A stretch of 64,000 bases of DNA from NCBI RefSeq assembly GCF_002243515.1, contig NZ_CP022657.1:278001-342000 (forward strand), given 5' to 3'. This document shows positions 1-64,000 of this stretch, in pieces. The translations under genes and the position numbers were made by a program. This stretch comes from Tumebacillus algifaecis. GTDB lineage: Bacteria > Bacillota > Bacilli > Tumebacillales > Tumebacillaceae. Positions within the stretch are counted from its first letter, which is position 1; every line of letters starts with the position of its first letter. The notes beneath the pieces were generated by a model. That model saw nothing but the letters and a program-made list of their open reading frames with translations. It made no database searches and was not told the DNA's origin.

Positions 1-68
1 AAGAGGAAAATCACGGCGATCCAAAGCGCCAAGTTCATGCGCTCGATGAACGCCCAGAATCGATTCAT
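1..68 (-). CDS. N-terminal fragment of a membrane protein, cut by the window edge
   Basis: Only the first 22 or so codons are present, read leftward from an ATG at 68-66. GGGAGGTG sits a few bases upstream of that ATG, which supports the start. The peptide begins MNRFWAFIERMNLALWIAVI and enters a hydrophobic stretch, so the N-terminus probably holds a membrane segment. The family cannot be recognised from so little. Confidence 0.55.
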   Translation of the reverse strand, partial: MNRFWAFIERMNLALWIAVIFL

Positions 69-236
69 ATGCGACACCTCCCGATAGGTATAGCGTCTCC
101 AAGCGCATCGTATCCATGCTCCTACAGGCTGTGTGGGGATGGCGAGATGTAATTTGGGCGCGGCAATCCGTTTCCACTTGGCGGCTCCAACCATAGAATG
201 GTAAGGATTCGACAGCAGGGACGGGAGGGAGAAGAA

Positions 237-644
237 TTGGCGAAAAAAGGGAAGAAAATATCACGCACCGTTGGACCCAAAGCAGGGTCTGGCGCTGGAC
301 AATCAAAGGCGGCGACTCCGAGTATAGGCGATCAATTGAAGGATCGACTGAAAACGGTGAACAAAGGCGGTCTGCTCGGCATGCTCAACGAGGTGCATAA
401 GACCACGCCCGATCAATGGCAAAATCCGGATAGCGTAAAAGACATGGCGAAGCGATTTGCTGAAAAGCTGAAGATCCCAGTCAATGAGGATAGACTCAAT
501 CAATTCATGAAAGCTTACAAGGATGCGACCAAAGGCGGGCAACCGAACGCCAGTGTCGAAGATCTTGTGAAAAAATACGGCAAAGGCAAGATCGATGACG
601 CGACAGTCAAAGAGATGAAGAAGTTTATCAAGCCGAAAGAGTAG
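237..644 (+). CDS. Small basic protein resembling stage VI sporulation protein F (SpoVIF)
   Basis: The 135-residue product is Lys-rich. Its C-terminal half holds alternating helices with a PV-x-E-x-x-x-x-x-F pattern and a terminal KKF-type tail that recalls SpoVIF, a small cytoplasmic protein needed for late spore resistance in Bacillus. The likeness is by eye and weak. The open frame extends to 198, but the GGGAGG at about 223-228 then lies inside the coding sequence, so TTG at 237 is preferred. The first 40 residues are basic, Gly/Ser-rich and probably disordered. It converges on the next gene and shares its terminator. Otherwise it is a hypothetical protein. Confidence 0.55.
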   Translation: MAKKGKKISRTVGPKAGSGAGQSKAATPSIGDQLKDRLKTVNKGGLLGMLNEVHKTTPDQWQNPDSVKDMAKRFAEKLKIPVNEDRLNQFMKAYKDATKGGQPNASVEDLVKKYGKGKIDDATVKEMKKFIKPKE

Positions 645-651
645 CCATCAT

Positions 652-690
652 CCAAAAAGGAACTGCCCCGGCGCGGCAGTTCCTTTTTGG
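652..690. terminator. Bidirectional rho-independent terminator
   Basis: A 14-bp perfect stem (AAAAAGGAACTGCC at 654-667 against 675-688) has a 7-nt loop and runs of A and T on the two sides, so it can end transcription from both convergent neighbours. Confidence 0.85.
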
Positions 691-715
691 GTCGAAAAAA
701 AGAAACGGGGCGCGT

Positions 716-1300
716 CTATTTCGCTTCCCCGTCCGCAGCCTTTTGCTCCGCGCTCGCTCCTTCCCCCCCCCCGCCACCAAGCAGGGCGCCCGACAGCGGC
801 GAGTTGAGAAACGCCATCAGAATCGAAGCCCACTCTCCGGTCGTTAGTCCCTTGACGTTGCCCTTCATCAGCTTGGGCAGCACGCCAGCCGAATGCAGGT
901 TTGAGCCCATGCCGTGCAGGGCGTCAAACATCGTATCGGCGCGTTGCATGTAGGTCACGCACTGTTTGCAGAAGTTGCGCAACTGCCCCATCGATTTGAT
1001 CGAGTCCTCATAAAAAGTTGGGCTTTTCGGGCTTGGCAGTTGGAAGCTGGGAAATGATGCGCCGCCGGGCAATGGCGATTTTTTGCCGGCCGAAGTAGCA
1101 GCCGTTCGGGCGGAAAGGCTGCGTCCGCTTCTTTTGTTGCTCCGCGGTCTGATCTCCGCCTTGATCAGATGAATTTCTTTTTCGAGCAAACGTTTCTTAT
1201 GTGTATACGAGGGATGGCCGGCTTGTAAGGCAGTCAGTTCCGCCTCGAGTTTGCGTTTGCGCTTGATCAGTGCGCTATTCTTCTTGGATTTGTCAGCCAC
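716..1300 (-). CDS. Hypothetical protein, basic coiled-coil N-terminus and Gly-rich tail
   Basis: The product is 194 residues. Residues 1-55 are Lys/Arg/Glu-rich with heptad-like spacing (RKRKLEAELTALQ, KKRLLEKEIHLIKAEI), suggesting a coiled coil. The middle is Ser/Pro/Ala-rich. Residues 95-165 look globular and contain one Cys pair (FCKQC). The tail carries GGGGGEGAS. No signal peptide or membrane segment is visible. GTG at 1300 follows GGAGGTG with good spacing; the upstream GTG at 1309 lies inside that RBS and is rejected. The setting is compatible with a spore-associated protein, but no family is recognised. Confidence 0.6.
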   Translation of the reverse strand: MADKSKKNSALIKRKRKLEAELTALQAGHPSYTHKKRLLEKEIHLIKAEIRPRSNKRSGRSLSARTAATSAGKKSPLPGGASFPSFQLPSPKSPTFYEDSIKSMGQLRNFCKQCVTYMQRADTMFDALHGMGSNLHSAGVLPKLMKGNVKGLTTGEWASILMAFLNSPLSGALLGGGGGEGASAEQKAADGEAK

Positions 1301-1422
1301 GTGCGACACCTCCGTTTTCCATATCAGGATATGGAAAAGCTGATCAGATCGTGTGGGCGGATATGTAGAATGGGCGTAAGAGATACTAAACTTGACTAAA
1401 GACTATGGGGAGGGAATGCCAC

Positions 1423-1668
1423 GTGGCACCAAACATCAGTCAAGACTGTTACGCCCGTCACGGCGGGGTGCATTTTACTCAGAAAGCATCTGCGGAAGAA
1501 ATCAATCGCTATGTGAAAAATCTGCCCGAAGATCGGCGAGAAAGCCTGTTCGAAGTGCTGGACGAACTGAGCAGCGCAGGCATGATCCAGATCCAAAATG
1601 ACGGCCAATTCTCCGATCCGCACGGCAACCTGCACGGGACGACAGGCTGCTATGAAGACGAGAAGTAG
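1423..1668 (+). CDS. Hypothetical small protein
   Basis: The product is 81 residues, acidic, with two Cys (near residues 8 and 76) and several His. A helical centre (SAEEINRYVKNLPEDRRESLFEVL is split by eye into two helices) precedes a Gly/His-rich tail. GTG at 1423 is chosen because GGGGAGGG at 1407-1414 sits 8 nt upstream; the ATG at 1405 overlaps that RBS. It converges on aspB and shares its terminator. No family is recognised. Confidence 0.5.
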   Translation: MAPNISQDCYARHGGVHFTQKASAEEINRYVKNLPEDRRESLFEVLDELSSAGMIQIQNDGQFSDPHGNLHGTTGCYEDEK

Positions 1669-1682
1669 CGCTTGTGATGACA

Positions 1683-1716
1683 AGAAGACCTCCACCCGAG
1701 CGGTGGAGGTCTTCTG
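1683..1716. terminator. Bidirectional terminator between the small gene and aspB
   Basis: AGAAGACCTCCACC pairs with GGTGGAGGTCTTCT around a short GC-rich loop. It lies just after one stop codon and just beyond the aspB stop on the other strand. The flanking A/T runs are weak. Confidence 0.75.
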
Positions 1717-1718
1717 AT

Positions 1719-2906
1719 CTATTGCACGAGGCGCAGGAACGCTTCGAGGCGGTCCATCGCTTTTGCTAAGTTGTCGCGCGAAGTCGCATAGGAAATGCGG
1801 AAGTTGTTCGGGGCGCCAAAGCCGGAACCGGGCACGAGTGCGATTTTCGCATGTTCGAGCAACAGCGCGGCAAAATCGTCCGATTTGTTGATCGCTTTGC
1901 CCTGATACGACTTGCCGTACGTGGCGGAGCAGTTCGGGAAGACGTAGAACGCACCGCTTGGCGTGTCGCAGGTCAGATGGGGCATGTGGCGGAGTCGTTC
2001 CAATACGTAGTCGCGACGCCAGCGGAACTCAGACACCATCTGTTCATCGCGGTGATCGAGTGCGGCGACCGCTGCTCGTTGCGAGATCGATGCGGGATTG
2101 GCTGTGGTGTGACTCTGGAAGGAGGTCATCGCTTTGATCAGAGAACGATCAGCCGCCATGTAACCGACGCGCCAGCCAGTCATCGAGTACGCTTTGGAGA
2201 AGCCGTTGATCAGCAATGTACGCGCTTTCATTTCATCACCAAATGTGGCGATCGAAACCTGCTCCACATCATAGACCAGTTGGTCGTAGATTTCGTCGGA
2301 GATCACGTAGAAGTCGTGCTTCAAGATCACTTCGGCCAGCGCTTGCAACTCCTCGCGGGTATAGACAGCTCCGGTCGGGTTGCTCGGCGAGTTGAGCAGG
2401 AGCACTTTGGTCTTTGGCGTGATCGCCGCTTCCAACTGCGCGGGTGTGATTTTGAAGCCGGTCGTCTCGTCTGTGTGGATCACCACCGGAGTAGCTTCGG
2501 CCAAAGTGATCATCTCCGGATAGGAAACCCAATACGGAGCGGGCAGAATCACTTCGTCGCCAGGGTTGCACAAAGCCATAAATGCATTGTACAAGGAGTG
2601 TTTTGCGCCGGAGGAGACGAGGATGTCGTCCGCCGTGTATGTGAGGCCGCTGTGTCCTTGTAAGAAGTCGGCAATCTTTTTGCGTAGCTCAAGGATACCC
2701 GGAACGGCTGTGTATTTGGTGAATTGCTCATCAATTGCCAATTTCCCAGCGGTGCAAGCCACTTCCGGTGTGCCGAAATCGGGCTCGCCCACACTCAGAT
2801 TGATCACGTCGATTCCTTCGGCAATCATCTGCTTGGTCTTGGCGTCGATCGAAAGCGTCGGTGAAGGTGCGATGTTTTTGACTCGGTCAGAAAGTCCCCA
2901 TGCCAT
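1719..2906 (-). CDS. aspB: Aspartate aminotransferase, class I/II fold type I, PLP-dependent
   Basis: The 395-residue protein transfers the amino group between aspartate and 2-oxoglutarate, giving oxaloacetate and glutamate. Family signatures are the N-terminal NLSVGEPDFGTP, the substrate-loop NSPSNPTGAVY, and the PLP-lysine segment NGFSKAYSMTGWRVGY, with the Schiff-base lysine in SKAYS. Length is normal for the Bacillus AspB type (about 393). The ATG at 2906 follows a GGAGGG run. It is transcribed alone toward its own terminator. Other alpha-family aminotransferases with related substrates cannot be excluded by sequence alone. Confidence 0.92.
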   Translation of the reverse strand: MAWGLSDRVKNIAPSPTLSIDAKTKQMIAEGIDVINLSVGEPDFGTPEVACTAGKLAIDEQFTKYTAVPGILELRKKIADFLQGHSGLTYTADDILVSSGAKHSLYNAFMALCNPGDEVILPAPYWVSYPEMITLAEATPVVIHTDETTGFKITPAQLEAAITPKTKVLLLNSPSNPTGAVYTREELQALAEVILKHDFYVISDEIYDQLVYDVEQVSIATFGDEMKARTLLINGFSKAYSMTGWRVGYMAADRSLIKAMTSFQSHTTANPASISQRAAVAALDHRDEQMVSEFRWRRDYVLERLRHMPHLTCDTPSGAFYVFPNCSATYGKSYQGKAINKSDDFAALLLEHAKIALVPGSGFGAPNNFRISYATSRDNLAKAMDRLEAFLRLVQ

Positions 2907-2940
2907 ATTGAACAGTCCCTCCAGTTACTTGATAGTTCTA

Positions 2941-2970
2941 ACAATACAGTCAGGATTTGTCCACCGTCAA
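2941..2970 (-). promoter_or_regulatory. Sigma-A promoter of aspB
   Basis: On the minus strand TTGACG (2970-2965) and TATTGT (2946-2941) are separated by 18 bp, about 40 bp before the aspB start. Confidence 0.55.
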
Positions 2971-2983
2971 GAGCCGCAAGCAA

Positions 2984-3010
2984 ATGACGGGCCTAGTCAA
3001 GACCCGTCAT
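2984..3010 (-). terminator. Probable terminator of the PBP gene
   Basis: ATGACGGG (2984-2991) pairs with CCCGTCAT (3003-3010). On the minus strand the hairpin follows the PBP stop codon and is trailed by TTTGCTTG, a poor U-tract. Confidence 0.5.
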
Positions 3011-3025
3011 GTTCGTCACGATACG

Positions 3026-5131
3026 TTATTCTTGTTTTCTTCGGCCTGTGAGCCAATCCCAGAAGGTTCGTCCGCCCGATTTTACTTCCTGCTCCAGCTT
3101 GTCTGCCGGATTTTTGTTCATCGAGGGGTGATCATCGCACCAGTCGGTCGGTTCGGTGCCGACCAGATAGTATTCGCGGCGCTTGACTGGGCAGTTTTCG
3201 GTGGCCAGTTGACCGGTCGTTGGGTCGATGTAAGATTCGACCACATTGGCGGGCAGCTGGAAATCTTTGTCCGGCAGGTCTTTGTGGGCCTCGTTCATAA
3301 ATTCTGCCCAGATCGGGGCGGCCAAGTGCGACTCGGTCGCCGAAAGCAGGCGGTCTTTGTCATAGCCGATCCACACGGCGGTCAGCAGTTGCGGGGTGTA
3401 GCCGATCATCCAGGCATCCGTGTCGGTGGTGCCCGTCTTCCCTGCTGCCGGACGGGGAAACGCTTCATGAACGCGGTAGCCTGTACCATACGGGTCGGTG
3501 AGCACCGACTGCATCATGTTGGTCAGGATGAAGGCAGCTCCTGCGTCGATCACCTGCTCTTTTTGCGGGAGAAACGTTTTTTGTTCCTCCCGATAGGTGT
3601 TTTCAATCGATGTGATCGCATAGGGCTCGATCTTGTGGCCGCCGTTGGCGAGCGGCGCATAGGCGCGCACCATCTCCAGCGCCGTCGTCGGGAACACGCC
3701 GAGGGCCAGCGACGGGTATGGCTTCATCGTGGAGGTGATGCCGAGCGCTTTGGCGGTGGTGATCACTTTGTCCGGGCCGACATCCATGGTGGTGGTCACC
3801 GCAAACACATTGTCGGAGCGCGAGATCGCATCGCGAAACGGCAGGTAGTCGTCCGCATATTGGTTGTTGAAATTGTGAACCTCATACGACTTGGGCTCGC
3901 CGTTGTCATCATCATAGGTGAACGTCGTCTTCTCCGACTTGATCCGCGTCGAGGCGGTATAGTTGTTGTTGAGCGCAGTCAGATAGACGAACGGTTTGAA
4001 CGAGGAGCCGGGCTGTCGTTTGGCCAGCGTGCGGTTGTAGGAGCTTTCCGCGTAGTTCTGCCCGCCGACCATCGCTTTGATCTCTCCGGTGTTCGGGTCG
4101 ATGGATAGCAGTGCGACTTGAATGTCGGGATGTTTCTTCAAATGTGTGGCCACTATGTCCTCGGCCGCTTTTTGCATCGCGGGGTCTAAGGTGGTTTGGA
4201 TCTTCAGGCCGCCGCGGTAGAGATCGTCATCCGATACGCCGTAGACCTGTTTGAGCTGGTAGCTCACATAATCGGTAAAGTATGGCGCGCGCCCTTTTGG
4301 CGCTTTCAAGGCGGCAAATTTCAACTCGGTCGCGAAGGCTGTGTCCGCCTCTTGTTTCGTGACTTTCCCCTCTTCTACCATCAGTTGTAACACGATGCGC
4401 TGGCGTTCCTTTGCCGCATCAAAATGGAAGAACGGGTTGTAGATGTTCGGGCCTTTCGGGATGCCTGCGAGCAGCGAGGCTTCAGCGAGCGTCAACTCTT
4501 TGCTCGGTTTGTCAAAGTAGGTCTGTGCGGCCATCTCGATGCCATATGCGCCTTGTCCGTAATAGATGACGTTCAAATATTGCTCCAGAATTTCTTCTTT
4601 CGTGTAGTTCATCTCGAGCTGTAACGTGTGCAGCGCTTCTTGCAGTTTGCGCTTGATCGTTTTGTCTTGGGTCAGGTAGAGATTTTTAGCGAGTTGCTGC
4701 GTGATCGTGGAGCCGCCTTCGAGCACTTCACCCGATTTCAGATCGACCCACAAGGCGCGTGCGATGCCGACCGGATTGAAGCCGCCGTGGTTGTAAAACT
4801 GCTGATCCTCCACGGAGAGGATCGCATCGATCGCAGACTGCGGAATGTCTTGCAACGACACTTTCAGACGGTTCTCTCCCCCATCGACGAGGTTGGTGAG
4901 CACCGAATGGTCGGCCGCCACCAATTGCGAGGTGTTGGCGATGTCATTGGGCGGCAGTTCGGCATAGCGCAAATAGAGATAGAAGAAGGCGGCAAAAGCC
5001 GCCGTGGACATCAGAAAAACGGAAAAGGCACGCCACAGCCACAGCTTCGGCCTCTTTTTTTCTTTGGTTCGGCGGATCGGATTTAGTTCCGCTTGATAGT
5101 CGGTTTCCGGGTCAAAATGGGGTGATTTCAT
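3026..5131 (-). CDS. pbpG: Class A penicillin-binding protein, PBP2d/PBP1A type
   Basis: The 701-residue bifunctional enzyme polymerises lipid II and cross-links peptidoglycan outside the membrane. A cytoplasmic tail is followed by one membrane segment (about residues 30-55). The GT51 transglycosylase domain shows EDQQFYNHGG and GGSTITQQLAKN. The transpeptidase domain shows GSSFKPF (catalytic serine), SDN and AGKTGTTD. The ATG at 5131 follows GTGAGGG; an upstream in-frame start at 5194 adds 21 residues with no RBS. The gene is divergent from speE-speB, as is pbpG (ywhE) in B. subtilis, which is forespore-expressed. That synteny, not a diagnostic residue, is why the name pbpG is used. Confidence 0.85.
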   Translation of the reverse strand: MKSPHFDPETDYQAELNPIRRTKEKKRPKLWLWRAFSVFLMSTAAFAAFFYLYLRYAELPPNDIANTSQLVAADHSVLTNLVDGGENRLKVSLQDIPQSAIDAILSVEDQQFYNHGGFNPVGIARALWVDLKSGEVLEGGSTITQQLAKNLYLTQDKTIKRKLQEALHTLQLEMNYTKEEILEQYLNVIYYGQGAYGIEMAAQTYFDKPSKELTLAEASLLAGIPKGPNIYNPFFHFDAAKERQRIVLQLMVEEGKVTKQEADTAFATELKFAALKAPKGRAPYFTDYVSYQLKQVYGVSDDDLYRGGLKIQTTLDPAMQKAAEDIVATHLKKHPDIQVALLSIDPNTGEIKAMVGGQNYAESSYNRTLAKRQPGSSFKPFVYLTALNNNYTASTRIKSEKTTFTYDDDNGEPKSYEVHNFNNQYADDYLPFRDAISRSDNVFAVTTTMDVGPDKVITTAKALGITSTMKPYPSLALGVFPTTALEMVRAYAPLANGGHKIEPYAITSIENTYREEQKTFLPQKEQVIDAGAAFILTNMMQSVLTDPYGTGYRVHEAFPRPAAGKTGTTDTDAWMIGYTPQLLTAVWIGYDKDRLLSATESHLAAPIWAEFMNEAHKDLPDKDFQLPANVVESYIDPTTGQLATENCPVKRREYYLVGTEPTDWCDDHPSMNKNPADKLEQEVKSGGRTFWDWLTGRRKQE

Positions 5132-5206
5132 GGGGAATCCCTCACTTCGCAGTGATTCTATCTGACCATTATGAACCTCGTAAAGAAAAAACATACAGAA
5201 AAACAG

Positions 5207-5234
5207 TTTATTTTTCCAATAAATTTGGTATAAT
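5207..5234 (+). promoter_or_regulatory. Candidate sigma-A promoter of speE-speB
   Basis: A perfect TATAAT lies at 5229-5234. The matching -35 is poor (TTTATT at 5207-5212, 16-bp spacer). The region is AT-rich and lies between the divergent pbpG and speE starts. Confidence 0.5.
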
Positions 5235-5260
5235 ACCTACCGTTATGCATGAAAAAGAGC

Positions 5261-5298
5261 AAGCTGTTATTTGCTACCCAAGCTGTAATTTGCTACCT
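5261..5298 (+). repeat. Tandem 19-bp direct repeat in the speE leader
   Basis: AAGCTGTTATTTGCTACCC at 5261-5279 is followed at once by AAGCTGTAATTTGCTACCT at 5280-5298, so 17 of 19 bases match. It sits between the promoter and the speE RBS and lies in a short reading frame that opens at 5249 in phase with speE. Confidence 0.75.
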
Positions 5299-5320
5299 AT
5301 ATAAGGGAGGTTCTGGAGAC

Positions 5321-6151
5321 ATGGAACTCTGGTACACCGAGAAACAAACCGAAAATTATGGAATCACTGTGAAAATCACCAACACGCTGCACACTGAAAA
5401 AACCGAATTTCAAGATTTGGCAATGATCGAAACGCTGCAATGGGGCAAGATGCTCGTGCTCGACGGCATGGTTATGACCACCGACAAGGACGAATTTGTC
5501 TACCATGAAATGATCACCCACCTGGCGATGAACACGCACCCGAACCCGAAGACAGCTCTGGTTGTCGGCGGTGGCGACGGCGGCGCGATTCGTGAAATCT
5601 TGAAATACCCTTCGATCGAGAAAGCGGTTCTCGCTGAGATCGATGGCCGCGTGATCGAAGTTTCCCGCGAGTACCTGCCGCAGATCGCTGGCAAACTCGA
5701 CGACCCGCGCGTTGACGTGCAGGTTGTGGACGGCATCAAGTACATCCACGACAACAAGGATTCGTTCGACGTGATCCTCGTAGACTCCACCGAACCGGTC
5801 GGCCCGGCTGTCGGTCTGTTTGCACGCGATTTTTACCAAGGCATCTTCGAAGCGCTGAAAGAAGACGGCATCATGGTTGCGCAAACTGAGTCTCCGTTCT
5901 TCAACGCCGATCTGATCACCCGCGTCTACAAGGACATCGCGGCGATCTATCCGGTTACTCGTTACTACACCGCTGCGATCCCGACCTATCCGTCCGGCCT
6001 TTGGTCGTTCACGATGGGTTCGAAGAAGTACGATCCGCTGGAAGTGGACGAAAGCAAACTGATCGATCCGGAAGGCACGAAGTATTACCACAAAGGCATG
6101 CACAAGTCGGTCTTTAACGTGCCGAAGTTCGTGATGGAGCTGTTGAAATAA
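5321..6151 (+). CDS. speE: Polyamine aminopropyltransferase (spermidine synthase)
   Basis: The 276-residue enzyme moves the aminopropyl group of decarboxylated S-adenosylmethionine to putrescine, making spermidine in the cytoplasm. The N-terminal beta domain ([14 protein letters not shown]) precedes a Rossmann domain with the nucleotide loop [13 protein letters not shown] (residues about 81-93) and DSTEPVGPA near residue 160, which holds the catalytic Asp region. ATG at 5321 follows AAGGGAGG at 5304-5310. The frame opens earlier at 5249 but that part contains the tandem repeat and RBS. Its stop overlaps the speB start by one base, indicating co-translation. Confidence 0.94.
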
Positions 6152-7044
6152 TGGAAAACCATCGCATGAAAAACGACCCGGCCTATTCGGGGCGCGAGTT
6201 TATCGGCGCGACACAGAACTATGAGGAAGCGACTGCGGTCATCTACGGCATGCCGATGGACTGGACCGTCTCCTTCCGTGCTGGCACCCGCTTGGGGCCG
6301 CAGCGCGTGCGTGAAGTCTCGATCCTGCTCGAAGAGTATTCGCCTTATCTGGACAAGGGTCTCGAAGAGGTCTCCTACTTTGACGGCGGCGACGTGCCGC
6401 TTGCGTTTGGCAACCCGGCGCGTTCGGTCGAGCAATTGTATGAGTATGTGAAGCAATTGGTGGCAGATGGCAAGTTCCCGATCGGTTTGGGCGGTGAGCA
6501 TCTGGTCTCTTGGGGCCCGATCCGCGCTCTGAAGGAAAAGTATGACGATCTGGTGGTCGTGCAGTTTGATGCTCATGCTGACCTGCGCGAAGACTATGAA
6601 GGCGAACCGTACTCGCACGCGACTGTGTTGCGCAAAGCGTGCGATGTGGTCGGCCCGAACAACGTGTACCAGTTCGGCATCCGCTCTGGCACCCGCGAAG
6701 AGTTCAAATATGGCCGTGAGAACACCAATTTCTACCCGTTCGATGTGTTGGAACCGTTGCAAGGCGTGATCGACGAGCTGAAAGGTCGTCCGATCTACCT
6801 GACCATCGACATCGATGTCGTCGATCCGGCAGAAGCGCCGGGCACCGGTACGCTCGATGCGGGCGGCATCACAGCACGCGAGCTGTTCAAGGCGTTGTAC
6901 CTGATGCGCGACGCGGGTCTGAACATCGTGGCGTTCGACCTTGTGGAGATCGCTCCGGTTTACGATCCATCCGAAAAAACGCAGATTTTGGCGTCGAAGA
7001 TTGTGCGTGAAGTCTTGCTCGGCTTGGTTCCGAGTTCAAAATAA
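6151..7044 (+). CDS. speB: Agmatinase (ureohydrolase family)
   Basis: The 297-residue enzyme hydrolyses agmatine to putrescine and urea, supplying the substrate of SpeE. Binuclear manganese-site motifs of the arginase fold are present: GGEHLVSWG, FDAHADLRE and DIDVVDPAEAPGTG. The N-terminus (AYSGREF, VIYGMPMDWTVSFR) matches the short Bacillus SpeB type. Start is uncertain: ATG 6151 overlaps the speE stop (TAATG), and an in-frame ATG at 6166 gives the usual N-terminus M-K-N-D-x-AYSG. An arginine decarboxylase is not in the window. Confidence 0.92.
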   Translation: MENHRMKNDPAYSGREFIGATQNYEEATAVIYGMPMDWTVSFRAGTRLGPQRVREVSILLEEYSPYLDKGLEEVSYFDGGDVPLAFGNPARSVEQLYEYVKQLVADGKFPIGLGGEHLVSWGPIRALKEKYDDLVVVQFDAHADLREDYEGEPYSHATVLRKACDVVGPNNVYQFGIRSGTREEFKYGRENTNFYPFDVLEPLQGVIDELKGRPIYLTIDIDVVDPAEAPGTGTLDAGGITARELFKALYLMRDAGLNIVAFDLVEIAPVYDPSEKTQILASKIVREVLLGLVPSSK

Positions 7045-7050
7045 GGTCAT

Positions 7051-7090
7051 GACAAAAGCAACTCTGGGCATGTGCGGAGTTGCTTTTGTC
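7051..7090 (+). terminator. Hairpin after speB, possible attenuator before ywiB
   Basis: GACAAAAGCAACTC (7051-7064) pairs perfectly with GAGTTGCTTTTGTC (7077-7090) over a 12-nt loop. A C-run rather than a U-run follows, and the next RBS is 8 nt away, so termination may be partial. Confidence 0.6.
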
Positions 7091-7110
7091 CCCCTATAAG
7101 GAGCGATGGG

Positions 7111-7542
7111 ATGATGGAAGGGGCGGTTCGCGTCACCGTCTGGTCCCAGCAACGGCAGAAGAACGGCGAGCGACAAACGTTCGAAATGCAAGCGGAGGGC
7201 AGGTTGTACAAAAAGGGCGAAGCGCAATACATCAGTTATCGGGAACTTGACGATTCCGGACTGGGTTCAACACTGACGACGATTCGCGTCGAGGGTCAGC
7301 AGATGACCCTGATTCGCCAAGGCGAGACGACGATGCGCCAAGTGCTGATCAAAGGCCAAGAACAGCGCGGCTCGTACAACACGCCCTTCGGTACGTTCGA
7401 ACTGGTCACTCGCACTTCCAAGCTGGTGTTGAACCTCACAGAAACTGGTGGCCGGATCGAAGCGGTGTACAACCTGCGTCTGGCCGGAGAAAAGAGCCGG
7501 ATGGAACTGCGGATCGATGTTCTGCAGCTTCCACCCGTGTAA
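7111..7542 (+). CDS. ywiB: DUF1934 / YwiB family beta-barrel protein
   Basis: The product is 143 residues and mostly beta-strand: alternating polar and hydrophobic runs such as FEMQAEGRLYKKGEAQYISY, TTIRVEGQQMTLIRQG and FGTFELVTRTSKLVL. This is the pattern of the small cytoplasmic DUF1934 barrel, whose function is not established. AAGGAG at 7098-7103 places the start at ATG 7111 (or the adjacent ATG 7114); the open frame runs upstream to 7072 through the hairpin. It follows the polyamine genes and may be read through from them. Confidence 0.75.
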   Translation: MMEGAVRVTVWSQQRQKNGERQTFEMQAEGRLYKKGEAQYISYRELDDSGLGSTLTTIRVEGQQMTLIRQGETTMRQVLIKGQEQRGSYNTPFGTFELVTRTSKLVLNLTETGGRIEAVYNLRLAGEKSRMELRIDVLQLPPV

Positions 7543-7571
7543 TCAGGTACCATGAAAGGCAGGTGTCCGCT

Positions 7572-7733
7572 ATGGACTTGAAAGTGTTAATCCTCTCCCT
7601 CATCACCGGGATTGTGGTCGGCGTCGTCTTCACCTTGATGCGCCTCCCCCTCCCTGCCCCGCCCGTACTGTCTGGGATTTTAGGCATCGTCGGCATTTGG
7701 CTGGGTGCAAAGATTGTGGAGTTTTTTAAGTAA
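7572..7733 (+). CDS. XapX domain-containing small membrane protein
   Basis: This 53-residue protein has two hydrophobic helices, LILSLITGIVVGVVFTL and VLSGILGIVGIWLGAKIV, separated by a Pro-rich turn RLPLPAPP. The arrangement, with LP-x-PAPP before GI-x-GI-x-GI, is that of the XapX (DUF1427) family of unknown function. A weak AGGTG precedes the ATG. It lies 29 nt after ywiB and before a strong terminator, so it is probably the last gene of that unit. Confidence 0.8.
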   Translation: MDLKVLILSLITGIVVGVVFTLMRLPLPAPPVLSGILGIVGIWLGAKIVEFFK

Positions 7734-7743
7734 ATGGAAAATG

Positions 7744-7786
7744 AAAAGACGGTATTCGTGTCAGCGACATGAATACCGTCTTTTTT
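7744..7786 (+). terminator. Rho-independent terminator after the XapX gene
   Basis: AAAAGACGGTATTC (7744-7757) pairs with GAATACCGTCTTTT, followed by a T-run to 7786. The loop is 13 nt. Confidence 0.85.
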
Positions 7787-7817
7787 GTTGGTCAAATGTT
7801 GTCGGGCGATTGGATGG

Positions 7818-8034
7818 ATGCAGGAGGAATTGTTTAGACCTTTTCGCTATGGGCGTCATGTGGAAACAATTGAAATTAACCAACACTCCTCAATCTAATT
7901 CCGAGATCGAGCAGGAAGCGCTTAGGCAAAGTTCTATTAGGATAATGGAGAGGATGGAAATAGATCGAGTCTTCGATCGATATATCGGAGTTAAGTCAAA
8001 ATTTTATGCCGCGCATAATGATTTTGTTGTATGA
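7818..8034 (+). pseudogene. Possible frameshifted small gene
   Basis: From ATG 7818 one frame reads MQEELFRPFRYGRHVETIEI and stops after 26 codons. Another frame continues from about 7890 with SEIEQEALRQSSIRIMERME and ends YAAHNDFVV at 8034. Together they look like one charged, helical protein of about 70 residues broken by one indel near 7880-7905. No family is recognised, and the upstream RBS is not convincing (AGGAGG lies just inside the ATG). It could also be non-coding. It opens the AT-rich island. Confidence 0.3.
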
Positions 8035-8102
8035 CACGGTTGCGAGATCTAGTTTTTAAAAACCAATAGAAAACTTTTTTGATAAATAATACCAATTACC
8101 TA

Positions 8103-8131
8103 TTGATTCTGGAAAGTGATTATTATATAAA
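8103..8131 (+). promoter_or_regulatory. Candidate sigma-A promoter for the DUF6345 gene
   Basis: TTGATT (8103-8108) and TATAAA (8126-8131) are 17 bp apart in AT-rich DNA, about 50 bp before the start codon. Confidence 0.5.
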
Positions 8132-8178
8132 TAATATGAATCAAGTTTTAATAAATGAATTTTGGAGGGTGTGTTACT

Positions 8179-9006
8179 ATGAGAAAAACAGTGATTCTTG
8201 CTGGTGTAGTAGCAGTTGTCAGTTTGTCTATCCCCGTGTCCGCATCTGCGGCATGGACGCACGGGTATTCGGGACAAAGTGCATATACCCGTACGGGTAA
8301 TTGTGCGTACGGTGACCGGGCAGGAGGGGAATATGTGCAAAAACTCCACGATGGAATGGTAGGAAACAACTTAGCATCAACAGGAACAGTATATCGAGAT
8401 AATAGTTCTTGGGAAAGCGATCTGACGGGAACTTTTGCGGATAGCAAACAATTCTTTGCTTTTGGCGGACATGGACTCGGTTATTGGGCGTATTCTAATG
8501 GTAAAGGTGCAGGATCTCATTTCTACACGGCAAACTCTTCTTCAACGTTCCATACATCGGAGACACAAGATAACTCTAACGCTCAGTGGGATGAGATTCG
8601 CTGGGGTGGCTCATCAATGCGATGGGCAACGATGTATCAATGCAATTTTTTACGAAATGGTGGAATCTCATCTAATGAGACGAAGATTTGGAACATGTTT
8701 CAGGGCCTGCATCTCATGATGGGCTTCTCAAGTATCATGTATTTGGATTCGCGTGAAGGGAGTCGCTACGCTGCACGCATAGGAGCTGGATGGACGATAA
8801 AAGAATCTTTCTTTGATGCAGCAGCTTACTATCAGCCGCAACTCCCGTACGGGGATTCGGATCCAGCTGGTTCGGTTATCGTCCGTGTCAAGGGTTATTC
8901 GACCAAGGGGAGTGACAATTATGCGAGCTCAACAACAGCTGCTCCAGCGTACACGGGCTCTAACGCTTCTTCTTTTAGCACGTGGGATCAAACCATTACA
9001 TTGTAG
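8179..9006 (+). CDS. Secreted DUF6345-type protein, putative caspase-fold hydrolase
   Basis: The 275-residue protein begins with a clear Sec signal peptide (MRKTVILAGVVAVVSLSIPV, cleavage after ASA near residue 24). The mature part holds FFAFGGHGLGYW near residues 93-104 and, later, WATMYQCNFLRNGG. A His in a GHG turn followed by a Cys after a hydrophobic strand is the layout of clan CD cysteine peptidases (caspases, gingipains). I recall DUF6345 proteins having this look; catalysis is inference. Disulfides are unlikely, since the mature protein has only two Cys. GGAGGG before ATG 8179 sets the start. It is followed by a secreted partner gene and probably co-transcribed. Confidence 0.65.
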   Translation: MRKTVILAGVVAVVSLSIPVSASAAWTHGYSGQSAYTRTGNCAYGDRAGGEYVQKLHDGMVGNNLASTGTVYRDNSSWESDLTGTFADSKQFFAFGGHGLGYWAYSNGKGAGSHFYTANSSSTFHTSETQDNSNAQWDEIRWGGSSMRWATMYQCNFLRNGGISSNETKIWNMFQGLHLMMGFSSIMYLDSREGSRYAARIGAGWTIKESFFDAAAYYQPQLPYGDSDPAGSVIVRVKGYSTKGSDNYASSTTAAPAYTGSNASSFSTWDQTITL

Positions 9007-9063
9007 TAGCAACATGGATGGATATGTCTGGACTCCGCTAAAAAATGACAGGAGGGTACTTCA

Positions 9064-10080
9064 ATGAATAATAAATTGCTCGCGGTAATCACTTTGTCTG
9101 CAGTACTTGGTGCTGGTATGCTTTATACTCAAGTTGGCGCGTCGGAAGAGAAGGAAGCCCTTGTTGTGGAAAACAAACAGACACAAATTCCAGAATTGTT
9201 TATTCCAGGCCCAGGGCAGGGAGTTGCTGACAAGATTGAGTTTCAAGTGACTGCAGAGAACGTTAGACTTCCATCGGAAGAAACGATTTATAAATTCAAG
9301 AAGCAAAATTATACGAAAAATGAAGTCCATAACATGGCCACGAAACTGGGGATGAAAGGTGAAGTCTTTAATCTTGAAGAATCTTTGGGCGTCAATGATG
9401 GTGACAAAACATTGGAGATTGAAAAGGACAGCGGGAAAATTCTTTATTTAAATCGTGCTCACTTGGGTCAATGGTTGGTTGATGGCAAAGCCAAGCAGAT
9501 TCCGACAGATGAGCAATCTACTCAGCATGCAATAGATTTTCTTCAGAAGATGAACTGGTTGCCGGAAAACTTTCAAGTTAGGGGGGTGACTGAAAACCGC
9601 GAAATCCCAGGTAACCTGAATCCAGAGACAGATCAGGGCATTGTATTAAGCAAGACTGTTCACTTGTACAAGCATGTGAATGGAAAGCCAGTATTGGGCG
9701 TCTCTCGAATAACAGTTGAAATTGGACACCAGGGCGAAATCGAAACAGTACGCAAATATCATAAAGAAGAGGAAGCTTTCCAGAAATATAAGCTAAAGTC
9801 GTTGGATCAGGCAGTTTTGGAATTGAAGGACAAAAAGGGCATGATTAATCTTGAAGAAGGCGCTAGTGATGCAATACTTGACCAAATTGAACTGACTTAT
9901 TGGGAAGATGCGGGCTCGATAGATGAACAACCATACCTGCAACCGGTCTATTTATTCAAGGGGAAGTACAAATTATATGGAAAGGATGCAACATTTAGCG
10001 GTATAGTTCCAGCTGTTGACAACGGCTTTACCCTGCATAAAGAAGTGGGGCAAGACAGCGCTGCGAATGCAGTGAAATAA
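9064..10080 (+). CDS. Secreted PepSY/YcdB-like protein, partner of the DUF6345 gene
   Basis: The 338-residue protein has a signal peptide (MNNKLLAVITLSAVLGAGML, cleavage near GAS at about 27). The mature region contains LVDGKAKQIPTDEQSTQHAI, then VNGKPVLGVSRITVEIGHQG and later TYWEDAGSIDEQPYLQPVY. Elements of the type 'NGxPVxGxxI.V.I...G.I' and 'YLQPVYxFxG' are typical of PepSY/YcdB-like modules that precede DUF6345 domains or act as protease propeptides. AGGAGGG lies 8 nt before the ATG. The gene begins 57 nt after the DUF6345 gene and is probably in the same transcript. A role as inhibitor or chaperone in trans is inference. Confidence 0.6.
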   Translation: MNNKLLAVITLSAVLGAGMLYTQVGASEEKEALVVENKQTQIPELFIPGPGQGVADKIEFQVTAENVRLPSEETIYKFKKQNYTKNEVHNMATKLGMKGEVFNLEESLGVNDGDKTLEIEKDSGKILYLNRAHLGQWLVDGKAKQIPTDEQSTQHAIDFLQKMNWLPENFQVRGVTENREIPGNLNPETDQGIVLSKTVHLYKHVNGKPVLGVSRITVEIGHQGEIETVRKYHKEEEAFQKYKLKSLDQAVLELKDKKGMINLEEGASDAILDQIELTYWEDAGSIDEQPYLQPVYLFKGKYKLYGKDATFSGIVPAVDNGFTLHKEVGQDSAANAVK

Positions 10081-10087
10081 CACGGTT

Positions 10088-10116
10088 CCCCCTAATCAAA
10101 CGATTGGGGGGTATTT
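10088..10116 (+). terminator. Terminator-like hairpin
   Basis: CCCCC-T-AATC pairs with GATT-GGGGG around AAAC, followed by TATTTT. It lies 8 nt after the stop codon. Confidence 0.6.
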
Positions 10117-10186
10117 TAAGTGAAGCCTTTCTGAAGGGCCAACGATCTGAAACATAATCTGAAGCGTTAAAAAGGAGGAATGAAGT

Positions 10187-10501
10187 TTGAGACGATTTGC
10201 TTGGATCATCATTCTGTGCGGAAGTTTGACGCTTACTGGATGCAATTCGGGAGCGTCGCATGAACTTCCAGAGCAAATGGCTATACCAGTCCCAACTACG
10301 TCCTGGGATGGGGAGCAGTGGCAAGTGGAGGCAGATAAGATGAGCGGTGAAATCAACCACTTGTACGTCGGAGAGTCTTCGAGCAGAAAAGGTTATCAAG
10401 TAGGAGATCAGATTCGAATTCGAGGCAACGTCTATGTACTGGAAATGATTGAGGCCGATGATAAACCTTTCAAAGTGTGGTTGAAACGTGCGGACCGATG
10501 A
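10187..10501 (+). CDS. Small lipoprotein, function unknown
   Basis: The 104-residue product starts MRRFAWIIILCGSLTLTGC, a lipoprotein signal with lipobox L-T-G-C and Cys19 as the expected lipidation site. The mature part is beta-rich and charged (EINHLYVGES, YQVGDQIRIRGNVYVLEMIE). TTG at 10187 is preferred because AAGGAGGA lies 8 nt upstream and the lipobox is in this frame; a nearby ATG at 10180 is out of frame. It sits within the AT-richer run of secreted proteins. No domain is recognised. Confidence 0.7.
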   Translation: MRRFAWIIILCGSLTLTGCNSGASHELPEQMAIPVPTTSWDGEQWQVEADKMSGEINHLYVGESSSRKGYQVGDQIRIRGNVYVLEMIEADDKPFKVWLKRADR

Positions 10502-10818
10502 CAGTGGACAAGGAGCGATCAAGCGTGTTGACACATCCGTTTGGAGTCGATCTTTGAGGGCCCTGCCACGATAAATGGGTACCTAACAGGAAGCGCGGGA
10601 AGAAGACGGGCCATCTGTTGTGATGATGACAGCGAATCATCACCGACAACATGGTAAAACTGGTGTTTGCGAGGGATTTCGCCCTGAACGCTTGGACGTT
10701 TTGTCCGTCAAGTCGGTTTTGGAATATTTGGGAAGTGGTGTCGAATCGTGATTGACTTCATTGATACTAGGTGATGCATTATTAAAAATATAATGTTAAT
10801 GAGAGGAGGTAGAAATAA
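10502..10818. other. Intergenic region, no gene seen
   Basis: This 317-bp stretch has no convincing ORF with an RBS. An imperfect inverted repeat lies near 10615-10651 (TGTTGTGATGAT against ATCATCACCGACAACA), without a T-run. A TATAAT at 10789-10794 precedes the next gene, but no -35 sits at 16-18 bp from it. Confidence 0.5.
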
Positions 10819-11220
10819 ATGAAAGCAACGAAAATAGTAGCTTCTATCACCGGGATCATGTTACTTGCAGGTGTCATCATTATCTCCAACCCGACCCGTG
10901 CAGAACAGACTTCTGAAAAAGAGGCAAAACAGGCGGTCACTCATTATTTGAATGCAGTCTCTGCGGGTGATGTGAATGAGATCATCAAGTATAGTAAGGA
11001 TGAGCGCGTGCCAGATGATACAAAAAGGAAGGAAATGCTGGAGCACTTCATGCAAAATAATCCAGTAAAACAAATTCAGGTCTTATCTGTCAATTACATC
11101 AATGAAGCAAATATCAACGTGACAATAAGTGGTCAATTCGGAGATACAACAGAAACGAAGACATTGCCGTTGATCAAAGAAAACAATCAATGGAAAGTCT
11201 TAATTGAAGACAGCAACTAA
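10819..11220 (+). CDS. Secreted NTF2-like (DUF4878-type) small protein
   Basis: The 133-residue protein has an N-terminal hydrophobic segment (ATKIVASITGIMLLAGVIII) that acts as a signal peptide or anchor. The rest reads as an alpha+beta cone: an opening helix AKQAVTHYLNAVSAGDVNEI, then KQIQVLSVNYINEANINVTI and a final strand W-K-V-L-I-E. This pattern is common to extracytoplasmic DUF4878/NTF2-like modules of unknown role. AGAGGAGG lies 10 nt before the ATG. It stands alone between two non-coding gaps, and its codon use is AT-richer than the operon that follows. Confidence 0.6.
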   Translation: MKATKIVASITGIMLLAGVIIISNPTRAEQTSEKEAKQAVTHYLNAVSAGDVNEIIKYSKDERVPDDTKRKEMLEHFMQNNPVKQIQVLSVNYINEANINVTISGQFGDTTETKTLPLIKENNQWKVLIEDSN

Positions 11221-11323
11221 GAAAACCTCAAATCGAATTACCCGAAAAGTGGTCATCGAATTGAGTTGATTCCACACAGCTCTGCTGGGATGTATGGGGC
11301 AGGAAATGCATACGATGGGTACT

Positions 11324-11374
11324 AAATGACAGCCCGCTCAGATGAGTAGAACATTTGAGTGGGTTGTCATTTTC
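11324..11374 (+). terminator. Rho-independent terminator
   Basis: A stem of about 20 bp (11324-11344 against 11352-11372), with AAATGACAGCCC facing GGGTTGTCATTT, ends in a T-run. It lies 104 bp after the preceding stop. Confidence 0.75.
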
Positions 11375-11401
11375 TTTGCCAGACGGAATATAGTTTTTGT
11401 G

Positions 11402-11431
11402 TTGACAAAAGGGATGGCACCAGACTATAAT
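11402..11431 (+). promoter_or_regulatory. Sigma-A promoter of the sulfur operon
   Basis: TTGACA (11402-11407) and TATAAT (11426-11431) are both perfect, with an 18-bp spacer. Two CstR-like operators lie immediately downstream. Confidence 0.85.
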
Positions 11432-11437
11432 GACGAC

Positions 11438-11453
11438 ATACCCCGAGGGGTAT
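11438..11453 (+). promoter_or_regulatory. CstR-type operator 1
   Basis: ATACCCCGAGGGGTAT is a 16-bp palindrome covering the likely transcription start. ATACC-GGTAT half-sites with a GC-rich core are those of CsoR/CstR repressors; a cstR gene closes this operon. Confidence 0.8.
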
Positions 11454-11470
11454 TTTTAAAGGATTAAAAT

Positions 11471-11486
11471 ATACCCTATAGGGTAT
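11471..11486 (+). promoter_or_regulatory. CstR-type operator 2
   Basis: ATACCCTATAGGGTAT is a perfect 16-bp palindrome with the same half-sites as operator 1, centred 33 bp downstream (about three helical turns) in the leader of the first gene. Confidence 0.8.
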
Positions 11487-11504
11487 TCCGAAGGGTGAAC
11501 CAAC

Positions 11505-12281
11505 ATGTCATTCGAAACGGTGCTCGTCTTGTTTCTGATCGGGTTTGTAGGGTCGTTTGTGTCAGGGTTGGTCGGTATTGGCGGCTCGGTGATCAAGTAT
11601 CCGTTATTGCTGTACGTGCCTCCTCTGCTCGGGCTGGCAGCTTATTCGGCCCATGAGGTGTCGGGGATTTCGGCGGTACAGGTATTTTTTGCAACACTGG
11701 CCGGGACGCTTGCCCTGCGCAACGAAAAGGTGCTCAACTATCGTCTCGTGCTGTATATGGGGACGGCCATCGTCATTGGGAGTTTTCTTGGTGCATACGG
11801 AGGGAGGTATCTTTCCGGGGATGCGGTCAATCTGGTCTACGGCGTGCTGGCTACCATCGCTGCGGTGATGATGTTCGTGCCGCGCAAAGGGGTGCTGGAA
11901 TGTTCGTCCGCCGAGGTGACCTTCAACCGCTGGCTAGCAGCGGGGGCGGCGTTCGTCGTCGGGATCGCTTCGGGGATCGTCGGGGCGGCCGGAGCCTTTT
12001 TGTTGGTGCCGATCATGTTGACCGTGCTGAAGATCCCGACGCGGGTGGCGATCGCTTCCTCGCTTGCGATCACGTTCCTGTCTTCAATCGGCTCAGCGAC
12101 GGGGAAACTATTGGCTGGCGACGTGTTGTTTCTCCCCGCTTTGGTCATGGTCGTGGCGAGTGTCATCGCCGCCCCGATCGGTGCTAAGCTGAGCAAGAGA
12201 CTGACACCGAAGTATTTGCAGGCATTACTCGCTGTGTTGATTCTTGGCACGGCCATTAAAATATGGATCGACATTCTCTAG
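11505..12281 (+). CDS. TauE/SafE family sulfite/organosulfonate exporter
   Basis: The 258-residue membrane protein has about eight hydrophobic segments and the TauE duplication: an N-terminal GFVGSFVSGLVGIGGSVI and a later GIASGIVGAAGAFLLVPIML, each with the GxxxGxxGxGG-type turn. Family members export sulfite or sulfonates. As first gene behind CstR operators it probably removes sulfite or thiosulfate formed by the downstream persulfide enzymes. The RBS (GAAGGGTGA) is moderate. The next gene starts 15 nt after its stop. Confidence 0.82.
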   Translation: MSFETVLVLFLIGFVGSFVSGLVGIGGSVIKYPLLLYVPPLLGLAAYSAHEVSGISAVQVFFATLAGTLALRNEKVLNYRLVLYMGTAIVIGSFLGAYGGRYLSGDAVNLVYGVLATIAAVMMFVPRKGVLECSSAEVTFNRWLAAGAAFVVGIASGIVGAAGAFLLVPIMLTVLKIPTRVAIASSLAITFLSSIGSATGKLLAGDVLFLPALVMVVASVIAAPIGAKLSKRLTPKYLQALLAVLILGTAIKIWIDIL

Positions 12282-12295
12282 AAGAGGTGATTTCG

Positions 12296-13426
12296 ATGGA
12301 CATTCGCGTGGTATCGGTACAGGAGTTGCACGACAAAATGGAAAGCGGGCAGGACCTGCTCGTGCTCGATGTGCGCAGTGAACAGGCGTATCAAGACTGG
12401 CGGATCAAAGGAAAGAGCCTCCAGTCGATGAACATCCCCTACTTTGAATTTTTGGAAGCGGACGAGAGCGTCTCCAAGACGCTGCCCAAAGCACAGGAAA
12501 TCGTCATCGTCTGCAACAAAGGCAATTCGGCGCGGATGGTGGCAGAAGTGCTGATGCAAAACGGGTTCCACGTCAGCGTGCTTGCAGGCGGCATGGAGGC
12601 ATGGTCGCAGTTCTACCATCCTGTCACTGTGGCGCAGACCGAGCAGATGAAGCTGATTCAATTGAACCGCTTGGGCAAAGGGTGCCTCTCCTACCTGATC
12701 GTTTCACAAGGGCAAGCGCTGGTGGTGGACGCGGGTCGCCATGTCGAGGAATATCTGCAAGCGGCCGCACGTGAAGGGGCGGTCATCACCTATGTTGTCG
12801 ATACGCACCTGCATGCAGACCACATCTCGGGCGGTGTGCAGTTGGCGGAGCGGACAGGTGCTGCGTACCTGATCTCGCCAAGCGAAATGGAAGGCTCTCC
12901 CCTCCCCTATCAACCGCTGGAGGCGGATGGAACGCTGCACGTCGGCAGTACGGAGGTGAAAATTCTCGCAGTGCCGACGCCAGGACATACACCGGGTTCC
13001 GTATCGGTGCTGGTCGATCAATCGTTCTTGCTGTCGGGCGATACGATCTTTGTCGGCGGTCTGGGGCGACCCGATCTCGGTGGCAAGGCGCAGGAATGGG
13101 CGCAGGCGCTCTATGACACGGTGTTCCAAACCATCGCCTTGCTGGATGATGACGTGTTGGTGCTACCGACCCATTTTGCTGATCTCGCTGAAGTGAACGA
13201 GCAGGGCTATGTCGGCGCCAAATTAGGCAGCATCCGCAGAAGCAACGAAATCATGCGCACAAAAGACCGCGCGCAGTTTACTGAACAGGTTGCCGGACAA
13301 ACGGGGGCGACTCCGCCCAACTATGAAACGATCGTCAGCATCAACCGTGGCTTGAGCTTGGTGGATGAGGAAAAGGCGACCGAACTGGAAACTGGGCCGA
13401 ATCGCTGTGCGATTCACCATTCGTAA
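12296..13426 (+). CDS. Rhodanese-metallo-beta-lactamase fusion, persulfide dioxygenase-like
   Basis: The 376-residue protein joins an N-terminal rhodanese domain (about 1-105) with active-site loop CNKGNSARM, Cys near residue 72, to a C-terminal MBL domain with THLHADHISGG (residues about 169-179), GHTPGSVSV, and LPTHF. This is the set of ligands of ETHE1-like mononuclear-iron persulfide dioxygenases. It should oxidise glutathione/bacillithiol persulfide to sulfite and trans-sulfurate. Staphylococcal CstB has the MBL part first and rhodanese last; here the order is reversed. GAAGAGGTGA precedes ATG 12296; the longer frame from 12263 overlaps the exporter. Confidence 0.85.
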   Translation: MDIRVVSVQELHDKMESGQDLLVLDVRSEQAYQDWRIKGKSLQSMNIPYFEFLEADESVSKTLPKAQEIVIVCNKGNSARMVAEVLMQNGFHVSVLAGGMEAWSQFYHPVTVAQTEQMKLIQLNRLGKGCLSYLIVSQGQALVVDAGRHVEEYLQAAAREGAVITYVVDTHLHADHISGGVQLAERTGAAYLISPSEMEGSPLPYQPLEADGTLHVGSTEVKILAVPTPGHTPGSVSVLVDQSFLLSGDTIFVGGLGRPDLGGKAQEWAQALYDTVFQTIALLDDDVLVLPTHFADLAEVNEQGYVGAKLGSIRRSNEIMRTKDRAQFTEQVAGQTGATPPNYETIVSINRGLSLVDEEKATELETGPNRCAIHHS

Positions 13427-13464
13427 GGCAAATTGAAATACAAACAGACTGAGAGGAGCAGATC

Positions 13465-13692
13465 ATGATGAACATTGACTTGACGGTAGATGCGAAAGGG
13501 CTTTCTTGCCCGATGCCGATCGTGAAAGCGAAAAAGGGCATGGATACGCTGAACGAGGGGCAAGTGATGATGCTCGTGACGACCGACAAAGGATCGGTCA
13601 GCGATTTTCCTAGCTGGATCAACCGGATGAAGTATGAATTGGTGAAAACGGAAGAGGCAAATGGTGAGTACCGCTTCTTCGTCAAAAAGTAA
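13465..13692 (+). CDS. TusA-family sulfurtransferase
   Basis: The 75-residue protein has the TusA signature near its N-terminus, LSCPMPIVKAKKGM, with the persulfide-carrying Cys in C-P-x-P, followed by the two-layer alpha/beta pattern. It should relay sulfane sulfur among partners in the cytoplasm. GAGAGGAG precedes a double ATG, so the start is 13465 or 13468. It lies between the rhodanese-MBL and DsrE genes, the usual grouping of cst-like operons. Confidence 0.88.
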   Translation: MMNIDLTVDAKGLSCPMPIVKAKKGMDTLNEGQVMMLVTTDKGSVSDFPSWINRMKYELVKTEEANGEYRFFVKK

Positions 13693-13703
13693 GGAGGAGC
13701 AAG

Positions 13704-14180
13704 ATGGAGAACAACAGCTCGACATTGGTGCTGTTCAGCGGCGATCTCGACAAGGCAATGGCAGGGTTGATCATCGCGACAGGTGCGGCGGCGATGGGTA
13801 AACAGGTCACGATGTTTTTTACCTTTTGGGGGCTGAACGTCCTGCGCAAAGAGCAGTATGTCAAGACCGATAAAACTCTGGTCGAACGCCTCTTTGAAAA
13901 AATGATGCCGCGCGGTCCGGAGAAACTTGGCGTCTCGAACATGAATTATGGCGGGCTCGGCGCGTGGATGATGAAAAAGGTGATGAAGAAGAAAAACATT
14001 GCCACCTTGCATGAATTGATGGAGACTGCAAGAGAGTTGGATGTGAAAATCATCGCCTGCGCGATGTCGATGGATGTGCTGGGCATCACAGAAGCAGAGT
14101 TGATCGACGGGATCGAGTACGCCGGGGTGACCACCTATTTGGCGGCGACCGATGAGAGCAACCACAATCTGTTTATCTAG
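13704..14180 (+). CDS. DsrE/DsrF-like sulfur carrier (DsrE2 type)
   Basis: The 158-residue protein opens LVLFSGDLDKAMAGLIIATG, carries FFTFWGLNVLRKE, and has a conserved Cys in IIACAMSMDVLGI, the site for persulfide in the DsrE2/peroxiredoxin-like group. The role is to carry or exchange sulfane sulfur with TusA. AAGGAGGAG precedes the ATG, 11 nt after tusA. A strongly basic stretch KKVMKKKN follows a Gly-rich loop. The exact redox partner is unknown. Confidence 0.85.
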   Translation: MENNSSTLVLFSGDLDKAMAGLIIATGAAAMGKQVTMFFTFWGLNVLRKEQYVKTDKTLVERLFEKMMPRGPEKLGVSNMNYGGLGAWMMKKVMKKKNIATLHELMETARELDVKIIACAMSMDVLGITEAELIDGIEYAGVTTYLAATDESNHNLFI

Positions 14181-14239
14181 TTGCACGTTTTTACGCGACA
14201 GGGGTATCATAAGAATCAGAAGGCTGGAGGTGGGTCGCA

Positions 14240-14500
14240 ATGGAATACACCGACGGGATGAAAAACCGCTTAAAGCGGATCGAAGGTCAGATCCGCGGGG
14301 TGCTGTCGATGATGGAACAGGACAAGGACTGCCGCGAGGTGGTCACACAGCTGTCAGCGGTGCGTTCCGCTGTCGATCGCACAATCGGGCTCATCGTCGC
14401 TGGCAACTTGGAGAATTGTGTTCGCGAAGAGTTGGAAAAAGGCAACAAGCCAGATCAGGTGATCAAAGAGGCGGTTGAACTGCTCGTCAAAAGCAGATAG
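14240..14500 (+). CDS. cstR: CstR persulfide-sensing repressor (CsoR family)
   Basis: The 86-residue all-helical DUF156 protein has Cys31 (KDCREV) and Cys60 (ENCVRE), the same positions as the reactive pair of Staphylococcus aureus CstR. The copper-binding His of CsoR, four residues before the second Cys, is Asn56 here, which argues for CstR rather than CsoR. The C-terminus EAVELLVKSR also resembles CstR. Persulfides should cross-link the Cys pair and release operators at 11438-11486, so the operon is autoregulated. GGAGGTGGG precedes the ATG. Confidence 0.9.
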   Translation: MEYTDGMKNRLKRIEGQIRGVLSMMEQDKDCREVVTQLSAVRSAVDRTIGLIVAGNLENCVREELEKGNKPDQVIKEAVELLVKSR

Positions 14501-14503
14501 AGC

Positions 14504-14542
14504 AAGAGGCAGATCCTGCGCGACAGGGTCTGCCTCTTTTTG
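14504..14542 (+). terminator. Terminator of the sulfur operon
   Basis: AAGAGGCAGATCCTG pairs with CAGGGTCTGCCTCTTT (one G-T pair) around a short loop, followed by a T-run, directly after the cstR stop. Confidence 0.85.
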
Positions 14543-14592
14543 CATGCTCCAAAGCGCCTTGTGCCACACTAAGGAAAAGCGAGGTGGTGGCA

Positions 14593-15285
14593 GTGCGAAC
14601 ATGGCTGGTTGCGCTTTTGGCAGCTGTGGTGCTCGTAGGAGGCGGTAGTGCGCGGGCCGCCGAGGGGCAGGGGTCCAGTGTGTTGCCCTTATCCTATCGG
14701 CCAGAGGACAATCGCCAGGAAGTGCGGGAGATCAAGCAGGAGGAGGTGAAGAAAGTCTATCAACAAAAGAAGATCGACGGAGCGCAGGTCCTGTTATTTT
14801 CCCGACCGTATGAGCAGGATGATTATCTGTATGGCGCTTGGGTGAAGGATGGCAAACTGTATGATCTAGGAGCGGTGGGGACACTGCCGTTTGCAGAGCA
14901 GACCTACATCGACAAGCATGAGTTTAACGGTCATGCGGTGTTGCGCATCGACGGCGTTTACGCGGCGAAAGCGGTACAGTCCAATTTTTATTTGCTGGGG
15001 GCGGAGCAGGTCAAACCGTTCCTGCGTGTGAACGGCCATGCGGTCGAATCGGATCTTGATCGGGATGGCAAAAAAGAGATCGTCACGATGCACAGCTTGT
15101 CCGGTACTACCAAAATCTTTAAGGAAATGCCGAGTGGCCAGTTCGAAGTGGCAGACATCAATCAAGCGACGGCCGGCAAAGAGGTCGTGTTCCAGATGGA
15201 AGACGATCTCTTTATCGCCAAGTTTGCGGACGGAACGACGAAAAAGTATCTGTACACACCAGATGGACTCCGCGAAGAAAAATAG
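14593..15285 (+). CDS. Secreted protein of unknown function
   Basis: The 230-residue product starts VRTWLVALLAAVVLVGGGSA with signal-peptidase site ARA-AEG near residue 22. The mature part is charged with repeated aromatic beta-strands. A segment VESDLDRDGKKEIVTMHSLSG resembles the DxDxDG calcium loops of VCBS/FG-GAP-like repeats. GCGAGGTGG precedes GTG 14593; upstream GTG codons at 14584 and 14587 fall inside that RBS. It converges with the protease gene and shares its terminator. No family is recognised. Confidence 0.6.
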   Translation: MRTWLVALLAAVVLVGGGSARAAEGQGSSVLPLSYRPEDNRQEVREIKQEEVKKVYQQKKIDGAQVLLFSRPYEQDDYLYGAWVKDGKLYDLGAVGTLPFAEQTYIDKHEFNGHAVLRIDGVYAAKAVQSNFYLLGAEQVKPFLRVNGHAVESDLDRDGKKEIVTMHSLSGTTKIFKEMPSGQFEVADINQATAGKEVVFQMEDDLFIAKFADGTTKKYLYTPDGLREEK

Positions 15286-15305
15286 GCGTTCTGCGATCGC
15301 ATAAG

Positions 15306-15337
15306 AAAACCCCTTGCACCGAAGTGACAAGGGGTTT
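15306..15337. terminator. Bidirectional terminator
   Basis: AAACCCCTTG (15307-15316) pairs with CAAGGGGTTT (15328-15337). It serves the secreted-protein gene on the plus strand and the protease gene on the minus strand. Confidence 0.85.
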
Positions 15338-15355
15338 GTTGTTTGATAGGAGATT

Positions 15356-16900
15356 CTAGTTTACGCCTACTGCGGTCCAAGCGTTTGCTACTGCAGAGTA
15401 GTAGGAGGAGCTGGAGCCGTACAGAGCAGCTGCTGCTTGCAGGGTTGCTGCGCGTGCGCCAGAGAAGTTGGTGTTCGCCGTCATGTAGTCGCGGGAAGCT
15501 TGGTACCAGATCTTCGCTGCGATCGTACGGGAGCCGATCGAAGTAGCAGCGTTGTAGAACGCTTTGTTCGGGATACCGGAGTTGGTGTGAACGCCGCCCC
15601 AGTCGCCAGCTTGCGTGTTCGGCAGGTTTTTGTATTGGTTCATGTGAGCCGGGTCGCCGTATGCAGCCGGGTCAGACATGGAACGGAAACCAACGTAGCC
15701 GTAGCCCGGCAGAGTGAGGTCTTCACCCATCGTCCAGTTCACGTTCTCGATCGCTGCAGCAATCGCATCCGACCAAGACTCGTTGAGTGCACCCGATTGG
15801 TTTTGGTAGATCAAACCGGAAGTGTACTCGGTTACACCGTGCGTCAATTCATGCGCGATTACGTCAAGGCCAGCGGAGAATGCGCGGAAGTTCACGCCGT
15901 CGCCATCGCCGTATACCATGTAGGTGCCGTTCCAGAACGCGTTGTTATATTTGTTTCCGTAGTGAACGAGCGACTCGATGTTCATGCCGTTGCCGTTGAT
16001 CGAGTTGCGGTTGACGTTGTTTTTGTACCAGTCGTAAACAGCACCTGCATAGTAGTGAGCATCAACTGCAGCGCGATGAGTGGTTGCGGTCCAAGAGTTG
16101 GTTGTGTTCGTCAGGTTGTAGATGGAGGACGTGCCATTTTTCATATCGCGGGTACGGATCATACCGGTCATTGCTTTCGAGGTATCTTCCATGTAGTAGA
16201 GGCCCGATTTCAGCGTGGTTTGGATGGTTTTGGTGCCGCCGAGGACGCCAGTACCGGTGCCAGCTACGCCTTCAATTGCGTTGACAGCATAGACGATGGA
16301 ACCGTCAACTGCGTTGACAAATACGGTCCAGTTGCCCGGGGTGTCGCTGATGTAGCTCACACCTACTTGATAGGAGAGAATCGCTTGATCGCCAACCGGG
16401 TAGTACACCAGTTCTGCTGCTGCCGCTTTGGACAGTTCGCCAGTGAAGCCAGTGTGTGCAACCGCTTTGTCGATCGCTGTAGTCGCGTTAAGTTTTGCTT
16501 GTTTCGCGTTTGCTTTTACGTTTTTGAAGCTACCAGTTACGCCTTCTGCGTCGCCGTTCGCTTCATGAACGATCACTTGGGAACCGTAAACTTTCACACC
16601 GTCGATCACTTGGTCCAGACGAGTGTGGGTGGTGCCATTTTCGTCCTTGTGGGACTTCTTCACTTTAAAGTTGCCTTCAGCTTTCGCGAAGCCGAAATCA
16701 CCTTTTACTTTTTCCAGCGTGTTGATCGCGCGTTGTTCAGCGGTTGCGCCTTCAACTTTGCCGATCTTGCCTTTTACGTTGTGGACTGCGCCTTTTTCGT
16801 CTTTCAGGACTTGCTTGTCGTTCGCAGCGCCTGCGTTCATAGTGAGTGCAGCTGCAACCATCGAAGACATTACCAGTGTTGCGATAACTTTTTTGTTCAT
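15356..16900 (-). CDS. Thermolysin-like neutral metalloprotease, M4 family (copy 1)
   Basis: The 514-residue secreted pre-pro-enzyme has a signal peptide (MNKKVIATLVMSSMVAAALT, cleavage near NAGA), an FTP/PepSY propeptide to about residue 215, and the M4 peptidase domain. Zinc motif HELTH lies near 350-354, the third ligand Glu in GALNESWSD, and the transition-state His in HTNSGIPNKAFYN. Length fits the bacillolysin group. The RBS is a GGGGGG run 12 nt before the ATG. It is one of two tandem paralogues. Expected function is extracellular protein digestion. Confidence 0.92.
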   Translation of the reverse strand: MNKKVIATLVMSSMVAAALTMNAGAANDKQVLKDEKGAVHNVKGKIGKVEGATAEQRAINTLEKVKGDFGFAKAEGNFKVKKSHKDENGTTHTRLDQVIDGVKVYGSQVIVHEANGDAEGVTGSFKNVKANAKQAKLNATTAIDKAVAHTGFTGELSKAAAAELVYYPVGDQAILSYQVGVSYISDTPGNWTVFVNAVDGSIVYAVNAIEGVAGTGTGVLGGTKTIQTTLKSGLYYMEDTSKAMTGMIRTRDMKNGTSSIYNLTNTTNSWTATTHRAAVDAHYYAGAVYDWYKNNVNRNSINGNGMNIESLVHYGNKYNNAFWNGTYMVYGDGDGVNFRAFSAGLDVIAHELTHGVTEYTSGLIYQNQSGALNESWSDAIAAAIENVNWTMGEDLTLPGYGYVGFRSMSDPAAYGDPAHMNQYKNLPNTQAGDWGGVHTNSGIPNKAFYNAATSIGSRTIAAKIWYQASRDYMTANTNFSGARAATLQAAAALYGSSSSYYSAVANAWTAVGVN

Positions 16901-16962
16901 TTGATTGTGACCCCCCGAAGTTTATTTGTATTTTTGTTTACTTGGAGTTTGTTTCTGATTTA

Positions 16963-16992
16963 AATATACGACAATGGAGAATGTTCTGTCAA
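16963..16992 (-). promoter_or_regulatory. Sigma-A promoter of M4 protease copy 1
   Basis: On the minus strand TTGACA (16992-16987) and TATATT (16968-16963) are separated by 18 bp, about 60 bp before the start codon. Confidence 0.7.
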
Positions 16993-17076
16993 TGCAATTT
17001 GTCAGTTTTGTGACGTATTTATAAAAAAAATATTAAGAAACGGATCGCTTTAATAATACAAAATCTTCCAAGATAA

Positions 17077-17103
17077 AACCCCTTGCTGTTTGGGCAAGGG
17101 GTT
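17077..17103 (-). terminator. Terminator of M4 protease copy 2
   Basis: AACCCCTTGC pairs with GCAAGGGGTT. Read leftward it follows the copy 2 stop and ends in a T-run. Confidence 0.8.
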
Positions 17104-17110
17104 AAAGGTG

Positions 17111-18643
17111 TTAAATACCAACTGCGGTCCACGCGCTTTGCAAAGCGGAGTAGTACGAGGAGCTTGTGCCGTACAGCGCTGCGGTCGCTTGCAGCGTAGC
17201 CGAGCGTGCGCCAGCGAAGTTGGTGCTCGAAGTCATGTAGTCGCGAGAAGCGATATACCAGATTTTGCCTGCGATGTCGCGGGAGCCGATCGCCGTCGCG
17301 AAGTTATAGAACGCTTTGTTCGGGATGCCCGAGTTGGTGTGTACGCCGCCATTGTCAGCGGAGGTGTTCACATATTGGCTCATGTGGGCCGGGTCGCCGT
17401 AAGCGTTCGGGTCGGACATCGAGCGGAAGCCGACCGTACCGTAAGCCGGGAGTGTCAGATCTTCACCCATGATCCAGTTGCTGCCTTCGATCACCGCGCC
17501 CATCGCGTCAGACCACGATTCGTTCAGTGCACCAGACTGATTTTTGTAGACGAGGCCCGAAGTGGTTTCGGTTACGCCGTGGGTCAGTTCGTGGGCGATG
17601 ACGTCGAGTGCGGCAGAGAATGCGCGGAAGTTCACGCCGTCGCCGTCCCCGTAGGTCATGGACGAACCGTTCCAGAACGCGTTGTTATAGTTGCTTCTGT
17701 AGTTGACGTAGGAGAGCAGAGTGCTACCACTGCCGTTGTATGAGTTGCGGCCGAGCATGTTGTAGTAGTAATCGTACACCACGCCCGTATAGTAATGGGC
17801 ATCGACACCTGCGCGCTGGTTGGTAGCGTTCCACACGTTGTCGCTGTCTGTCATGTTCGAATTGAACAGGATGCCGTTATTGTACGTTTTGGTCTGGATC
17901 ATGCCGGTCATCGGCTTGCTCTTGTCCTCGAGGTAGTAGGTGCCGCTGCGCAGTGTCGTTTCGATGGTCTTGGTATCGCCGAGGACGCCGATGCCAGTGC
18001 CCGCCACATGCTCGATCTGGTTGAAGGAATCGACGATCTCACCTGTTGCGACATCGACAAAAACGGTCCAGCGACCCGGTAGTTCGCCCATGTGGTTGAC
18101 GCCGACCTTGTAGGTCAGGATCGCCTCATCGCCTTTTTCGACGTACATCAATTCCGCTTGGGCCGGTTCGGACAGCTCGCCTGTGTATCCGGTGTGAGCG
18201 ACCGCTTTGCTGATCGCATCATTCACTTTGAGCGACGATTTGCTCACTTTCGGAGTCAATTCTTTGAAGGCGCCGGTGATGCCTTGCACATCGCCGTCCG
18301 CTTCGTGGACGATCATTTGGCTAGCAAAGACCGGGATGCCACCGATGACGCGGTCGAGCTTGGTATGGGTGGTGCCGTTTTCGTCTTTGTGGGATTTGTT
18401 CACTTTAAACTTGCCCGATGCTGTATGGAAACCATAGACGTTCTTCGCTTTGTCGAGCGCTTTCAAAGCGCGCTCTTCAGCAGTTGCGCCGTCAACTTTG
18501 CCAAGTTTGCCGACAACGTTGTGCACAGCGCCTTTATCGTCTTTCTGTACTTGCTTGTCAGATGCAGCTCCTGCCGACGACATCGCGACTGCAGATGCCA
18601 GAAACGATGTCATGACCAGTGTGGTAACCAGTTTTTTGTTCAT
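17111..18643 (-). CDS. Thermolysin-like neutral metalloprotease, M4 family (copy 2)
   Basis: The 510-residue paralogue of the neighbouring protease has the same plan: signal peptide MNKKLVTTLVMTSFLASAVA, FTP/PepSY propeptide, and a peptidase domain with HELTH near 351-355, NESWSDAMGA and HTNSGIPNKAFYN. Divergence from copy 1 is spread along the protein, including GYTGELSEPAQAELMYVEKG in the propeptide, so the duplication is not recent. It has its own promoter and terminator, so the two copies can be regulated separately. Catalytic residues are intact. Confidence 0.92.
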   Translation of the reverse strand: MNKKLVTTLVMTSFLASAVAMSSAGAASDKQVQKDDKGAVHNVVGKLGKVDGATAEERALKALDKAKNVYGFHTASGKFKVNKSHKDENGTTHTKLDRVIGGIPVFASQMIVHEADGDVQGITGAFKELTPKVSKSSLKVNDAISKAVAHTGYTGELSEPAQAELMYVEKGDEAILTYKVGVNHMGELPGRWTVFVDVATGEIVDSFNQIEHVAGTGIGVLGDTKTIETTLRSGTYYLEDKSKPMTGMIQTKTYNNGILFNSNMTDSDNVWNATNQRAGVDAHYYTGVVYDYYYNMLGRNSYNGSGSTLLSYVNYRSNYNNAFWNGSSMTYGDGDGVNFRAFSAALDVIAHELTHGVTETTSGLVYKNQSGALNESWSDAMGAVIEGSNWIMGEDLTLPAYGTVGFRSMSDPNAYGDPAHMSQYVNTSADNGGVHTNSGIPNKAFYNFATAIGSRDIAGKIWYIASRDYMTSSTNFAGARSATLQATAALYGTSSSYYSALQSAWTAVGI

Positions 18644-18703
18644 TGTGAATGACCCCTCTCTCTTTGTTATAATTAGTAGAACTTGTTAATTGTTATTGTT
18701 CTC

Positions 18704-18732
18704 AGTGTATAAGATTTCGAAAATTAAGTCAA
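18704..18732 (-). promoter_or_regulatory. Sigma-A promoter of M4 protease copy 2
   Basis: On the minus strand TTGACT (18732-18727) and TACACT (18709-18704) are separated by 17 bp in AT-rich DNA. Confidence 0.55.
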
Positions 18733-18783
18733 TAAAATTCACAATATTTGTTTTATATGATGTTTGTGTTTTTTATAATATGA

Positions 18784-18810
18784 AAAGCCTCCAAAAAGAT
18801 CGGGGGCTTT
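18784..18810 (-). terminator. Terminator kept from a decayed third M4 gene
   Basis: AAAGCCTCC (18784-18792) pairs with GGGGGCTTT (18102 bases after 700, i.e. 18802-18810) with one G-T pair. On the minus strand it lies just after the C-terminal remnant described next. Confidence 0.65.
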
Positions 18811-18822
18811 GTGCGGTGTTGA

Positions 18823-18935
18823 TTCGTTTACACCAACGTTGGTCCAAGCGGTTCTCAGCGCGGTGTAGTAGGAAGAAGTCGAACCGTACAGCGCTGCAGT
18901 CGCTTGCAGGGTAGCTGCGCGCGCGTCTGCACCGT
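18823..18935 (-). pseudogene. 3' remnant of a third M4 protease gene
   Basis: The minus strand encodes ARAATLQATAALYGSTSSYY followed by TALRTAWTNVGVN, which is the extreme C-terminus of the M4 peptidase domain and closely resembles the ends of both intact copies next door. Upstream of it the reading frame (MNQPFYFGRDALKTDESIKN) has no protease likeness, and the frame runs past the expected stop into the terminator. About 93 percent of the gene is gone. It shows that the locus once had three tandem copies. Confidence 0.8.
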
Positions 18936-19161
18936 TTTCCCGCGCAAAGATCGATTTTTTTTTCGACATGGCAAGATTTTTGATCGATTCGTCTGTTTTC
19001 AAGGCGTCTCGGCCAAAATAGAAAGGTTGATTCAAGAAAGTTGTGGTCCGATTCGAAAAAATTCGATATTGAAGACCAACGTGTGGTTATTTTTAAATTG
19101 AATATTTTAAAAATATAAATTTCGAAATTGAAAAGTAGAGTGGAAGGGGGGTCAACAGCAG

Positions 19162-19392
19162 ATGGCGAAAAATAAATCATGGGATGTCCGGGACCCGGAG
19201 GTCAGGCAGATGGTGGAAGGAATGAAAATGGAACTTGCGCGGGAGTTTGGCCTTGGAGTTCCGCTGGACGGCTATTGGGGAAATTGCGCTTCGAAAGAGC
19301 TTGGAAAGATCGGATCGCAATTAAAAAAACGCCTGCCCGTCTTGTTGGAGCGGAGTTCGATGCAAAAGAAGGTGCGGAAAAAGCGGAATTGA
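19162..19392 (+). CDS. Divergent alpha/beta-type small acid-soluble spore protein
   Basis: The 76-residue product contains VEGMKMELAREFGLG, which matches the E-x-A-x-E-F-G pattern around the GPR protease site of alpha/beta SASPs, and then ASKELGKIGSQLKKRLPVLL, which parallels the 'GxxxxxxxxxLxKRLV' second helix. Such proteins coat spore DNA. It differs from classical members by a more basic C-terminus (MQKKVRKKRN) and by a Trp/Tyr-bearing linker DGYWGNCAS. AAGGGGGG lies about 8 nt before the ATG. No clear sigma-G promoter was found. Confidence 0.7.
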   Translation: MAKNKSWDVRDPEVRQMVEGMKMELAREFGLGVPLDGYWGNCASKELGKIGSQLKKRLPVLLERSSMQKKVRKKRN

Positions 19393-19438
19393 GGTAGTCT
19401 GTTAACTAGGAATTCAGAGTAGGAATGGAGGGGACCCT

Positions 19439-19891
19439 TTGCTTCATCTTGTCGAGAAGAATCGTGAAGCGTATCTGCCGCTCTTGCTGTTGGCCGACCC
19501 ATCGGAAGTGATGGTGCGCCGTTATCTGGCGACAGGCGTGCTGTACACCTGGCGCTCCGAAGAGGATGAGACGATGGGCGTGCTGCTTGTGGTGGAGCTT
19601 GAGCCTGGTAAGGTCGAGATCAAAAACATCGCGGTACGCGAAGGCTACCAAGGTCAAGGATTCGGCAAACTGCTGATGCAGGCAGTGCTTCGCCAACTGA
19701 AAGAACAGGAGTATCGCGAAGTGGTCGTCCACACGGGTAATTCGAGCATTGGCAATTTTGCTTTTTATCAAAAGCAGGGATTTCGCATGGTCGGCATCGA
19801 CTTCGATTATTTTATTAGAGAATATGGAGAACCGATCATGGAGGACGGCATTCCATGCCGCGATCAGATCAAATTTGTGCGTCCGCTGTAA
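19439..19891 (+). CDS. GNAT family N-acetyltransferase
   Basis: The 150-residue protein has the GNAT fold: strand pair YTWRSEEDETMGVLLVVELE, then IKNIAVREGYQGQGFGKLLM with the acetyl-CoA loop Q-G-x-G-x-G/L, and N-F-A-F-Y-Q-K-Q-G-F-R near residue 100. The substrate is unknown; B. subtilis YvbK-like enzymes are of similar size. TTG at 19439 follows GGAGGGG, and no ATG gives the conserved N-terminus. Cys141 is the only Cys. The gene lies just upstream of the lysine regulator but has its own weak terminator. Confidence 0.85.
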   Translation: MLHLVEKNREAYLPLLLLADPSEVMVRRYLATGVLYTWRSEEDETMGVLLVVELEPGKVEIKNIAVREGYQGQGFGKLLMQAVLRQLKEQEYREVVVHTGNSSIGNFAFYQKQGFRMVGIDFDYFIREYGEPIMEDGIPCRDQIKFVRPL

Positions 19892-19908
19892 CAAGCGGAA
19901 CTTTTTTT
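19883..19908 (+). terminator. Weak terminator overlapping the GNAT stop codon
   Basis: CCGC (19883-19886) pairs with GCGG (19895-19898) and a T-run occupies 19902-19908. The short stem makes this tentative. Confidence 0.4.
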
Positions 19909-19917
19909 GGGACGAAA

Positions 19918-19933
19918 TGCCGAATAATCGGCG
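19918..19933 (+). promoter_or_regulatory. Palindromic operator A of the kam activator gene
   Basis: TGCCGAATAATCGGCG is a near-perfect palindrome immediately upstream of a TATAAT. It shares both arms with the palindrome at 21476-21491 before the kam operon. Confidence 0.6.
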
Positions 19934-19934
19934 C

Positions 19935-19940
19935 TATAAT
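19935..19940 (+). promoter_or_regulatory. -10 element of the kam activator gene
   Basis: A perfect TATAAT lies between operators A and B, 48 bp before the start codon. The -35 would fall at about 19912-19917 and is poor, consistent with a weak, repressible promoter. Confidence 0.5.
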
Positions 19941-19956
19941 TGCTGGAATTTCGGCA
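19941..19956 (+). promoter_or_regulatory. Palindromic operator B of the kam activator gene
   Basis: TGCTGGAATTTCGGCA matches the palindrome TGCCGAAATTTCGGCA with two changes in the left arm. It abuts the -10 element, so binding here would block initiation (autorepression). Confidence 0.55.
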
Positions 19957-19987
19957 GTTGAGGCGAACGGAGAGGAGGAAGTCTGGG

Positions 19988-21415
19988 ATGGAGTATGAAG
20001 CGCGCGAGATGGTGGAGATGCTGCGGGCGATTTTGGCGTCGATCGACGAAGGGATTCATGCGGTCGATCGCGATGGGATCACGATTTATTATAATGACGC
20101 GGTGGCGCGGTTGGACGGTCTCGATCCACAGGAAGTGATCGGCAAACACCTGCTGGAAGTGTTTCCTTCGTTGGATACGGGCACATCGACGCTGCTCAAA
20201 GTCATTCAGACGGGCGAGCGGATACCGGACATGCCGCAGATGTATACGAACTATCGCGGCAAGAAGGTACATACGGTGAATACCACGTTGCCGATCGTCT
20301 CCGGAGGCAAACTGGTCGGGGCGCTGGAAGTCGCGAAGGATTTAACGCGGCTCAAAGAGCTGAACGAAAAGTTGATCGATCTGCAGGCGCAGGTGGTCGG
20401 GGTGGAAAAGGCGATCGGTAAGAAGAAAAGCCCGATTGAGGCGCATTGGACTTTTCAAAAGATTTTGACGCAGGATAGATCGATGCTGTTGCTCAAGGAG
20501 TTGGCAGCAAGGGCGGCGACCACATCCTCTCCGGTGCTAGTCTATGGTGCGACTGGGACGGGCAAGGAGCTTTTTGTACAGTCGATTCACAACGCATCAC
20601 CGCGGCGGAATCGGCCCTTTATCGCCCAAAACTGTGCGGCATTGCCAGCGTCACTGCTAGAAGGTCTCCTGTTTGGGACGGTGAAAGGATCGTTTACGGG
20701 AGCGGAGAATCGGCCGGGCCTGTTCGAATTGGCAGACGGCGGAACGCTCTTTTTGGATGAGATCAACTCGATGCCGCTTGAGTTGCAGGCCAAGTTGCTT
20801 CGCGTACTGCAAGAAGGCATCGTACGGCGCGTGGGCGATACGAAAGTGATCCAGGTCGATGTGCGCGTGCTGGCGGCGACCAATCAAAATCCGATTCTGG
20901 CGATCGAGCAAGGGCATCTGCGCAGTGACCTGTATTACCGACTCAACGTCGTCTCGCTGCATCTGCCGCCGCTGTCGGAGCGGCCGGATGACATTCGCAT
21001 TTTGGTGCGGCATTTTATCGACAAGTTTAACGCCAAGTTCGGTTTGCAGGTGATCGATGTGACACCTGAAGTGTTCGACCGCTTCCATCGCTATGAATGG
21101 CCGGGCAATGTGCGCGAACTAGAGCATGCGGTCGAAGGGGCGATGAACCTGGCTGACGAGCCGTATCTGCGGATGGAACATCTGCCGTGGCACATCCGCG
21201 AAGGCCATTTTGCGGGGCAGGCGGAGCGCGTGTTTGCGTTGCCACCGGGCGTGCGCCCATTGCGGGAAGTGCTCGATCGTGTGGAGGCCGCGCTGATCGA
21301 ACAGGCGATGCGGGAGACGAACGGGAATGTCCAGCAAGCGGCCAAGCTGTTGAAAGTGCCGCGGCAGACGTTGCAGTACCGACTGTCTAAAGGGCAGAAG
21401 CAGGAAAAAGAGTAG
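19988..21415 (+). CDS. Sigma-54-dependent activator with PAS sensor, probable regulator of the kam operon
   Basis: The 475-residue protein has an N-terminal PAS domain ([20 protein letters not shown]), a AAA+ domain with Walker A GATGTGKE near residues 187-194 and Walker B LFLDEI, and a C-terminal Fis-type HTH ([20 protein letters not shown]). The sigma-54 contact loop reads GSFTGA instead of GAFTGA (about 234-239). GGAGAGGAGG precedes ATG 19988; the frame from 19940 runs through an operator. It stands next to a -24/-12 promoter and the lysine operon, so it should activate that operon. Layout resembles RocR-type regulators of amino-acid catabolism. Confidence 0.88.
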
Positions 21416-21469
21416 GGCAAAGCGGATTGATCCGCGCTCGATATGGAAAATCGAAGAGGAATCGCCGAT

Positions 21470-21497
21470 AAAAAGTGCCGAAATTTCGGCACTTTTT
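21470..21497 (+). promoter_or_regulatory. 28-bp palindrome: candidate upstream activator site, and terminator of the activator gene
   Basis: The core TGCCGAAATTTCGGCA (21476-21491) is a perfect 16-bp palindrome flanked by A5-G and C-T5, making 28 symmetric bases. It lies about 70-90 bp before the -24/-12 promoter, a normal place for an enhancer site, and resembles operators A and B. The T-run also makes it able to end the activator transcript. Confidence 0.7.
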
Positions 21498-21566
21498 GTT
21501 TGTGAAGATACGATTACAATTGACCGAACCTTTGCGAAATGGGGATTTGACAGTGATTTTGAAAAG

Positions 21567-21584
21567 TTGGCATAGATCTTGCAT
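21567..21584 (+). promoter_or_regulatory. Sigma-54 (-24/-12) promoter of the kam operon
   Basis: TTGGCATAGATCTTGCAT holds the GG and GC dinucleotides with the standard spacing of the consensus TGGCAC-N5-TTGC. It lies 54 bp before kdd and just after a sigma-54 activator gene. Confidence 0.88.
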
Positions 21585-21637
21585 ATGAATAGTCAGCAAC
21601 TACAAAGCAAGGGAAGTACGCAAGGAGGGGTAGCACC

Positions 21638-22678
21638 ATGAAACCGGGACATCGGTACGGTTTACATCGTGTTTTAGAACCGCAAGGCACGATGCCACAG
21701 CCGGCATGGAAGATTGACAACAGCATGGAGCTGTACGATAACGAAATCTTGATCGATGTGCAGACGCTAAACATCGATTCCGCTTCTTTTGTGCAGATTC
21801 GGGAAGCGGAGGGGGGCGACCCGCTCAAAGTCGGTGAACATATGCAAAACATCGTGCGTGAACGCGGCAAGCATCACAACCCGGTGACCGGATCGGGCGG
21901 AATGCTGATCGGCACTGTCCGCAGCATCGGGGAGCGCCTGCAAGGGCAGATCGACCTGCAAGCAGGCGATCGCATCGCCACGCTCGTCTCCCTGTCGCTC
22001 ACGCCGCTCACGATCGAGAAAATCGTCAAGATGGACGTGAAGACGGGTCAGGTCGATATTCAAGGCCAAGCGATATTGTTCGAATCGGGCCTGTATGCGA
22101 AGCTGTCGGACGATCTGCCCGACCGCGTGTCGCTCGCCGTCCTCGATGTATGCGGTGCGCCTGCCCAGACGGCCAAACTGGTCAAAGCGGGCGACACGGT
22201 CGTCATCCTTGGCGCAGGCGGCAAGAGCGGCTCGATGGTGCTCTATCAGGCTCGCAAATCGGCGGGGCCGACTGGGAAGATCATCGCCGTCGAATACGGG
22301 GAAGCCGGCTGTGAGACGCTGCGCAAACTCGGCTGGGCCGATGAGGTGCTCAACTTGGACTGCACCAAGCCTGTCGAAGTGTTGGAAGCGGTCGAACGAG
22401 CGACTGGCGGGAGATTTGCCGATCTGACCGTCAACTGCGTGAACATTCCGGGCACGGAGATGGCATCGATCCTCGCGACCCGCGATGAAGGAACGGTCTA
22501 CTTTTTCTCGATGGCGACCTCGTTTACCGCCGCTGCGCTCGGTGCAGAAGGCGTCGGCAAAGATGTGAACATGATCATTGGCAACGGCTACACGAAAGGG
22601 CATGCCGACCTCTCGCTCCAACTGGTGCGCGAATCGGCCCAACTTCGCGAGCTGTTTGAAACCAAATACGGAAACTAA
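21638..22678 (+). CDS. kdd: L-erythro-3,5-diaminohexanoate dehydrogenase
   Basis: The 346-residue enzyme oxidatively deaminates 3,5-diaminohexanoate to 3-keto-5-aminohexanoate with NAD(P). It opens with HRYGLHRVLEPQGTMPQPAW, typical of this family, and has a Rossmann loop VVILGAGGKSGSM near residues 188-200. The order kdd then kamA to kamE follows the lysine fermentation pathway. AAGGAGGGG lies 9 nt before the ATG. It is the first gene behind the sigma-54 promoter. The family is related to medium-chain dehydrogenases but lacks an obvious catalytic zinc site. Confidence 0.9.
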   Translation: MKPGHRYGLHRVLEPQGTMPQPAWKIDNSMELYDNEILIDVQTLNIDSASFVQIREAEGGDPLKVGEHMQNIVRERGKHHNPVTGSGGMLIGTVRSIGERLQGQIDLQAGDRIATLVSLSLTPLTIEKIVKMDVKTGQVDIQGQAILFESGLYAKLSDDLPDRVSLAVLDVCGAPAQTAKLVKAGDTVVILGAGGKSGSMVLYQARKSAGPTGKIIAVEYGEAGCETLRKLGWADEVLNLDCTKPVEVLEAVERATGGRFADLTVNCVNIPGTEMASILATRDEGTVYFFSMATSFTAAALGAEGVGKDVNMIIGNGYTKGHADLSLQLVRESAQLRELFETKYGN

Positions 22679-22694
22679 GAGGAGGACTCTACCT

Positions 22695-24038
22695 ATGGAA
22701 CAACAACAAGAGCGTTTGGAGCGTCACCTGTACGGCAAGAAAAAGCGTCACTTCCGCGATGTGGAGATTTGGAAAGATGTCACCAACGAAAAATGGGATG
22801 ACTGGATGTGGCAACTGACGCACACCATCAATGACCTGGAGACTTTGGAACAAGTGGTCAACCTGACCGAAGAAGAGCGCGTCGGCATTCTGAACGTGAA
22901 GATGTCGATTCCGCTACGCATCACGCCGTACTATGCGATGATGATGGACCAAGACGACCCGAACTGCCCAGTGCGCCTGCAAGCGGTGCCGATGTCAGAC
23001 GAGATGCAACGCTCTCCGTGGGATATGGCCGATCCGCTGAGTGAAGATGAAGACGCGCCGGCGCCGGGTCTTACCCACCGTTACCCGGACCGCGTGCTGT
23101 TTTTGATCACCAACCAATGTTCGATGTACTGCCGCCACTGTACGCGCCGCCGTTTCTCCGGCCAAGTCGGTCAATCGGTGCCGAAGCAACAGCTCGATGC
23201 GGCGATCGACTACATCCGCCGCACCCCGCAGATTCGCGACGTACTGCTCTCTGGCGGCGACGGCCTGCTCGTCAACGACAAGATTCTTGAGTACATCGTT
23301 TCCAGCCTGCGCCAAATCCCGCATGTAGAGATCATCCGCATCGGCACACGCGCACCGGTCGTGTTCCCGCAACGCATCACCGACAACCTGGTCAACATGC
23401 TGAAAAAGTACCATCCGGTCTGGATCAACACGCACTTCAACCATCCGGATGAGCTGACCGAAGAGGCGAAAGCGGCTTGCCATAAGATCGCCGATGCAGG
23501 TATCCCGCTGGGCAACCAATCGGTGTTGATGCGCGGCGTCAACGACTGCGCACATGTGATGAAAGACCTGATGCACCAACTGGTTTACAACCGCGTACGT
23601 CCGTACTACATCTACCAGTGCGACCTGTCGGAAGGCATTCAGCATTTCCGCACCACCGTCTCGAAAGGTCTGGAGATCATGGAGCAACTGCGCGGCCACA
23701 CCTCCGGCTATGCGGTGCCGACGTTCGTTGTCGATGCGCCGGGCGGCGGCGGCAAGATTCCGGTCATGCCGAACTACGTCCTTTCGCAAGGTCACGGCAA
23801 AGTGATCCTGCGCAACTTTGAAGGCGTCATCTCGGTCTACCATGAGCCGACGTACCATGACCAAGGGTGCCCGCCGACCTGCAAGCATGACCACAGCAAG
23901 GATGAAGAGATCGGTTTGGCAAGACTGCTCAACGACAAGCAACTGTCGCTCGAACCAAAAGGGCTGAAGCGTCGCCGCCCGAAAGAGCAGCAAGAGGAAC
24001 AGGCTACCACGACGATCGATTTGCCGATGGTGGACTGA
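22695..24038 (+). CDS. kamA: L-lysine 2,3-aminomutase, radical SAM and PLP-dependent
   Basis: The 447-residue enzyme interconverts L-lysine and L-beta-lysine, the first step of lysine fermentation. The radical-SAM cluster motif C-x3-C-x2-C is in CSMYCRHCTRRRF (about residues 142-149), followed by VLLSGGDGLLV. The PLP lysine is expected in the GGGGKIPVMPNYV region. ATG 22695 follows GAGGAGGA; a longer frame from 22578 overlaps kdd and is rejected. The C-terminus carries extra Cys (CPPTCKHD), as in clostridial enzymes. Its TGA overlaps the kamB ATG. Confidence 0.95.
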   Translation: MEQQQERLERHLYGKKKRHFRDVEIWKDVTNEKWDDWMWQLTHTINDLETLEQVVNLTEEERVGILNVKMSIPLRITPYYAMMMDQDDPNCPVRLQAVPMSDEMQRSPWDMADPLSEDEDAPAPGLTHRYPDRVLFLITNQCSMYCRHCTRRRFSGQVGQSVPKQQLDAAIDYIRRTPQIRDVLLSGGDGLLVNDKILEYIVSSLRQIPHVEIIRIGTRAPVVFPQRITDNLVNMLKKYHPVWINTHFNHPDELTEEAKAACHKIADAGIPLGNQSVLMRGVNDCAHVMKDLMHQLVYNRVRPYYIYQCDLSEGIQHFRTTVSKGLEIMEQLRGHTSGYAVPTFVVDAPGGGGKIPVMPNYVLSQGHGKVILRNFEGVISVYHEPTYHDQGCPPTCKHDHSKDEEIGLARLLNDKQLSLEPKGLKRRRPKEQQEEQATTTIDLPMVD

Positions 24039-25066
24039 TGTTTCTGGAACATGTGGAGCTTCGCAATGCCCGCCGCATCGCGCTGGTGGGCATCGCCAAG
24101 CACGCAGGCAAGACCACAGTTTTCAATGAGCTGATTCGGCAAGCTTCCGTCCAAGGGCGGAAGCTTGGCTTGCTCTCGATCGGTGTGGACGGAGAGCGAA
24201 ATGATGCGATCATGGGGGTGCCAAAGCCCGAAGTGTTTGTTCCGGCGGGCGCCCTTGTGGCATCTGCAGGAGATGTGCTGGAAGACGGCACCGCTTTATT
24301 GCGCATCGTGGAGTCAACCGGAATCTCTTCGACGCTTGGCGATGTGTATCTGGTGGAAGTGCAGGAACCTGGCACCGTGGTGCTGGCAGGTGTTCGCGAT
24401 CAACAGCAAGTCGCACAGGTCATGGCTCGCATGGAGCGATTGGGTGCCGAGCTGTGTCTGGTCGATGGCGCGTTTGATCGGATGATGGCCGCCCAACCGC
24501 TGTTGACAGACGGTGTGGTGTTGGCGACGGGCGCTGTGGTCGCCAAGACGGTGCAGGAAGTGGCGCAGAAGACCGCCTACTTTTTGCAACGCTTTTCCCT
24601 GCCGCAAGCGGATGAGGCGCTGACTCGGCTCTATGATGTCGCCGAGGAAAAAGGGGCGCTGGTCGCTGGCGTTGTGCAGGGGAGCGAGTTTCTGCCTGTC
24701 GTGTTGAAGCAGACTTCCTCGTTCACCGCCAATCCGCAAACGGACGAAAACTGGCCCGGGCAAGAACAGGTGCGCGCGCTGGCGGTGACCGGGGCGGTGA
24801 CCGATCGGCTGCTGCAGATGCTAGAAGGGTTGCCGCGCGGGTTTGCGCTGGTGCTGTCCGACGCGACGCACTTTTTTGTGACGGGTGCGGTCTGGCGTAA
24901 ATTTTTGCGGCGGGGCCATCAACTGGTGGTGCGCCGCGCGGTGCGTGTGTACGGTCTGGCCGTCAATCCGTACTCGGTCGAAGGGTATCACTTGCCGGGG
25001 CGGGAGCTTGTCGAGGCTGTACAAGCGGTGGCGGGCGACGTCGCCGTATTTGATGTCAAGGAGTGA
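24038..25066 (+). CDS. kamB: KamB-like P-loop protein of the lysine aminomutase operon
   Basis: The 342-residue protein opens with a nucleotide-binding loop GIAKHAGKTTVFNEL (about residues 18-32), then GLLSIGVDGERNDAIMG, and a mid-region AELCLVDGAFDRMMAAQPLL. It lies between kamA and kamC, as the uncharacterised kamB does in clostridial and fusobacterial clusters. Its function is not known. With KamC it may reactivate or assemble the cobalamin-dependent aminomutase; that is inference. Translation is coupled to kamA by a one-base overlap. No membrane segment is seen. Confidence 0.75.
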   Translation: MFLEHVELRNARRIALVGIAKHAGKTTVFNELIRQASVQGRKLGLLSIGVDGERNDAIMGVPKPEVFVPAGALVASAGDVLEDGTALLRIVESTGISSTLGDVYLVEVQEPGTVVLAGVRDQQQVAQVMARMERLGAELCLVDGAFDRMMAAQPLLTDGVVLATGAVVAKTVQEVAQKTAYFLQRFSLPQADEALTRLYDVAEEKGALVAGVVQGSEFLPVVLKQTSSFTANPQTDENWPGQEQVRALAVTGAVTDRLLQMLEGLPRGFALVLSDATHFFVTGAVWRKFLRRGHQLVVRRAVRVYGLAVNPYSVEGYHLPGRELVEAVQAVAGDVAVFDVKE

Positions 25067-25072
25067 GTCAGG

Positions 25073-26827
25073 ATGACCTCGCAGGCGGACAGAGCATATT
25101 GGGATGAGACGACAAAGCAGCTGCTCGGGTGGCCCGAGGTTCTGGCGATGCTCCAGCCTGTTTCGAAAGCGGGTTTGCGTGCGAAACGGGAGATCCGACC
25201 GTTCGGGCCGCAAGAGCATGCGTTGTGGCAGGAGCGAATGGAAGATCTTCGCGCTGTGCAAGCGGTACGAGATGACGCGGCGTGGGTGAAGGAACTGCAA
25301 GAGGAATTGCAAATGGTGCCAGATCTGCGGGCGCTGTTTCAATTGATCGGGCAGGGAGCGACACTGCGCCAAGCTGATTTTTTTGAAGTGAAGCAATTTC
25401 TGTGGCACGGCTATGCGGTCGAGGAGCTTTTGGTGCAGAAGGGGCTGGTCTTCGGCTGGTGGGAGGCGTTGGCGTGGGAACCGCTTTTGCGCCGACTGAA
25501 TCCGCCCGGCCCGTTGGTGCCTGCCTTTTCGCTGGCCGAGTTGGCGGGAGATGTCGAACTGTTGCGGCTGCATCAAGAACTATCTGTGCTGGACGAGGCG
25601 CTTTTTGCTGAAAAAAAGGCGCAGGGTGACCGCCTGCGTGCGCAATACGGCAGGAAGCCGGGGAAAGACGGGCAGTTGGTGTTTGATAAGCTCGACGCCG
25701 CACTTGGCGTGGCACGGCAGGATGCTGACTTGATGCTGTTGCAGGACACGGTGTTTGAAGTGGTGTTTCGGACGGCAGAATCGCTTGCGATGACGGAGCT
25801 TGTGCAGCGGCGCGAGGCCAAGCTTGCGGAGATCGAGGATCAGGAGACCGCAACTTTGCAAGCGCTGGTGGAGGCGTTCCGTCCCGATGTGGAAGCGATG
25901 AGCACGGCGCTGGAGGCGCTGGGGCGGGTAGACCTCACGCTCGCCAAAGCGGCGCTTGCCAACAAGTGGAGCGCGGGCTTGCCCGAATGGATCACGGCAG
26001 CGGGGCAGAGTGTTGTGTTCGAGGTGAAAGCTGAAGCGGTGGCTTGTGCTGGCTTACAAGGCGTGTCGAGTGCAGAGCACCCCGCTGATGCACATCCTGT
26101 CTATATAGGGTGGTCGATCGAAGCGGGGTTTCATCCAGTAGCGCGCGAGGCGGTCGAAAAGCGAGGCGGCACGTTCACGACGCTCGACTTCGAGTTGCAA
26201 CCGGGCGTCGGGCTGATCACCGGCCCGAACATGGGCGGCAAGACGGTCGTGCTCAAAACGTTCGGCTTGCTCCAAGCGCTGGCCCAGCACGCGATGCCCG
26301 TTCCGGCGCGCAGGTATCGGTTCCATCCGCTCGAGCGCATCGGCGTCTCCGGTGGAGATGAGCAAAGCATGGTCAGCGGCCTGTCCTCCTTTGGTGCAGA
26401 GATGCAGCGGCTGGCCGCACTGGTCAATGGCACAGGGCGAGCTTTGCTCTTGCTCGATGAAGTGGCGCGCACCACCAACCCGGAAGAAGGTGAGGCGCTG
26501 GCGATCGGTCTGGCCTCCTACCTGCTAAACAGCGGGCATAGCGCACTGTTTGCCAGCCACTTTCCAGGCGTGACCGAAGTGTCTGGCCTGCAACTGTACC
26601 GCGTCGCCGGGCTTAAGCGCAGCCTGCTCGACCATTTGCAACAGGCAAGCGAACAGAGCGATGTGTTACAGCGCCTGCAAAGCGCGATGGATTATACGTT
26701 AGTCAAAAGCGGCCCCGGCGATGTTCCCAAAGACGCCGTGCGGCTGGCAGAATGTTTTGGACTGCCGCAAGCGGTGCTTGACAAGACCCAAGCGGTGTTA
26801 CAGCGAAAGGAGGGCCCGACAGGATGA
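25073..26827 (+). CDS. kamC: KamC, MutS-related ATPase of the lysine aminomutase operon
   Basis: The 584-residue protein ends in a MutS-type ABC ATPase: Walker A GPNMGGKTVVLKTFG near residue 385, signature-like SGLSSFGAEMQRLAAL, and Walker B ALLLLDEVARTTNPEEG. The N-terminal two thirds are helical and resemble the lever/clamp of MutS, but the mismatch-recognition domain is missing. Such MutS-like genes sit in most lysine/ornithine 5,6- and 4,5-aminomutase clusters and are proposed reactivation factors; this is not proven. AAGGAGTGAG precedes the ATG; its stop overlaps kamD (ATGA). Confidence 0.82.
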   Translation: MTSQADRAYWDETTKQLLGWPEVLAMLQPVSKAGLRAKREIRPFGPQEHALWQERMEDLRAVQAVRDDAAWVKELQEELQMVPDLRALFQLIGQGATLRQADFFEVKQFLWHGYAVEELLVQKGLVFGWWEALAWEPLLRRLNPPGPLVPAFSLAELAGDVELLRLHQELSVLDEALFAEKKAQGDRLRAQYGRKPGKDGQLVFDKLDAALGVARQDADLMLLQDTVFEVVFRTAESLAMTELVQRREAKLAEIEDQETATLQALVEAFRPDVEAMSTALEALGRVDLTLAKAALANKWSAGLPEWITAAGQSVVFEVKAEAVACAGLQGVSSAEHPADAHPVYIGWSIEAGFHPVAREAVEKRGGTFTTLDFELQPGVGLITGPNMGGKTVVLKTFGLLQALAQHAMPVPARRYRFHPLERIGVSGGDEQSMVSGLSSFGAEMQRLAALVNGTGRALLLLDEVARTTNPEEGEALAIGLASYLLNSGHSALFASHFPGVTEVSGLQLYRVAGLKRSLLDHLQQASEQSDVLQRLQSAMDYTLVKSGPGDVPKDAVRLAECFGLPQAVLDKTQAVLQRKEGPTG

Positions 26828-28395
26828 GCAAATTGTATCTGGATCAGGCGAAAGTAGCACGGGCGCGGCAAGCGGCGTCCGATGTGGCCGATTCCCTGCA
26901 AGAATTTATCAGTGAACGCACCACCGTCGCCGTCGAGCGCACCGTGTTGCGCCTGTATGGATTGGATGGTATCGATGCTGACTACGTGCCGTTGCCAAAC
27001 GTGGTGGTCGATCACATTAAAGAGGGTGGCGAACTGCAGCGTGGTGCGGCGCGGTTCGTGATCAATGCTGTGCTGCAAAAAGGGTTGACGGTGCAGGAGG
27101 TGGGCGAGGAGGTTGCGGCAGGTACGCTCGACCTGCTCGAACTCCCGCTGCTCGACGAAGCAACGATCCGCAACAAAGCGTTTGAGTTAGCCCAAGCGGG
27201 GATCGAGAAAATTCGCGCCAACCGCCAGAAGCGCGACCATTATGTGAGCACGCTCGGCGAAGGGCCTCGTCCTTACATCTACGTCATCGTCGCGACAGGC
27301 AACATTTATGAAGACGTCGTGCAAGCTAAGGCGGCGGCGCGCCAAGGTGCTGACATCATCGCGGTCATCCGCTCCACCGGACAGTCGCTGATCGACTATG
27401 TTCCGTACGGCGCGACGACCGAAGGTTTCGGCGGCACCTATGCGACCCAAGAGAACTTCCGCGTCATGCGGGAAGCGCTCGATGAAGTGGGCGAGGAGAT
27501 CGGCCGCTATATCCGTCTGTGCAACTACTGCTCCGGCCTGTGCATGCCGGAGATCGCGGCGATGGGCGCACTGGAACGGCTCGATGTCATGCTGAACGAC
27601 GCGCTCTACGGCATCCTGTTCCGCGACATCAACATGCAGCGGACTTTGGTTGACCAAAACTTCTCTCGGATGATCAACTCCTTCGCAGGCGTGATCATCA
27701 ACACGGGGGAAGACAACTATCTGACCACCGCCGATGCGGTCGAAGCGGCCCCCTCGGTGCTTGCCTCTCAGTTCATCAACGAACAATTGGCGCTGCGCTC
27801 CGGCTTGCCCGAAGAGCAGATGGGTCTCGGCCATGCGTTTGAGATGAGCCCCGATCTGGAGGATGGCTTCCTGCTCGAACTGGCGCAGGCCCAGATGGCG
27901 CGGGAAATCTTCCCGAAAGCGCCGCTTAAATACATGCCGCCGACCAAACACATGACCGGGAACATTTTCAAAGGGCATGTGCAGGACACGTTGTTCAATG
28001 TCGTCGGCGCGATGACCAACCAAGGCATTCAATTGCTTGGCATGATGACCGAAGCGATCCATACGCCGCTGATTCATGATCGACACATCGCGATCGAAGC
28101 GGCCAAATACGTTTTTTCCAATATGCGCACGCTCGGTGATGAGATCGAGTACAAAAAAGACGGCAAGATCGTGACACGCGCCCATGAAGTGTTAGAAAAT
28201 GCGACCGAGATGCTCGAAGACATCCGTGAAATCGGGCTGTTGGAAACGATCTCCCGCGGCATGTTCGGCGATGTGAAGCGGACGATGACCGGTGGTAAAG
28301 GACTGCAAGGTGTAATGATGCGGACGGAAGATTATTTCAACCCGTTCGAGACACTGTTGCGGGAAGAACTCGGGTTGGAGGCGATTGCACGATGA
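26824..28395 (+). CDS. kamD: Lysine 5,6-aminomutase alpha subunit
   Basis: The 523-residue large subunit of the adenosylcobalamin and PLP enzyme moves the terminal amino group of beta-lysine from C6 to C5, giving 3,5-diaminohexanoate. The TIM-barrel region shows VIVATGNIYEDVVQAKAAAR, DIIAVIRSTGQSLIDYVPYG and TEGFGGTYATQENFRVMREA, all family-typical. Length matches the clostridial KamD (about 516). The start overlaps the kamC stop by four bases (ATGA). D-ornithine 4,5-aminomutase (OraE) is a paralogue, but that is longer and pairs with a small OraS, so the lysine enzyme is the better call. Confidence 0.93.
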   Translation: MSKLYLDQAKVARARQAASDVADSLQEFISERTTVAVERTVLRLYGLDGIDADYVPLPNVVVDHIKEGGELQRGAARFVINAVLQKGLTVQEVGEEVAAGTLDLLELPLLDEATIRNKAFELAQAGIEKIRANRQKRDHYVSTLGEGPRPYIYVIVATGNIYEDVVQAKAAARQGADIIAVIRSTGQSLIDYVPYGATTEGFGGTYATQENFRVMREALDEVGEEIGRYIRLCNYCSGLCMPEIAAMGALERLDVMLNDALYGILFRDINMQRTLVDQNFSRMINSFAGVIINTGEDNYLTTADAVEAAPSVLASQFINEQLALRSGLPEEQMGLGHAFEMSPDLEDGFLLELAQAQMAREIFPKAPLKYMPPTKHMTGNIFKGHVQDTLFNVVGAMTNQGIQLLGMMTEAIHTPLIHDRHIAIEAAKYVFSNMRTLGDEIEYKKDGKIVTRAHEVLENATEMLEDIREIGLLETISRGMFGDVKRTMTGGKGLQGVMMRTEDYFNPFETLLREELGLEAIAR

Positions 28396-29168
28396 GCGCA
28401 CACGCAGAGAAGCGCCCGTGGGAGAACCGCGATTTTACGCAGGTGCGCCCATACGGTGATACGTTCGACGACGGGATGATTCAATTGTCGTTCTCGCTGC
28501 CGGTGCCTCCGGGTGAAGAGGCGGCCGAAGCGGCACGCCAACTGGTCGTGCAGATGGGCCTGAGCGAGCCTGCGGTGGTGCATCAACACGACCTCGGTGA
28601 AAACTTTACCTTCGTCGTGCTCTATGCCAAGACGCAAGCGACTGTCGATTTCACGAAAATCAAAGTGGCCAAAGTCGATTCCCCGCGCATGTCGTTCTAT
28701 GAGGTCAATGACTACATCAAAGAGCACGTTGGACGCAAAATCACGATCATCGGCGCCTGCACTGGAACGGATGCGCACACGGTAGGCATCGATGCGATCA
28801 TGAACATGAAGGGCTACAACGGTGAATACGGCCTGGAGCGCTATCCGATGGTTGAAGCGTACAACCTCGGCTCACAGGTGGAAAACGAAGAGATGGTCGC
28901 CAAAGCGATCGAGCTAAACGCCGACGCCATCCTCGTCTCCCAAGTGGTCACCCAAAAAGACGTCCACATTCCAAACCTCGCTCAACTCGTCGAGCTGTTG
29001 GAAGCGGAAGGACTGCGCCAAAAGCTGATCCTAATCTGTGGCGGTCCGCGTATTTCCCACGAACTGGCACTCGAACTAGGCTACGATGCAGGCTTCGGCC
29101 CCGGCACCTTGGCGCCAGATGTCGCGTCGTATGTGGTGCAAGAGATGACCCGACGCGGGTTGAAATGA
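28392..29168 (+). CDS. kamE: Lysine 5,6-aminomutase beta subunit
   Basis: The 258-residue subunit binds adenosylcobalamin base-off through the D-x-H-x-x-G motif, seen as DAHTVG with His129. A dimerisation domain comes first (about 1-95). The Rossmann-like B12 domain follows, with ADAILVSQVVTQKDVHIPNL and a final LILICGGPRISHELALELGY. The PLP lysine of this family is in the beta subunit near residue 140; Lys139 in NMKGYNGEYG is the candidate. It overlaps kamD by four bases and ends the operon at a terminator. Confidence 0.93.
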   Translation: MSAHAEKRPWENRDFTQVRPYGDTFDDGMIQLSFSLPVPPGEEAAEAARQLVVQMGLSEPAVVHQHDLGENFTFVVLYAKTQATVDFTKIKVAKVDSPRMSFYEVNDYIKEHVGRKITIIGACTGTDAHTVGIDAIMNMKGYNGEYGLERYPMVEAYNLGSQVENEEMVAKAIELNADAILVSQVVTQKDVHIPNLAQLVELLEAEGLRQKLILICGGPRISHELALELGYDAGFGPGTLAPDVASYVVQEMTRRGLK

Positions 29169-29171
29169 TGG

Positions 29172-29213
29172 AAAAAGACCTCTGTCCGCTTACGATCGGA
29201 CGAGGTCTTTTTT
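29172..29213. terminator. Bidirectional terminator between kamE and vanZ
   Basis: AAAAAGACCTC pairs with GAGGTCTTTTT, with an inner GTCCG/CGGAC stem. It overlaps the last codons of the convergent vanZ gene. Confidence 0.85.
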
Positions 29214-29813
29214 ATGCTCCTCGGAAATGACTTCCTCTTTTACTACTTGTTCTAATTGCGGACGAATCAGCTTGTAGATCAAATAACCGAACAAACACCC
29301 AAGCGAATTATAGATCACATCATCAATGTCCACCGTGCGATAGTAATACCCTGTCGAGTAGCCTAGTAAGAATTGTAACGATTCGATCATCATAGAACCA
29401 ACCAGCCCGACTAGTAAGGCGCGTTTCCAAGTACGGAGGTTCCGCCAAAGAATTGGAGCATAGATCCCAAGTGGAAACAACAGAATTATGTTGCCACCTA
29501 CCAATTTGAATATGATATCCATGCCGAATTTTGTGCTTTGCTCGAATGTGGAGATGGTGGAGGTAAACGGGATGAAGCTGAACGCTTCGGAGGGGTCACC
29601 AGCCTCCTGAATACGATGCTGGACCACTTCTGGTGAATAATAAAAGGGCAACAAAGTAAGCCCAAGCACTACACAGAGGTAAGCGGTAAAAGAAATTTGG
29701 AGAAGCTAGACAACGGGCGTTTTTACCCGCTTGGTGATAAGAGCCTGTACGACTTGGATCACTGTATAGATCAGCACAGCAAATACAATAAAAATCCACT
29801 CGAAATTAATCAC
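29190..29813 (-). pseudogene. VanZ family membrane protein gene with an in-frame amber codon
   Basis: From GTG 29813 (AGAGGTG 7 nt upstream) the frame reads VINFEWIFIVFAVLIYTVIQ, a normal first VanZ helix, reaches TAG at 29708-29706 (codon 36), and continues in the same frame with LLQISFTAYLCVVLGLTLLP. The rest has the family marks: GGNIILLFPLGIYAPIL, GLVGSMMIESLQFLLGYSTG and TVDIDDVIYNSLGCLFGYLI. Translation restarting at GTG 29669 would lack helix one. VanZ proteins confer low-level teicoplanin resistance in enterococci; most homologues are uncharacterised. This copy is a pseudogene or carries a base error. Confidence 0.75.
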
Positions 29814-30049
29814 AGGTGCGCACCTCTGTTCATGTTGGATAGTTCCCACGCCAGTAAATGGTGGAACTGCTATTGGTCAGGTGCTCCTATATTCTCATGT
29901 ATGTAAGGAATTTCCTGTCTATACTATTTTATCAAATAAAACAATTGAACCCTGCAGGATGCGAATGCAGTTGCAAAAACAGGGAGTAGAAACCGATTTA
30001 GTCTGTACAACATAAAATAGCAGGGAGTACGAAAGGAGGGGAGCCGCAG

Positions 30050-31243
30050 ATGGGCGTTTGGCAGGAAGGGTGGTTGAACTTTTGGAAGCAGCTGCGGGCG
30101 AGGCTGCTTGGTTTTTCCAATGAAAAAGCGGTCGAGGAGATCCGCAGTCTGCTTCGCGATCTGTTGCAGAGGGAGCGCGCGGCGGCTCCCGATCTGCACG
30201 AGTTGCAGGCGGACGATCGCAGGCTGTATGAACAGATCAAAGCGAGCACAGAGGTACACAACCGCAATAACATCACCCGCACCGCCGCCTACTTCGAAGT
30301 CTACCTGCGTTCTCCCAATCTGCATTGGGCTTTGCTCGCTCACATGGTGTCCCGCAACGGCGGATACAGCATGACCGACCTGCGCGGCGATCTGATCGGT
30401 CGCGTGATGGACAAGGGAGAAGCGGAGCACTTTTTTCAGTTTCTGGAACGGGCGAACTGGCTGATTTTCGGTGACGCCTATCCACAGCTGCTCCTCTATG
30501 AAGCGAGCGTCGCAACGGGCAAACCGCTTTTTCACCTCTTGCCCTATTTTGGCGTCTCCCGCTTTATGAGTCTGCTCTGGGAGCGCTTTTGGGAGACGGG
30601 CGATCAGGAGCTGTTGACGCTGGCCCTCATCGTCAATGAGCAAAACTACATCGAACACCGCGTCGTACAGCACCCTGGCTATAAGCCGGTCATCGAATCG
30701 TTCGAATTCCAAGCGCAAACCTATCTCAACCTCACGCAGGTCGCGATCCCCTACCGGAGCACAGCCAATTCGATCGAACTGGCCGGATGTGTCGTGGATA
30801 CTTTTTTGTCGCTTACAGAACGCATCGATACGGGTCGCCGCCTGTACGCGATCCTGTTTGGGAGGCCGGAGGTGTTGGACGGTGTGATCAAATTTGCCAC
30901 AACGACACCGCATTCCGGGTCGCGGGCCGACTATTGCCCCGATCTCTACACCGCTCGCAAGCCGATCAGAAGCTCAAAGCGCTATTATCCCCGCGTCGAT
31001 GGTTTGCGCTTGCGTCCAGGCGCGAAACCGATCTACAGCCCGCGATTGGAGGACTGCTGGCCGGATGTGACCACTCCGGAGGCGGCGGGCAACACGGACT
31101 GGTGCTGTTCCGCCGATGTTGCCGAGCAGCTGTTTTCCAGCAAGCCGAGCGCCGATTTCAATATCACCAAGCGATATGGCAAGACGCTGATGTTGGTCGA
31201 AAAAGCGGTCGCAGCCGAAAGCTGGATCAATGCGAAAAAATAA
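30050..31243 (+). CDS. DUF2515 (YppC-like) protein
   Basis: The 397-residue protein matches the DUF2515 pattern: TEVHNRNNITRTAAYFEVYL near residue 65, LHWALLAHMVSRNGGYSMTD, and a C-terminal RADYCPDLYTARKPIRSSKR. Family members occur in spore-formers and have no known function. It is soluble by eye and rich in aromatic residues and Arg. AAAGGAGGGG lies 8 nt before the ATG. It has its own terminator and no obvious operon partner. Confidence 0.75.
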   Translation: MGVWQEGWLNFWKQLRARLLGFSNEKAVEEIRSLLRDLLQRERAAAPDLHELQADDRRLYEQIKASTEVHNRNNITRTAAYFEVYLRSPNLHWALLAHMVSRNGGYSMTDLRGDLIGRVMDKGEAEHFFQFLERANWLIFGDAYPQLLLYEASVATGKPLFHLLPYFGVSRFMSLLWERFWETGDQELLTLALIVNEQNYIEHRVVQHPGYKPVIESFEFQAQTYLNLTQVAIPYRSTANSIELAGCVVDTFLSLTERIDTGRRLYAILFGRPEVLDGVIKFATTTPHSGSRADYCPDLYTARKPIRSSKRYYPRVDGLRLRPGAKPIYSPRLEDCWPDVTTPEAAGNTDWCCSADVAEQLFSSKPSADFNITKRYGKTLMLVEKAVAAESWINAKK

Positions 31244-31295
31244 AAGCCCGCAACTCAAGGTGGCATTGGCCCTCCTTTTCCGTGCGGGTTTTTGT
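31242..31295 (+). terminator. Terminator of the DUF2515 gene
   Basis: AAAAGCCCGCA at 31242-31252 pairs with TGCGGGTTTTT at 31283-31293 across a long loop of about 30 nt. Confidence 0.55.
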
Positions 31296-31322
31296 TATGA
31301 AAACCGCAGCCACAAGGATCAG

Positions 31323-31451
31323 TTAATGCTGCGGCGGGAGTGTCAGTTCGTTCATCTCTACACCGATTGCAAAATGTTGCGGCGGTAATGACGGCTCAGT
31401 GCTAAAAGCGATCAAGAGGAGCAAGGCAAGTACACATGTAATTTTTTTCAT
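31323..31451 (-). CDS. 42-aa pre-pro-peptide, candidate signal for the adjacent RRNPP regulator
   Basis: The frame runs from ATG 31451 with GGAGGG 7 nt upstream to TAA at 31323. The peptide begins MKKITCVLALLLLIAFSTEP, a basic start and a hydrophobic core typical of Sec export. The remaining 22 residues contain S-LPPQH (21-26) and T-LPPQH (37-42), the second at the very C-terminus. Short exported peptides with a C-terminal 5-7-residue signal lie beside PlcR, NprR and Rap genes (PapR, NprX, Phr). Here the peptide gene is divergent from a PlcR-like regulator with about 200 bp between starts. The pairing is inference. Confidence 0.72.
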   Translation of the reverse strand: MKKITCVLALLLLIAFSTEPSLPPQHFAIGVEMNELTLPPQH

Positions 31452-31652
31452 GATCGATCCCTCCAATTGTTCGATTCGTTAGGTTGTAACTGTTCTTTCT
31501 ATTTACATTCTACTCGATCATTACCAAAATTTCACATCCAATTTATCGGCTTCAGTATCTAAATGGTGACTTTGGTTACTTTTTAATACGTAATACATTA
31601 TAGTATGATCAGATTATATTCATTTATGAATATTCGCATCGAGGTGGATGTC

Positions 31653-32534
31653 ATGGATTACTACCGGATCGGCATGGTGATTAAGGAATTACGCTTGCAA
31701 CGAAACATGACTCAAAAAGAGTTGTCGGATCGCATCTGCACGCAAGGACAGCTGAGCAAGATCGAAAAAGGGGAGGTCATCCCCAACTCGAGCACGCTCT
31801 ATGAGTTAGCTGGTCGGCTGGGCGTGGAGATCAGCTACATTTACGAGCAAGCCGCTTCTGAGCGCTGTGACTACGTCTTGGAAACATTTGCTGTCATTCG
31901 GCAAGCGATTCGAGACCGAGATTATGCAAAAGTGGCCGAGATCATCCGCAATGAAAAGAGCAACCCGCTGTTTGCCGCCCCGTCCCCCCGTCAGTTTCTG
32001 ATCTGGCACGAAGGCATTGTCACGTATTACATTGACAAAGACAGAGAAGGATCGCTCAAGTTGTTGCAGGAAGCGGTCGAGATTACCCAGCAAAGTCATG
32101 TCTACACCGAACGTCACATCGAAATCCTCAACAGCATCGGCATCATCCATCTCGAAGAAGAACAAAATGAAAAAGCGGTCGAATGTTTTCTGCAATGCTT
32201 GGATTTGCTCTTGAAAACACCGCATGATATTGACATCACGATCAAGATTCGCCTCCTTTATAACTTGTCCAAAGCCTGTCACCTGCTGAAGCAGTATGAC
32301 AAGGCGATTCTGCATGCCCGTCAAGGCATTCGTGTGTGCAAACAGTGTGAGACGATGTACCTGCTCGGCGAATTGTATTTTCAATGCGCCTCCTCCATGA
32401 TGGCGGACCGACGAGAAACGCAGGCGATCCAGCAGTTGCTCGAGCAGTCGTTCGCCCTGTTCACCATGCAGGAGAAGAGCGCTTTTGCCGACGTGGTGCA
32501 GAAGCAATTGGACAATCTGCGGCAGACAATTTGA
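31653..32534 (+). CDS. RRNPP-type transcriptional regulator (HTH plus TPR, PlcR/NprR-like)
   Basis: The 293-residue protein has an N-terminal XRE HTH (MVIKELRLQRNMTQKELSDR and GQLSKIEKGEVIPNSSTLYE, residues about 8-50), followed to the end by helical TPR-like repeats such as HIEILNSIGIIHLEEEQNEK and IRLLYNLSKACHLLKQYDKA. This is the layout and size (about 285) of PlcR, which binds re-imported peptides. GAGGTGG lies 6 nt before ATG 31653; the frame from 31605 lacks an RBS. A 42-aa exported peptide is encoded divergently. TATAGT at 31599-31604 is a possible -10; GTGACTTTGGTTAC at 31567-31580 may be an operator. Confidence 0.85.
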   Translation: MDYYRIGMVIKELRLQRNMTQKELSDRICTQGQLSKIEKGEVIPNSSTLYELAGRLGVEISYIYEQAASERCDYVLETFAVIRQAIRDRDYAKVAEIIRNEKSNPLFAAPSPRQFLIWHEGIVTYYIDKDREGSLKLLQEAVEITQQSHVYTERHIEILNSIGIIHLEEEQNEKAVECFLQCLDLLLKTPHDIDITIKIRLLYNLSKACHLLKQYDKAILHARQGIRVCKQCETMYLLGELYFQCASSMMADRRETQAIQQLLEQSFALFTMQEKSAFADVVQKQLDNLRQTI

Positions 32535-32542
32535 GCGTACAA

Positions 32543-32574
32543 AAAAGGAGAGCCCGCACAGGCTCTCCTTTTGC
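32543..32574. terminator. Bidirectional terminator after the RRNPP regulator
   Basis: AAAAGGAGAGCC pairs with GGCTCTCCTTTT around CGCACA. It also serves the convergent permease gene. Confidence 0.85.
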
Positions 32575-32606
32575 ATGCTCACTGTTTGCACAGTGGTGTC
32601 GGTCGG

Positions 32607-34127
32607 TTACTTGTTGTCGTCCGGATTGGTGACTTCGCCGACGGCGCGGTTGCCGTTCATCGGGAGGAGCCAGCTTTCCTGCTCTCCGTTCGGACCTTTT
32701 ACTTTGATCTCGATCTGAAGCAGGTCGATCTCGGTTCCATCAAACCATGTGATCCTCTTCTCGGAGCGGGTGATCGCGCCGAACTCCACCAGTTCATAGC
32801 CGGCTTTCAGTTTTTGCAACCAGTCGTCAAACGGTGCAAACGGCTCTTTGTAATTACTCATAAAACTTCTGTTTTTGCCTGGTTCGATATAGATGTAGGC
32901 TTGTGCATAGCTCCACTTGTCGTCTTTCAAATTCTTGATGATGGCAGTGGCCGTCTCTTTCATGCGCTCCTCTTGCTTCTTGATCTGCTCCTCCAATTCC
33001 TTTTTCATCAGATCGACCTGTTGTTCCTCCACCTGTGCCGTCGCGCTGATGACGGTCGGTGATTTATTGGGCAAGAAGACGAGGATCAGCACACAGGCGG
33101 CCACGGCAGCTGTACCAAACGCCATGACCGGCTTGTTTTGCATCAGCGGCTTGGTGCGGTACAGGTAAGGGCGAGCCAGTCGCTTCTGCAGCTGTTTGGA
33201 GAAGAAGGACAGGATCAGAATCGACAGGGTCAAGAACAGACCGGCTGAGAACAGCAGCCACGGATATTCGCGCAAGGCGCGTGAACCGTAGGAGATCATC
33301 CCGCCCCATTCTCCGGTCATCGTCAGCGTCATGAACTGCTGGGGAGGGCCGTCATCGTAAACGAAGCGCTCCCCGCCGCCGAGGAAGATGTTGAGGACGG
33401 CGAGCTGACCGATCAGGAACAGCACTTGGATGAAATCGGTCAAAATGGCGAACCACATATCGGGACGCAAATGTGGCATCAGGTGGCGGAACACGATGCG
33501 GGATGTGGAGGCACCCATCGTCTTCGCCGCGCCGATATACTCTTTTGCCGCAAAGAAGCGGGCTCGCTCGGCCATCTGGTGTGCGATCTGAAAGATGCCG
33601 ATCAGCACGAGCAAGCTGAAGAGCAGGAAGGCGAACATCAGAATCTTGGGATCGTTCGGGTTCATCCCTTGGTTCATCCCGAGCAGTATCGACATACCGT
33701 ATAGGGTCGGGAAGACGAACAGCAAGGTCGGGACGCCGGAGGTGATCAGTTGCAGCGTTTGGATGATCTTGCCGCCGCGTCCGGTGGACCCGGCGTACAA
33801 TCCAAGCGGCAAGGCGATCACAAAGCGCACCACGGTGACGAGGAACGCGAAGCCGAGCGTGTATTTCGCACCATTTAACAACAGCGACAACACATCATAG
33901 CCGCGGTGGTCGGTGCCGAGCGGATGTTCGAAGCTCGGGCCGAACGGTGGCGAAATCGGCGTTTTTACGCCATTGATCGTTTCATAGGTAACGCCGATCT
34001 TATGGTCTTGCGTGATCTCATAAGGCATCAGATAAGAGCCGAACACAGCGACAAACACGAGGAGCAACAGTAGTACCCAGGCCAGTTGATAGAGCAGGCG
34101 GTCTTTTTTCGCACCGTTTTGGTTCAT
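32607..34127 (-). CDS. Opp/Dpp-type ABC transporter permease with a C-terminal extracytoplasmic extension
   Basis: The first 330 or so residues are a DppC/OppC-like permease: HPLGTDHRGYDVLSLLLNGA near residue 65, then EYIGAAKTMGASTSRIVFRH, the EAA loop that contacts the ATPase. After a further membrane segment (VMAFGTAAVAACVLILVFLP, about 345-365) comes an unusual tail of about 140 residues: a charged coiled coil (DLMKKELEEQIKKQEERMKE) and a beta-rich domain ending in WLLPMNGNRAVGEVTNPD. Normal DppC is about 300 residues. AAGGAGGG precedes the ATG, and the stop of the upstream permease lies one base before it. No ATPase or binding-protein gene is next to it. Confidence 0.8.
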   Translation of the reverse strand: MNQNGAKKDRLLYQLAWVLLLLLVFVAVFGSYLMPYEITQDHKIGVTYETINGVKTPISPPFGPSFEHPLGTDHRGYDVLSLLLNGAKYTLGFAFLVTVVRFVIALPLGLYAGSTGRGGKIIQTLQLITSGVPTLLFVFPTLYGMSILLGMNQGMNPNDPKILMFAFLLFSLLVLIGIFQIAHQMAERARFFAAKEYIGAAKTMGASTSRIVFRHLMPHLRPDMWFAILTDFIQVLFLIGQLAVLNIFLGGGERFVYDDGPPQQFMTLTMTGEWGGMISYGSRALREYPWLLFSAGLFLTLSILILSFFSKQLQKRLARPYLYRTKPLMQNKPVMAFGTAAVAACVLILVFLPNKSPTVISATAQVEEQQVDLMKKELEEQIKKQEERMKETATAIIKNLKDDKWSYAQAYIYIEPGKNRSFMSNYKEPFAPFDDWLQKLKAGYELVEFGAITRSEKRITWFDGTEIDLLQIEIKVKGPNGEQESWLLPMNGNRAVGEVTNPDDNK

Positions 34128-34128
34128 G

Positions 34129-35199
34129 CTACGCGCCCTCCTTCGTGCTTACGACCACGCGGCTGCGCAGCAAGGCGAACAACCCTTGTACGAACAGCGC
34201 GAAAGCTGCGAGGATTGCGCAGGTCGTCGCCAGAGACGAGACGTAACCGATGCTTTGGTTGACCGCATAGCCACCAAGACCGAAGATGTTGGCCATGACT
34301 TCCACGACGACAAGCGAAGTCAGCGCCACCGAGACGGCCCGCGGGATGATCGTCAGGAAATCTTCCATCGTGTTGCGCATCATGTGCCGAAAGATGACCG
34401 CGGGACGCGAGAGCCCTTTCGAATAAGCCGTTTTGATGTAGCCTTCTTCCCACTCGCGTTCAAAGGCGATGCGCATGGTTCCATAGATCAAGGCGGCTGG
34501 CAAGAGGGAGATCGCCAACATCGGGATCAACAGCGGTGTTTGTTTGACAAATTGCATGATGATGATCACGGGCGACCCGACCAATTTATTGACCGAAATC
34601 GCGGCAAACTGCAGGAGCACGACGACGAAAAAGTCGGGAAGAGACAAGAGTAGTCCTTGTCCCGCGTCGAGCACCTTGCCCACTTTCGGCTTCCAAACGG
34701 CGAGCAATGCGGCCAAAAAGCCGACGGCCACGCCGATCAGCAGCCCTGGCAACAGGTAGGACAGCGAGCGTTTGATCATCTCGGCGAGCGAATTGGTGAT
34801 CGGGATCGGCTTTTGTCGCGACTTGTATGCGATCACACCGAAATCTCCATCCAGATAGGACTTGATCTGTACGTTCAGCGCTTCCCCATAGCGAGAGAAA
34901 TTGAAGGAGGGAGTCGTGACCACAGGCAGTGTGAGCTGCACCTCTTTGTGGCGGCCGATCTGTCGCTCCAGTTCTTCTTTTTTGGCAGCAGGCACGGAGA
35001 TATATCCGGCGCCTTCATCGACGATTGCGGTGCCCGGGAAGGCATTGATTACATTGTGAATGTTTCCGCCTGGAAGCAGGACGATCTGAATCTGGTCTTT
35101 CGAGATCACATCGATCCCTTTGTCCAGATTGCTGATCAACAGGATTCCGGCTAAGATGCCGACTGCGACCAGCAGTCCCTGTAAGAACCTTACCATCAT
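34129..35199 (-). CDS. Opp/Dpp-type ABC transporter permease (DppB-like) with an extracytoplasmic insert
   Basis: The 356-residue protein has a first membrane helix (FLQGLLVAVGILAGILLIS), about 100 extracytoplasmic residues (VLLPGGNIHNVINAFPGTAI, GDFGVIAYKSRQKPIPITNS), and five more helices. The EAA-like loop is GYIKTAYSKGLSRPAVIFRH, typical of DppB. Start is uncertain: ATG 35199 has a modest GGGGAT upstream; GTG 35226 adds nine residues. It is immediately followed by the second permease, so the two probably form a heterodimer. Substrate is unknown, with peptides or nickel as the family's usual cargo. Confidence 0.75.
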   Translation of the reverse strand: MMVRFLQGLLVAVGILAGILLISNLDKGIDVISKDQIQIVLLPGGNIHNVINAFPGTAIVDEGAGYISVPAAKKEELERQIGRHKEVQLTLPVVTTPSFNFSRYGEALNVQIKSYLDGDFGVIAYKSRQKPIPITNSLAEMIKRSLSYLLPGLLIGVAVGFLAALLAVWKPKVGKVLDAGQGLLLSLPDFFVVVLLQFAAISVNKLVGSPVIIIMQFVKQTPLLIPMLAISLLPAALIYGTMRIAFEREWEEGYIKTAYSKGLSRPAVIFRHMMRNTMEDFLTIIPRAVSVALTSLVVVEVMANIFGLGGYAVNQSIGYVSSLATTCAILAAFALFVQGLFALLRSRVVVSTKEGA

Positions 35200-35257
35200 C
35201 AATCCCCATTTCTCTGTGTATGACACCCCGAAGTAGTCTTGCCTATATAGACTAAAT

Positions 35258-35288
35258 ATTACACCGAAACGTTGCGTAATGTCGCAAC
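35258..35288 (-). promoter_or_regulatory. Promoter with overlapping inverted repeat upstream of the permeases
   Basis: On the minus strand TTGCGA (35287-35282) and TGTAAT (35263-35258) are 18 bp apart. GTTGCG-N6-CGCAAC at 35271-35288 is a perfect inverted repeat over the -35, a likely repressor site. Confidence 0.5.
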
Positions 35289-35349
35289 TTTCTAAAAAAG
35301 AATGTAAATTAAAGGTGATTCAATAGGTAGGTCCAACAGATAAGCATAC

Positions 35350-35376
35350 AAAAACCGTCCTAGAGGCCAGGACGGC
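35350..35376 (-). terminator. Terminator of the peptide/HEMMH operon
   Basis: CCGTCCT (35355-35361) pairs with AGGACGG (35369-35375). On the minus strand it is followed by TTTTTG, just after the HEMMH gene stop. Confidence 0.8.
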
Positions 35377-35383
35377 ATTGGCG

Positions 35384-36856
35384 TTATTTAGGTTCCAGCA
35401 GGTAGCTTCCCGGCACGACGATCATTTTGGACAGCTTTTCGCGGCACTCCGGATTGGTCACGTGTGACACGCTGGTCAGGATGTCCATTTTCGTTTGATG
35501 CAGGGCTTCGTCATGTGTAGACGAATCGGGGTGAGTGTAGCGATCGACCGCGTATTTCGCAAAGTCGAACAGTTCCCCTTGCACGACCTGTTCACCGTCG
35601 GAGCCGTAATTTTTCGACAGGTATCCGCGCATCTCGGCGAGGCGGTAGAGCAATTCTTTCCACGCCAGTCCCTCTTTACTCTGCTTGCGGACCTGCGGGT
35701 CAGGCTCGGGCAGGGTTGTGCAGGACAGCATGTCCGACCAGTTGTGCCAAGCGTCCGGCGCGAGGCACTCGGTCAGCTTTTGCGCACAGTACGCATTGCG
35801 TGGGAGCAGCTCGATCACTTCGCGGAAGCCAGGGATGCGGTTGCGATCGATCGCTTTTTTCGCCCAGCGGACGTGGCGGTGCTGGTTATCTAGGTAGGCT
35901 TTAAACGAAGGGTGGATCATGTCGAACTCATAATCGCTGAGGTGATGTGTCGCCAGAATCTGCTCTTTGATCGCATTGTCCGGCGGGAAGAATTCACCTT
36001 CGCCTAGCAACATGACGCGTTTGCGGTACATAAAGAGCGACTTGTCTGTGACGCCTTCGTGCTGCCCCTGCATGACTTCATAACGAAAAGTCCCATACTC
36101 TGGGAACGTCGTCACCGCCGAAAAGCCGTCATCGATCAGGTTGAGGTCATCGCGTATCGCCATCAATTCGCGCATGATCACCTCTTCCATCACCGACACC
36201 GAGCCTTCGATGTGCGTAAAATAGGTGATGTCCTCTTCCGGGGTGCCAAGCACGCGCGTATAGAGGTCGTGGAAGTTCAGAATGTGCATCATCTCGTGAA
36301 TGTAGTTTTGGAACGGATAGCGGATCACCGTACCTTGATCACCGCCGACAAAAGCGGCGCGGCGTTGATAGATGCGCCCGTGCTCCGGACGAAACGCGTC
36401 CTGTGCGTTTTCATCAGGATCGACGTACAGTTCATAGCCTTCGTTGTAGCTGTGAATCCAGACGGCCATATAGGTCGGCGACAACAAGAGCGCCGTGGAA
36501 TGATTCAGAATTCGCGCAGGCATATTGAACATGTGATCGTTGATCTCTGGGCGCGCGGACAGATAGGACATGCCGACGGCAAGAGCTTGATACAGTTCAA
36601 ATTCGCCTTCTGTCGCCATCTCGACACAAAAACGGTGCAGCGCTTGTAGCCACGTGGTCATCCGATCATCGGACACGTCATAGGTAGTGGTAAAGCGCTC
36701 CAGCGCTTGTTCGAAGTCTTCCGGCTCCACGGTCAAAAAGACGTTCAGCCCATCAACCCACAAATCGGAGCCGATCTCAGTATCAAACCAGCCTGCTTGA
36801 TCGTCGCTCATGGTGCGCAATGTATGATATTGAACCAAAAGGTCTGAGGTATTCAT
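35384..36856 (-). CDS. 490-residue HEMMH protein of unknown family, last gene of a small-peptide operon
   Basis: The protein is soluble by eye, with no signal peptide. The only known motif is HEMMH at residues 187-191 in NYIHEMMHILNFHDLYTR, a zinc- or iron-binding HExxH. A second acidic stretch EGSVSVMEEVIMRELM (about 218-233) could supply a third ligand, as in gluzincins. Four Cys lie in the C-terminal part. Two readings fit: a metallopeptidase that processes the peptides encoded upstream, or a HExxH peptide-modifying enzyme of the kind annotated as 2-oxoglutarate-dependent peptide beta-hydroxylase. AAAGGATGAG precedes the ATG. It is separated from the repeat peptide gene by a hairpin that could reduce its expression. 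Confidence 0.7.
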   Translation of the reverse strand: MNTSDLLVQYHTLRTMSDDQAGWFDTEIGSDLWVDGLNVFLTVEPEDFEQALERFTTTYDVSDDRMTTWLQALHRFCVEMATEGEFELYQALAVGMSYLSARPEINDHMFNMPARILNHSTALLLSPTYMAVWIHSYNEGYELYVDPDENAQDAFRPEHGRIYQRRAAFVGGDQGTVIRYPFQNYIHEMMHILNFHDLYTRVLGTPEEDITYFTHIEGSVSVMEEVIMRELMAIRDDLNLIDDGFSAVTTFPEYGTFRYEVMQGQHEGVTDKSLFMYRKRVMLLGEGEFFPPDNAIKEQILATHHLSDYEFDMIHPSFKAYLDNQHRHVRWAKKAIDRNRIPGFREVIELLPRNAYCAQKLTECLAPDAWHNWSDMLSCTTLPEPDPQVRKQSKEGLAWKELLYRLAEMRGYLSKNYGSDGEQVVQGELFDFAKYAVDRYTHPDSSTHDEALHQTKMDILTSVSHVTNPECREKLSKMIVVPGSYLLEPK

Positions 36857-36896
36857 GAGTTCTCATCCTTTACGGGATAGATTTCGCAAATAAAAT

Positions 36897-36925
36897 GTGC
36901 CCTTTCCCGGTCCGAGAAAGGGCAC
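36897..36925 (-). terminator. Intercistronic hairpin between repeat-peptide gene and HEMMH gene
   Basis: GTGCCCTTTC pairs perfectly with GAAAGGGCAC around a 9-nt loop. On the minus strand ATTTTATTT follows. It lies between two co-oriented genes, so it probably attenuates rather than stops transcription. Confidence 0.65.
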
Positions 36926-36934
36926 GAGACGAGC

Positions 36935-37246
36935 TTAGATTTCAGCGACGATGCCGATCGGGCGCAGTTCTTTCGTAGCAGAAAACTCAGCCGGGATGCC
37001 AATCGGGTTGATTTCTTTCGCAAATTCGATCGGGTTGATGATGCCGATCGGACGCAGTTCTTTCGCAGCAGTAAACTCAGCCGGGATGCCGATCGGGTTG
37101 ATTTCTTTCACAAATTCGATCGGAACGATGCCGATCGGACGTGCTTCTTTCACATCGATAATTTCGCCGATGATACCGATCGGGCGGATGACTTTTGCTT
37201 TCGGAACGAGGTGCGATTGGACAGCTACTTTTGTTACTTTTTTCAT
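36935..37246 (-). CDS. 103-aa peptide with six [RN]PIGI repeats (peptide D)
   Basis: The first 14 residues, MKKVTKVAVQSHLV, match the N-terminus of peptide A (MKKVVKTAVNSILV) at 10 positions. After PKAKVI come six units beginning RPIGI or NPIGI, spaced 14-15 residues: RPIGIIGEIIDVKEA, RPIGIVPIEFVKEI, NPIGIPAEFTAAKEL, RPIGIINPIEFAKEI, NPIGIPAEFSATKEL and RPIGIVAEI. There is no Cys, no signal peptide and no membrane segment. The design is that of a multi-core precursor. AAGGAGGA lies 7 nt before ATG 37246. It could instead be a repetitive structural protein. Confidence 0.78.
   Translation of the reverse strand: MKKVTKVAVQSHLVPKAKVIRPIGIIGEIIDVKEARPIGIVPIEFVKEINPIGIPAEFTAAKELRPIGIINPIEFAKEINPIGIPAEFSATKELRPIGIVAEI
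36940..37190 (-). repeat. Tandem coding repeats of about 45 bp inside peptide D
   Basis: The segment CCGATCGG with flanking bases recurs about every 42-45 bp, and two 90-bp blocks (NPIGI...KEL plus RPIGI) are nearly identical. This implies recent unit duplication. Confidence 0.75.
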
Positions 37247-37259
37247 GGTCAGTTCCTCC

Positions 37260-37352
37260 TTAGAATTCAATCAAGATGGTGATGTGGACTGTTTCTTTTG
37301 CGTCAGCGATGATCGGAGCTTTGACAGTCGCTTTTTTCACAACTTTTTTCAT
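37260..37352 (-). CDS. 30-aa peptide C of the small-peptide operon
   Basis: The peptide starts MKKVVKKATVKAPIIADAKE and ends VHITILIEF. It shares the MKKVVK start with peptides A and B, though the rest is different and more hydrophobic at the C-terminus. GAGGAA lies 8 nt before ATG 37352. The stop codon overlaps the RBS region of peptide D, so translation may be coupled. It is too short for default gene finders. Confidence 0.6.
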   Translation of the reverse strand: MKKVVKKATVKAPIIADAKETVHITILIEF

Positions 37353-37386
37353 CGGTCATTTCCTCGTTTCTACATAAAAGTAGCAA

Positions 37387-37476
37387 TTACTTAACGTTGG
37401 ACCAGCCGATCCATTTTACTTGCTTTACTTGCTCAACCAAAGCAGAGTTAAAGCCGCTTTTTACGACCTTTTTCAT
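37387..37476 (-). CDS. 29-aa peptide B of the small-peptide operon
   Basis: The peptide starts MKKVVKSGFNSALVEQ and continues VKQVKWIGWSNVK. It is a paralogue of peptide A: both share MKKVVK, NS-x-LVEQVKQVKWIG, and length, and differ mainly at positions 7-9 and in the last five residues. GAGGAGGTG precedes ATG 37476. The conserved middle with a variable C-terminus is the pattern of leader and core in RiPP precursors. Confidence 0.68.
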   Translation of the reverse strand: MKKVVKSGFNSALVEQVKQVKWIGWSNVK

Positions 37477-37519
37477 GTAGGACACCTCCTCTTCAAAATG
37501 ATTATTCATGACAAGTCGA

Positions 37520-37609
37520 TTACTGCTCGCTGACTCGGCCGATCCATTTTACTTGTTTTACTTGCTCAACCAAAATTGAGTTCACAGCAGTTTTTACTAC
37601 TTTTTTCAT
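37520..37609 (-). CDS. 29-aa peptide A, first gene of the small-peptide operon
   Basis: The peptide starts MKKVVKTAVNSILVEQ and continues VKQVKWIGRVSEQ. A strong GGGAGGTG lies 10 nt before ATG 37609, about 33 bp after the promoter -10. It is the first of four peptide genes in the same orientation. No Cys is present, which argues against lanthipeptides or sactipeptides; Trp, Lys and Ile are the notable residues near the C-terminus. Confidence 0.68.
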   Translation of the reverse strand: MKKVVKTAVNSILVEQVKQVKWIGRVSEQ

Positions 37610-37641
37610 TAGAAAAACACCTCCCTTTCATTTATACTTTA

Positions 37642-37670
37642 ATGATAAGTGGAGGCTCTTTGCAGGTCAA
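37642..37670 (-). promoter_or_regulatory. Sigma-A promoter of the small-peptide operon
   Basis: On the minus strand TTGACC (37670-37665) and TATCAT (37647-37642) are 17 bp apart. It is the only good promoter before the peptide A to HEMMH run. Confidence 0.7.
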
Positions 37671-37896
37671 TACCTTTCTGGTTAATAATTTAGAAAATTT
37701 GAGAAATTAAAGCTGAGTGAGCGAGTGAAAGTTTGGTGCAGGTGGTAGTTATCGACTGCTCTGCATCCTATCCTTTATAGAATCGCGTCGGGTCAGGGAA
37801 GCGGTTTCACAGGTTCGAACGGATGCCTGAAATTCACTATCGAATTTTTTGCGAAAATCGTGTATAAGTATAGGTGAGGTATTTTCGACATGTAAA
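37671..37896. other. Intergenic region between the peptide operon and the fad operon
   Basis: No gene is seen. The part to about 37740 is AT-rich and may hold regulatory sites of the divergent peptide promoter. TATAAG and TATAGG near 37863-37874 could be -10 elements of fadF, but no -35 lies at the right distance. Confidence 0.4.
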
Positions 37897-37910
37897 ACCG
37901 ACCGCTCGGT
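37897..37910 (+). promoter_or_regulatory. TetR-family pseudopalindrome upstream of fadF
   Basis: ACCGACCGCTCGGT resembles the site recorded for PfmR, a TetR-type fatty-acid degradation repressor of Thermus (TACCGACCGNTNGGTN, from memory). It lies 7 bp before a FadR-type box. Confidence 0.55.
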
Positions 37911-37917
37911 CTAAATT

Positions 37918-37935
37918 TGAATGATGATTCATTCA
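37918..37935 (+). promoter_or_regulatory. FadR-type operator
   Basis: TGAATGATGATTCATTCA is a 7+4+7 palindrome that fits the B. subtilis FadR (YsiA) box TGAATGA-N4-TCATTCA. FadR releases DNA on binding long-chain acyl-CoA. The site lies 56 bp before the fadF start, so it probably controls the whole beta-oxidation operon. Confidence 0.85.
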
Positions 37936-37991
37936 TGTAAAAACATTCATCTAGTATTGCAAATTCTGATTCGCAAAGGGGTTGAACAGAA

Positions 37992-40025
37992 ATGGCGTGG
38001 ATTAAAGTGCTCTTGTTCCTGATGCTCGCTGGGGTCGCAGGTTACTATAGCATTACGGCGTTATATCGCCGCTACCAGTACCTGATGCTCGGCGCAGAAG
38101 AAAATCGTTTCGATGACAGCGATGCGCGTATTAAAGGTTTCTTCAAGTACGTGTTGGGTCAAGGTAAGGTACTGGCTGAACCTGCCGGGATTGGCCACTT
38201 TATCATTTTCTATGGTTTTATCATCATCTCGATCGGCGCGATGGACTTCTTCGCCCATCATCTGACCGGGTCGCACATTCCGGGCCTTGGCTCGACTGTG
38301 TTTGTCGCCATGCATGAGGCGGCGAACATCTTGGTGCTGGTCGCGATTGCGATCGCCGCTGTTCGCCGATATATCTTGAAACCGATGCGCCTTGACGTGA
38401 CCGCTGAAGCCGGTTACATCATCGGCGCGATCGCGCTGCTCATCCTGTCCGACTTTGTCTACTGGGGTGCTGCTGATGCGCTGGAAGGTCACGATCCAGG
38501 CTTTATCGCTCCGATCGCAGGCTTCCTCGCAGGCGCGTTCGCTAGTATGTCCGATACGGCGGTCACGGCGATCAAAGAAGTGATGTTCTGGTTCCACACC
38601 GCCGTGCTGCTCGGTTTCGCAGTCTACATCCCGCGTTCGAAGCATTTGCACATGATCGGCGCGATGTTCAACGTCTATTTCCGCAAAACCGATTCTCGTC
38701 CGGCTGGCAAGCTGAAAAAGCTCGACCTCGAAGACGAGTCGATCGAAGAGTTCGGCGTGGGCCGCATCGACCAGTTCTCGTGGCGTCAATTGCTCGACGG
38801 CTATGCTTGCACCGAATGTGGCCGTTGCCATGTCAACTGCCCAGCTACGCTTTCCGGTACGCCGTTATCTCCGAAATACCTGATTTTGAAAATGAAAGAC
38901 CACCTGATCGACGTGGGCGACACGTTGCTCGAACAGAAGGTGCAAGGCGCTGCCGGCACCGGGGTCGAAGTGGCCGCTTCGGCAGAACTGCCGATGCTGA
39001 TCGGGGAAGAGCCGGGACAAGGCATCTACTCGGAAGACGAAATCTGGGCTTGCACCACTTGCCGTGCTTGTGAAGAAGCATGCCCGGTCTTTAACGAGCA
39101 TGTTGACAAAATTATCGACATGCGCCGTTACCTCGTCCTCACCGAAGGGAAAGCAGAACCGGAAGTCAATCGCGCATTCCAAAACTTGGAGCGCCAATCG
39201 AACGAATGGGGTCAAAACCGCTCCACCCGCGGTGATTGGGCGAAAGGTCTCGACATCCCGACGATGGCAGAAGTGGAAGGTGACGTGGAGTATCTGTTCT
39301 ATGTCGGTTCCTCCGCATCGTTCGATGTGCGCAACCAAAAGATCGCTCAAGCGTTCACGCGTTTGATGAAGGAAGCGGGCGTCTCCTTTGCCATTCTGGG
39401 TGCGGAAGAGGAGTCGGACGGCGACTCAGCCCGTCGCCTCGGCAACGAGTTTTTGTACCAGTCGCTGGCAGAAGCAAACATTGAGATTTTCCGCGAGTAC
39501 GGGGTGAAGAAAATTGTCACCACCTGCCCGCATGCATACAACACGTTCTTAAATGAATATCCTGACTTTGGTTTCGAAGCGGAAGAAGTGCTGCATCACA
39601 CCGAAATGCTGGCGAAGTTGATCGATGCTGGGAAACTGTCGCCGCTGCACGATGTCGATCACTTGCTGACTTTCCATGACTCTTGCTACTTGGGCCGTTA
39701 CAATGGCATCTACACCGCGCCGCGCTACATCATCACGAAAATCCCAGGCGTGCGTCTGGTCGAGATGGAGCGCAACAAAACGAAGAGCATGTGCTGTGGC
39801 GCAGGTGGCGGCGGTCTGTTCAAAGAGGACACCGGCACGGAGCGCATCAACGTGATGCGTACCGAGCAGGCGATGGAAACGGGCGCAACGGCGATCGGCA
39901 CCGCTTGTCCGTACTGCATGACGATGATCACCGATGGCACGAAGGCGAAAAACGTGGAAGAAAATCTTCCGGTCTATGACGTCGTAGAGTTGCTTGAGAT
40001 GTCCGTCTTCGGCGCGAAACACTAG
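37992..40025 (+). CDS. fadF: FadF/EtfD-type membrane iron-sulfur electron-transfer protein
   Basis: The 677-residue protein has about six N-terminal membrane helices (to about residue 225) like the NarI/HdrE haem-b type, then two [4Fe-4S] ferredoxin motifs: CTECGRCHVNCP near 272 and CTTCRACEEACP near 353. C-terminal HdrD-like CCG elements follow (FHDSCYLGRYN, CCGAGGGG near 600). B. subtilis FadF (YwjF) lies with acyl-CoA dehydrogenase genes; the mycobacterial counterpart EtfD moves electrons from ETF to menaquinone. That role fits here as first gene of a beta-oxidation operon behind a FadR box. AAAGGGG precedes the ATG. Confidence 0.88.
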   Translation: MAWIKVLLFLMLAGVAGYYSITALYRRYQYLMLGAEENRFDDSDARIKGFFKYVLGQGKVLAEPAGIGHFIIFYGFIIISIGAMDFFAHHLTGSHIPGLGSTVFVAMHEAANILVLVAIAIAAVRRYILKPMRLDVTAEAGYIIGAIALLILSDFVYWGAADALEGHDPGFIAPIAGFLAGAFASMSDTAVTAIKEVMFWFHTAVLLGFAVYIPRSKHLHMIGAMFNVYFRKTDSRPAGKLKKLDLEDESIEEFGVGRIDQFSWRQLLDGYACTECGRCHVNCPATLSGTPLSPKYLILKMKDHLIDVGDTLLEQKVQGAAGTGVEVAASAELPMLIGEEPGQGIYSEDEIWACTTCRACEEACPVFNEHVDKIIDMRRYLVLTEGKAEPEVNRAFQNLERQSNEWGQNRSTRGDWAKGLDIPTMAEVEGDVEYLFYVGSSASFDVRNQKIAQAFTRLMKEAGVSFAILGAEEESDGDSARRLGNEFLYQSLAEANIEIFREYGVKKIVTTCPHAYNTFLNEYPDFGFEAEEVLHHTEMLAKLIDAGKLSPLHDVDHLLTFHDSCYLGRYNGIYTAPRYIITKIPGVRLVEMERNKTKSMCCGAGGGGLFKEDTGTERINVMRTEQAMETGATAIGTACPYCMTMITDGTKAKNVEENLPVYDVVELLEMSVFGAKH

Positions 40026-40044
40026 TCTTCGTCACACGCATCTT

Positions 40045-40078
40045 GAAAGACACCGGAGCATTTCTGGTGTCTTTCTTC
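40045..40078 (+). terminator. Hairpin after fadF, possible partial terminator
   Basis: GAAAGACACC pairs with GGTGTCTTTC, followed by TTCC. The thiolase gene lies 66 bp further in the same direction, so read-through may occur. Confidence 0.65.
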
Positions 40079-40143
40079 CAGTCATACAAGTTTAGTCTAC
40101 TAAGTCAGTTTTTCCATTACGTAAGCCCAAAGGAGTTGTTTCT

Positions 40144-41330
40144 ATGACAAAAACGGTGATTGTTAGCACAGCACGCACTCCGTTCGGCAAGTTTGGAGGC
40201 GCGCTCGCTCCGCTCACGGCAACCGATCTCGGCGGTTTGGTCATCAAAGAAGCGTTAACCCGCGGCGGAGTGTCTGGTGAACAGGTAGATGAAGTGGTGA
40301 TGGGCATGGTTCTGCAAGGAGGCGCTGGCCAGATTCCGTCGCGTCAAGCGGCGATCAAGGCAGGTCTGTCCTGGGATGTACCGACCCAGACGATCAACAA
40401 AGTCTGCGGGTCGGGCATGCGCGCTGTCACGCTGAGCGACCAGATCATCCGCTCCGGCGATGCAGATGTGATCGTCGCTGGGGGATGGAGTCGATGTCGA
40501 ACGCTCCCTACATCTTGCCGGGTGCTCGTAACGGTCTGCGCATGGGTGATGGCAAAGTGGTCGATCTGATGCAGTATGACGGTTTGCGCTGTGCGTTCCA
40601 TGATGTGCCGATGGCCGTGCACGGCTCGGTTGTGGCTGATGAATATGACATCTCGCGCAGTGCGCAAGATGAATGGGCGCTGCGCTCGCAACAGCGCGCG
40701 GTGGCGGCGATCGAAGCTGGCACATTTGATGTTGAGATCGTTCCGGTCGAAGTCCCGGGCAAAAAAGGTGCGGTCACGGTCGTTGACAAAGACGAAGCAC
40801 CGCGCGTCGATACGTCGCTTGAGAAATTGGCCGCGCTGAAGCCGGTATTCAAAAAAGATGGCTCGATCACAGCAGGCAATGCGCCAGGTGTCAATGACGG
40901 TGCTTGTGCGATCGTGCTGATGTCGGAGGAGAAAGCTGCCGCAGAGGGCATCAAGCCGCTGGCGACGATCCTCGGACACACTCAGGTGGGGGCGGACGCA
41001 CCCTATATCGCAACAACTCCCGCTTTGGCGATTCAAAAACTGCTCAAAAAGACAGGATATCAAGTAGAAGACATCGACCTGTTCGAGGTGAATGAAGCGT
41101 TTGCAGCGGTCACCCTGACCGCTGGGAAACTGGTCGGCTGGGATGAAGAGAAGGTCAACGTCAACGGCGGCGCAGTTGCGCTCGGGCACCCGATCGGCGC
41201 ATCGGGCGCACGCATTATCGGTACACTGATCTATGAACTGCGTCGTCGTGGCGGCGGTTTGGGGATCGCTGCGATCTGCTCTGGTGCGGCACAAGGCGAC
41301 GCGATCCTGTTGCAGGTGCACGGCGAATAA
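40144..41330 (+). pseudogene. Acetyl-CoA C-acetyltransferase (thiolase), broken by a one-base deletion in a G-run
   Basis: Frame 1 (40144 to about 40484) encodes the N-terminal third, including the acylated Cys in [20 protein letters not shown]. Frame 2 from 40485 encodes [20 protein letters not shown] to the end, with [30 protein letters not shown] and the second Cys in [12 protein letters not shown]. The family reads AGGMESMS here; the five G at 40480-40484 need one more G to join the frames. All catalytic residues are otherwise present at normal length (about 395), so a base-calling error is as likely as a real mutation. The enzyme would release or condense acetyl-CoA. Confidence 0.88.
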
Positions 41331-41413
41331 TCATCGCTCGCTTTTTCGACAAATATTGCCCGGGGAATAGGCTTCCCCGGGTGACTACATACCAATTGGA
41401 GGGTACATATCGC

Positions 41414-42265
41414 ATGGAGATTCGCAAAGTTCTCGTCATCGGTGCTGGTCAGATGGGCGCTGGCATCGCGCAAGTTGCAGCAACAGCAGGTCTGGAAGTC
41501 ATTCTCAACGATCTGAAGCCTGAATTCTTAGAACGCGGTATGGCGACGATCACGAAAAACCTGTCCCGTGATGTTGAAAAGGGCCGCAAGACGGAAGAGG
41601 AAAAAGCGGCGATCCTCGCGCGGCTGAAACCGACGACGAACATGGGTGACGCCCACGATGCGCAACTGGCGATCGAAGCGGCGACCGAAAACATGGAGAT
41701 CAAGAAGAACATTTTCCGCCAGATGGACGAAGTGCTTCCGGAAGGTGCAATCTTGGCTACCAATACCTCTTCTCTGCCGATCACCGAGATCGCGGCGGTC
41801 ACGTCCCGTCCGGAGCTGGTCATTGGCATGCACTTTATGAACCCGGTGCCGGTGATGAAGCTGGTTGAGATCATCCGTGGTCTTGCGACTACCGATGAGG
41901 TGTATAAGTCGATCGAAGACCTGTCCAAAAAGATGAGCAAAGTGCCGGTCGAAGTGAACGACTTCCCAGGCTTTGTATCGAACCGCGTGCTGATGCCGAT
42001 GATCAACGAAGCGATCTACTGTGTGTTCGAAGGGGTAGCGACGCCAGAATCGGTCGATGAAGTGATGAAGCTCGGGATGAATCATCCGATGGGGCCGCTG
42101 ACTTTGGCAGACTTTATCGGATTGGACACCTGTCTTGCGATCATGGAAGTGTTGTACGAAGGGTTTGGCGATTCGAAATACCGTCCGTGCCCATTGTTGC
42201 GCAAGTATGTTAAAGCGGGCTGGCTCGGGAAGAAAACGGGTCGCGGCTTCTACACCTATTCTTAA
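41414..42265 (+). CDS. 3-hydroxybutyryl-CoA / 3-hydroxyacyl-CoA dehydrogenase
   Basis: The 283-residue enzyme oxidises 3-hydroxyacyl-CoA with NAD. The N-terminal Rossmann loop is [40 protein letters not shown] and [16 protein letters not shown] contain the catalytic His region; the C-terminal helical domain has [20 protein letters not shown] and [16 protein letters not shown]. Length matches Hbd/MmgB (about 282). TTGGAGGG precedes ATG 41414; the frame from 41381 has no RBS. It lies between thiolase and crotonase genes. The single-domain short form points to short-chain substrates. Confidence 0.94.
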
Positions 42266-42291
42266 TTTTTAGCACGGGAGGTCATACGGTT

Positions 42292-43074
42292 ATGGAATTT
42301 CAAAACTTGTTGTTCGAAGTGCGCGATGGGGTCGGGATCATCACGTTGAACCGCCCGAAAGCGCTGAATGCGTTGAACTCGGCGTTGCTCGATGAGATGG
42401 GTGCATTGCTTGATGATATCGCGAAAAATGAGGCGATCCATGTGGTCGTCATCACCGGCGGCGGAGAGAAAGCGTTTGCGGCAGGTGCGGACATCGCGGA
42501 AATGCAGAACTTTACGGCGATCGAAGGCCGAACGTTCTCGGTAAGCGGCATGAAGAACATCTCCAAGCTGGAGACGATTCCGCAGCCGACGATTGCGGCG
42601 GTCAACGGGTTTGCGCTCGGCGGCGGCTGTGAAGTGGTGATGGCTTGTGACATCCGGATCGCATCGACCAAAGCGAAATTTGGCCAGCCAGAAGTCAACT
42701 TAGGCGTCACGCCAGGCTTTGGCGGCACACAGCGCCTGCCGCGTCTGGTCGGGCCTGCAATCGCCAAAGAACTGCTGTTCACAGGCGATGTGATCGGGGC
42801 GGAGCGCGCCTATCAGATCGGTCTGGTCAATCAGGTGGTCGAACCGGAAGAGTTGCTGAACAAAGCGCTGGAGATGGCACAAAAAATCGCTTCCAAAGGC
42901 CAATTGGCGGTGCGCATGTCCAAACAGGGTGTCAACGAAGGCATGAACATGGATCTGTCTCGCGCTCTGCAATATGAGTCGGAGCTGTTCGGGCTGTCGT
43001 TTTCGACCGAAGATCAAAAAGAAGGCATGGCAGCTTTCTTGGAAAAACGCCAAGCAGAATTTAAAGGCAGATAG
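42292..43074 (+). CDS. Enoyl-CoA hydratase (crotonase family)
   Basis: The 260-residue enzyme hydrates trans-2-enoyl-CoA to 3-hydroxyacyl-CoA. The oxyanion segment is GEKAFAAGADIAEMQNF, and the two catalytic glutamates lie in GFALGGGCEVVMACDIRIA (about residue 113) and GQPEVNLGVTPGFGGTQRLP (about 133). Length is normal for short-chain crotonases. GGGAGG lies 10 nt before the ATG, 26 nt after the previous stop. The active site has both Glu residues, so hydratase activity is preferred to isomerase. Confidence 0.93.
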   Translation: MEFQNLLFEVRDGVGIITLNRPKALNALNSALLDEMGALLDDIAKNEAIHVVVITGGGEKAFAAGADIAEMQNFTAIEGRTFSVSGMKNISKLETIPQPTIAAVNGFALGGGCEVVMACDIRIASTKAKFGQPEVNLGVTPGFGGTQRLPRLVGPAIAKELLFTGDVIGAERAYQIGLVNQVVEPEELLNKALEMAQKIASKGQLAVRMSKQGVNEGMNMDLSRALQYESELFGLSFSTEDQKEGMAAFLEKRQAEFKGR

Positions 43075-43094
43075 GCGAGGGGGGCTTGGGAGAG

Positions 43095-44240
43095 ATGGAT
43101 TTCAACCTGACAAAAGACCAGCGCGATCTGCAGCAGATGGTACGCGATTTTGCACAAAATGAAATTGCACCGCTCGCGGCAGAACTGGACGCAAGCGACG
43201 AGTTTCCGATCGAACTGATTCGCAAAATGGGTGAGCTCGGCCTGCTTGGGATTCCGATTCCAGAGGAGTATGATGGAGTAGGGGCCGACTTTACGTCGTA
43301 CATGCTGGCGATCGAAGAGATTTCCTACGCGTCCGCTTCGGTCGGTGTGATCTTGGCTGTACATACCTCGGTGGGCACGATGCCGATCTTAAATTTTGGA
43401 TCGGATGAGCAGAAGCAAAAATATGTGCCGCGTCTGGCGGCAGGCGAACTGATCGGCGCGTTCGGCTTGACCGAGCCAGGCGCTGGGTCGGACGCTTCGG
43501 GCATCCGCACCCGCGCGGTGAAGCAAGGTGATACCTATGTGCTGAACGGCTCGAAGATCTTTATCACCAACGGTGAAGTGGCCGACATCTTCATCGTGTT
43601 TGCGGTGACCGATCCGGAGGCGGGAGCGAAAGGCGTGTCGGCGTTTATCGTCGAGCGCGAAACGCCGGGCTTTTCAATCGGAAAGAAAGAGCACAAGATG
43701 GGGATGAACGGCTCGGGGACTGTCGAGTTGATTTTTGACAACGCAATGGTTCCGGCGACGCAGTTGCTCGGGGCGGAAGGCCAAGGGTTTACGGTGGCGA
43801 TGAGCAACCTCGACGGCGGCCGCATCGGCATCGCGGCACAGGCGCTGGGGATCGCCAGAGCTGCATTTGACGCGGCGCGCGCCTATGTGCAACAGCGCGA
43901 GCAGTTTGGCCGCCCGATCGCCGATTTTCAGGCGGTGCAGTTTATGCTCGCCGACATGGCGACCAAGATTGAAGCGTCTCGCCTCTTGATCTACAACGCG
44001 GCAGCCCTTCGTCAAGCCAAGCTGCCCGTTTCCAAGCAAGCCTCGATGGCCAAATATTATGCCACCGATACGGCGATGTCGGTGACGACCGATGCGGTTC
44101 AACTGTTCGGCGGGTACGGCTATTCGAAAGAGTATCCCGTGGAGCGCTTGATGCGCGATGCAAAAGTTACCCAAATCTACGAGGGCACCAACCAGATCCA
44201 ACGCATTGTCGTGGCGAAGAACCTGTTAAAGGGCCTGTAG
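43095..44240 (+). CDS. Acyl-CoA dehydrogenase (first of two)
   Basis: The 381-residue FAD enzyme dehydrogenates acyl-CoA to enoyl-CoA and passes electrons to ETF. Family marks are [40 protein letters not shown] and the C-terminal [20 protein letters not shown], whose Glu in YEGT is the catalytic base of short-chain/butyryl-CoA types. GAGGGGGG lies 9 nt before ATG 43095; a TTG at 43086 is too close to it. The second dehydrogenase begins 19 nt after the stop. Chain-length preference cannot be told. Confidence 0.92.
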
Positions 44241-44259
44241 GAAAGAGAGGAAGCAGAAG

Positions 44260-45408
44260 ATGAACTTTCAACTGACGCAAGATCAATATGAGATCCGCAA
44301 GCTGGTGCGCGATTTCGCGCTGAACGAGGTGGCTCCGGGCGCGATGGAGCGCGATGAGAAGGAAGAGTTCTCCCGCGAGATTTTTGACAAGATGGCTGAG
44401 ATCGGCCTGTGCGGGATTCCGTGGCCGGAAGAGTACGGCGGCGCGGGCATGGACTACGTCTCCTATGTGATCGCGGTGGAAGAGCTGTCCCGCATCGACG
44501 CATCGGTCGGCGTGACGCTGTCTGTGCAAACCTCGCTGGCTGGTTGGCCGATCTACAAGTTCGGCAACGAGGAGCAAAAGCAGAAGTACCTGCGCCGTTT
44601 GGCAGAAGGCACTTCGATCGGCGCATACGGCTTGACCGAGCCGGGCTCCGGCACCGATGCGGGCGCTATGCGCACGACGGCGGTGGAGAAGGACGATCAT
44701 TGGGTGCTCAACGGTTCGAAGATCTTTATCACCAATGGCGGCGTGGCCGACATCTATGTCGTCTTTGCTGTGACCGATATGGAAAAGCGCACTCGCGGCG
44801 GTATCACCGCGTTCATCGTGGAAGCAGATTTCCCGGGCTTCTCTGTCGGCAAGCATGAAAAGAAGCTGGGCATTCGCTCCTCGACCACGACGGAGATCAT
44901 TTTTGACAACTGCATCGTGCCGAAGGAAAACATGCTCGGCGCGCTTGGCGAAGGCTTCAAGATCGCGATGATGACGCTCGATGGCGGTCGTAACGGCATC
45001 GCGGCACAGGCGCTCGGGATCGCGCAAGGCGCGCTCGATCTGGCGACCGACTATGCACAACAGCGCGAGCAGTTTGGCAAGTCGATCTCCACTTTCCAAG
45101 CGATCCAGTTCAAACTGGCCGATATGGCGACCGAAATCGAAGCGGCTCGCCTGCTCACCTACCAAGCGGCGTGGTTGGAGTCGGAAGGTCTTCCGTACGG
45201 CAAACAGTCGGCGATGTCGAAAGTGTTTGCGTCCGACGTGGCGATGAAAGTGGCGGTCGAAGCGGTACAAATCTACGGCGGATACGGCTTTACGCGCGAG
45301 TATCCGGTCGAGCGCTTCCTGCGCGATGCGAAGATCACGCAGATCTACGAAGGCACCAACGAAGTGCAGCGCATGGTTATCGCACGCCATCTCCTGAAGG
45401 AGAAATAG
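44260..45408 (+). CDS. Acyl-CoA dehydrogenase (second of two)
   Basis: The 382-residue paralogue shares the layout of its neighbour: [60 protein letters not shown] and catalytic [11 protein letters not shown]. Differences run along the whole protein, so the copies probably have different substrates, for instance straight and branched chains. GAAAGAGAGG precedes the ATG. The meaB ATG follows after one base, so the two are translationally linked. Confidence 0.92.
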
Positions 45409-45409
45409 G

Positions 45410-46351
45410 ATGCACGAGCTGGTTCGGCGGATTTTAAGCGGTGACAAGCGCGCTGCAGCCCGTGCCATCACGCATATCGAAAACGATGCGCCGCAAAAGC
45501 ATGAGATCCTCCGCGACCTGCACCCGCACACGGGAAATGCCTACCTCGTCGGCCTCACCGGGTCGCCGGGGGCGGGCAAAAGCTCGCTGACCGATCGCAT
45601 CATCACCTATCTGCGCAAAGAAAAGGAGATGAAAGTCGGCGTGATCGCCGTCGATCCGACCTCGCCGTTTACCGGTGGGGCGATCTTGGGCGATCGCGTG
45701 CGGATGGGCACACACGCCCTCGACCCTGACGTGTTCATCCGCTCGATGGGCACGCGAGGTTCGCTTGGGGGGCTGGCACGGACGACGCAGGAGGCGCTGC
45801 GCGTGCTCGACGCGTGGGGCTGTGAAGTGATCCTGATCGAAACGGTCGGCGTGGGGCAGAGCGAACTCGACATCATGAATGTGGCCGACTCGACCGTCGT
45901 CGTGCTCAATCCGTCGGCGGGCGACCACATCCAGACGATGAAGGCGGGCATCATGGAGATCGCAGACCTGTTTGTGATCAACAAAGCAGATCTGCCCGGT
46001 ACGGACAAGACGGACCGAGAAGTCAGCAACATGCTCGATTTGATGGGCCATGTGCCGTGGCGTCCGCCTGTGACGCGCACCATCTCGCGTGACAACAAGG
46101 GGATTCCCGAGTTTTGGGAGAAGGTGCAGGAGCACGAAGCGTACCTGCGCTCCTCCGGCGTTTGGGAACAGCGTCGCCATAAGCGTCGTCAGGACGAAGT
46201 GCTGGCGATCATCGAAGGGCAGATGACCCGTCGCGTGAAGGAACTGATGCACGGCGATGCGTCGTGGAGCAACAAGATCGCTCAGGTGGAACAAGGTGCG
46301 GTCGATCCGTATTCGGTTGCCGATGAGATGATCGGGAAGTTGTTGAAATAA
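45410..46351 (+). CDS. meaB: MeaB/ArgK-type G-protein chaperone of acyl-CoA mutases
   Basis: The 313-residue GTPase protects and reloads adenosylcobalamin-dependent mutases such as methylmalonyl-CoA mutase. P-loop GLTGSPGAGKSSLTDRIITY is near residues 45-64. DPTSPFTGGAILGDRVRM is the family switch segment, ETVGVGQSELDI follows, and the base-recognition NKAD lies in DLFVINKADLPGTD. No mutase gene is in the window, so the client is encoded elsewhere. It ends the beta-oxidation operon. GGAGAAATAGG overlaps the preceding stop codon. Confidence 0.92.
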   Translation: MHELVRRILSGDKRAAARAITHIENDAPQKHEILRDLHPHTGNAYLVGLTGSPGAGKSSLTDRIITYLRKEKEMKVGVIAVDPTSPFTGGAILGDRVRMGTHALDPDVFIRSMGTRGSLGGLARTTQEALRVLDAWGCEVILIETVGVGQSELDIMNVADSTVVVLNPSAGDHIQTMKAGIMEIADLFVINKADLPGTDKTDREVSNMLDLMGHVPWRPPVTRTISRDNKGIPEFWEKVQEHEAYLRSSGVWEQRRHKRRQDEVLAIIEGQMTRRVKELMHGDASWSNKIAQVEQGAVDPYSVADEMIGKLLK

Positions 46352-46356
46352 TAGGG

Positions 46357-46388
46357 AAGACCCTCGGTTCAGGACCGAGGGTCTTTTT
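46357..46388. terminator. Terminator of the fad operon, shared with cmpA
   Basis: AGACCCTCGGT pairs perfectly with ACCGAGGGTCT around TCAGG, followed by TTTTT. The convergent cmpA gene ends about 100 bp away. Confidence 0.9.
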
Positions 46389-46485
46389 GCATCGTCGCTC
46401 CGCCGGGCAACAGCGAGGGTTTGGTGTTCCATCTGCCATGTGTGCGCTCTGTTGTCGCAGGTGCTGTTCATGCTTGAGGTGGCAG

Positions 46486-46632
46486 TCACTCCGCATCTCC
46501 ATGAGCCGTGCCCGCTTCCTCGTGGCGGAGTGTGTTTTGGTATTTATAAAAAACGCGGTTGAGCATTCTGATCGATCGCTTGTCTTTTTCCCGAAATGCT
46601 CGGGATAGTTGGTTCCGAAGCCAACTTGGCAC
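46486..46632 (-). CDS. cmpA: Cortex morphogenetic protein CmpA
   Basis: The 48-residue product starts VPSWLRNQLSRAFREKDKRS and continues IRMLNRVFYKYQ. This parallels B. subtilis CmpA (37 residues), which has a PxWLKxQ start, an AFxEKDxxxIxxLN centre and aromatic residues after it. CmpA works with ClpXP to remove mis-assembled SpoIVA during coat and cortex formation. GTG at 46632 follows GGGGGAGGG with good spacing. The tail after YKYQ is about 14 residues longer than usual. The length extension and GTG start make it easy to overlook. Confidence 0.75.
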   Translation of the reverse strand: MPSWLRNQLSRAFREKDKRSIRMLNRVFYKYQNTLRHEEAGTAHGDAE

Positions 46633-46805
46633 TCGTCCCTCCCCCTTGTGAAAAGATTTTGCTTCTAGGCTATGCGAGGGGGACTGGAAAGGTGCCCAGT
46701 TGCTTGTTGGCAATTGAATCGAGCGAGCGGAGCGAAACTGGCACAGCAAGACCGATTTGCGTCAGGGAATGCATTTGCTCAGATCGCACGGTCTGGGGAG
46801 ACAAA

Positions 46806-46838
46806 AACAGACGTTGGCGCTTAGCTCCAACGTCTGTT
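46806..46838 (-). terminator. Terminator of comEB
   Basis: CAGACGTTGG pairs with CCAACGTCTG. On the minus strand it follows the comEB stop and ends in TTTTTG. Confidence 0.85.
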
Positions 46839-46871
46839 CGATACTTCTGCTCGAGCTGCTTTCATCCGAGA

Positions 46872-47303
46872 CTACTCTGCTTGCGGGACGATCTGCTCAA
46901 TCGCCACACCAGCCCGCTGCAACAGTTCGACCGCATACTCGTCGATCCGATACCCTTCGGTGTAGTAGATCTCCTTTATACCCGCCTGAATGATCTGCTT
47001 CGAGCAGAGCAGGCATGGAAAATGAGTCACGTAAATCGAAGCGTCTGCTGTCGAGACGCCAAATTTGGCACATTGCAAGATGGCGTTCGATTCGGCGTGG
47101 ATCGTGCGGATGCAATGGCCGTTTACGACATGACAGCCGACATCGTGGCAGTGCACATCGCCTGCGACGCTGCCGTTGTAGCCGGTGGAGATGATCCGTT
47201 TGTCGCGCACGATCACCGCCCCGACATGCAGGCGGTCACAGGTGGCGCGGGTGGCGACCATCTTGGCTTGGTCCATAAAATATTCGTTCCACGGTTTGCG
47301 CAT
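46872..47303 (-). CDS. comEB: Deoxycytidylate deaminase (ComE operon protein 2)
   Basis: The 143-residue zinc enzyme converts dCMP to dUMP for thymidylate synthesis. Zinc ligands are the His in TIHAESNAI and the two Cys in THFPCLLCSKQI; a further site near CHDVGCH is typical of the dCMP group. The start MRKPWNEYFM at ATG 47303 follows GGGAGGG; an upstream ATG at 47333 has no RBS. In B. subtilis the gene lies in the comE operon, but here it is alone with its own terminator. Confidence 0.9.
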   Translation of the reverse strand: MRKPWNEYFMDQAKMVATRATCDRLHVGAVIVRDKRIISTGYNGSVAGDVHCHDVGCHVVNGHCIRTIHAESNAILQCAKFGVSTADASIYVTHFPCLLCSKQIIQAGIKEIYYTEGYRIDEYAVELLQRAGVAIEQIVPQAE

Positions 47304-47360
47304 CGCGGTGCCCTCCCAGTTTTCAACTTTCATGTCTATTCTACATCCCGAGAAAATAGG

Positions 47361-47407
47361 TGTCGAACAGAAGATTAGTTTCCGACATTTCGACGAACTG
47401 TTCGACG
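47361..47407 (+). promoter_or_regulatory. Cluster of Spo0A-like boxes
   Basis: TGTCGAA at 47361-47367 is an exact 0A box. TTCGACG at 47389-47395 and 47401-47407 are inverse boxes with one mismatch. They lie about 150-190 bp upstream of the spoIIE -35, farther than usual. Confidence 0.45.
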
Positions 47408-47555
47408 GAAGCCCCCTTTTTCACGACGAATGTACGTTCTCTCTTGCAATCATGGGCGGTAGACTCGGCTTGCTTCCCGCTCGATTCACGGACATACGTT
47501 CGCGAAGAGGAGCCCCGATAGCTGTCGGAATTTTCTTTGTTAGCGGTGCGGCGTT

Positions 47556-47588
47556 TTGACAAACATCGCTGATGATCCATGCTATCCT
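47556..47588 (+). promoter_or_regulatory. spoIIE promoter with a 21-bp spacer
   Basis: TTGACA (47556-47561) and TATCCT (47583-47588) are 21 bp apart. B. subtilis spoIIE has a Spo0A-activated sigma-A promoter with the same long spacing. Confidence 0.7.
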
Positions 47589-47626
47589 GAGACCATTCAA
47601 ATCAGGAGACGGGATGGTGGACGAGC

Positions 47627-50161
47627 ATGTGGAAACGGATGTGGGAAGGACGCCTGGCGTTTGGGGGCGGGGGTCAGGCCGAGGCGGAGCAGGCGCTCGG
47701 GAGGATCGCCTCCCGGTGGCAGCGTCTGCAAGGCCGAGTCGGAGCGGTGGTCAACCGCGGGACGCTGGTGCTGGTGATCATGGCCTTTTTCCTCGGGCGT
47801 GCGATGATACTGGGAGAACTCGCCCCCTTCTCGATCGCGTTCTACGCTGTGATCTTGCGGCTGAAACGGTCGGCTGCCAAGCCGGTGCTGCTCTCGCTGA
47901 TCGCAGGCTCGCTGACAGCTCAAGGCATCTTCTCGATCTGGCCGATGCTGGTGACCGCCTTGCTCTTTTACCGGGTGATCTACGGGATGTTGACCAAGAA
48001 GAAGGCGCTGACCTTGAACATGGTGCCATTTGTCGTCTTCCTCGTCGATGCGGGGGTGCGAATGGCAGCCAACGCAGCGGTGAGTGACACGACGACCTAC
48101 TCGTTGATGATGGCGCTGGTCGAAGGGTTTCTCGCGATGGTGCTGACCCTGATCTTCATCCAGTCCCTGCCGATCTTCACTTTCCAGCGCGGTGTCAAAG
48201 CGTTGCGCAACGAAGAGATCGTTTGCCTGGTGATCATGCTCGCTTCCGTACTGACCGGGTTCCACCATCTGACGGTGGCCGGGTTGTCGTTTGAAAATAT
48301 ATTCTCGCGCTACCTGATCATGCTGTTCGCACTGATCGGCGGGGCGGGGGTTGCCGCTGGGGTCGGGGTGGTGACCGGAATCATTTTGACGATGGCAAAC
48401 ATGTTGGCAGCTACGCAGATCGGGCTGCTCGCATTCTCCGGCTTGCTCGCAGGTCTGCTTCGCGATATGAGAAAGATGGGAGTCGGGATCGGCTTTGTGC
48501 TGGGGACGGCGATTCTGACCGTCTATGTCAACGATGTGGCTACGGTGATCGCAGCGCTTCAAGAGTCGGCGGTGGCGTTCTTGCTGCTGCTTTGCACACC
48601 GAAGAGCTTTATCGATCAGGTGTCGCGCTATGTGCCGGGGACGCATCAGCATTCCTTATCCCAGCAGGATTATACGAGGCGGGTTCGCGATCTGATGGCG
48701 ACGCGAATTCGCGAGGTGTCGAGCGTGTTTGACGAATTGTCCCACACGTTCGCACAGATTTCCAGCGCGAAGGTCAAGCCGCTCGATGAGGTGATGAACA
48801 AAACGATCGATGTGGTCGCCAATGAAGTGTGTGCCGATTGTTTCAAGCGGTCGCAATGCTGGGAGAAAAATTTCTATGGCACGTATCGCGCGCTGTTCGA
48901 TACGGCGACTTTGATCGATCTGGAGGGAGGGGTCAAACGCGCCAATCTGCCACCGGAGCTGAAAAAGTTCTGTGTGCGCACCGAGCAGATCCTGCCTGCG
49001 ATGCACCGGGCGGTGGAGCTGACGAAACGGGACATGCAGTGGCAGTACCAACTGGCAGACAGCCGGAACATGGTGGCCGCACAGCTGGCCGGGATCGGAA
49101 CGATCATGAGTGATCTCGCGCAGGAGATTCGCAAGGAAAACAACGTGTCGGTCGATCATGAAGAACATATCGTAGCTGCCTTGGAACATCTCGGGCTGTC
49201 GATTCGCTCGGTTGAGATCGTGTCGCTTGCGGAAGGGAAAGTGGAGATCGAAGTCACTTCCGCCGGAGCCGCATCGGCAGAAGAAGGGGAGAAGCTGATC
49301 GCGCCGCTGTTGTCCGAAATCATCGGCGAAAACATCATCGTGTCGCGAAAACGCGTGTGGGAGGATGAGAACAGCGTGACGATGACGCTGTCCTCGGCGA
49401 AGATTTACCAGATTGAGACGGGTGTGGCCAGCGCGGCGAAGGAGGGTCGCCTGCATTGCGGGGATTCGTTTACCACCTTGGACGTGGGGAATGGAAAATT
49501 CGCCGTGGCGGTCAGCGACGGGATGGGTAATGGCGAGCGGGCGATGCAAGAGTCGAGCGCGGCGATTCGGCTGTTGCAGCAGTTGTTAAAAGCAGGCTTT
49601 GAGGAGCAGATGGCGATCAAAACGGTCAATTCTGTGCTTCTCCTACGCTCGAAAGATGAGATTTTTACGACGATGGATCTGGCTTTGATCGATATGTTCA
49701 CAGCCAAGACCGAGTTTTTGAAAATCGGCTCAGCCCCGTCCTTTATCAAGAGGGGGCAACGCGTTTTGTCGATCGAAGGGGAGAATGTGCCGATCGGAAT
49801 CTTGCAAGACATTGACATCCAGACGGTCGAAGAAGAGTTGAAGGAAGGCGACTTCTTGATCCTGATGTCGGACGGTATATTCGATGCGCCGAAGCACACC
49901 GACGACAAGGAAGGCTGGCTGAAAAAGCGAATCGAGGAATTTGAATCGAACGATCCGCAGGAGATCGCCGACATGCTGGTCGAACTGGCGGTGCGGATCA
50001 ACCACGGCAAAATTATTGATGACATGACCGTGTTGGTCGCAAAAGTGGAAAAATACAAGCCGGAGTGGGCGACGATCCGCTTGCCGGGCGTGCAAAAGCT
50101 GAAGCGGAACAAAACGGCAGGTGCGGAAAAAGGAACGGAGAAGCTGGTGCCGATGAATTGA
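47627..50161 (+). CDS. spoIIE: Stage II sporulation protein E, PP2C-type phosphatase
   Basis: The 844-residue membrane phosphatase dephosphorylates SpoIIAA to activate sigma-F in the forespore and joins FtsZ at the polar septum. About ten hydrophobic segments fill residues 45-330. A helical regulatory region follows with DYTRRVRDLMATRIREVSSV, and the PP2C domain carries metal-site motifs AVAVSDGMGNG near 628-638 and ILMSDGIFDAP near 744. Length is close to B. subtilis SpoIIE (827). The RBS GGTGGACGAG is modest. The yabS-yabT-tilS-hpt-ftsH order downstream matches B. subtilis. Confidence 0.95.
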   Translation: MWKRMWEGRLAFGGGGQAEAEQALGRIASRWQRLQGRVGAVVNRGTLVLVIMAFFLGRAMILGELAPFSIAFYAVILRLKRSAAKPVLLSLIAGSLTAQGIFSIWPMLVTALLFYRVIYGMLTKKKALTLNMVPFVVFLVDAGVRMAANAAVSDTTTYSLMMALVEGFLAMVLTLIFIQSLPIFTFQRGVKALRNEEIVCLVIMLASVLTGFHHLTVAGLSFENIFSRYLIMLFALIGGAGVAAGVGVVTGIILTMANMLAATQIGLLAFSGLLAGLLRDMRKMGVGIGFVLGTAILTVYVNDVATVIAALQESAVAFLLLLCTPKSFIDQVSRYVPGTHQHSLSQQDYTRRVRDLMATRIREVSSVFDELSHTFAQISSAKVKPLDEVMNKTIDVVANEVCADCFKRSQCWEKNFYGTYRALFDTATLIDLEGGVKRANLPPELKKFCVRTEQILPAMHRAVELTKRDMQWQYQLADSRNMVAAQLAGIGTIMSDLAQEIRKENNVSVDHEEHIVAALEHLGLSIRSVEIVSLAEGKVEIEVTSAGAASAEEGEKLIAPLLSEIIGENIIVSRKRVWEDENSVTMTLSSAKIYQIETGVASAAKEGRLHCGDSFTTLDVGNGKFAVAVSDGMGNGERAMQESSAAIRLLQQLLKAGFEEQMAIKTVNSVLLLRSKDEIFTTMDLALIDMFTAKTEFLKIGSAPSFIKRGQRVLSIEGENVPIGILQDIDIQTVEEELKEGDFLILMSDGIFDAPKHTDDKEGWLKKRIEEFESNDPQEIADMLVELAVRINHGKIIDDMTVLVAKVEKYKPEWATIRLPGVQKLKRNKTAGAEKGTEKLVPMN

Positions 50162-50214
50162 CTGTGACATCGGATCGGGACGTGGAAGGGGTCGGCAAGG
50201 CGTATGCTTTTCGA

Positions 50215-50243
50215 GAAAGGGCGCTCCTATGGAGTGCCCTTTC
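50215..50243 (+). terminator. Hairpin after spoIIE
   Basis: GAAAGGGCGCTCC pairs with GGAGTGCCCTTTC (one mismatch-like G-T) around TAT. No T-run follows; the heptanucleotide repeat starts at the next base. Confidence 0.65.
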
Positions 50244-50313
50244 GTGCTATGTGCTATGTGCTATGTGCTATGTGCTATGTGCTATGTGCTATGTGCTATG
50301 TGCTATGTGCTAT
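50244..50313 (+). repeat. Heptanucleotide tandem repeat, ten copies of GTGCTAT
   Basis: The 7-bp unit repeats ten times without a mismatch, directly after the spoIIE hairpin and about 220 bp before yabS. A frame through it encodes a Cys/Tyr/Val/Leu/Ala/Met pattern but has no RBS, so it is treated as non-coding. Confidence 0.9.
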
Positions 50314-50537
50314 GTGATGGTGGGTGGGCGTGCAGTCGAGCACCTGTGGATTAGGCGATCGGTACGGGGAAGTGGAAGTTGACAGCGGCGTCTCCAGAGC
50401 GCCGACTGATCGGGGGTGGCAATGGATCGACACACATTTTCTGAAGATAACGATAGTATCTTGTACGGTGATGATTAGACCGCTTCGGGAACGGCAAAGA
50501 TGGTACGTAACATGTTCTTTGGAGAGGTGGAACTCAT
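50314..50537 (+). other. Intergenic region before yabS
   Basis: No gene is seen. A short GGCG/CGCC hairpin lies near 50386-50402. No clear sigma-A or sigma-G/F promoter was recognised by eye. Confidence 0.4.
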
Positions 50538-51284
50538 ATGTGGCAAAAGATGAAGATGAAGCAGATTTTGTTGATTACCGACGGGTGTTCGAACAAAGGA
50601 AGCGACCCGGTGCAGGCAGCCCGCATGGCGCATGGCCAGGGAATTGCGGTCAATGTGATCGGCATCGTCGATGGCGGTGATCTGGGCTCAGCTGGGCGGA
50701 TCGAAGCTGCGGAGATCGCCGAAGCGGGCGGTGGGCTGTCGCGAATTGTGGAAGCGAAGCAATTGGCGATGACGATGCATATGATGACAAAGCACACGGT
50801 GCAGATGACGATTCAGCAGGTGGTCAACAAAGAGCTGAAGCAACTCCTTGGCACCGACGCAGAAGGTCTGCCGCCAGAAAAGCGCACCGAGGTGGCGGAG
50901 ATGGTTGATCGCATGGGCGATGAAGCGTTGTTGCAACTGGTTCTGCTAATCGACACGTCCGCTTCGATGCACGACAAACTGCCCACGGTGCGCGAGGCGA
51001 TTCGCGACCTGCAGATCGGTCTCGACGTGAGGAAAGGCGCGCATCAGGTGGCGATCCTCTCGTTCCCCGGCTCCTCGAAAGAAGATGTGTGCGTGCTGGC
51101 CGACTTCAGCGCCGCACCCAATCTGAACAAGCTTTCCAACGACCTGCGCGCCCAAGGTGGCACGCCGACCGGACCTGCGATCGAGCGCGCTTTGCAACTG
51201 TTCGCTGGGAACGCCAAGCCCGATCTGACTCCCTACCGTGAAGAGGACGACCGCGATGGCGACATGGCAGCCTACGTCATCTAA
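50538..51284 (+). CDS. yabS: YabS-like VWA-domain protein
   Basis: The 248-residue protein has two von Willebrand A-like parts. The first, LLITDGCSNKGSDPVQAARM, is near the start. The second carries the MIDAS motif D-T-S-A-S (LVLLIDTSASMHDKLPTVRE, about residues 134-153) and GGTPTGPAIERAL. This resembles B. subtilis YabS, a sporulation-expressed protein of unknown function that precedes the kinase YabT. AGAGGTGG lies 7 nt before the ATG. Its 3' end overlaps yabT, so translation is probably coupled. Confidence 0.82.
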   Translation: MWQKMKMKQILLITDGCSNKGSDPVQAARMAHGQGIAVNVIGIVDGGDLGSAGRIEAAEIAEAGGGLSRIVEAKQLAMTMHMMTKHTVQMTIQQVVNKELKQLLGTDAEGLPPEKRTEVAEMVDRMGDEALLQLVLLIDTSASMHDKLPTVREAIRDLQIGLDVRKGAHQVAILSFPGSSKEDVCVLADFSAAPNLNKLSNDLRAQGGTPTGPAIERALQLFAGNAKPDLTPYREEDDRDGDMAAYVI

Positions 51285-52194
51285 GCCGCTGTTTTGCAGT
51301 GGAGAAGTGGTAAGAGGCGTCTGGAACAAGCGGAGCTACCTCGTCGAAGGGTTGCTCGGTCGCGGGGCCAACGGCGAAGTGTACCGCGTGCGCAAAACGA
51401 ACGGAGAACGGCTGGCGCTAAAAGTGTCGCCTCAGTCGAGTGACATCGCGCTGGAACATAAAATATTGCAACAGCTGCAAGGGGCGGCCCGGGGCATCGA
51501 CCTCGGGCCGCTCGTCTTTGACTTGGATGATGTGAGCACGCCGCGGGGCAAGGCGTTCTTTTACGTGATGGAACAGGTGCATGGCACGGCGTTACCCCCA
51601 TTTTTGAAAAAAAGGGGTCGGCACTGGACGAGCGTCCTGATGCTCCAACTGTGTACCTATCTGGAGCAGATGCATCAGCTCGGCTTCTGTTTTGGCGACT
51701 TGAAGGTGGAGAACTGTCTGGTCGATGAGCAGCGCGGACGTCTGCGCTTGGTCGATTTTGGTGGGGTGACGCCGTTTGGGCGCGGGGTGAAGGAGTACAC
51801 CGAATGGTACGACCGGGCCTGGTGGGGGCAGGGCAGCCGCCGCGCGGAGGAGTCTTACGATGTGTTCGCGCTGTCGATGATGGTCGTGGCCCTGCTCGCT
51901 CCCGACCTGCGCCACAAGTTGGCCGCACTGACAGTGCCCAATTTCTCATTGTTGATGCAGAGCGTGGCGGCCGACCCACGTTTTGGCCCGTGGCGCAAGG
52001 CGCTGCAGTCTGTGTGGAGCGGGCGGACGAAGACGGTGGCGCGCTTTCGGGAACTGCTGTTGCCGATGGTCAATGCGAGCGTACAGCATGAAAAACGGGA
52101 GAAGAGGGACAATCCGTCCCACGATTGGAGCGATGTGCTGTTGTTCGGCTCGGCTGCCGTGCTCATCGGCGTCGTTTGCCTGATCTTTTTGTAG
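51256..52194 (+). CDS. yabT: YabT-like Hanks-type serine/threonine kinase
   Basis: The 312-residue membrane kinase has a Gly loop LLGRGANGEVYRVRKTNGE, catalytic Lys in LALKVS, a catalytic loop FGDLKVENCLVDE (HRD replaced by G-D) and a metal-binding LVDFGG. A single C-terminal helix (VLLFGSAAVLIGVVCLIFL) anchors it. B. subtilis YabT is a DNA-activated kinase of the forespore that phosphorylates RecA and has the same tail anchor. Start is ATG 51256, inside yabS; a GTG at 51238 is possible. The missing His of HRD is also seen in divergent Hanks kinases. Confidence 0.85.
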   Translation: MATWQPTSSKPLFCSGEVVRGVWNKRSYLVEGLLGRGANGEVYRVRKTNGERLALKVSPQSSDIALEHKILQQLQGAARGIDLGPLVFDLDDVSTPRGKAFFYVMEQVHGTALPPFLKKRGRHWTSVLMLQLCTYLEQMHQLGFCFGDLKVENCLVDEQRGRLRLVDFGGVTPFGRGVKEYTEWYDRAWWGQGSRRAEESYDVFALSMMVVALLAPDLRHKLAALTVPNFSLLMQSVAADPRFGPWRKALQSVWSGRTKTVARFRELLLPMVNASVQHEKREKRDNPSHDWSDVLLFGSAAVLIGVVCLIFL

Positions 52195-52267
52195 TGGGAC
52201 GGAAGGAAACTACGACCCGAACGCGAACTCTGTGAAAACGATTTTTAAGGGAACAGGTGAACACGCG

Positions 52268-53040
52268 ATGAGCATAAGTTTAGAAACGGCGTTAGACCTG
52301 TGCCTGCGGGCCGGGAATATCATGTTGAGGTGTGGGGCTGAGACTTCGCGGGTCGAAGATACGATCAAGCGGCTCGGCAGTGCGTACGGAGTCGATCAGG
52401 TGCAGAGCTTCGTCACGCCGACCGGAATTTTTATCTCGGTCGAGATCGAAGGGGAGACCACGCGCACCGGCATCCTGCGCATCACCGGGTCGTCGAGTAT
52501 CAATCTGACCAAAGTCCACAAGGTCAACTCGATCTCGCGCCTGTATGCACAGGGCCAAGTCAGCATAGAAGAAGTGTTTGCCACCTTAGACGAAATCGAA
52601 CGGACACCGTTTACGTATCGCCTGCGCTATCAGCATCTGGCTTCGGCATTCGCTTCGGGTGCTTTTGCCGTCTTGTTCGGTGGGAGTTGGCCGGAATTTG
52701 TGGTCGGTGCTTTTTGTGGCTGGATCTCACATTTTGTGTTGGGCATGCTCGGAGAGCGGATGCCCAATTTTCTCTGCGTTTTCTTCGCCGCCTTCGCGGG
52801 CGTATCGCTCGCGGTGATCGGGATCGAGCTATCGGTCGCCACCAAATTTGAAGCGACGATCATCGGGTCGGTGATCCCGCTCGTCCCCGGTGTGGCGGTG
52901 ACCAACGCCGTGCGCGACCTGATGTCGGGGGAGTTGATCTCCGGCGTGGCGCGGGCGGCCGAAGCGTTTCTGATCGCGTTTGCGATCGCAGCTGCTGTCG
53001 CCGTCGTGCTGGCGATTCGCGTACACGGGGGGTGTTCTGA
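52268..53040 (+). pseudogene. ThrE/YjjP-type transporter N-half, last codons frameshifted in a G-run
   Basis: The protein is typical of the N-terminal half of threonine/serine exporters: a soluble start (ALDLCLRAGNIMLRCGAETS, RVEDTIKRLGSAYGV) and five membrane helices from about residue 120. The frame fails to stop after AIRVHGG and runs 430 bp through the next gene out of frame. One extra G in the run of six at about 53027-53032 would give GGVF and TGA at 53038-53040, overlapping the next ATG (TGATG) as expected. Only the final residues are affected, so the gene is likely functional and the base call suspect. ATG 52268 follows AACAGGTGA. Confidence 0.85.
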
Positions 53041-53507
53041 TGGAAATCGAACGGAGCGTGCTACAAGTGTTGCTCTTGGTGGGCGTCGCGTTCTCAGCGA
53101 CCGTCTGCTATGCGGTGCTCTATCAGATCCCCAAACAGGCGCTGCTCTTGGTCGGCTGCGTCGGGCTTGGCGCATGGCTCGTCCAATACATCTCGCTACA
53201 ACTCTGGACGTCGCCTGTCTTTGCCGCACTGTTAGGCGGGGTGTTCGTCGGGGGGGCCAGCGAAAAGCTGGCTCGCATGATGCGGATGCCCGTCACGGTG
53301 TTTGTCGTCGGCGGGATCGTACCGCTCGTCCCCGGCTCATCGGCGATGGCGACGATGCGGGAATTTGTGATGGGCAATTATCTGGAGGGGTTGTCGCGCG
53401 GGACGCTGACGATGTTGATCGCCTCGGCGATCTCGGCAGGTCTCGTGCTGGCCGGTTCGTTGTTGCGTCAAGATAGGAGGGGGAAGCGTGCTCGGAAAAG
53501 TCAGTGA
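53040..53507 (+). CDS. ThrE/YjjB-type transporter C-half
   Basis: The 155-residue protein has four or five membrane helices (VLLLVGVAFSATVCYAVLYQ, ALLGGVFVGGASEKLARMMR, VFVVGGIVPLVPGSSAMATM). The P-L-V-P-G-S motif is typical of the second half of the split threonine/serine or succinate exporters; it pairs with the gene before. CGGGGGGTG acts as RBS. The stop overlaps the tilS start. Substrate is not known in this lineage. Confidence 0.87.
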   Translation: MEIERSVLQVLLLVGVAFSATVCYAVLYQIPKQALLLVGCVGLGAWLVQYISLQLWTSPVFAALLGGVFVGGASEKLARMMRMPVTVFVVGGIVPLVPGSSAMATMREFVMGNYLEGLSRGTLTMLIASAISAGLVLAGSLLRQDRRGKRARKSQ

Positions 53508-54921
53508 TGCGGCCTTAGAACACGCGCTCTTGGCAAAAGGGGATCGGGTGCTCGTCGCCGTCTCGGGCGGTGTGGACTCCTGTGTGCTGCTCGACGTCCT
53601 GGTCAAGTTGCAAGCGCGGTGGGAGCTCGACCTCGCCGTCGTCCATGTCGATCACGGGCTGCGCGGGGAAGCGTCGGCAAGCGATGCCGATTTTGTTCGC
53701 AAGCGGGCCGCGCACTATGGGCTGCCCTGCTACGTAGGCGCGTTCGATGTCGGTGCGTATGCAAGTGCGCACAAACTCTCGATCCAGGCGGCAGCAAGGG
53801 AGGTGCGCTACGCCTATTTTAAAGAAATCGCGCAACAGACAGGGCGCACCAAGCTCGTCACCGCGCACCATGCGGACGATCAGGCCGAGACGGTGCTGAT
53901 GCGTATCCTGCGCGGCACTGCGACCCGTGGTTTGACAGGCATCCCGATCAAACGGACGGAGACGGGGTATGAAGTCGTGCGGCCGATGCTGGCGATTTGG
54001 CGCGAAGAGATCGAACAATACGCAAAAAAGCAGGAAATCACGTATCGAGAAGACGCATCGAATGCATCATTAAAATACGTTCGTAATAAGATACGATTAC
54101 AGCTTTTCCCCGAACTTCAGCGCGACTACAACTCAGGGGTAAAATCGGCGCTGCTCAATCTGTCCCGATTGGCAGGCGAAGATGAGCGCTATTTGGAGGA
54201 GTTGGCACAGCAGCGGTTTGCCGAAGCGGTGACGACGAGGGGAACGGCGCTTCTTGAAGTCAATTGTGAACATTTTGTTGTAAGTCCCCTTCCTTTACAA
54301 CGACGGGTAATTACACTAATATTATATTATCTGTGCGGACATACCATAGTGTGGGAGCAAGTACATATCGAAAACATCCGCTCCCTCTTGACGGGCGCTT
54401 CGCCCAGTGCCCGCTTGTCCCTGCCTGGCGGGGTGCAAGTGCGGCGTGAATACAACCGCGCATTTGTAAGCGTTACAGATTCCGGTGAGACGGACAAGAA
54501 GACCGCCCCGCCCGCACGAGTCGTGCTGGGTCAAGAGCTTTTGACAGGTGCGTTGCACTTACCCGTTGAACTGCACGGTTTTGACCATCGTTTGCAGGCC
54601 GAAGTGACACAAGGTGTGCCGCCTCGTCCGACCGACGCCTGGGAAGCCCAATTCGACGCTGATGAATTGTCCGGTTCTTGCATATACATACGTTCATGGG
54701 AAACGGGCGACCGTTTTCATCCCATCGGAATGCAAGGCACCAGGCTGATCAGCGATGTATTTGTTGATGCAAAGGTGCCAATACATAAGCGCATGACGTG
54801 GCCGCTACTTTGTATCGACAGCGAGATCGCATGGGTGGTAGGCATCCGTCGCGGAAGCCAGGCGAAAGTCACGAACAAGACGCGAAAGACGCTCGTCCTT
54901 CGGGCGCTGCGGCTCTCTTAA
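53488..54921 (+). CDS. tilS: tRNA(Ile)-lysidine synthase
   Basis: The 477-residue enzyme attaches lysine to C34 of the tRNA that reads AUA, using ATP. PP-loop SGGVDSCVLLDVL lies at about residues 26-38, with HVDHGLRGEASASDADFVRK and TAHHADDQAETVLMRILRGT as further signature. The C-terminal tRNA-binding domain has RSWETGDRFHPIGMQGTRLI and VGIRRGSQAKVTNKTRKTLV. GTG at 53488 follows GGAGGGGGA. The middle (54050-54350) is AT-richer than its surroundings. The gene is essential in most bacteria. Confidence 0.94.
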   Translation: MLGKVSDAALEHALLAKGDRVLVAVSGGVDSCVLLDVLVKLQARWELDLAVVHVDHGLRGEASASDADFVRKRAAHYGLPCYVGAFDVGAYASAHKLSIQAAAREVRYAYFKEIAQQTGRTKLVTAHHADDQAETVLMRILRGTATRGLTGIPIKRTETGYEVVRPMLAIWREEIEQYAKKQEITYREDASNASLKYVRNKIRLQLFPELQRDYNSGVKSALLNLSRLAGEDERYLEELAQQRFAEAVTTRGTALLEVNCEHFVVSPLPLQRRVITLILYYLCGHTIVWEQVHIENIRSLLTGASPSARLSLPGGVQVRREYNRAFVSVTDSGETDKKTAPPARVVLGQELLTGALHLPVELHGFDHRLQAEVTQGVPPRPTDAWEAQFDADELSGSCIYIRSWETGDRFHPIGMQGTRLISDVFVDAKVPIHKRMTWPLLCIDSEIAWVVGIRRGSQAKVTNKTRKTLVLRALRLS

Positions 54922-54945
54922 TTTTTCAGGGGGGTACACGAACCT

Positions 54946-55485
54946 ATGCATACAGATGTGCAAGAGATCCTCTTTACCGAAGAAGAAGTTTCCGCTAAAG
55001 TGCGTGAACTCGGTGAGCAGATCACCCGCGATTATCAGGGACAGAATCTGCTCGTCATCGGCATCTTAAAAGGCGCTGCGATGTTCATGGGCGACTTGGT
55101 CAAACGGATCGGCATGTTGGTGGAGATGGACTTTATGGCCGTTTCGAGCTATGGCAAGTCCTCCGAATCTTCAGGAGTTGTGCGGATCATCAAGGACCTC
55201 GACAAGAGCATCGAAGACCGTCACGTCTTAATCGTGGAAGACATCATCGACACGGGACTTACCCTGCATTATTTGAAAAACCTTTTGCAACAGCGCAACG
55301 CAGCTTCGGTAAAAGTTGTCTCTTTGCTCGACAAGCCGGAGCGTCGCAAAGTTGAGATTTCCCCGGACTATCTCGGATTCTCTGTACCCGACCACTTTAT
55401 CGTAGGGTACGGTCTTGATTTTGCGGAACGCTACCGCAACCTCCCTTATATTGGGGTGTTGAAACCGGAAGTTTATCAATCCTAA
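54946..55485 (+). CDS. hpt: Hypoxanthine phosphoribosyltransferase
   Basis: The 179-residue enzyme salvages hypoxanthine and guanine with PRPP. The PRPP loop is [18 protein letters not shown] near residues 92-109; the N-terminal [20 protein letters not shown] and the base-binding end [20 protein letters not shown] are family marks. Length matches bacterial Hpt. AGGGGGG lies 12 nt before the ATG. It lies between tilS and ftsH, the common order in Bacillales; in B. subtilis HprT and TilS together activate ftsH transcription. Confidence 0.95.
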
Positions 55486-55534
55486 ACGCGATTCGGGCGA
55501 AAGAGGTACCTGAGGTGCCGAGAGGAGGTAAGGA

Positions 55535-57478
55535 ATGAACAGATTTTTCCGCAATGCCGGTTTTTATTTGCTGATCTTCCTGATCACCGTGGGGATTGTA
55601 AACTTCATCACAGGTGAGAAGCAGGAAAAGCTGGAAATTACGTATGACAAGTTCATTCAAAAAGTGGAACAAGGCAACATCAAGGAGCTGACTGTCACCA
55701 GTGAAGGGCTTACCTTGAGACTCACCGGCAAGATGGCTGGCGAGCAGGGGGCGACTGAAGAGTTTATCACCCGTGCCTTGTTTAGCGAAGAGTTCTCGCA
55801 GCAGTTGAACCAAGAATTGAAGACGGCCAACGTCAAGATCAACGAACCGCAAAAAGAGTCGATCTGGTTTACCTTCCTCACGTCGATCGTACCTTTCATC
55901 GTGATCTTCATCCTGTTCTTCTTCCTGATGAACCAAGCGCAAGGCGGCGGTTCGAAAGTGATGAACTTTGGCAAGAGCCGTGCCAAACTCTACAACGAAG
56001 AGAAGAAGAAAGTCACCTTCGACGATGTCGCAGGTGCGGACGAAGAGAAAAACGAGCTGGTCGAAGTGGTCGATTTCTTGAAAGACCCGCGCAAGTTTGC
56101 AGCGCTCGGCGCACGCATTCCAAAAGGCGTGCTGCTCAACGGGCCGCCCGGCACCGGTAAAACGTTGCTGGCGCGCGCAGTAGCAGGCGAAGCGGGCGTT
56201 CCGTTCTTCTCGATCTCCGGTTCCGACTTCGTGGAAATGTTTGTCGGTGTCGGTGCATCGCGTGTGCGCGACCTGTTTGAAACGGCGAAGAAAAACGCGC
56301 CGTGTATCATCTTTATCGACGAGATCGACGCAGTCGGTCGTCACCGCGGCGCAGGGCTTGGCGGCGGTCACGATGAACGCGAGCAGACGCTCAACCAATT
56401 GCTTGTCGAAATGGACGGCTTCGGCGCGAACGAAGGCATCATCATCATCGCGGCGACCAACCGCCCGGACATTCTCGACCCGGCACTGTTGCGTCCGGGA
56501 CGTTTCGACCGTCAGATCACCGTCAACCGTCCGGACGTCAAAGGCCGTGAAGCGATCCTGAATGTCCATGCGCGCAACAAGCCGATCTCGGACGGCATTC
56601 CGCTTGGCGCCATCGCCAAGCGCACGCCGGGATTCACCGGTGCGGATCTCGAAAACGTGCTCAACGAAGCGGCGCTGCTCGCAGCCCGCAAGAATAAAAA
56701 GCTGATCGAAACGGAGGAAGTGGAAGAAGCGATCGACCGCGTCATCGCAGGCCCTGAGAAAAAGAGCCGCGTGATGTCCGAACACGAACGCAAGCTGGTC
56801 GCCTTCCACGAGGCAGGTCACGCTGTTGTCGGATACCACCTCGAACATGCGGATGAGGTGCACAAGGTGACAATCGTGCCCCGCGGCATGGCGGGCGGTT
56901 ACACGGTGATGATCCCGCGAGAAGACCGTTTCTTCATGACTCGCTCCGAAATGTACGATAAGATTTCTGGACTGCTCGGCGGCCGCGTTGCCGAAGAGAT
57001 CGTCCTCGATGAGATCTCGACTGGTGCGCACAACGACCTGGAGCGCGTCACCGATATCGCGCGTCGCATGATCACCGAGTACGGGATGAGCGACAAGCTT
57101 GGCAATCTGCAATACGGTCACCGTCAAGGCGGCAACGTATTCTTGGGCCGCGACATCTCGCACGACCAGAACTACTCCGATACGGTGGCGCTTGAGATCG
57201 ACCAAGAGATGCGCAGCATCGTCGATCAATGCTACAACCGCACCAAAGAGGTGTTGACCACGCACCGTGATCAACTCGATCTGCTGGCCACCGTCCTGCT
57301 CGAAAAGGAAACGATCGACAAAGAAACGATCGACGCCCTGATGGAGACGGGCAAGTTGCCAGACGGTTCCGTTCCTGGCATCAAGGTCAACATCGCCTCC
57401 TCTGGACCTGATTTAGAAAAGGCGGAAGTGGAAGCGCCGGAGTCTGAACAGCAGGATGATGAGAATAAAGAGCAGTAA
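55535..57478 (+). CDS. ftsH: ATP-dependent zinc metalloprotease FtsH
   Basis: The 647-residue membrane AAA+ protease degrades unassembled membrane and short-lived proteins. Two membrane helices (about 5-25 and 110-132) frame an extracytoplasmic domain. The AAA module has [20 protein letters not shown] near 203, Walker [12 protein letters not shown], and the SRH around [11 protein letters not shown]. The zinc motif is HEAGH near 425-429 with the third ligand expected near 500. GAGAGGAGG precedes the ATG. It controls entry into sporulation in B. subtilis. Confidence 0.97.
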
Positions 57479-57493
57479 AACTGGAGACTTTAG

Positions 57494-57530
57494 AAAAAAC
57501 ACCTGTCGCTCCTTCGACAGGTGTTTTTTT
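57494..57530 (+). terminator. Terminator of ftsH
   Basis: AAAACACCTGTCG pairs with CGACAGGTGTTTT and a long T-run follows to 57530. Confidence 0.9.
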
Positions 57531-57535
57531 GGAAG

Positions 57536-57953
57536 ATGAGCACGGCCACTTATGAATTGCATCGCTGCATAACATCACGACAGGCACTCGACTCGCGCCA
57601 AGAGGCACTGCATTTTGTTTACAGCACGTTGCAAAGCGTCATGGAAGCGGAGCAACACCCGCGCCTCTTTTATCAAGACCTGAACGGACGCAACATCCGC
57701 CAGCTTTTTGATACGGTGCTTCAGGAGATGAAAAGCAAGCTTGGCTTACTGCTTTGCGCTTCCACAATGTATGCCAGCGATGGCTTTCTCTACCATCACT
57801 CGGTCAACGTCGCTTTGGTCGCGCTGGCGATTCGGCATCGAATACGGCTTGCCAGAACAGCAGTTGCTCGACCTTGGGGTCGGCACTCTGCTTCATGATA
57901 TCGGGAAATTATGCCTGCCCAAGCAACTGCTCAACTTTGATCACCGGATGTGA
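57536..57953 (+). pseudogene. HD-GYP/HD-domain phosphohydrolase remnant, frameshifted and truncated
   Basis: Frame one from ATG 57536 (GGAAG upstream) gives MSTATYELHRCITSRQALDS to GFLYHHSVNVALVALAI. A one-base insertion near 57830-57835 then moves the family sequence to another frame: GIEYGLPEQQLLDLGVGTLL followed by HDIGKLCLPKQLLNFDHRM and a stop at 57953. The H...HD motif (HHSVN, HDIGK) is of HD-GYP cyclic-di-GMP phosphodiesterases, which go on for about 120 more residues with the GYP part. So the gene has both a frameshift and an early end. Confidence 0.75.
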
Positions 57954-57974
57954 AAATAAAGGAGCGTCGATTCT

Positions 57975-59675
57975 ATGTCAACCGAACAACGAATGAAATC
58001 GGATATCGAGATTGCCCAAGCTTCCAAGTTAAAGCCGATCCACGAGATCGCAGCACAAGTGGGTCTGTCCGCCGAAGACATCGAACAATACGGTAAATAC
58101 AAAGCGAAGATCTCCCTCGACGTCTACCGCCGTCTCGAGCACAAACCGGATGGCAAACTGATCCTCGTCACCGCGATCTCGCCAACTCCTGCTGGCGAAG
58201 GTAAATCGACGACGACCGTCGGGCTTGGCCAAGCGCTCGGTCAACTGCTCGAAAACACCGACCAAAACGCGATGATCTGCCTGCGCGAGCCCTCTCTCGG
58301 GCCGTCATTTGGCATGAAGGGCGGTGCGGCGGGCGGCGGTTATTCGCAGATCGTCCCGATGGAGGACATCAACCTGCATTTCACCGGAGATTTTCACGCG
58401 ATCACCTCGGCGCACAATCTGCTGGCCGCTTTGATCGACAACCACATCCACCAAGGGAACGCGCTGCGCTTTGATGTGCGCCGCATCGCGTGGAATCGCG
58501 TGCTCGACATGAACGACCGCGCCCTCCGCCAGATCGTTGTCGGTCTGGGTGGCCCTGCCAATGGCGTGCCGCGGGAGAGCGGGTTCGATATCACCGTCGC
58601 CTCCGAAGTCATGGCCGTTCTGTGCTTGGCGCAGGATGAACAAGACCTCAAAGAGCGCCTCAAAAAAATGATCATCGGTTACAACGCGGACAAAGCGCCG
58701 ATCACCGTCGCCGACCTCGGTGCCGAAGGGGCGATGGCCGTCCTGCTCAAAGACGCGATCCAGCCGAACTTGGTGCAAACGCTCGAACACACGCCAGCCC
58801 TCGTACACGGCGGGCCGTTTGCCAACATCGCCCACGGCTGCAACTCGGTGATCGCGACCAAAATGGCGCTTAAGCTGGCCGACTATGTCGTCACCGAAGC
58901 GGGCTTTGGCGCAGATCTGGGAGCTGAAAAGTTCTTCCACATCAAATGCCGTCAAGCCGGGCTGTCCCCGGCAGCAACTGTGGTCGTCGCCACGATCCGC
59001 GCTTTGAAAATGCACGGTGGCATCGACAAATCGGCGCTGGCAACGCCCGATGCTGAGGCGGTGCGCGAAGGGCTCTCCAACCTGTCCAAACATATCGAAA
59101 ACGTCCAGATGTTCAACGTTCCGGTCGTGGTCGCGATCAACCAATTCCCGACCGATAGCCCAGAAGAGATCGCGGTCGTCACCGACTGGTGCAAAGAGAA
59201 TGGCATTCCGGTCGCACTCTCCGAAGTGTTCACCAAAGGTGGCGCGGGCGGCCTTGAATTGGCACAGCAGGTGCTCGACCTCGTCAACACGCGTCCGGGC
59301 AGTCTGATGTTCTTGTACAACCAAGAGGACACGATCCAAGTGAAAATCGAAACGATCGTCCGCGAAATCTACGGCGGCGATGGTGTGCAGTTCACTTCGA
59401 AAGCGCAGACCATGCTCAAGCGCATCGATGAGATGGGGCTCAGCCACCTCCCGGTCTGCATGGCGAAAACGCAGTATTCCTTCTCCGACAACCCCAATCT
59501 GCGCGGTCGTCCGGAAGGATTTACGATCACGATTCGCGAGTTGAAAATCTCGGCAGGCGCAGGCTTTATCGTCGCGATCACGGGCGACATCATGACCATG
59601 CCGGGCTTGCCCAAAGTTCCGGCCGCGATGAACATGGATCTGCTCGCAGAAGGCAAGATCACCGGCCTGTTCTAA
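57975..59675 (+). CDS. fhs: Formate-tetrahydrofolate ligase
   Basis: The 566-residue enzyme makes 10-formyl-tetrahydrofolate from formate, THF and ATP. The P-loop-like [20 protein letters not shown] is near residues 65-84, followed by [20 protein letters not shown], which is diagnostic. The C-terminal [20 protein letters not shown] is also conserved. Length is normal (about 556). AAAGGAG lies 11 nt before the ATG. It stands between the HD pseudogene and the nad genes, and no methylenetetrahydrofolate gene is adjacent. Confidence 0.96.
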
Positions 59676-59773
59676 CGTTTACCTGCCCGTCGGGGGATGA
59701 ACTCCACATCCTGCCAGACAACAAAAACGCCCCGGCGGGTATACTAAGTAAAGGTCGCACATTCTCACTTTTG

Positions 59774-59820
59774 TGACAAAATTATGTCAAATTGACACTT
59801 CACTCGATCAGCGTTAGAAT
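59774..59820 (+). promoter_or_regulatory. nadABC promoter with overlapping inverted repeats
   Basis: TTGACA (59792-59797) and TAGAAT (59815-59820) are exactly 17 bp apart. TGTCAAATTGACA (59785-59797) is a near-palindrome over the -35, and a third TGACA arm lies at 59774-59778. A niacin-responsive repressor (NiaR/YrxA) is the expected regulator; the site assignment is inference. Confidence 0.65.
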
Positions 59821-59875
59821 GACAGAAAATAGGCATAATCAGCCCATTTCCAAACAGAAGGGGGCACTGTCCGCG

Positions 59876-60820
59876 ATGGCAACCATCCAAGCTGTACCGA
59901 ATCGTGAACAGCTCGACCAATACAAAGAACGCTTACTTCAACTGAAAAAAGAGCGCAACGCGATCATCCTCGCCCATTACTATATGCGTGCGGAGGTGCA
60001 AGAAGTTGCAGATTACATCGGTGACTCCTTCGGCCTCGCACAAAAGGCAAAAGACACCGACGCAGATGTGATTCTCTTTTGCGGCGTTCACTTTATGGCT
60101 GAAAGTGCAAAAATTCTCAATCCAAATAAAATCGTGCTCATGCCGGACGAACGCTCTGGCTGCCCGATGGCCGATATGGTCACCGGCGAAGGTCTGCGCA
60201 AACTGAAAGCGGAGCATCCGAACGCGACGGTCGTGGCCTATGTTAACACGTCGGCAGAAGTGAAGGCCGAAACGGACATCTGCTGCACGTCCTCCAACGC
60301 ATTGAAAGTGATCAACTCGGTCGAATCGGATGAGATCATCTGGGTGCCCGACAAAAACCTCGGTCACTACGTCTCTCAGTTCACCGACAAGAAAATGATC
60401 ATCTGGCAAGGCTACTGCAACACGCACGACCTGCTCACACCCGAAGAGGTGTTGGCGCTCAAAGCAGAATACCCGGATGCACCGATCGTCGTTCACCCGG
60501 AGTGCCGTCCTGAAGTTGTCGCGCTGGGCGACTACGTAGGCTCCACCACCGGCATTCTCAAATACTGCCGCGAGTCGGACTTCAAAAACTACATCGTCGC
60601 GACAGAAGAAGGCGTTCGTTACATGCTGGAGAAGGAATCTCCGGAGAAGACGTTCCACTTCGCTTCTCGTTACATGGTCTGCCCGAACATGAAAGTTCAT
60701 AACGTCAAAAAAATGGTTCGCGCACTGGAAACGATGCAGCCGCAGATCGAAGTCGATCCGGAAGTTGCAGAAAAGGCGCGCCGCTCTCTTGACCGCATGC
60801 TTGAAATCGTCCCGAAGTAG
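59876..60820 (+). CDS. nadA: Quinolinate synthase
   Basis: The 314-residue [4Fe-4S] enzyme condenses iminoaspartate with dihydroxyacetone phosphate to quinolinate. Three cluster Cys are visible in FCGVHFMAESAKILNP, ICCTSSNAL and MVCPNMKVHNV; the substrate segment AHYYMRAEVQEVADYIGDS is near residue 32. Length matches the short NadA type (about 300-370). AGAAGGGG precedes ATG 59876; the track of upstream codons to 59792 overlaps the promoter and is rejected. nadB starts 62 nt after the stop. Confidence 0.94.
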   Translation: MATIQAVPNREQLDQYKERLLQLKKERNAIILAHYYMRAEVQEVADYIGDSFGLAQKAKDTDADVILFCGVHFMAESAKILNPNKIVLMPDERSGCPMADMVTGEGLRKLKAEHPNATVVAYVNTSAEVKAETDICCTSSNALKVINSVESDEIIWVPDKNLGHYVSQFTDKKMIIWQGYCNTHDLLTPEEVLALKAEYPDAPIVVHPECRPEVVALGDYVGSTTGILKYCRESDFKNYIVATEEGVRYMLEKESPEKTFHFASRYMVCPNMKVHNVKKMVRALETMQPQIEVDPEVAEKARRSLDRMLEIVPK

Positions 60821-60882
60821 CTGCGGCACATAGCAAGTCAGACATCACGAACCTCGAGCACTCGGTGAAGGAGACACATCAG

Positions 60883-62502
60883 ATGTTCTCACGATTCCTT
60901 GTAAACTTTAAGGCGGAAGACGTAGCTACTCATGACACGGATGTCGTCGTGATCGGCACGGGCATCGCCGGCATGTATACGGCGCTAAAGATCAGCGAAT
61001 ATGCAAACGTCATCATCCTTTGTAAAAAAGGTCTCACCGAGAGCAATACCAACCGGGCACAAGGGGGAATCGCCGCGGCCATCGCCGAAGGCGATTCCCC
61101 TGACTTGCATCGAGAAGATACGATGATGGCCGGGGCCGGTCTCAATGACCTCGCCGCCGTCGAAGTTCTCGCCAACGAAGGTCCGGATCTCGTAAACGAC
61201 CTGATCCGTCTCGGCACACAATTCGATACGGAAAACGATGAAGACGGTGAGCATCTCGCGCTCACCCGCGAAGGCGCACACAGCAGACGCCGCATCCTGC
61301 ACGCCAACGGCGATGCGACAGGTGCTGAGATCGTCCGCGCGCTTGCTGTGCAAGTGCGCAACAACAAGCGCATCCAAGTGATTGAAGGCGCATTCGCCAT
61401 CGACCTGATCACAGCTGAGAACGGGTCGTGCAAAGGCGTGCTCTACCAAAAGTCGGGCAAACTGCACTACATAAGATCCCAAGCCACCGTGCTTGCCACA
61501 GGCGGTGCAGGCAACATGTATCGCTACACATCCAACCCTTCTGTCACCACTGCAGACGGTTTTGCCATGGCATACCGAGCGGGTGCACAGCTGCAGGACT
61601 TGGAGTTCATCCAGTTCCACCCGACGACTTTGAATTATCCGGGCGCCCCGCGCTTTCTGATCTCCGAAGCACTGCGCGGAGAAGGGGCGGTGCTACGCAA
61701 CATCGCAGGCGAGCGTTTCATGCCCGCTTATCATGAGCTGGCCGAACTGGCCCCGCGCGATATCGTGGCCCGGGCCATCGTCTCGGAGATCGAGAAAACA
61801 AAAGCGACGTTCATCTACCTTGACATCACGCATCAGCCTGACGAATTGATCAAGTCGCGTTTTCCGACGATCTATGAGTTCTGTCTGCAATACGGTCTCG
61901 ACCTGACCACCGATTGGATTCCGGTCGCGCCAGCCGCGCATTACGTGATGGGCGGTGTAAAGACCGATCTCAATGGCGAAACGAATGTCAGAAGGCTGTT
62001 TGCCTGCGGTGAAGTGTCCTGCACGGGGGTGCACGGCGCCAACCGCCTCGCTTCCAACTCGCTGTCCGAAGCGATCGTCTTTGGCAAACGCATCGCCGAA
62101 CGCATCGAAGAGTTCTTACAGACTGACACGGGCGACTTGATCGCGCTGCCACAAACGGAGCGGGTCATGCAAAGCCCGATTGAGAAAATTGACAACCGCC
62201 GCCTCCATCTGCAAAAAGTGATGGTGCGCCACGTCGGCGTCAAGCGCACCCGCGATTCCTTGGAGCGGGCCTTGTCCGAACTGGGCAGATATGTCCCGAT
62301 GCTCTCTCAAACCTATAGCAAAAAAGGGGACTGGGAGTTTATCAACCTGCTGACGGCGGCCCTTTTGACGACGCAAGCTGCTCTGCTGCGCGAAGAGAGT
62401 CGCGGCGGTCATTACCGCAATGATTTTCCGAAAGCAAAAGACTCCTGGCTGAAACACACCATCTTCCAACGGGATGTGGGTGTAATCGAAGAGAGGTGCT
62501 AA
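60883..62502 (+). CDS. nadB: L-aspartate oxidase
   Basis: The 539-residue FAD enzyme oxidises L-aspartate to iminoaspartate for NadA. FAD loop VVVIGTGIAGMYTALKISEY is near residues 22-41. NRAQGGIAAAIAEGDSPDLH, HPTTLNYPGAPRFLISEALR and GEVSCTGVHGANRLASNSLS are family segments shared with fumarate reductase flavoproteins; the neighbourhood selects NadB. AAGGAG lies 9 nt before ATG 60883. The nadC ATG follows two bases after the stop-TAA, so the pair is coupled. Confidence 0.93.
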   Translation: MFSRFLVNFKAEDVATHDTDVVVIGTGIAGMYTALKISEYANVIILCKKGLTESNTNRAQGGIAAAIAEGDSPDLHREDTMMAGAGLNDLAAVEVLANEGPDLVNDLIRLGTQFDTENDEDGEHLALTREGAHSRRRILHANGDATGAEIVRALAVQVRNNKRIQVIEGAFAIDLITAENGSCKGVLYQKSGKLHYIRSQATVLATGGAGNMYRYTSNPSVTTADGFAMAYRAGAQLQDLEFIQFHPTTLNYPGAPRFLISEALRGEGAVLRNIAGERFMPAYHELAELAPRDIVARAIVSEIEKTKATFIYLDITHQPDELIKSRFPTIYEFCLQYGLDLTTDWIPVAPAAHYVMGGVKTDLNGETNVRRLFACGEVSCTGVHGANRLASNSLSEAIVFGKRIAERIEEFLQTDTGDLIALPQTERVMQSPIEKIDNRRLHLQKVMVRHVGVKRTRDSLERALSELGRYVPMLSQTYSKKGDWEFINLLTAALLTTQAALLREESRGGHYRNDFPKAKDSWLKHTIFQRDVGVIEERC

Positions 62503-62503
62503 T

Positions 62504-63346
62504 ATGCTGCTAGATGAGCGTGTAATTGAACGAGCGGTGCGTGCCGCTCTTGAAGAAGATATCGGTTCTGGTGACATCACGACCAACTCGATCGTTTCCA
62601 GAGACAAAGCGGGCCACGGCACCCTGCTTGCCAAAGAGCCTGGCGTCATCGCCGGGCTTGATGTGGCAGAGGTCGCCTTCAAACTGGTCGATCCGACCCT
62701 GGAGATCAAACGGCTCGTCGCAGATGGTGATGCGGTGGCCAAAGGCACTCCGCTGATGGAAGTGTTCGGCTCCGCGCGCTCGATTCTGATCGCTGAGCGC
62801 GTCGCGCTCAACTTCCTGCAACGCATGTCGGGGATTGCTACCCGCACTTCTAAGTTTGTCGAGTTGGTGCGCTACTACAACGCGAAGATCGTCGATACCC
62901 GCAAAACCACACCGGGCCTGCGCGCCTTGGAAAAATATGCGGTCGTCATCGGCGGTGGCCGCAACCATCGCTTCGGTCTGTTCGATGCTGTGCTGATCAA
63001 AGATAACCACATCGAGATCGCAGGTGGCGTCAAACAGGCAATCATGGCAGCCCGCCACCAGATCCCGCACACGATGCGCGTCGAAGTGGAAGTGGAGTCC
63101 TTGGAGCAGATCGATGAAGCGCTCGAAGTGAAAGCGGACATCATCATGTTGGACAACATGACGTTCGAAACGATGCGCGAAGCGGTCGAAAAGATCGCCG
63201 GACGCGCATTGATCGAAGCGTCTGGCGGCGTGACCGAAGAGACGATCGTCGATATCGCCAAGACCGGTGTCGATTACATTTCGATCGGCGCCTTGACCCA
63301 TTCGATCAAGTCGCTCGACATCTCGCTTGATATCCTCGCGAAATAA
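62504..63346 (+). CDS. nadC: Nicotinate-nucleotide pyrophosphorylase (carboxylating)
   Basis: The 280-residue enzyme joins quinolinate and PRPP to nicotinate mononucleotide with loss of CO2. The start RAALEEDIGSGDITTNSIVS, the central DTRKTTPGLRALEKYAVVIG-type loop, GGGRNHRFGLFDAVLIKDNH and the final VDYISIGALTHSIKSLDISL are all characteristic. Length is normal. GAGAGGTG overlaps the end of nadB. It completes aspartate-to-NaMN synthesis. Confidence 0.95.
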   Translation: MLLDERVIERAVRAALEEDIGSGDITTNSIVSRDKAGHGTLLAKEPGVIAGLDVAEVAFKLVDPTLEIKRLVADGDAVAKGTPLMEVFGSARSILIAERVALNFLQRMSGIATRTSKFVELVRYYNAKIVDTRKTTPGLRALEKYAVVIGGGRNHRFGLFDAVLIKDNHIEIAGGVKQAIMAARHQIPHTMRVEVEVESLEQIDEALEVKADIIMLDNMTFETMREAVEKIAGRALIEASGGVTEETIVDIAKTGVDYISIGALTHSIKSLDISLDILAK

Positions 63347-63361
63347 CGGAGAAGAGAACAT

Positions 63362-64000
63362 ATGATACTCGTTTTAGATGTAGGGAATACGAATATTACG
63401 CTCGGCGTATACAAAGGAAAAGAACTGCTCTACCATTGGCGCATCGCGACCATCCGCGAACGCACCGAAGATGAATTGGGGATTCTCGTCAAAAGCCTGC
63501 TCGCCGACAAAGGCATCTCCGTGGGCGAGATCAACGGCATCGCGATCTCCTCGGTCGTGCCGCCGCTGATGTTTGCGCTGGAGCGCATGTCGGTCAACTA
63601 TTTCGGCCACAAGCCGATCGTCATCGGCCCAGGCGTGAAGACGGGACTGAACATCAAGTACGAAAATCCGCGTGAAGTCGGCGCTGACCGCATCGTCAAC
63701 GCCGTCGCTGCGATCGAAAAATACGGCTACCCGCTGATCATCGTCGATTTTGGTACCGCGACGACCTTTTGCGTGATCAACGAGCAAGGCGACTACATGG
63801 GTGGCGTAGTGGCACCTGGCATCAACATCTCGACAGAAGCGCTGTTCCGCCATGCGGCGAAACTGCCGCGCATCGAGATCACCCGTCCGCAGAGCGTCGT
63901 GGGACGCAACACGGTGACCTCGATGCAATCGGGTGTCCTCTATGGATTTACGGGACAGGTTGATGGCATCGTGTCGCGGATCAAAAAGGAATTCAACCTG
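63362..64000 (+). CDS. coaX: Type III pantothenate kinase, 3' end beyond the window
   Basis: The 213 residues seen are the first four fifths of the usual 255-260. CoaX phosphorylates pantothenate, first step of coenzyme A synthesis, and is not inhibited by CoA. The acetate-kinase-fold motifs are [17 protein letters not shown] at the start, [11 protein letters not shown] near residue 100, [20 protein letters not shown] near 122-141, and [18 protein letters not shown] precedes the ATG, 15 nt after nadC, so it is likely in the same operon. In B. subtilis coaX follows ftsH directly; here fhs and nadABC intervene. Confidence 0.94.

Follow-up and report, generated by a model that had tools for sequence, protein, structure and literature searches.

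Can four short peptide genes and one putative metalloprotein gene make up a complete route to a modified or processed peptide and, if so, what would the protein do to its substrates? This question is raised by an operon in a genome of the genus Tumebacillus, in which a sigma-A-like promoter precedes four short genes (29, 29, 30 and 103 codons) and the gene for a 490-residue HEMMH protein. The operon lies within the window, i.e. the whole 64,000-nucleotide stretch of DNA that was analysed. We hold it to be, with good if incomplete confidence, a minimal RiPP-like system in which a HExxH metalloenzyme acts on the peptide cores.

Layout of the operon

The small-peptide operon is confirmed to be real. 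The sigma-A promoter, the four genes, the 490-residue protein and the terminator of the original prediction are all present:

37642–37670, minus strand: sigma-A-like promoter, TTGACC-17-TATCAT (10 of 12 matches)
37520–37609, minus strand: peptide A gene, 29 aa, MKKVVKTAVNSILVEQVKQVKWIGRVSEQ; orthologues in loci L011 and L012
37387–37476, minus strand: peptide B gene, 29 aa, MKKVVKSGFNSALVEQVKQVKWIGWSNVK; paralogue of A; profile match E 3.2e-11
37260–37352, minus strand: peptide C gene, 30 aa, MKKVVKKATVKAPIIADAKETVHITILIEF; orthologues in L011 and L012; profile match E 1.5e-8
36935–37246, minus strand: peptide D gene, 103 aa; six PIGI units at a spacing of 14–15 residues behind a leader
36897–36925, minus strand: terminator-like hairpin in the interval between the last peptide and the enzyme; 13 pairs, 8 GC
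35384–36856, minus strand: 490-aa HExxH protein, the proposed peptide-modifying or -processing metalloenzyme
36284–36298, minus strand: HEMMH motif, residues 187–191; H187, E188 and H191 invariant in 22/22
36206–36208, minus strand: E217, candidate third metal ligand; invariant in 22/22, metal binding inferred
35354–35376, minus strand: terminator-like hairpin at the operon end

A stretch resembling the promoter occupies the equivalent position in L011 and L012. By inspection, peptides A, B and D have strong ribosome-binding sites, and those of peptide C and the enzyme are weaker. The hairpin at 36925–36897 did not figure in that prediction. A hairpin is observed between peptides and enzyme in all 18 loci with upstream peptides, and the one in the window is probably an attenuator. 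A scan of 35000–38200 against Rfam at gathering thresholds gave no matches. Relatives of the enzyme were absent from 72,556 plasmid records, 50,697 phage records and an IMG/VR scan, and an origin from a mobile element was rejected on this basis.

Peptides and enzyme in two bacterial families

The enzyme family was seen at 23 loci in 17 of the 398 sampled genomes of the source organism's class, and in two bacterial families only, f1 and f26; the latter is perhaps Brevibacillaceae. This distribution comes from genome samples and not from all genomes; one contig scan with a single enzyme sequence, which was not confined to this phylum, matched only T. avium NZ_CP021434. Peptides, between one and four per locus, accompany the enzyme at 19 of the 23 loci; in L013 a peptide is placed 3' of the enzyme. 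Among the remaining four, L017 has an enzyme copy that is itself broken, while L050–L052 are solo enzyme copies with an intact HExxH but without an intact neighbouring peptide gene. By eye, these three look as if they retain an eroded one; their enzymes may work in trans or have another target. Enzyme homologues that consistently lacked peptides would have spoken against a linked system, and this is not what is found.

The linkage is also observed at the level of whole genomes. A peptide profile run over 24 of them (E < 1e-4) matched in 10/10 with an intact enzyme and in 0/14 without, and all 23 matches fall at enzyme loci; the profile was derived from peptides of the same genomes and their relatives. 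Peptide A matched at E 3.4e-11, with the match extending past its stop, and peptide D at 0.42 only. When the loci, translated in six frames, were searched across families, a model built from f1 alone (12 peptides) ranked all 24 f26 peptides at the top (E ≤ 7.2e-4; next 0.31), and an f26-only model recovered 13 of 15 f1 peptides at E ≤ 0.58. None of 32 control loci fell below E 1.5. Since peptides and enzyme recur jointly in two bacterial families, modification or trimming of the peptides is the probable task of the enzyme.

The family peptides start with MK(K/Q)(V/M/E)(V/I/T)K. Each has a constant leader of about 19 residues (MKKVVKxxVxxxxxVxxxK) and a variable C-terminal core of about 10–17 residues, with conservation extending to a C-terminal Cys or Glu. 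The predicted combination of conserved N-termini, variable C-termini and a linked metal-site protein thus holds in both families. The repeated C-termini are borne out by peptide D, whose six units (K-E-x-[RN]-P-I-G-I-...-E-[FI]) are joined by KE-containing linkers, but this multi-unit form was seen only here and in the two orthologous operons; in L011 and L012 the D homologues are shorter (70–72 aa). Peptide D is probably a multi-core precursor. Cys, which had been described as absent, is indeed missing from the window operon and from both orthologous operons, the only Cys-free cases, but is present in 29 of 39 family peptides, namely in all those outside these three operons, as the penultimate or third-last residue. 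For the family as a whole, thiol chemistry can therefore not be excluded.

At the codon level, third positions account for 10 of 13 variable sites of peptide 1 in nine f26 genomes, and 8 of 11 variable codons differ only synonymously. This would point to purifying selection, and was counted as support. The third-position bias is weak in a second f26 peptide (8/18 sites, five genomes compared), and the A/B set of the window operon's group has 15/31. Searches of peptides A–D against Pfam and NCBIfam, of A and D against PHROGs, and of D against PADLOC gave no meaningful match; that of D to RACo_C_ter (E 0.13) was judged to be due to chance.

The HExxH protein and its candidate reactions

In the 22-protein alignment, which omits the broken copy L017, the motif reads HE[MIL]xH. 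E217 lies 26 residues past its last His, and E230 is likewise invariant (22/22); the first invariant downstream His is H328, 137 residues on. No Pfam, NCBIfam or PADLOC model matched the enzyme at E 1. Searching all 22 members at E 5 gave best values of 0.018 (Pfam) and 0.029 (NCBIfam), each in few members, and these were judged to be chance, as was a PHROGs match to an unnamed 59-position family (E 0.0063). The best PDB match to the sequence profile (E 0.37) is unrelated. An AF2 model of the full enzyme (pLDDT 88.7, pTM 0.90) is mostly helical. Foldseek gave nothing at E ≤ 0.001 among the matches listed for PDB (50 of 87) or BFVD (50 of 57), the one named zincin among the matches listed being a phage protein at E 5.6. 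VIA-align returned mostly helical matches in the C-terminal part (Z ≤ 7.5), none of them clear. The catalytic region folded poorly on its own (pLDDT 57.8), and this model was discarded. Neither peptides nor enzyme are described in the open-access literature searched, as far as the accessible portions of its papers extend (including PMC12707348 and PMC12257519).

One of two features expected of a RiPP system, a genetically encoded precursor whose leader is conserved and whose core varies beside an enzyme gene, is found here; the other, post-translational modification of the core, is inferred. The earlier interpretation as a peptide system was graded as supported. By inference, the short genes would be translated into peptides with a constant N-terminal leader and a variable C-terminal core, peptide D carrying about six cores behind one leader. 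The HExxH protein is proposed to bind a metal by way of H187 and H191, perhaps with E217 as a further ligand, and would recognise the leader and act on the core. The reaction, again inferred, as is any role of the product, could be either an oxidative change, as with alpha-ketoglutarate HExxH enzymes of other RiPP pathways, or zinc proteolysis. A strong promoter combined with the internal hairpin would keep peptide output high and enzyme output low. Because no exporter, transporter, protease or second tailoring enzyme common to the loci was seen, the leader would have to be removed, and the product exported, by general machinery. There are no data on a product, a transcript or translation, and this was counted against the RiPP-like reading, as were the lack of shared machinery, the three solo enzyme copies, the missing TIGR04267 match and downstream His, and the weak third-position bias of the second f26 peptide.

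As to the chemistry, oxidation and plain zinc proteolysis are judged nearly even, with some other reaction a distinctly smaller prospect. HExxH enzymes act on RiPP precursors in other systems, according to the accessible parts of PMC12636437 and PMC13060819. The HExxH of the alpha-KG-HExxH family is fulfilled by H187/E188/H191 in all 22 members. The conserved downstream His of TIGR04267 (H220 of the first A3 row, 42 past the motif), inferred to be a metal ligand, is missing, and E217 aligns with it only in a low-confidence alignment. None of the 22 members matched TIGR04267 (E 5), and a search of the source genome with this model found a different gene and not the enzyme loci. Profile comparison by hhalign gave a weak match on the motif (E 0.0037, 35 columns, probability 8.9%), spanning HExxH, the preceding strand and the LF-x-D after it. 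None of 60 motif-kept shuffles reached its score of 31.0 (maximum 26.8). Among 56 single HExxH-containing frames, an unrelated one (L013) scored 27.8 against 28.7 for the best single member, and forced global alignment yielded nothing.

Alternatively, the HExxH protein could be a zinc peptidase, with short unmodified signal or effector peptides arising by cleavage of the peptides and of multi-unit D, a reading that is quite possible if somewhat short of an even chance. M32 and M3 gluzincins have a Glu about 25–26 residues downstream of HExxH; the invariant Glu of the enzyme fits this pattern, and the six units of D with their KE-containing linkers also favour cutting. The enzyme resembles M32 proteins in length, and its model is mostly helical; two single M3 proteins align HExxH-to-HExxH with the enzyme profile over 41–43 columns (scores 23.8 and 22.0). 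However, no Pfam or NCBIfam peptidase model matches the enzyme, its gene is missing from the results of genome searches with PF02074 and PF01432, and profile–profile E-values were 0.38 (M32) and 0.44 (M3), both off the motif, as against the on-motif value for the alpha-KG-HExxH set. Kinship with M32/M3, suggested by ligand spacing, was unsupported in this comparison (16 sequences each), in which M32 and M3, which we take to be true relatives, matched each other at 0.00064. The 16 M32 proteins also differ in the motif itself, which reads HE[GAC]GH.

It is rather improbable that the peptides, cut or uncut, serve as pheromones sensed by the HTH-containing regulator (31605–32534) and are perhaps imported by neighbouring permeases. 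Immediately 5' of the peptides in G006:C7 (L015), the regulator has a 44% identical counterpart, the other 25 matches in its own genome being 17–38% identical, but it is near just two of the 23 loci (9–18 kb examined per locus). Its relatives in G003 and G006 lie on other contigs, and it is adjoined by a pheromone-like ORF of its own (31323–31466, minus strand). Contrary to the claim that no transporter is adjacent, a permease gene pair (35226–34129 and 34127–32607) begins 157 bases downstream on the same strand; in each of the three Tumebacillus genomes examined it lies no more than 3 kb from the operon, but the sequence examined around the other 20 loci contains no match to it. No neighbours common to both families were seen (nine loci by eye; tblastn of four neighbours). 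Less probable still is that the peptides are no substrates at all, but small peptides with a structural or regulatory role, or else leader ORFs that govern the enzyme gene. The hairpin before the enzyme gene could be a translation-coupled attenuator, and the product is not known; yet one to four peptides at each locus, constant in the leader and variable in the core, do not suit an attenuator ORF, nor does the 3' peptide of L013, and conservation up to the C-terminal residues also argues against it.

The RiPP-like reading can be stretched to a doubtful extension, namely a new RiPP class with a single maturase. This maturase would belong to a new HExxH-Glu family of zincin-like fold, bind iron via two His and one Glu, and, guided by the 19-residue leader, oxidise the C-terminal core in the region of the Cys or Glu that is conserved close to the end, or on that residue itself, with multi-core precursors in Tumebacillus.

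Significance and comparison with known systems

Judged from sequence, the enzyme would represent an undescribed metal-site family, and the locus a peptide–enzyme pair in soil bacteria. The system would probably escape genome mining keyed to known RiPP enzymes, given that very short genes encode three of the four peptides and that the enzyme is unnamed in the libraries searched. It is a compact unit with natural core variation and a multi-core form, whose reaction could therefore come to light in a single co-expression experiment. An oxidative reaction would add a carboxylate-bearing metal site to the young group of HExxH oxygenases, and a proteolytic one would make the enzyme a dedicated maturation peptidase with leader recognition.

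Gluzincins of M32 and M3 share HExxH and a downstream Glu with the window enzyme, without an HMM match or an on-motif profile match to it. Multi-core RiPP precursors have a single leader followed by repeated similar units, as in peptide D; no cyclising enzyme was noticed at the window operon, and to our knowledge the D units match no known multi-core precursor. Alpha-KG-HExxH proteins are reportedly treated together with radical SAM proteins in a 2024 Nature Chemistry paper. The alpha-KG-HExxH enzymes (TIGR04267/IPR026337; PflC, PosC, PesO, BpmH, ChlBH) share the HExxH site, and their genes adjoin short precursor peptides, as here. In contrast, the 490-aa window enzyme lacks an HMM match and their downstream His, and no partner MNIO, radical SAM protein or nitroreductase was noticed beside it. 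Such enzymes also occur in bacilli, PesO being from Peribacillus as far as the accessible text of PMC13060819 goes. Microcin C differs in enzyme class and in its 7-residue MccA, against one to four leader-bearing precursors here, but the accessible part of PMC6495379 draws a hairpin between mccA and mccB, giving the same order of very short precursor gene, terminator hairpin and enzyme gene.

Operon layout and surroundings

The original prediction of one sigma-A promoter, four short genes, a HEMMH gene and a terminator on the minus strand is borne out by the following features.

Features of the operon and its surroundings
37670-37642, minus: sigma-A-like promoter upstream of the four short genes
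37609-37520, minus: peptide A gene
37476-37387, minus: peptide B gene
37352-37260, minus: peptide C gene
37246-36935, minus: peptide D gene
36925-36897, minus: strong hairpin between the peptide D and enzyme genes
36856-35384, minus: HEMMH enzyme gene, 490 residues
35376-35354, minus: terminator-like hairpin after the enzyme gene
32607-35226, minus: pair of unusually long OppB/OppC-like permease genes
31605-32534, plus: HTH regulator
31323-31466, minus: small ORF, signal-peptide-like (MKKITCVLALLLLIAFS...), with LPPQH twice, divergent from the regulator

The enzyme is single-copy in its own genome (search at E 0.001), and the same-genus genome G002 also has the operon. The permease pair lies downstream of the operon, contrary to the earlier statement that no transporter is adjacent; no ATPase or binding-protein gene is seen directly beside it. 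Within the stretches fetched for 23 enzyme loci, the pair is near the operon in three same-genus genomes only, and the regulator is near two of the 23. We treat neither as a component of the system. The small ORF and the regulator look like a pheromone-receptor pair, presumably of the Phr/NprX type; PADLOC RmrA and capH match the regulator in its N-terminal part only. Distant from the window, the same genome also encodes a 424-aa protein of the curated alpha-KG-HExxH model TIGR04267, scoring above the curated cut-off (L056; G000:C1:3472407-3472901).

Distribution of the enzyme and its peptides

The window enzyme has no match at E 1 in Pfam, NCBIfam or PADLOC, and the matches that 22 members give to family models at E up to 5 appear to be chance. 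The libraries searched, and the listings and abstract starts of the open-access literature searched, showed neither this enzyme family nor that of the precursors. Relatives occur in 5 of 61 genomes (the window's own counted in), in 17 of 398 sampled from the class and in 12 of 39 from a second bacterial family, f26; in a phylum-wide sample of 398, the enzyme is confined to the window's own genome. The class search yielded 23 loci. Eight belong to f1, the family of the window itself, and are spread over five genomes; the other 15 lie in twelve f26 genomes.

Of the 23 loci, 18 have at least one MK(K/Q)(V/M/E)(V/I/T)K peptide in the 900 bases upstream of the enzyme; in a nineteenth, L013, the peptide gene is 109 bases downstream. 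The peptide-enzyme co-occurrence that was proposed for checking is seen at 19/23 loci. The twelve peptide-bearing f26 loci have two peptides apiece, one ending in WRVVVD(V/L)CL, the other containing HPI or PLPI, ending in -C-x-x and starting with GTG in three of the twelve. Four loci lack a peptide. Three (L050-L052) are second, solo enzyme copies in f26 genomes with HExxH intact. About 200 bases upstream of these, what looks by eye like an eroded MKKVVK peptide gene follows a ribosome-binding stretch, reading AC(T/C)CACAAAAAA where intact locus L038 has ACTCATGAAAAAAG; its small gaps differ among the three genomes. In the fourth, L017 of genome G003, HSMAQ replaces HExxH, about 30 residues preceding the motif are missing, and no adjoining peptide gene was found. 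The L017 reading frame (L017:6287-7672, minus) is still open despite the lost motif.

In a tree of 22 proteins, excluding broken L017, the twelve f26 copies with peptides group together (99/98), as do the three solo f26 copies among themselves (100/100); f1 copies group weakly, with L016 on a long branch. Among these 22 aligned proteins, H187, E188, H191, E217, E230 and FRPE (155-158) are invariant.

Recurrence and anatomy of the peptides

A 32-position profile of 18 peptides, run on 24 whole genomes, found 23 places at E < 1e-4, every one at an enzyme locus. Matches occurred in all ten genomes with an intact enzyme and in none of the 14 without (one carrying a broken copy), where the best values were 0.08 and 0.094. 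Peptide D reached merely E 0.42, and the match list omits some peptides that were read at loci. Since this profile contains peptides of the tested genomes and their relatives, models were built for each family separately and run on the loci translated in all six frames. The f1-only model, made from 12 peptides without the D types, placed all 24 f26 peptides on top (E 7e-8 to 7.2e-4), with the putative eroded stretch of L052 right behind at 0.31. The f26-only model (14 peptides) recovered 13 of 15 f1 peptides (E 1.5e-6 to 0.58); the L014 peptide, at 3.5, only just outranked the top non-peptide frame, at 3.7. Peptide C of the window operon, at 4.6, was within noise. Across 32 control loci, no match fell below E 1.5.

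Third codon positions account for 10 of 13 variable sites in peptide 1 of nine f26 genomes, 3/3 in the g54 peptide form and 15/31 in f1 peptides A and B. In the second f26 peptide (five genomes), they account for 8/18, and of the pairwise differences 43 change the amino acid while 26 are synonymous; the codon signal there is therefore weak.

Altogether 39 peptides were counted, 38 from the upstream reading and one in L013. The stated absence of Cys holds for the ten peptides of the window operon and its orthologous loci L011 and L012, eight of which have Glu next to last, but fails for the other 29, all with Cys second or third from the C-terminal end. Six PIGI units recur along peptide D at intervals of 14-15 residues; as many as two units arose in 8 of 20,000 shuffles. 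The versions in T. avium and G001 (70-72 residues) have fewer, more diverged units. Because the end of peptide C resembles a single D unit in shape (KETVHITILIEF versus KEARPIGIVPIEF), the sequences suggest that D is an expanded multi-core form.

In all 18 loci with upstream peptides, a hairpin separates the last peptide gene from the enzyme gene. It is better than all 100 shuffles in 15, and was reached by five shuffles in L016, two in L044 and one in L049. The T run is almost lacking in L015 and short in L046-L048; the nine g27 hairpins are identical and not independent.

Possible chemistry and relation to known systems

In the proposed mechanism, precursor peptides would be produced in excess, and the metalloenzyme would recognise the constant leader and act on the core; general peptidases, or the enzyme itself, might remove the leader and carry out release. 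Whether the reaction on the core is oxidation or proteolysis remains open. A gluzincin-like peptidase acting on the peptides is suggested by the Glu 26 residues beyond HExxH, a spacing that we take to be the gluzincin pattern, but M32 and M3 profiles give no alignment to the enzyme on the motif. The oxidative alternative, an enzyme acting like the alpha-KG-HExxH RiPP oxygenases, draws on a comparison of profiles in which seven such proteins align with the HExxH region at E 0.0037, or at 0.00022 for that region taken alone, with a score above 60/60 motif-kept shuffles. However, the alignment spans just ~35 columns, global alignment fails, none of the 22 members tested matches the curated model, and one unrelated HExxH-containing protein scores close to the best single member. 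E217 aligns with the conserved downstream His of the alpha-KG-HExxH proteins, albeit with low confidence in a forced long alignment.

In other RiPP pathways, HExxH enzymes act as alpha-KG oxygenases: they introduce hydroxyl groups at His, Asp, Phe, Gln or Pro, or cleave the backbone by oxidation (PMC12636437; PMC13060819); this precedent also favours oxidation. There is a fair chance that the peptide-HExxH system founds a class of its own. Nevertheless, a precursor with a tailoring or processing HExxH enzyme is an already known kind of system, and for this reason the present one is filed as a variant rather than a new kind.
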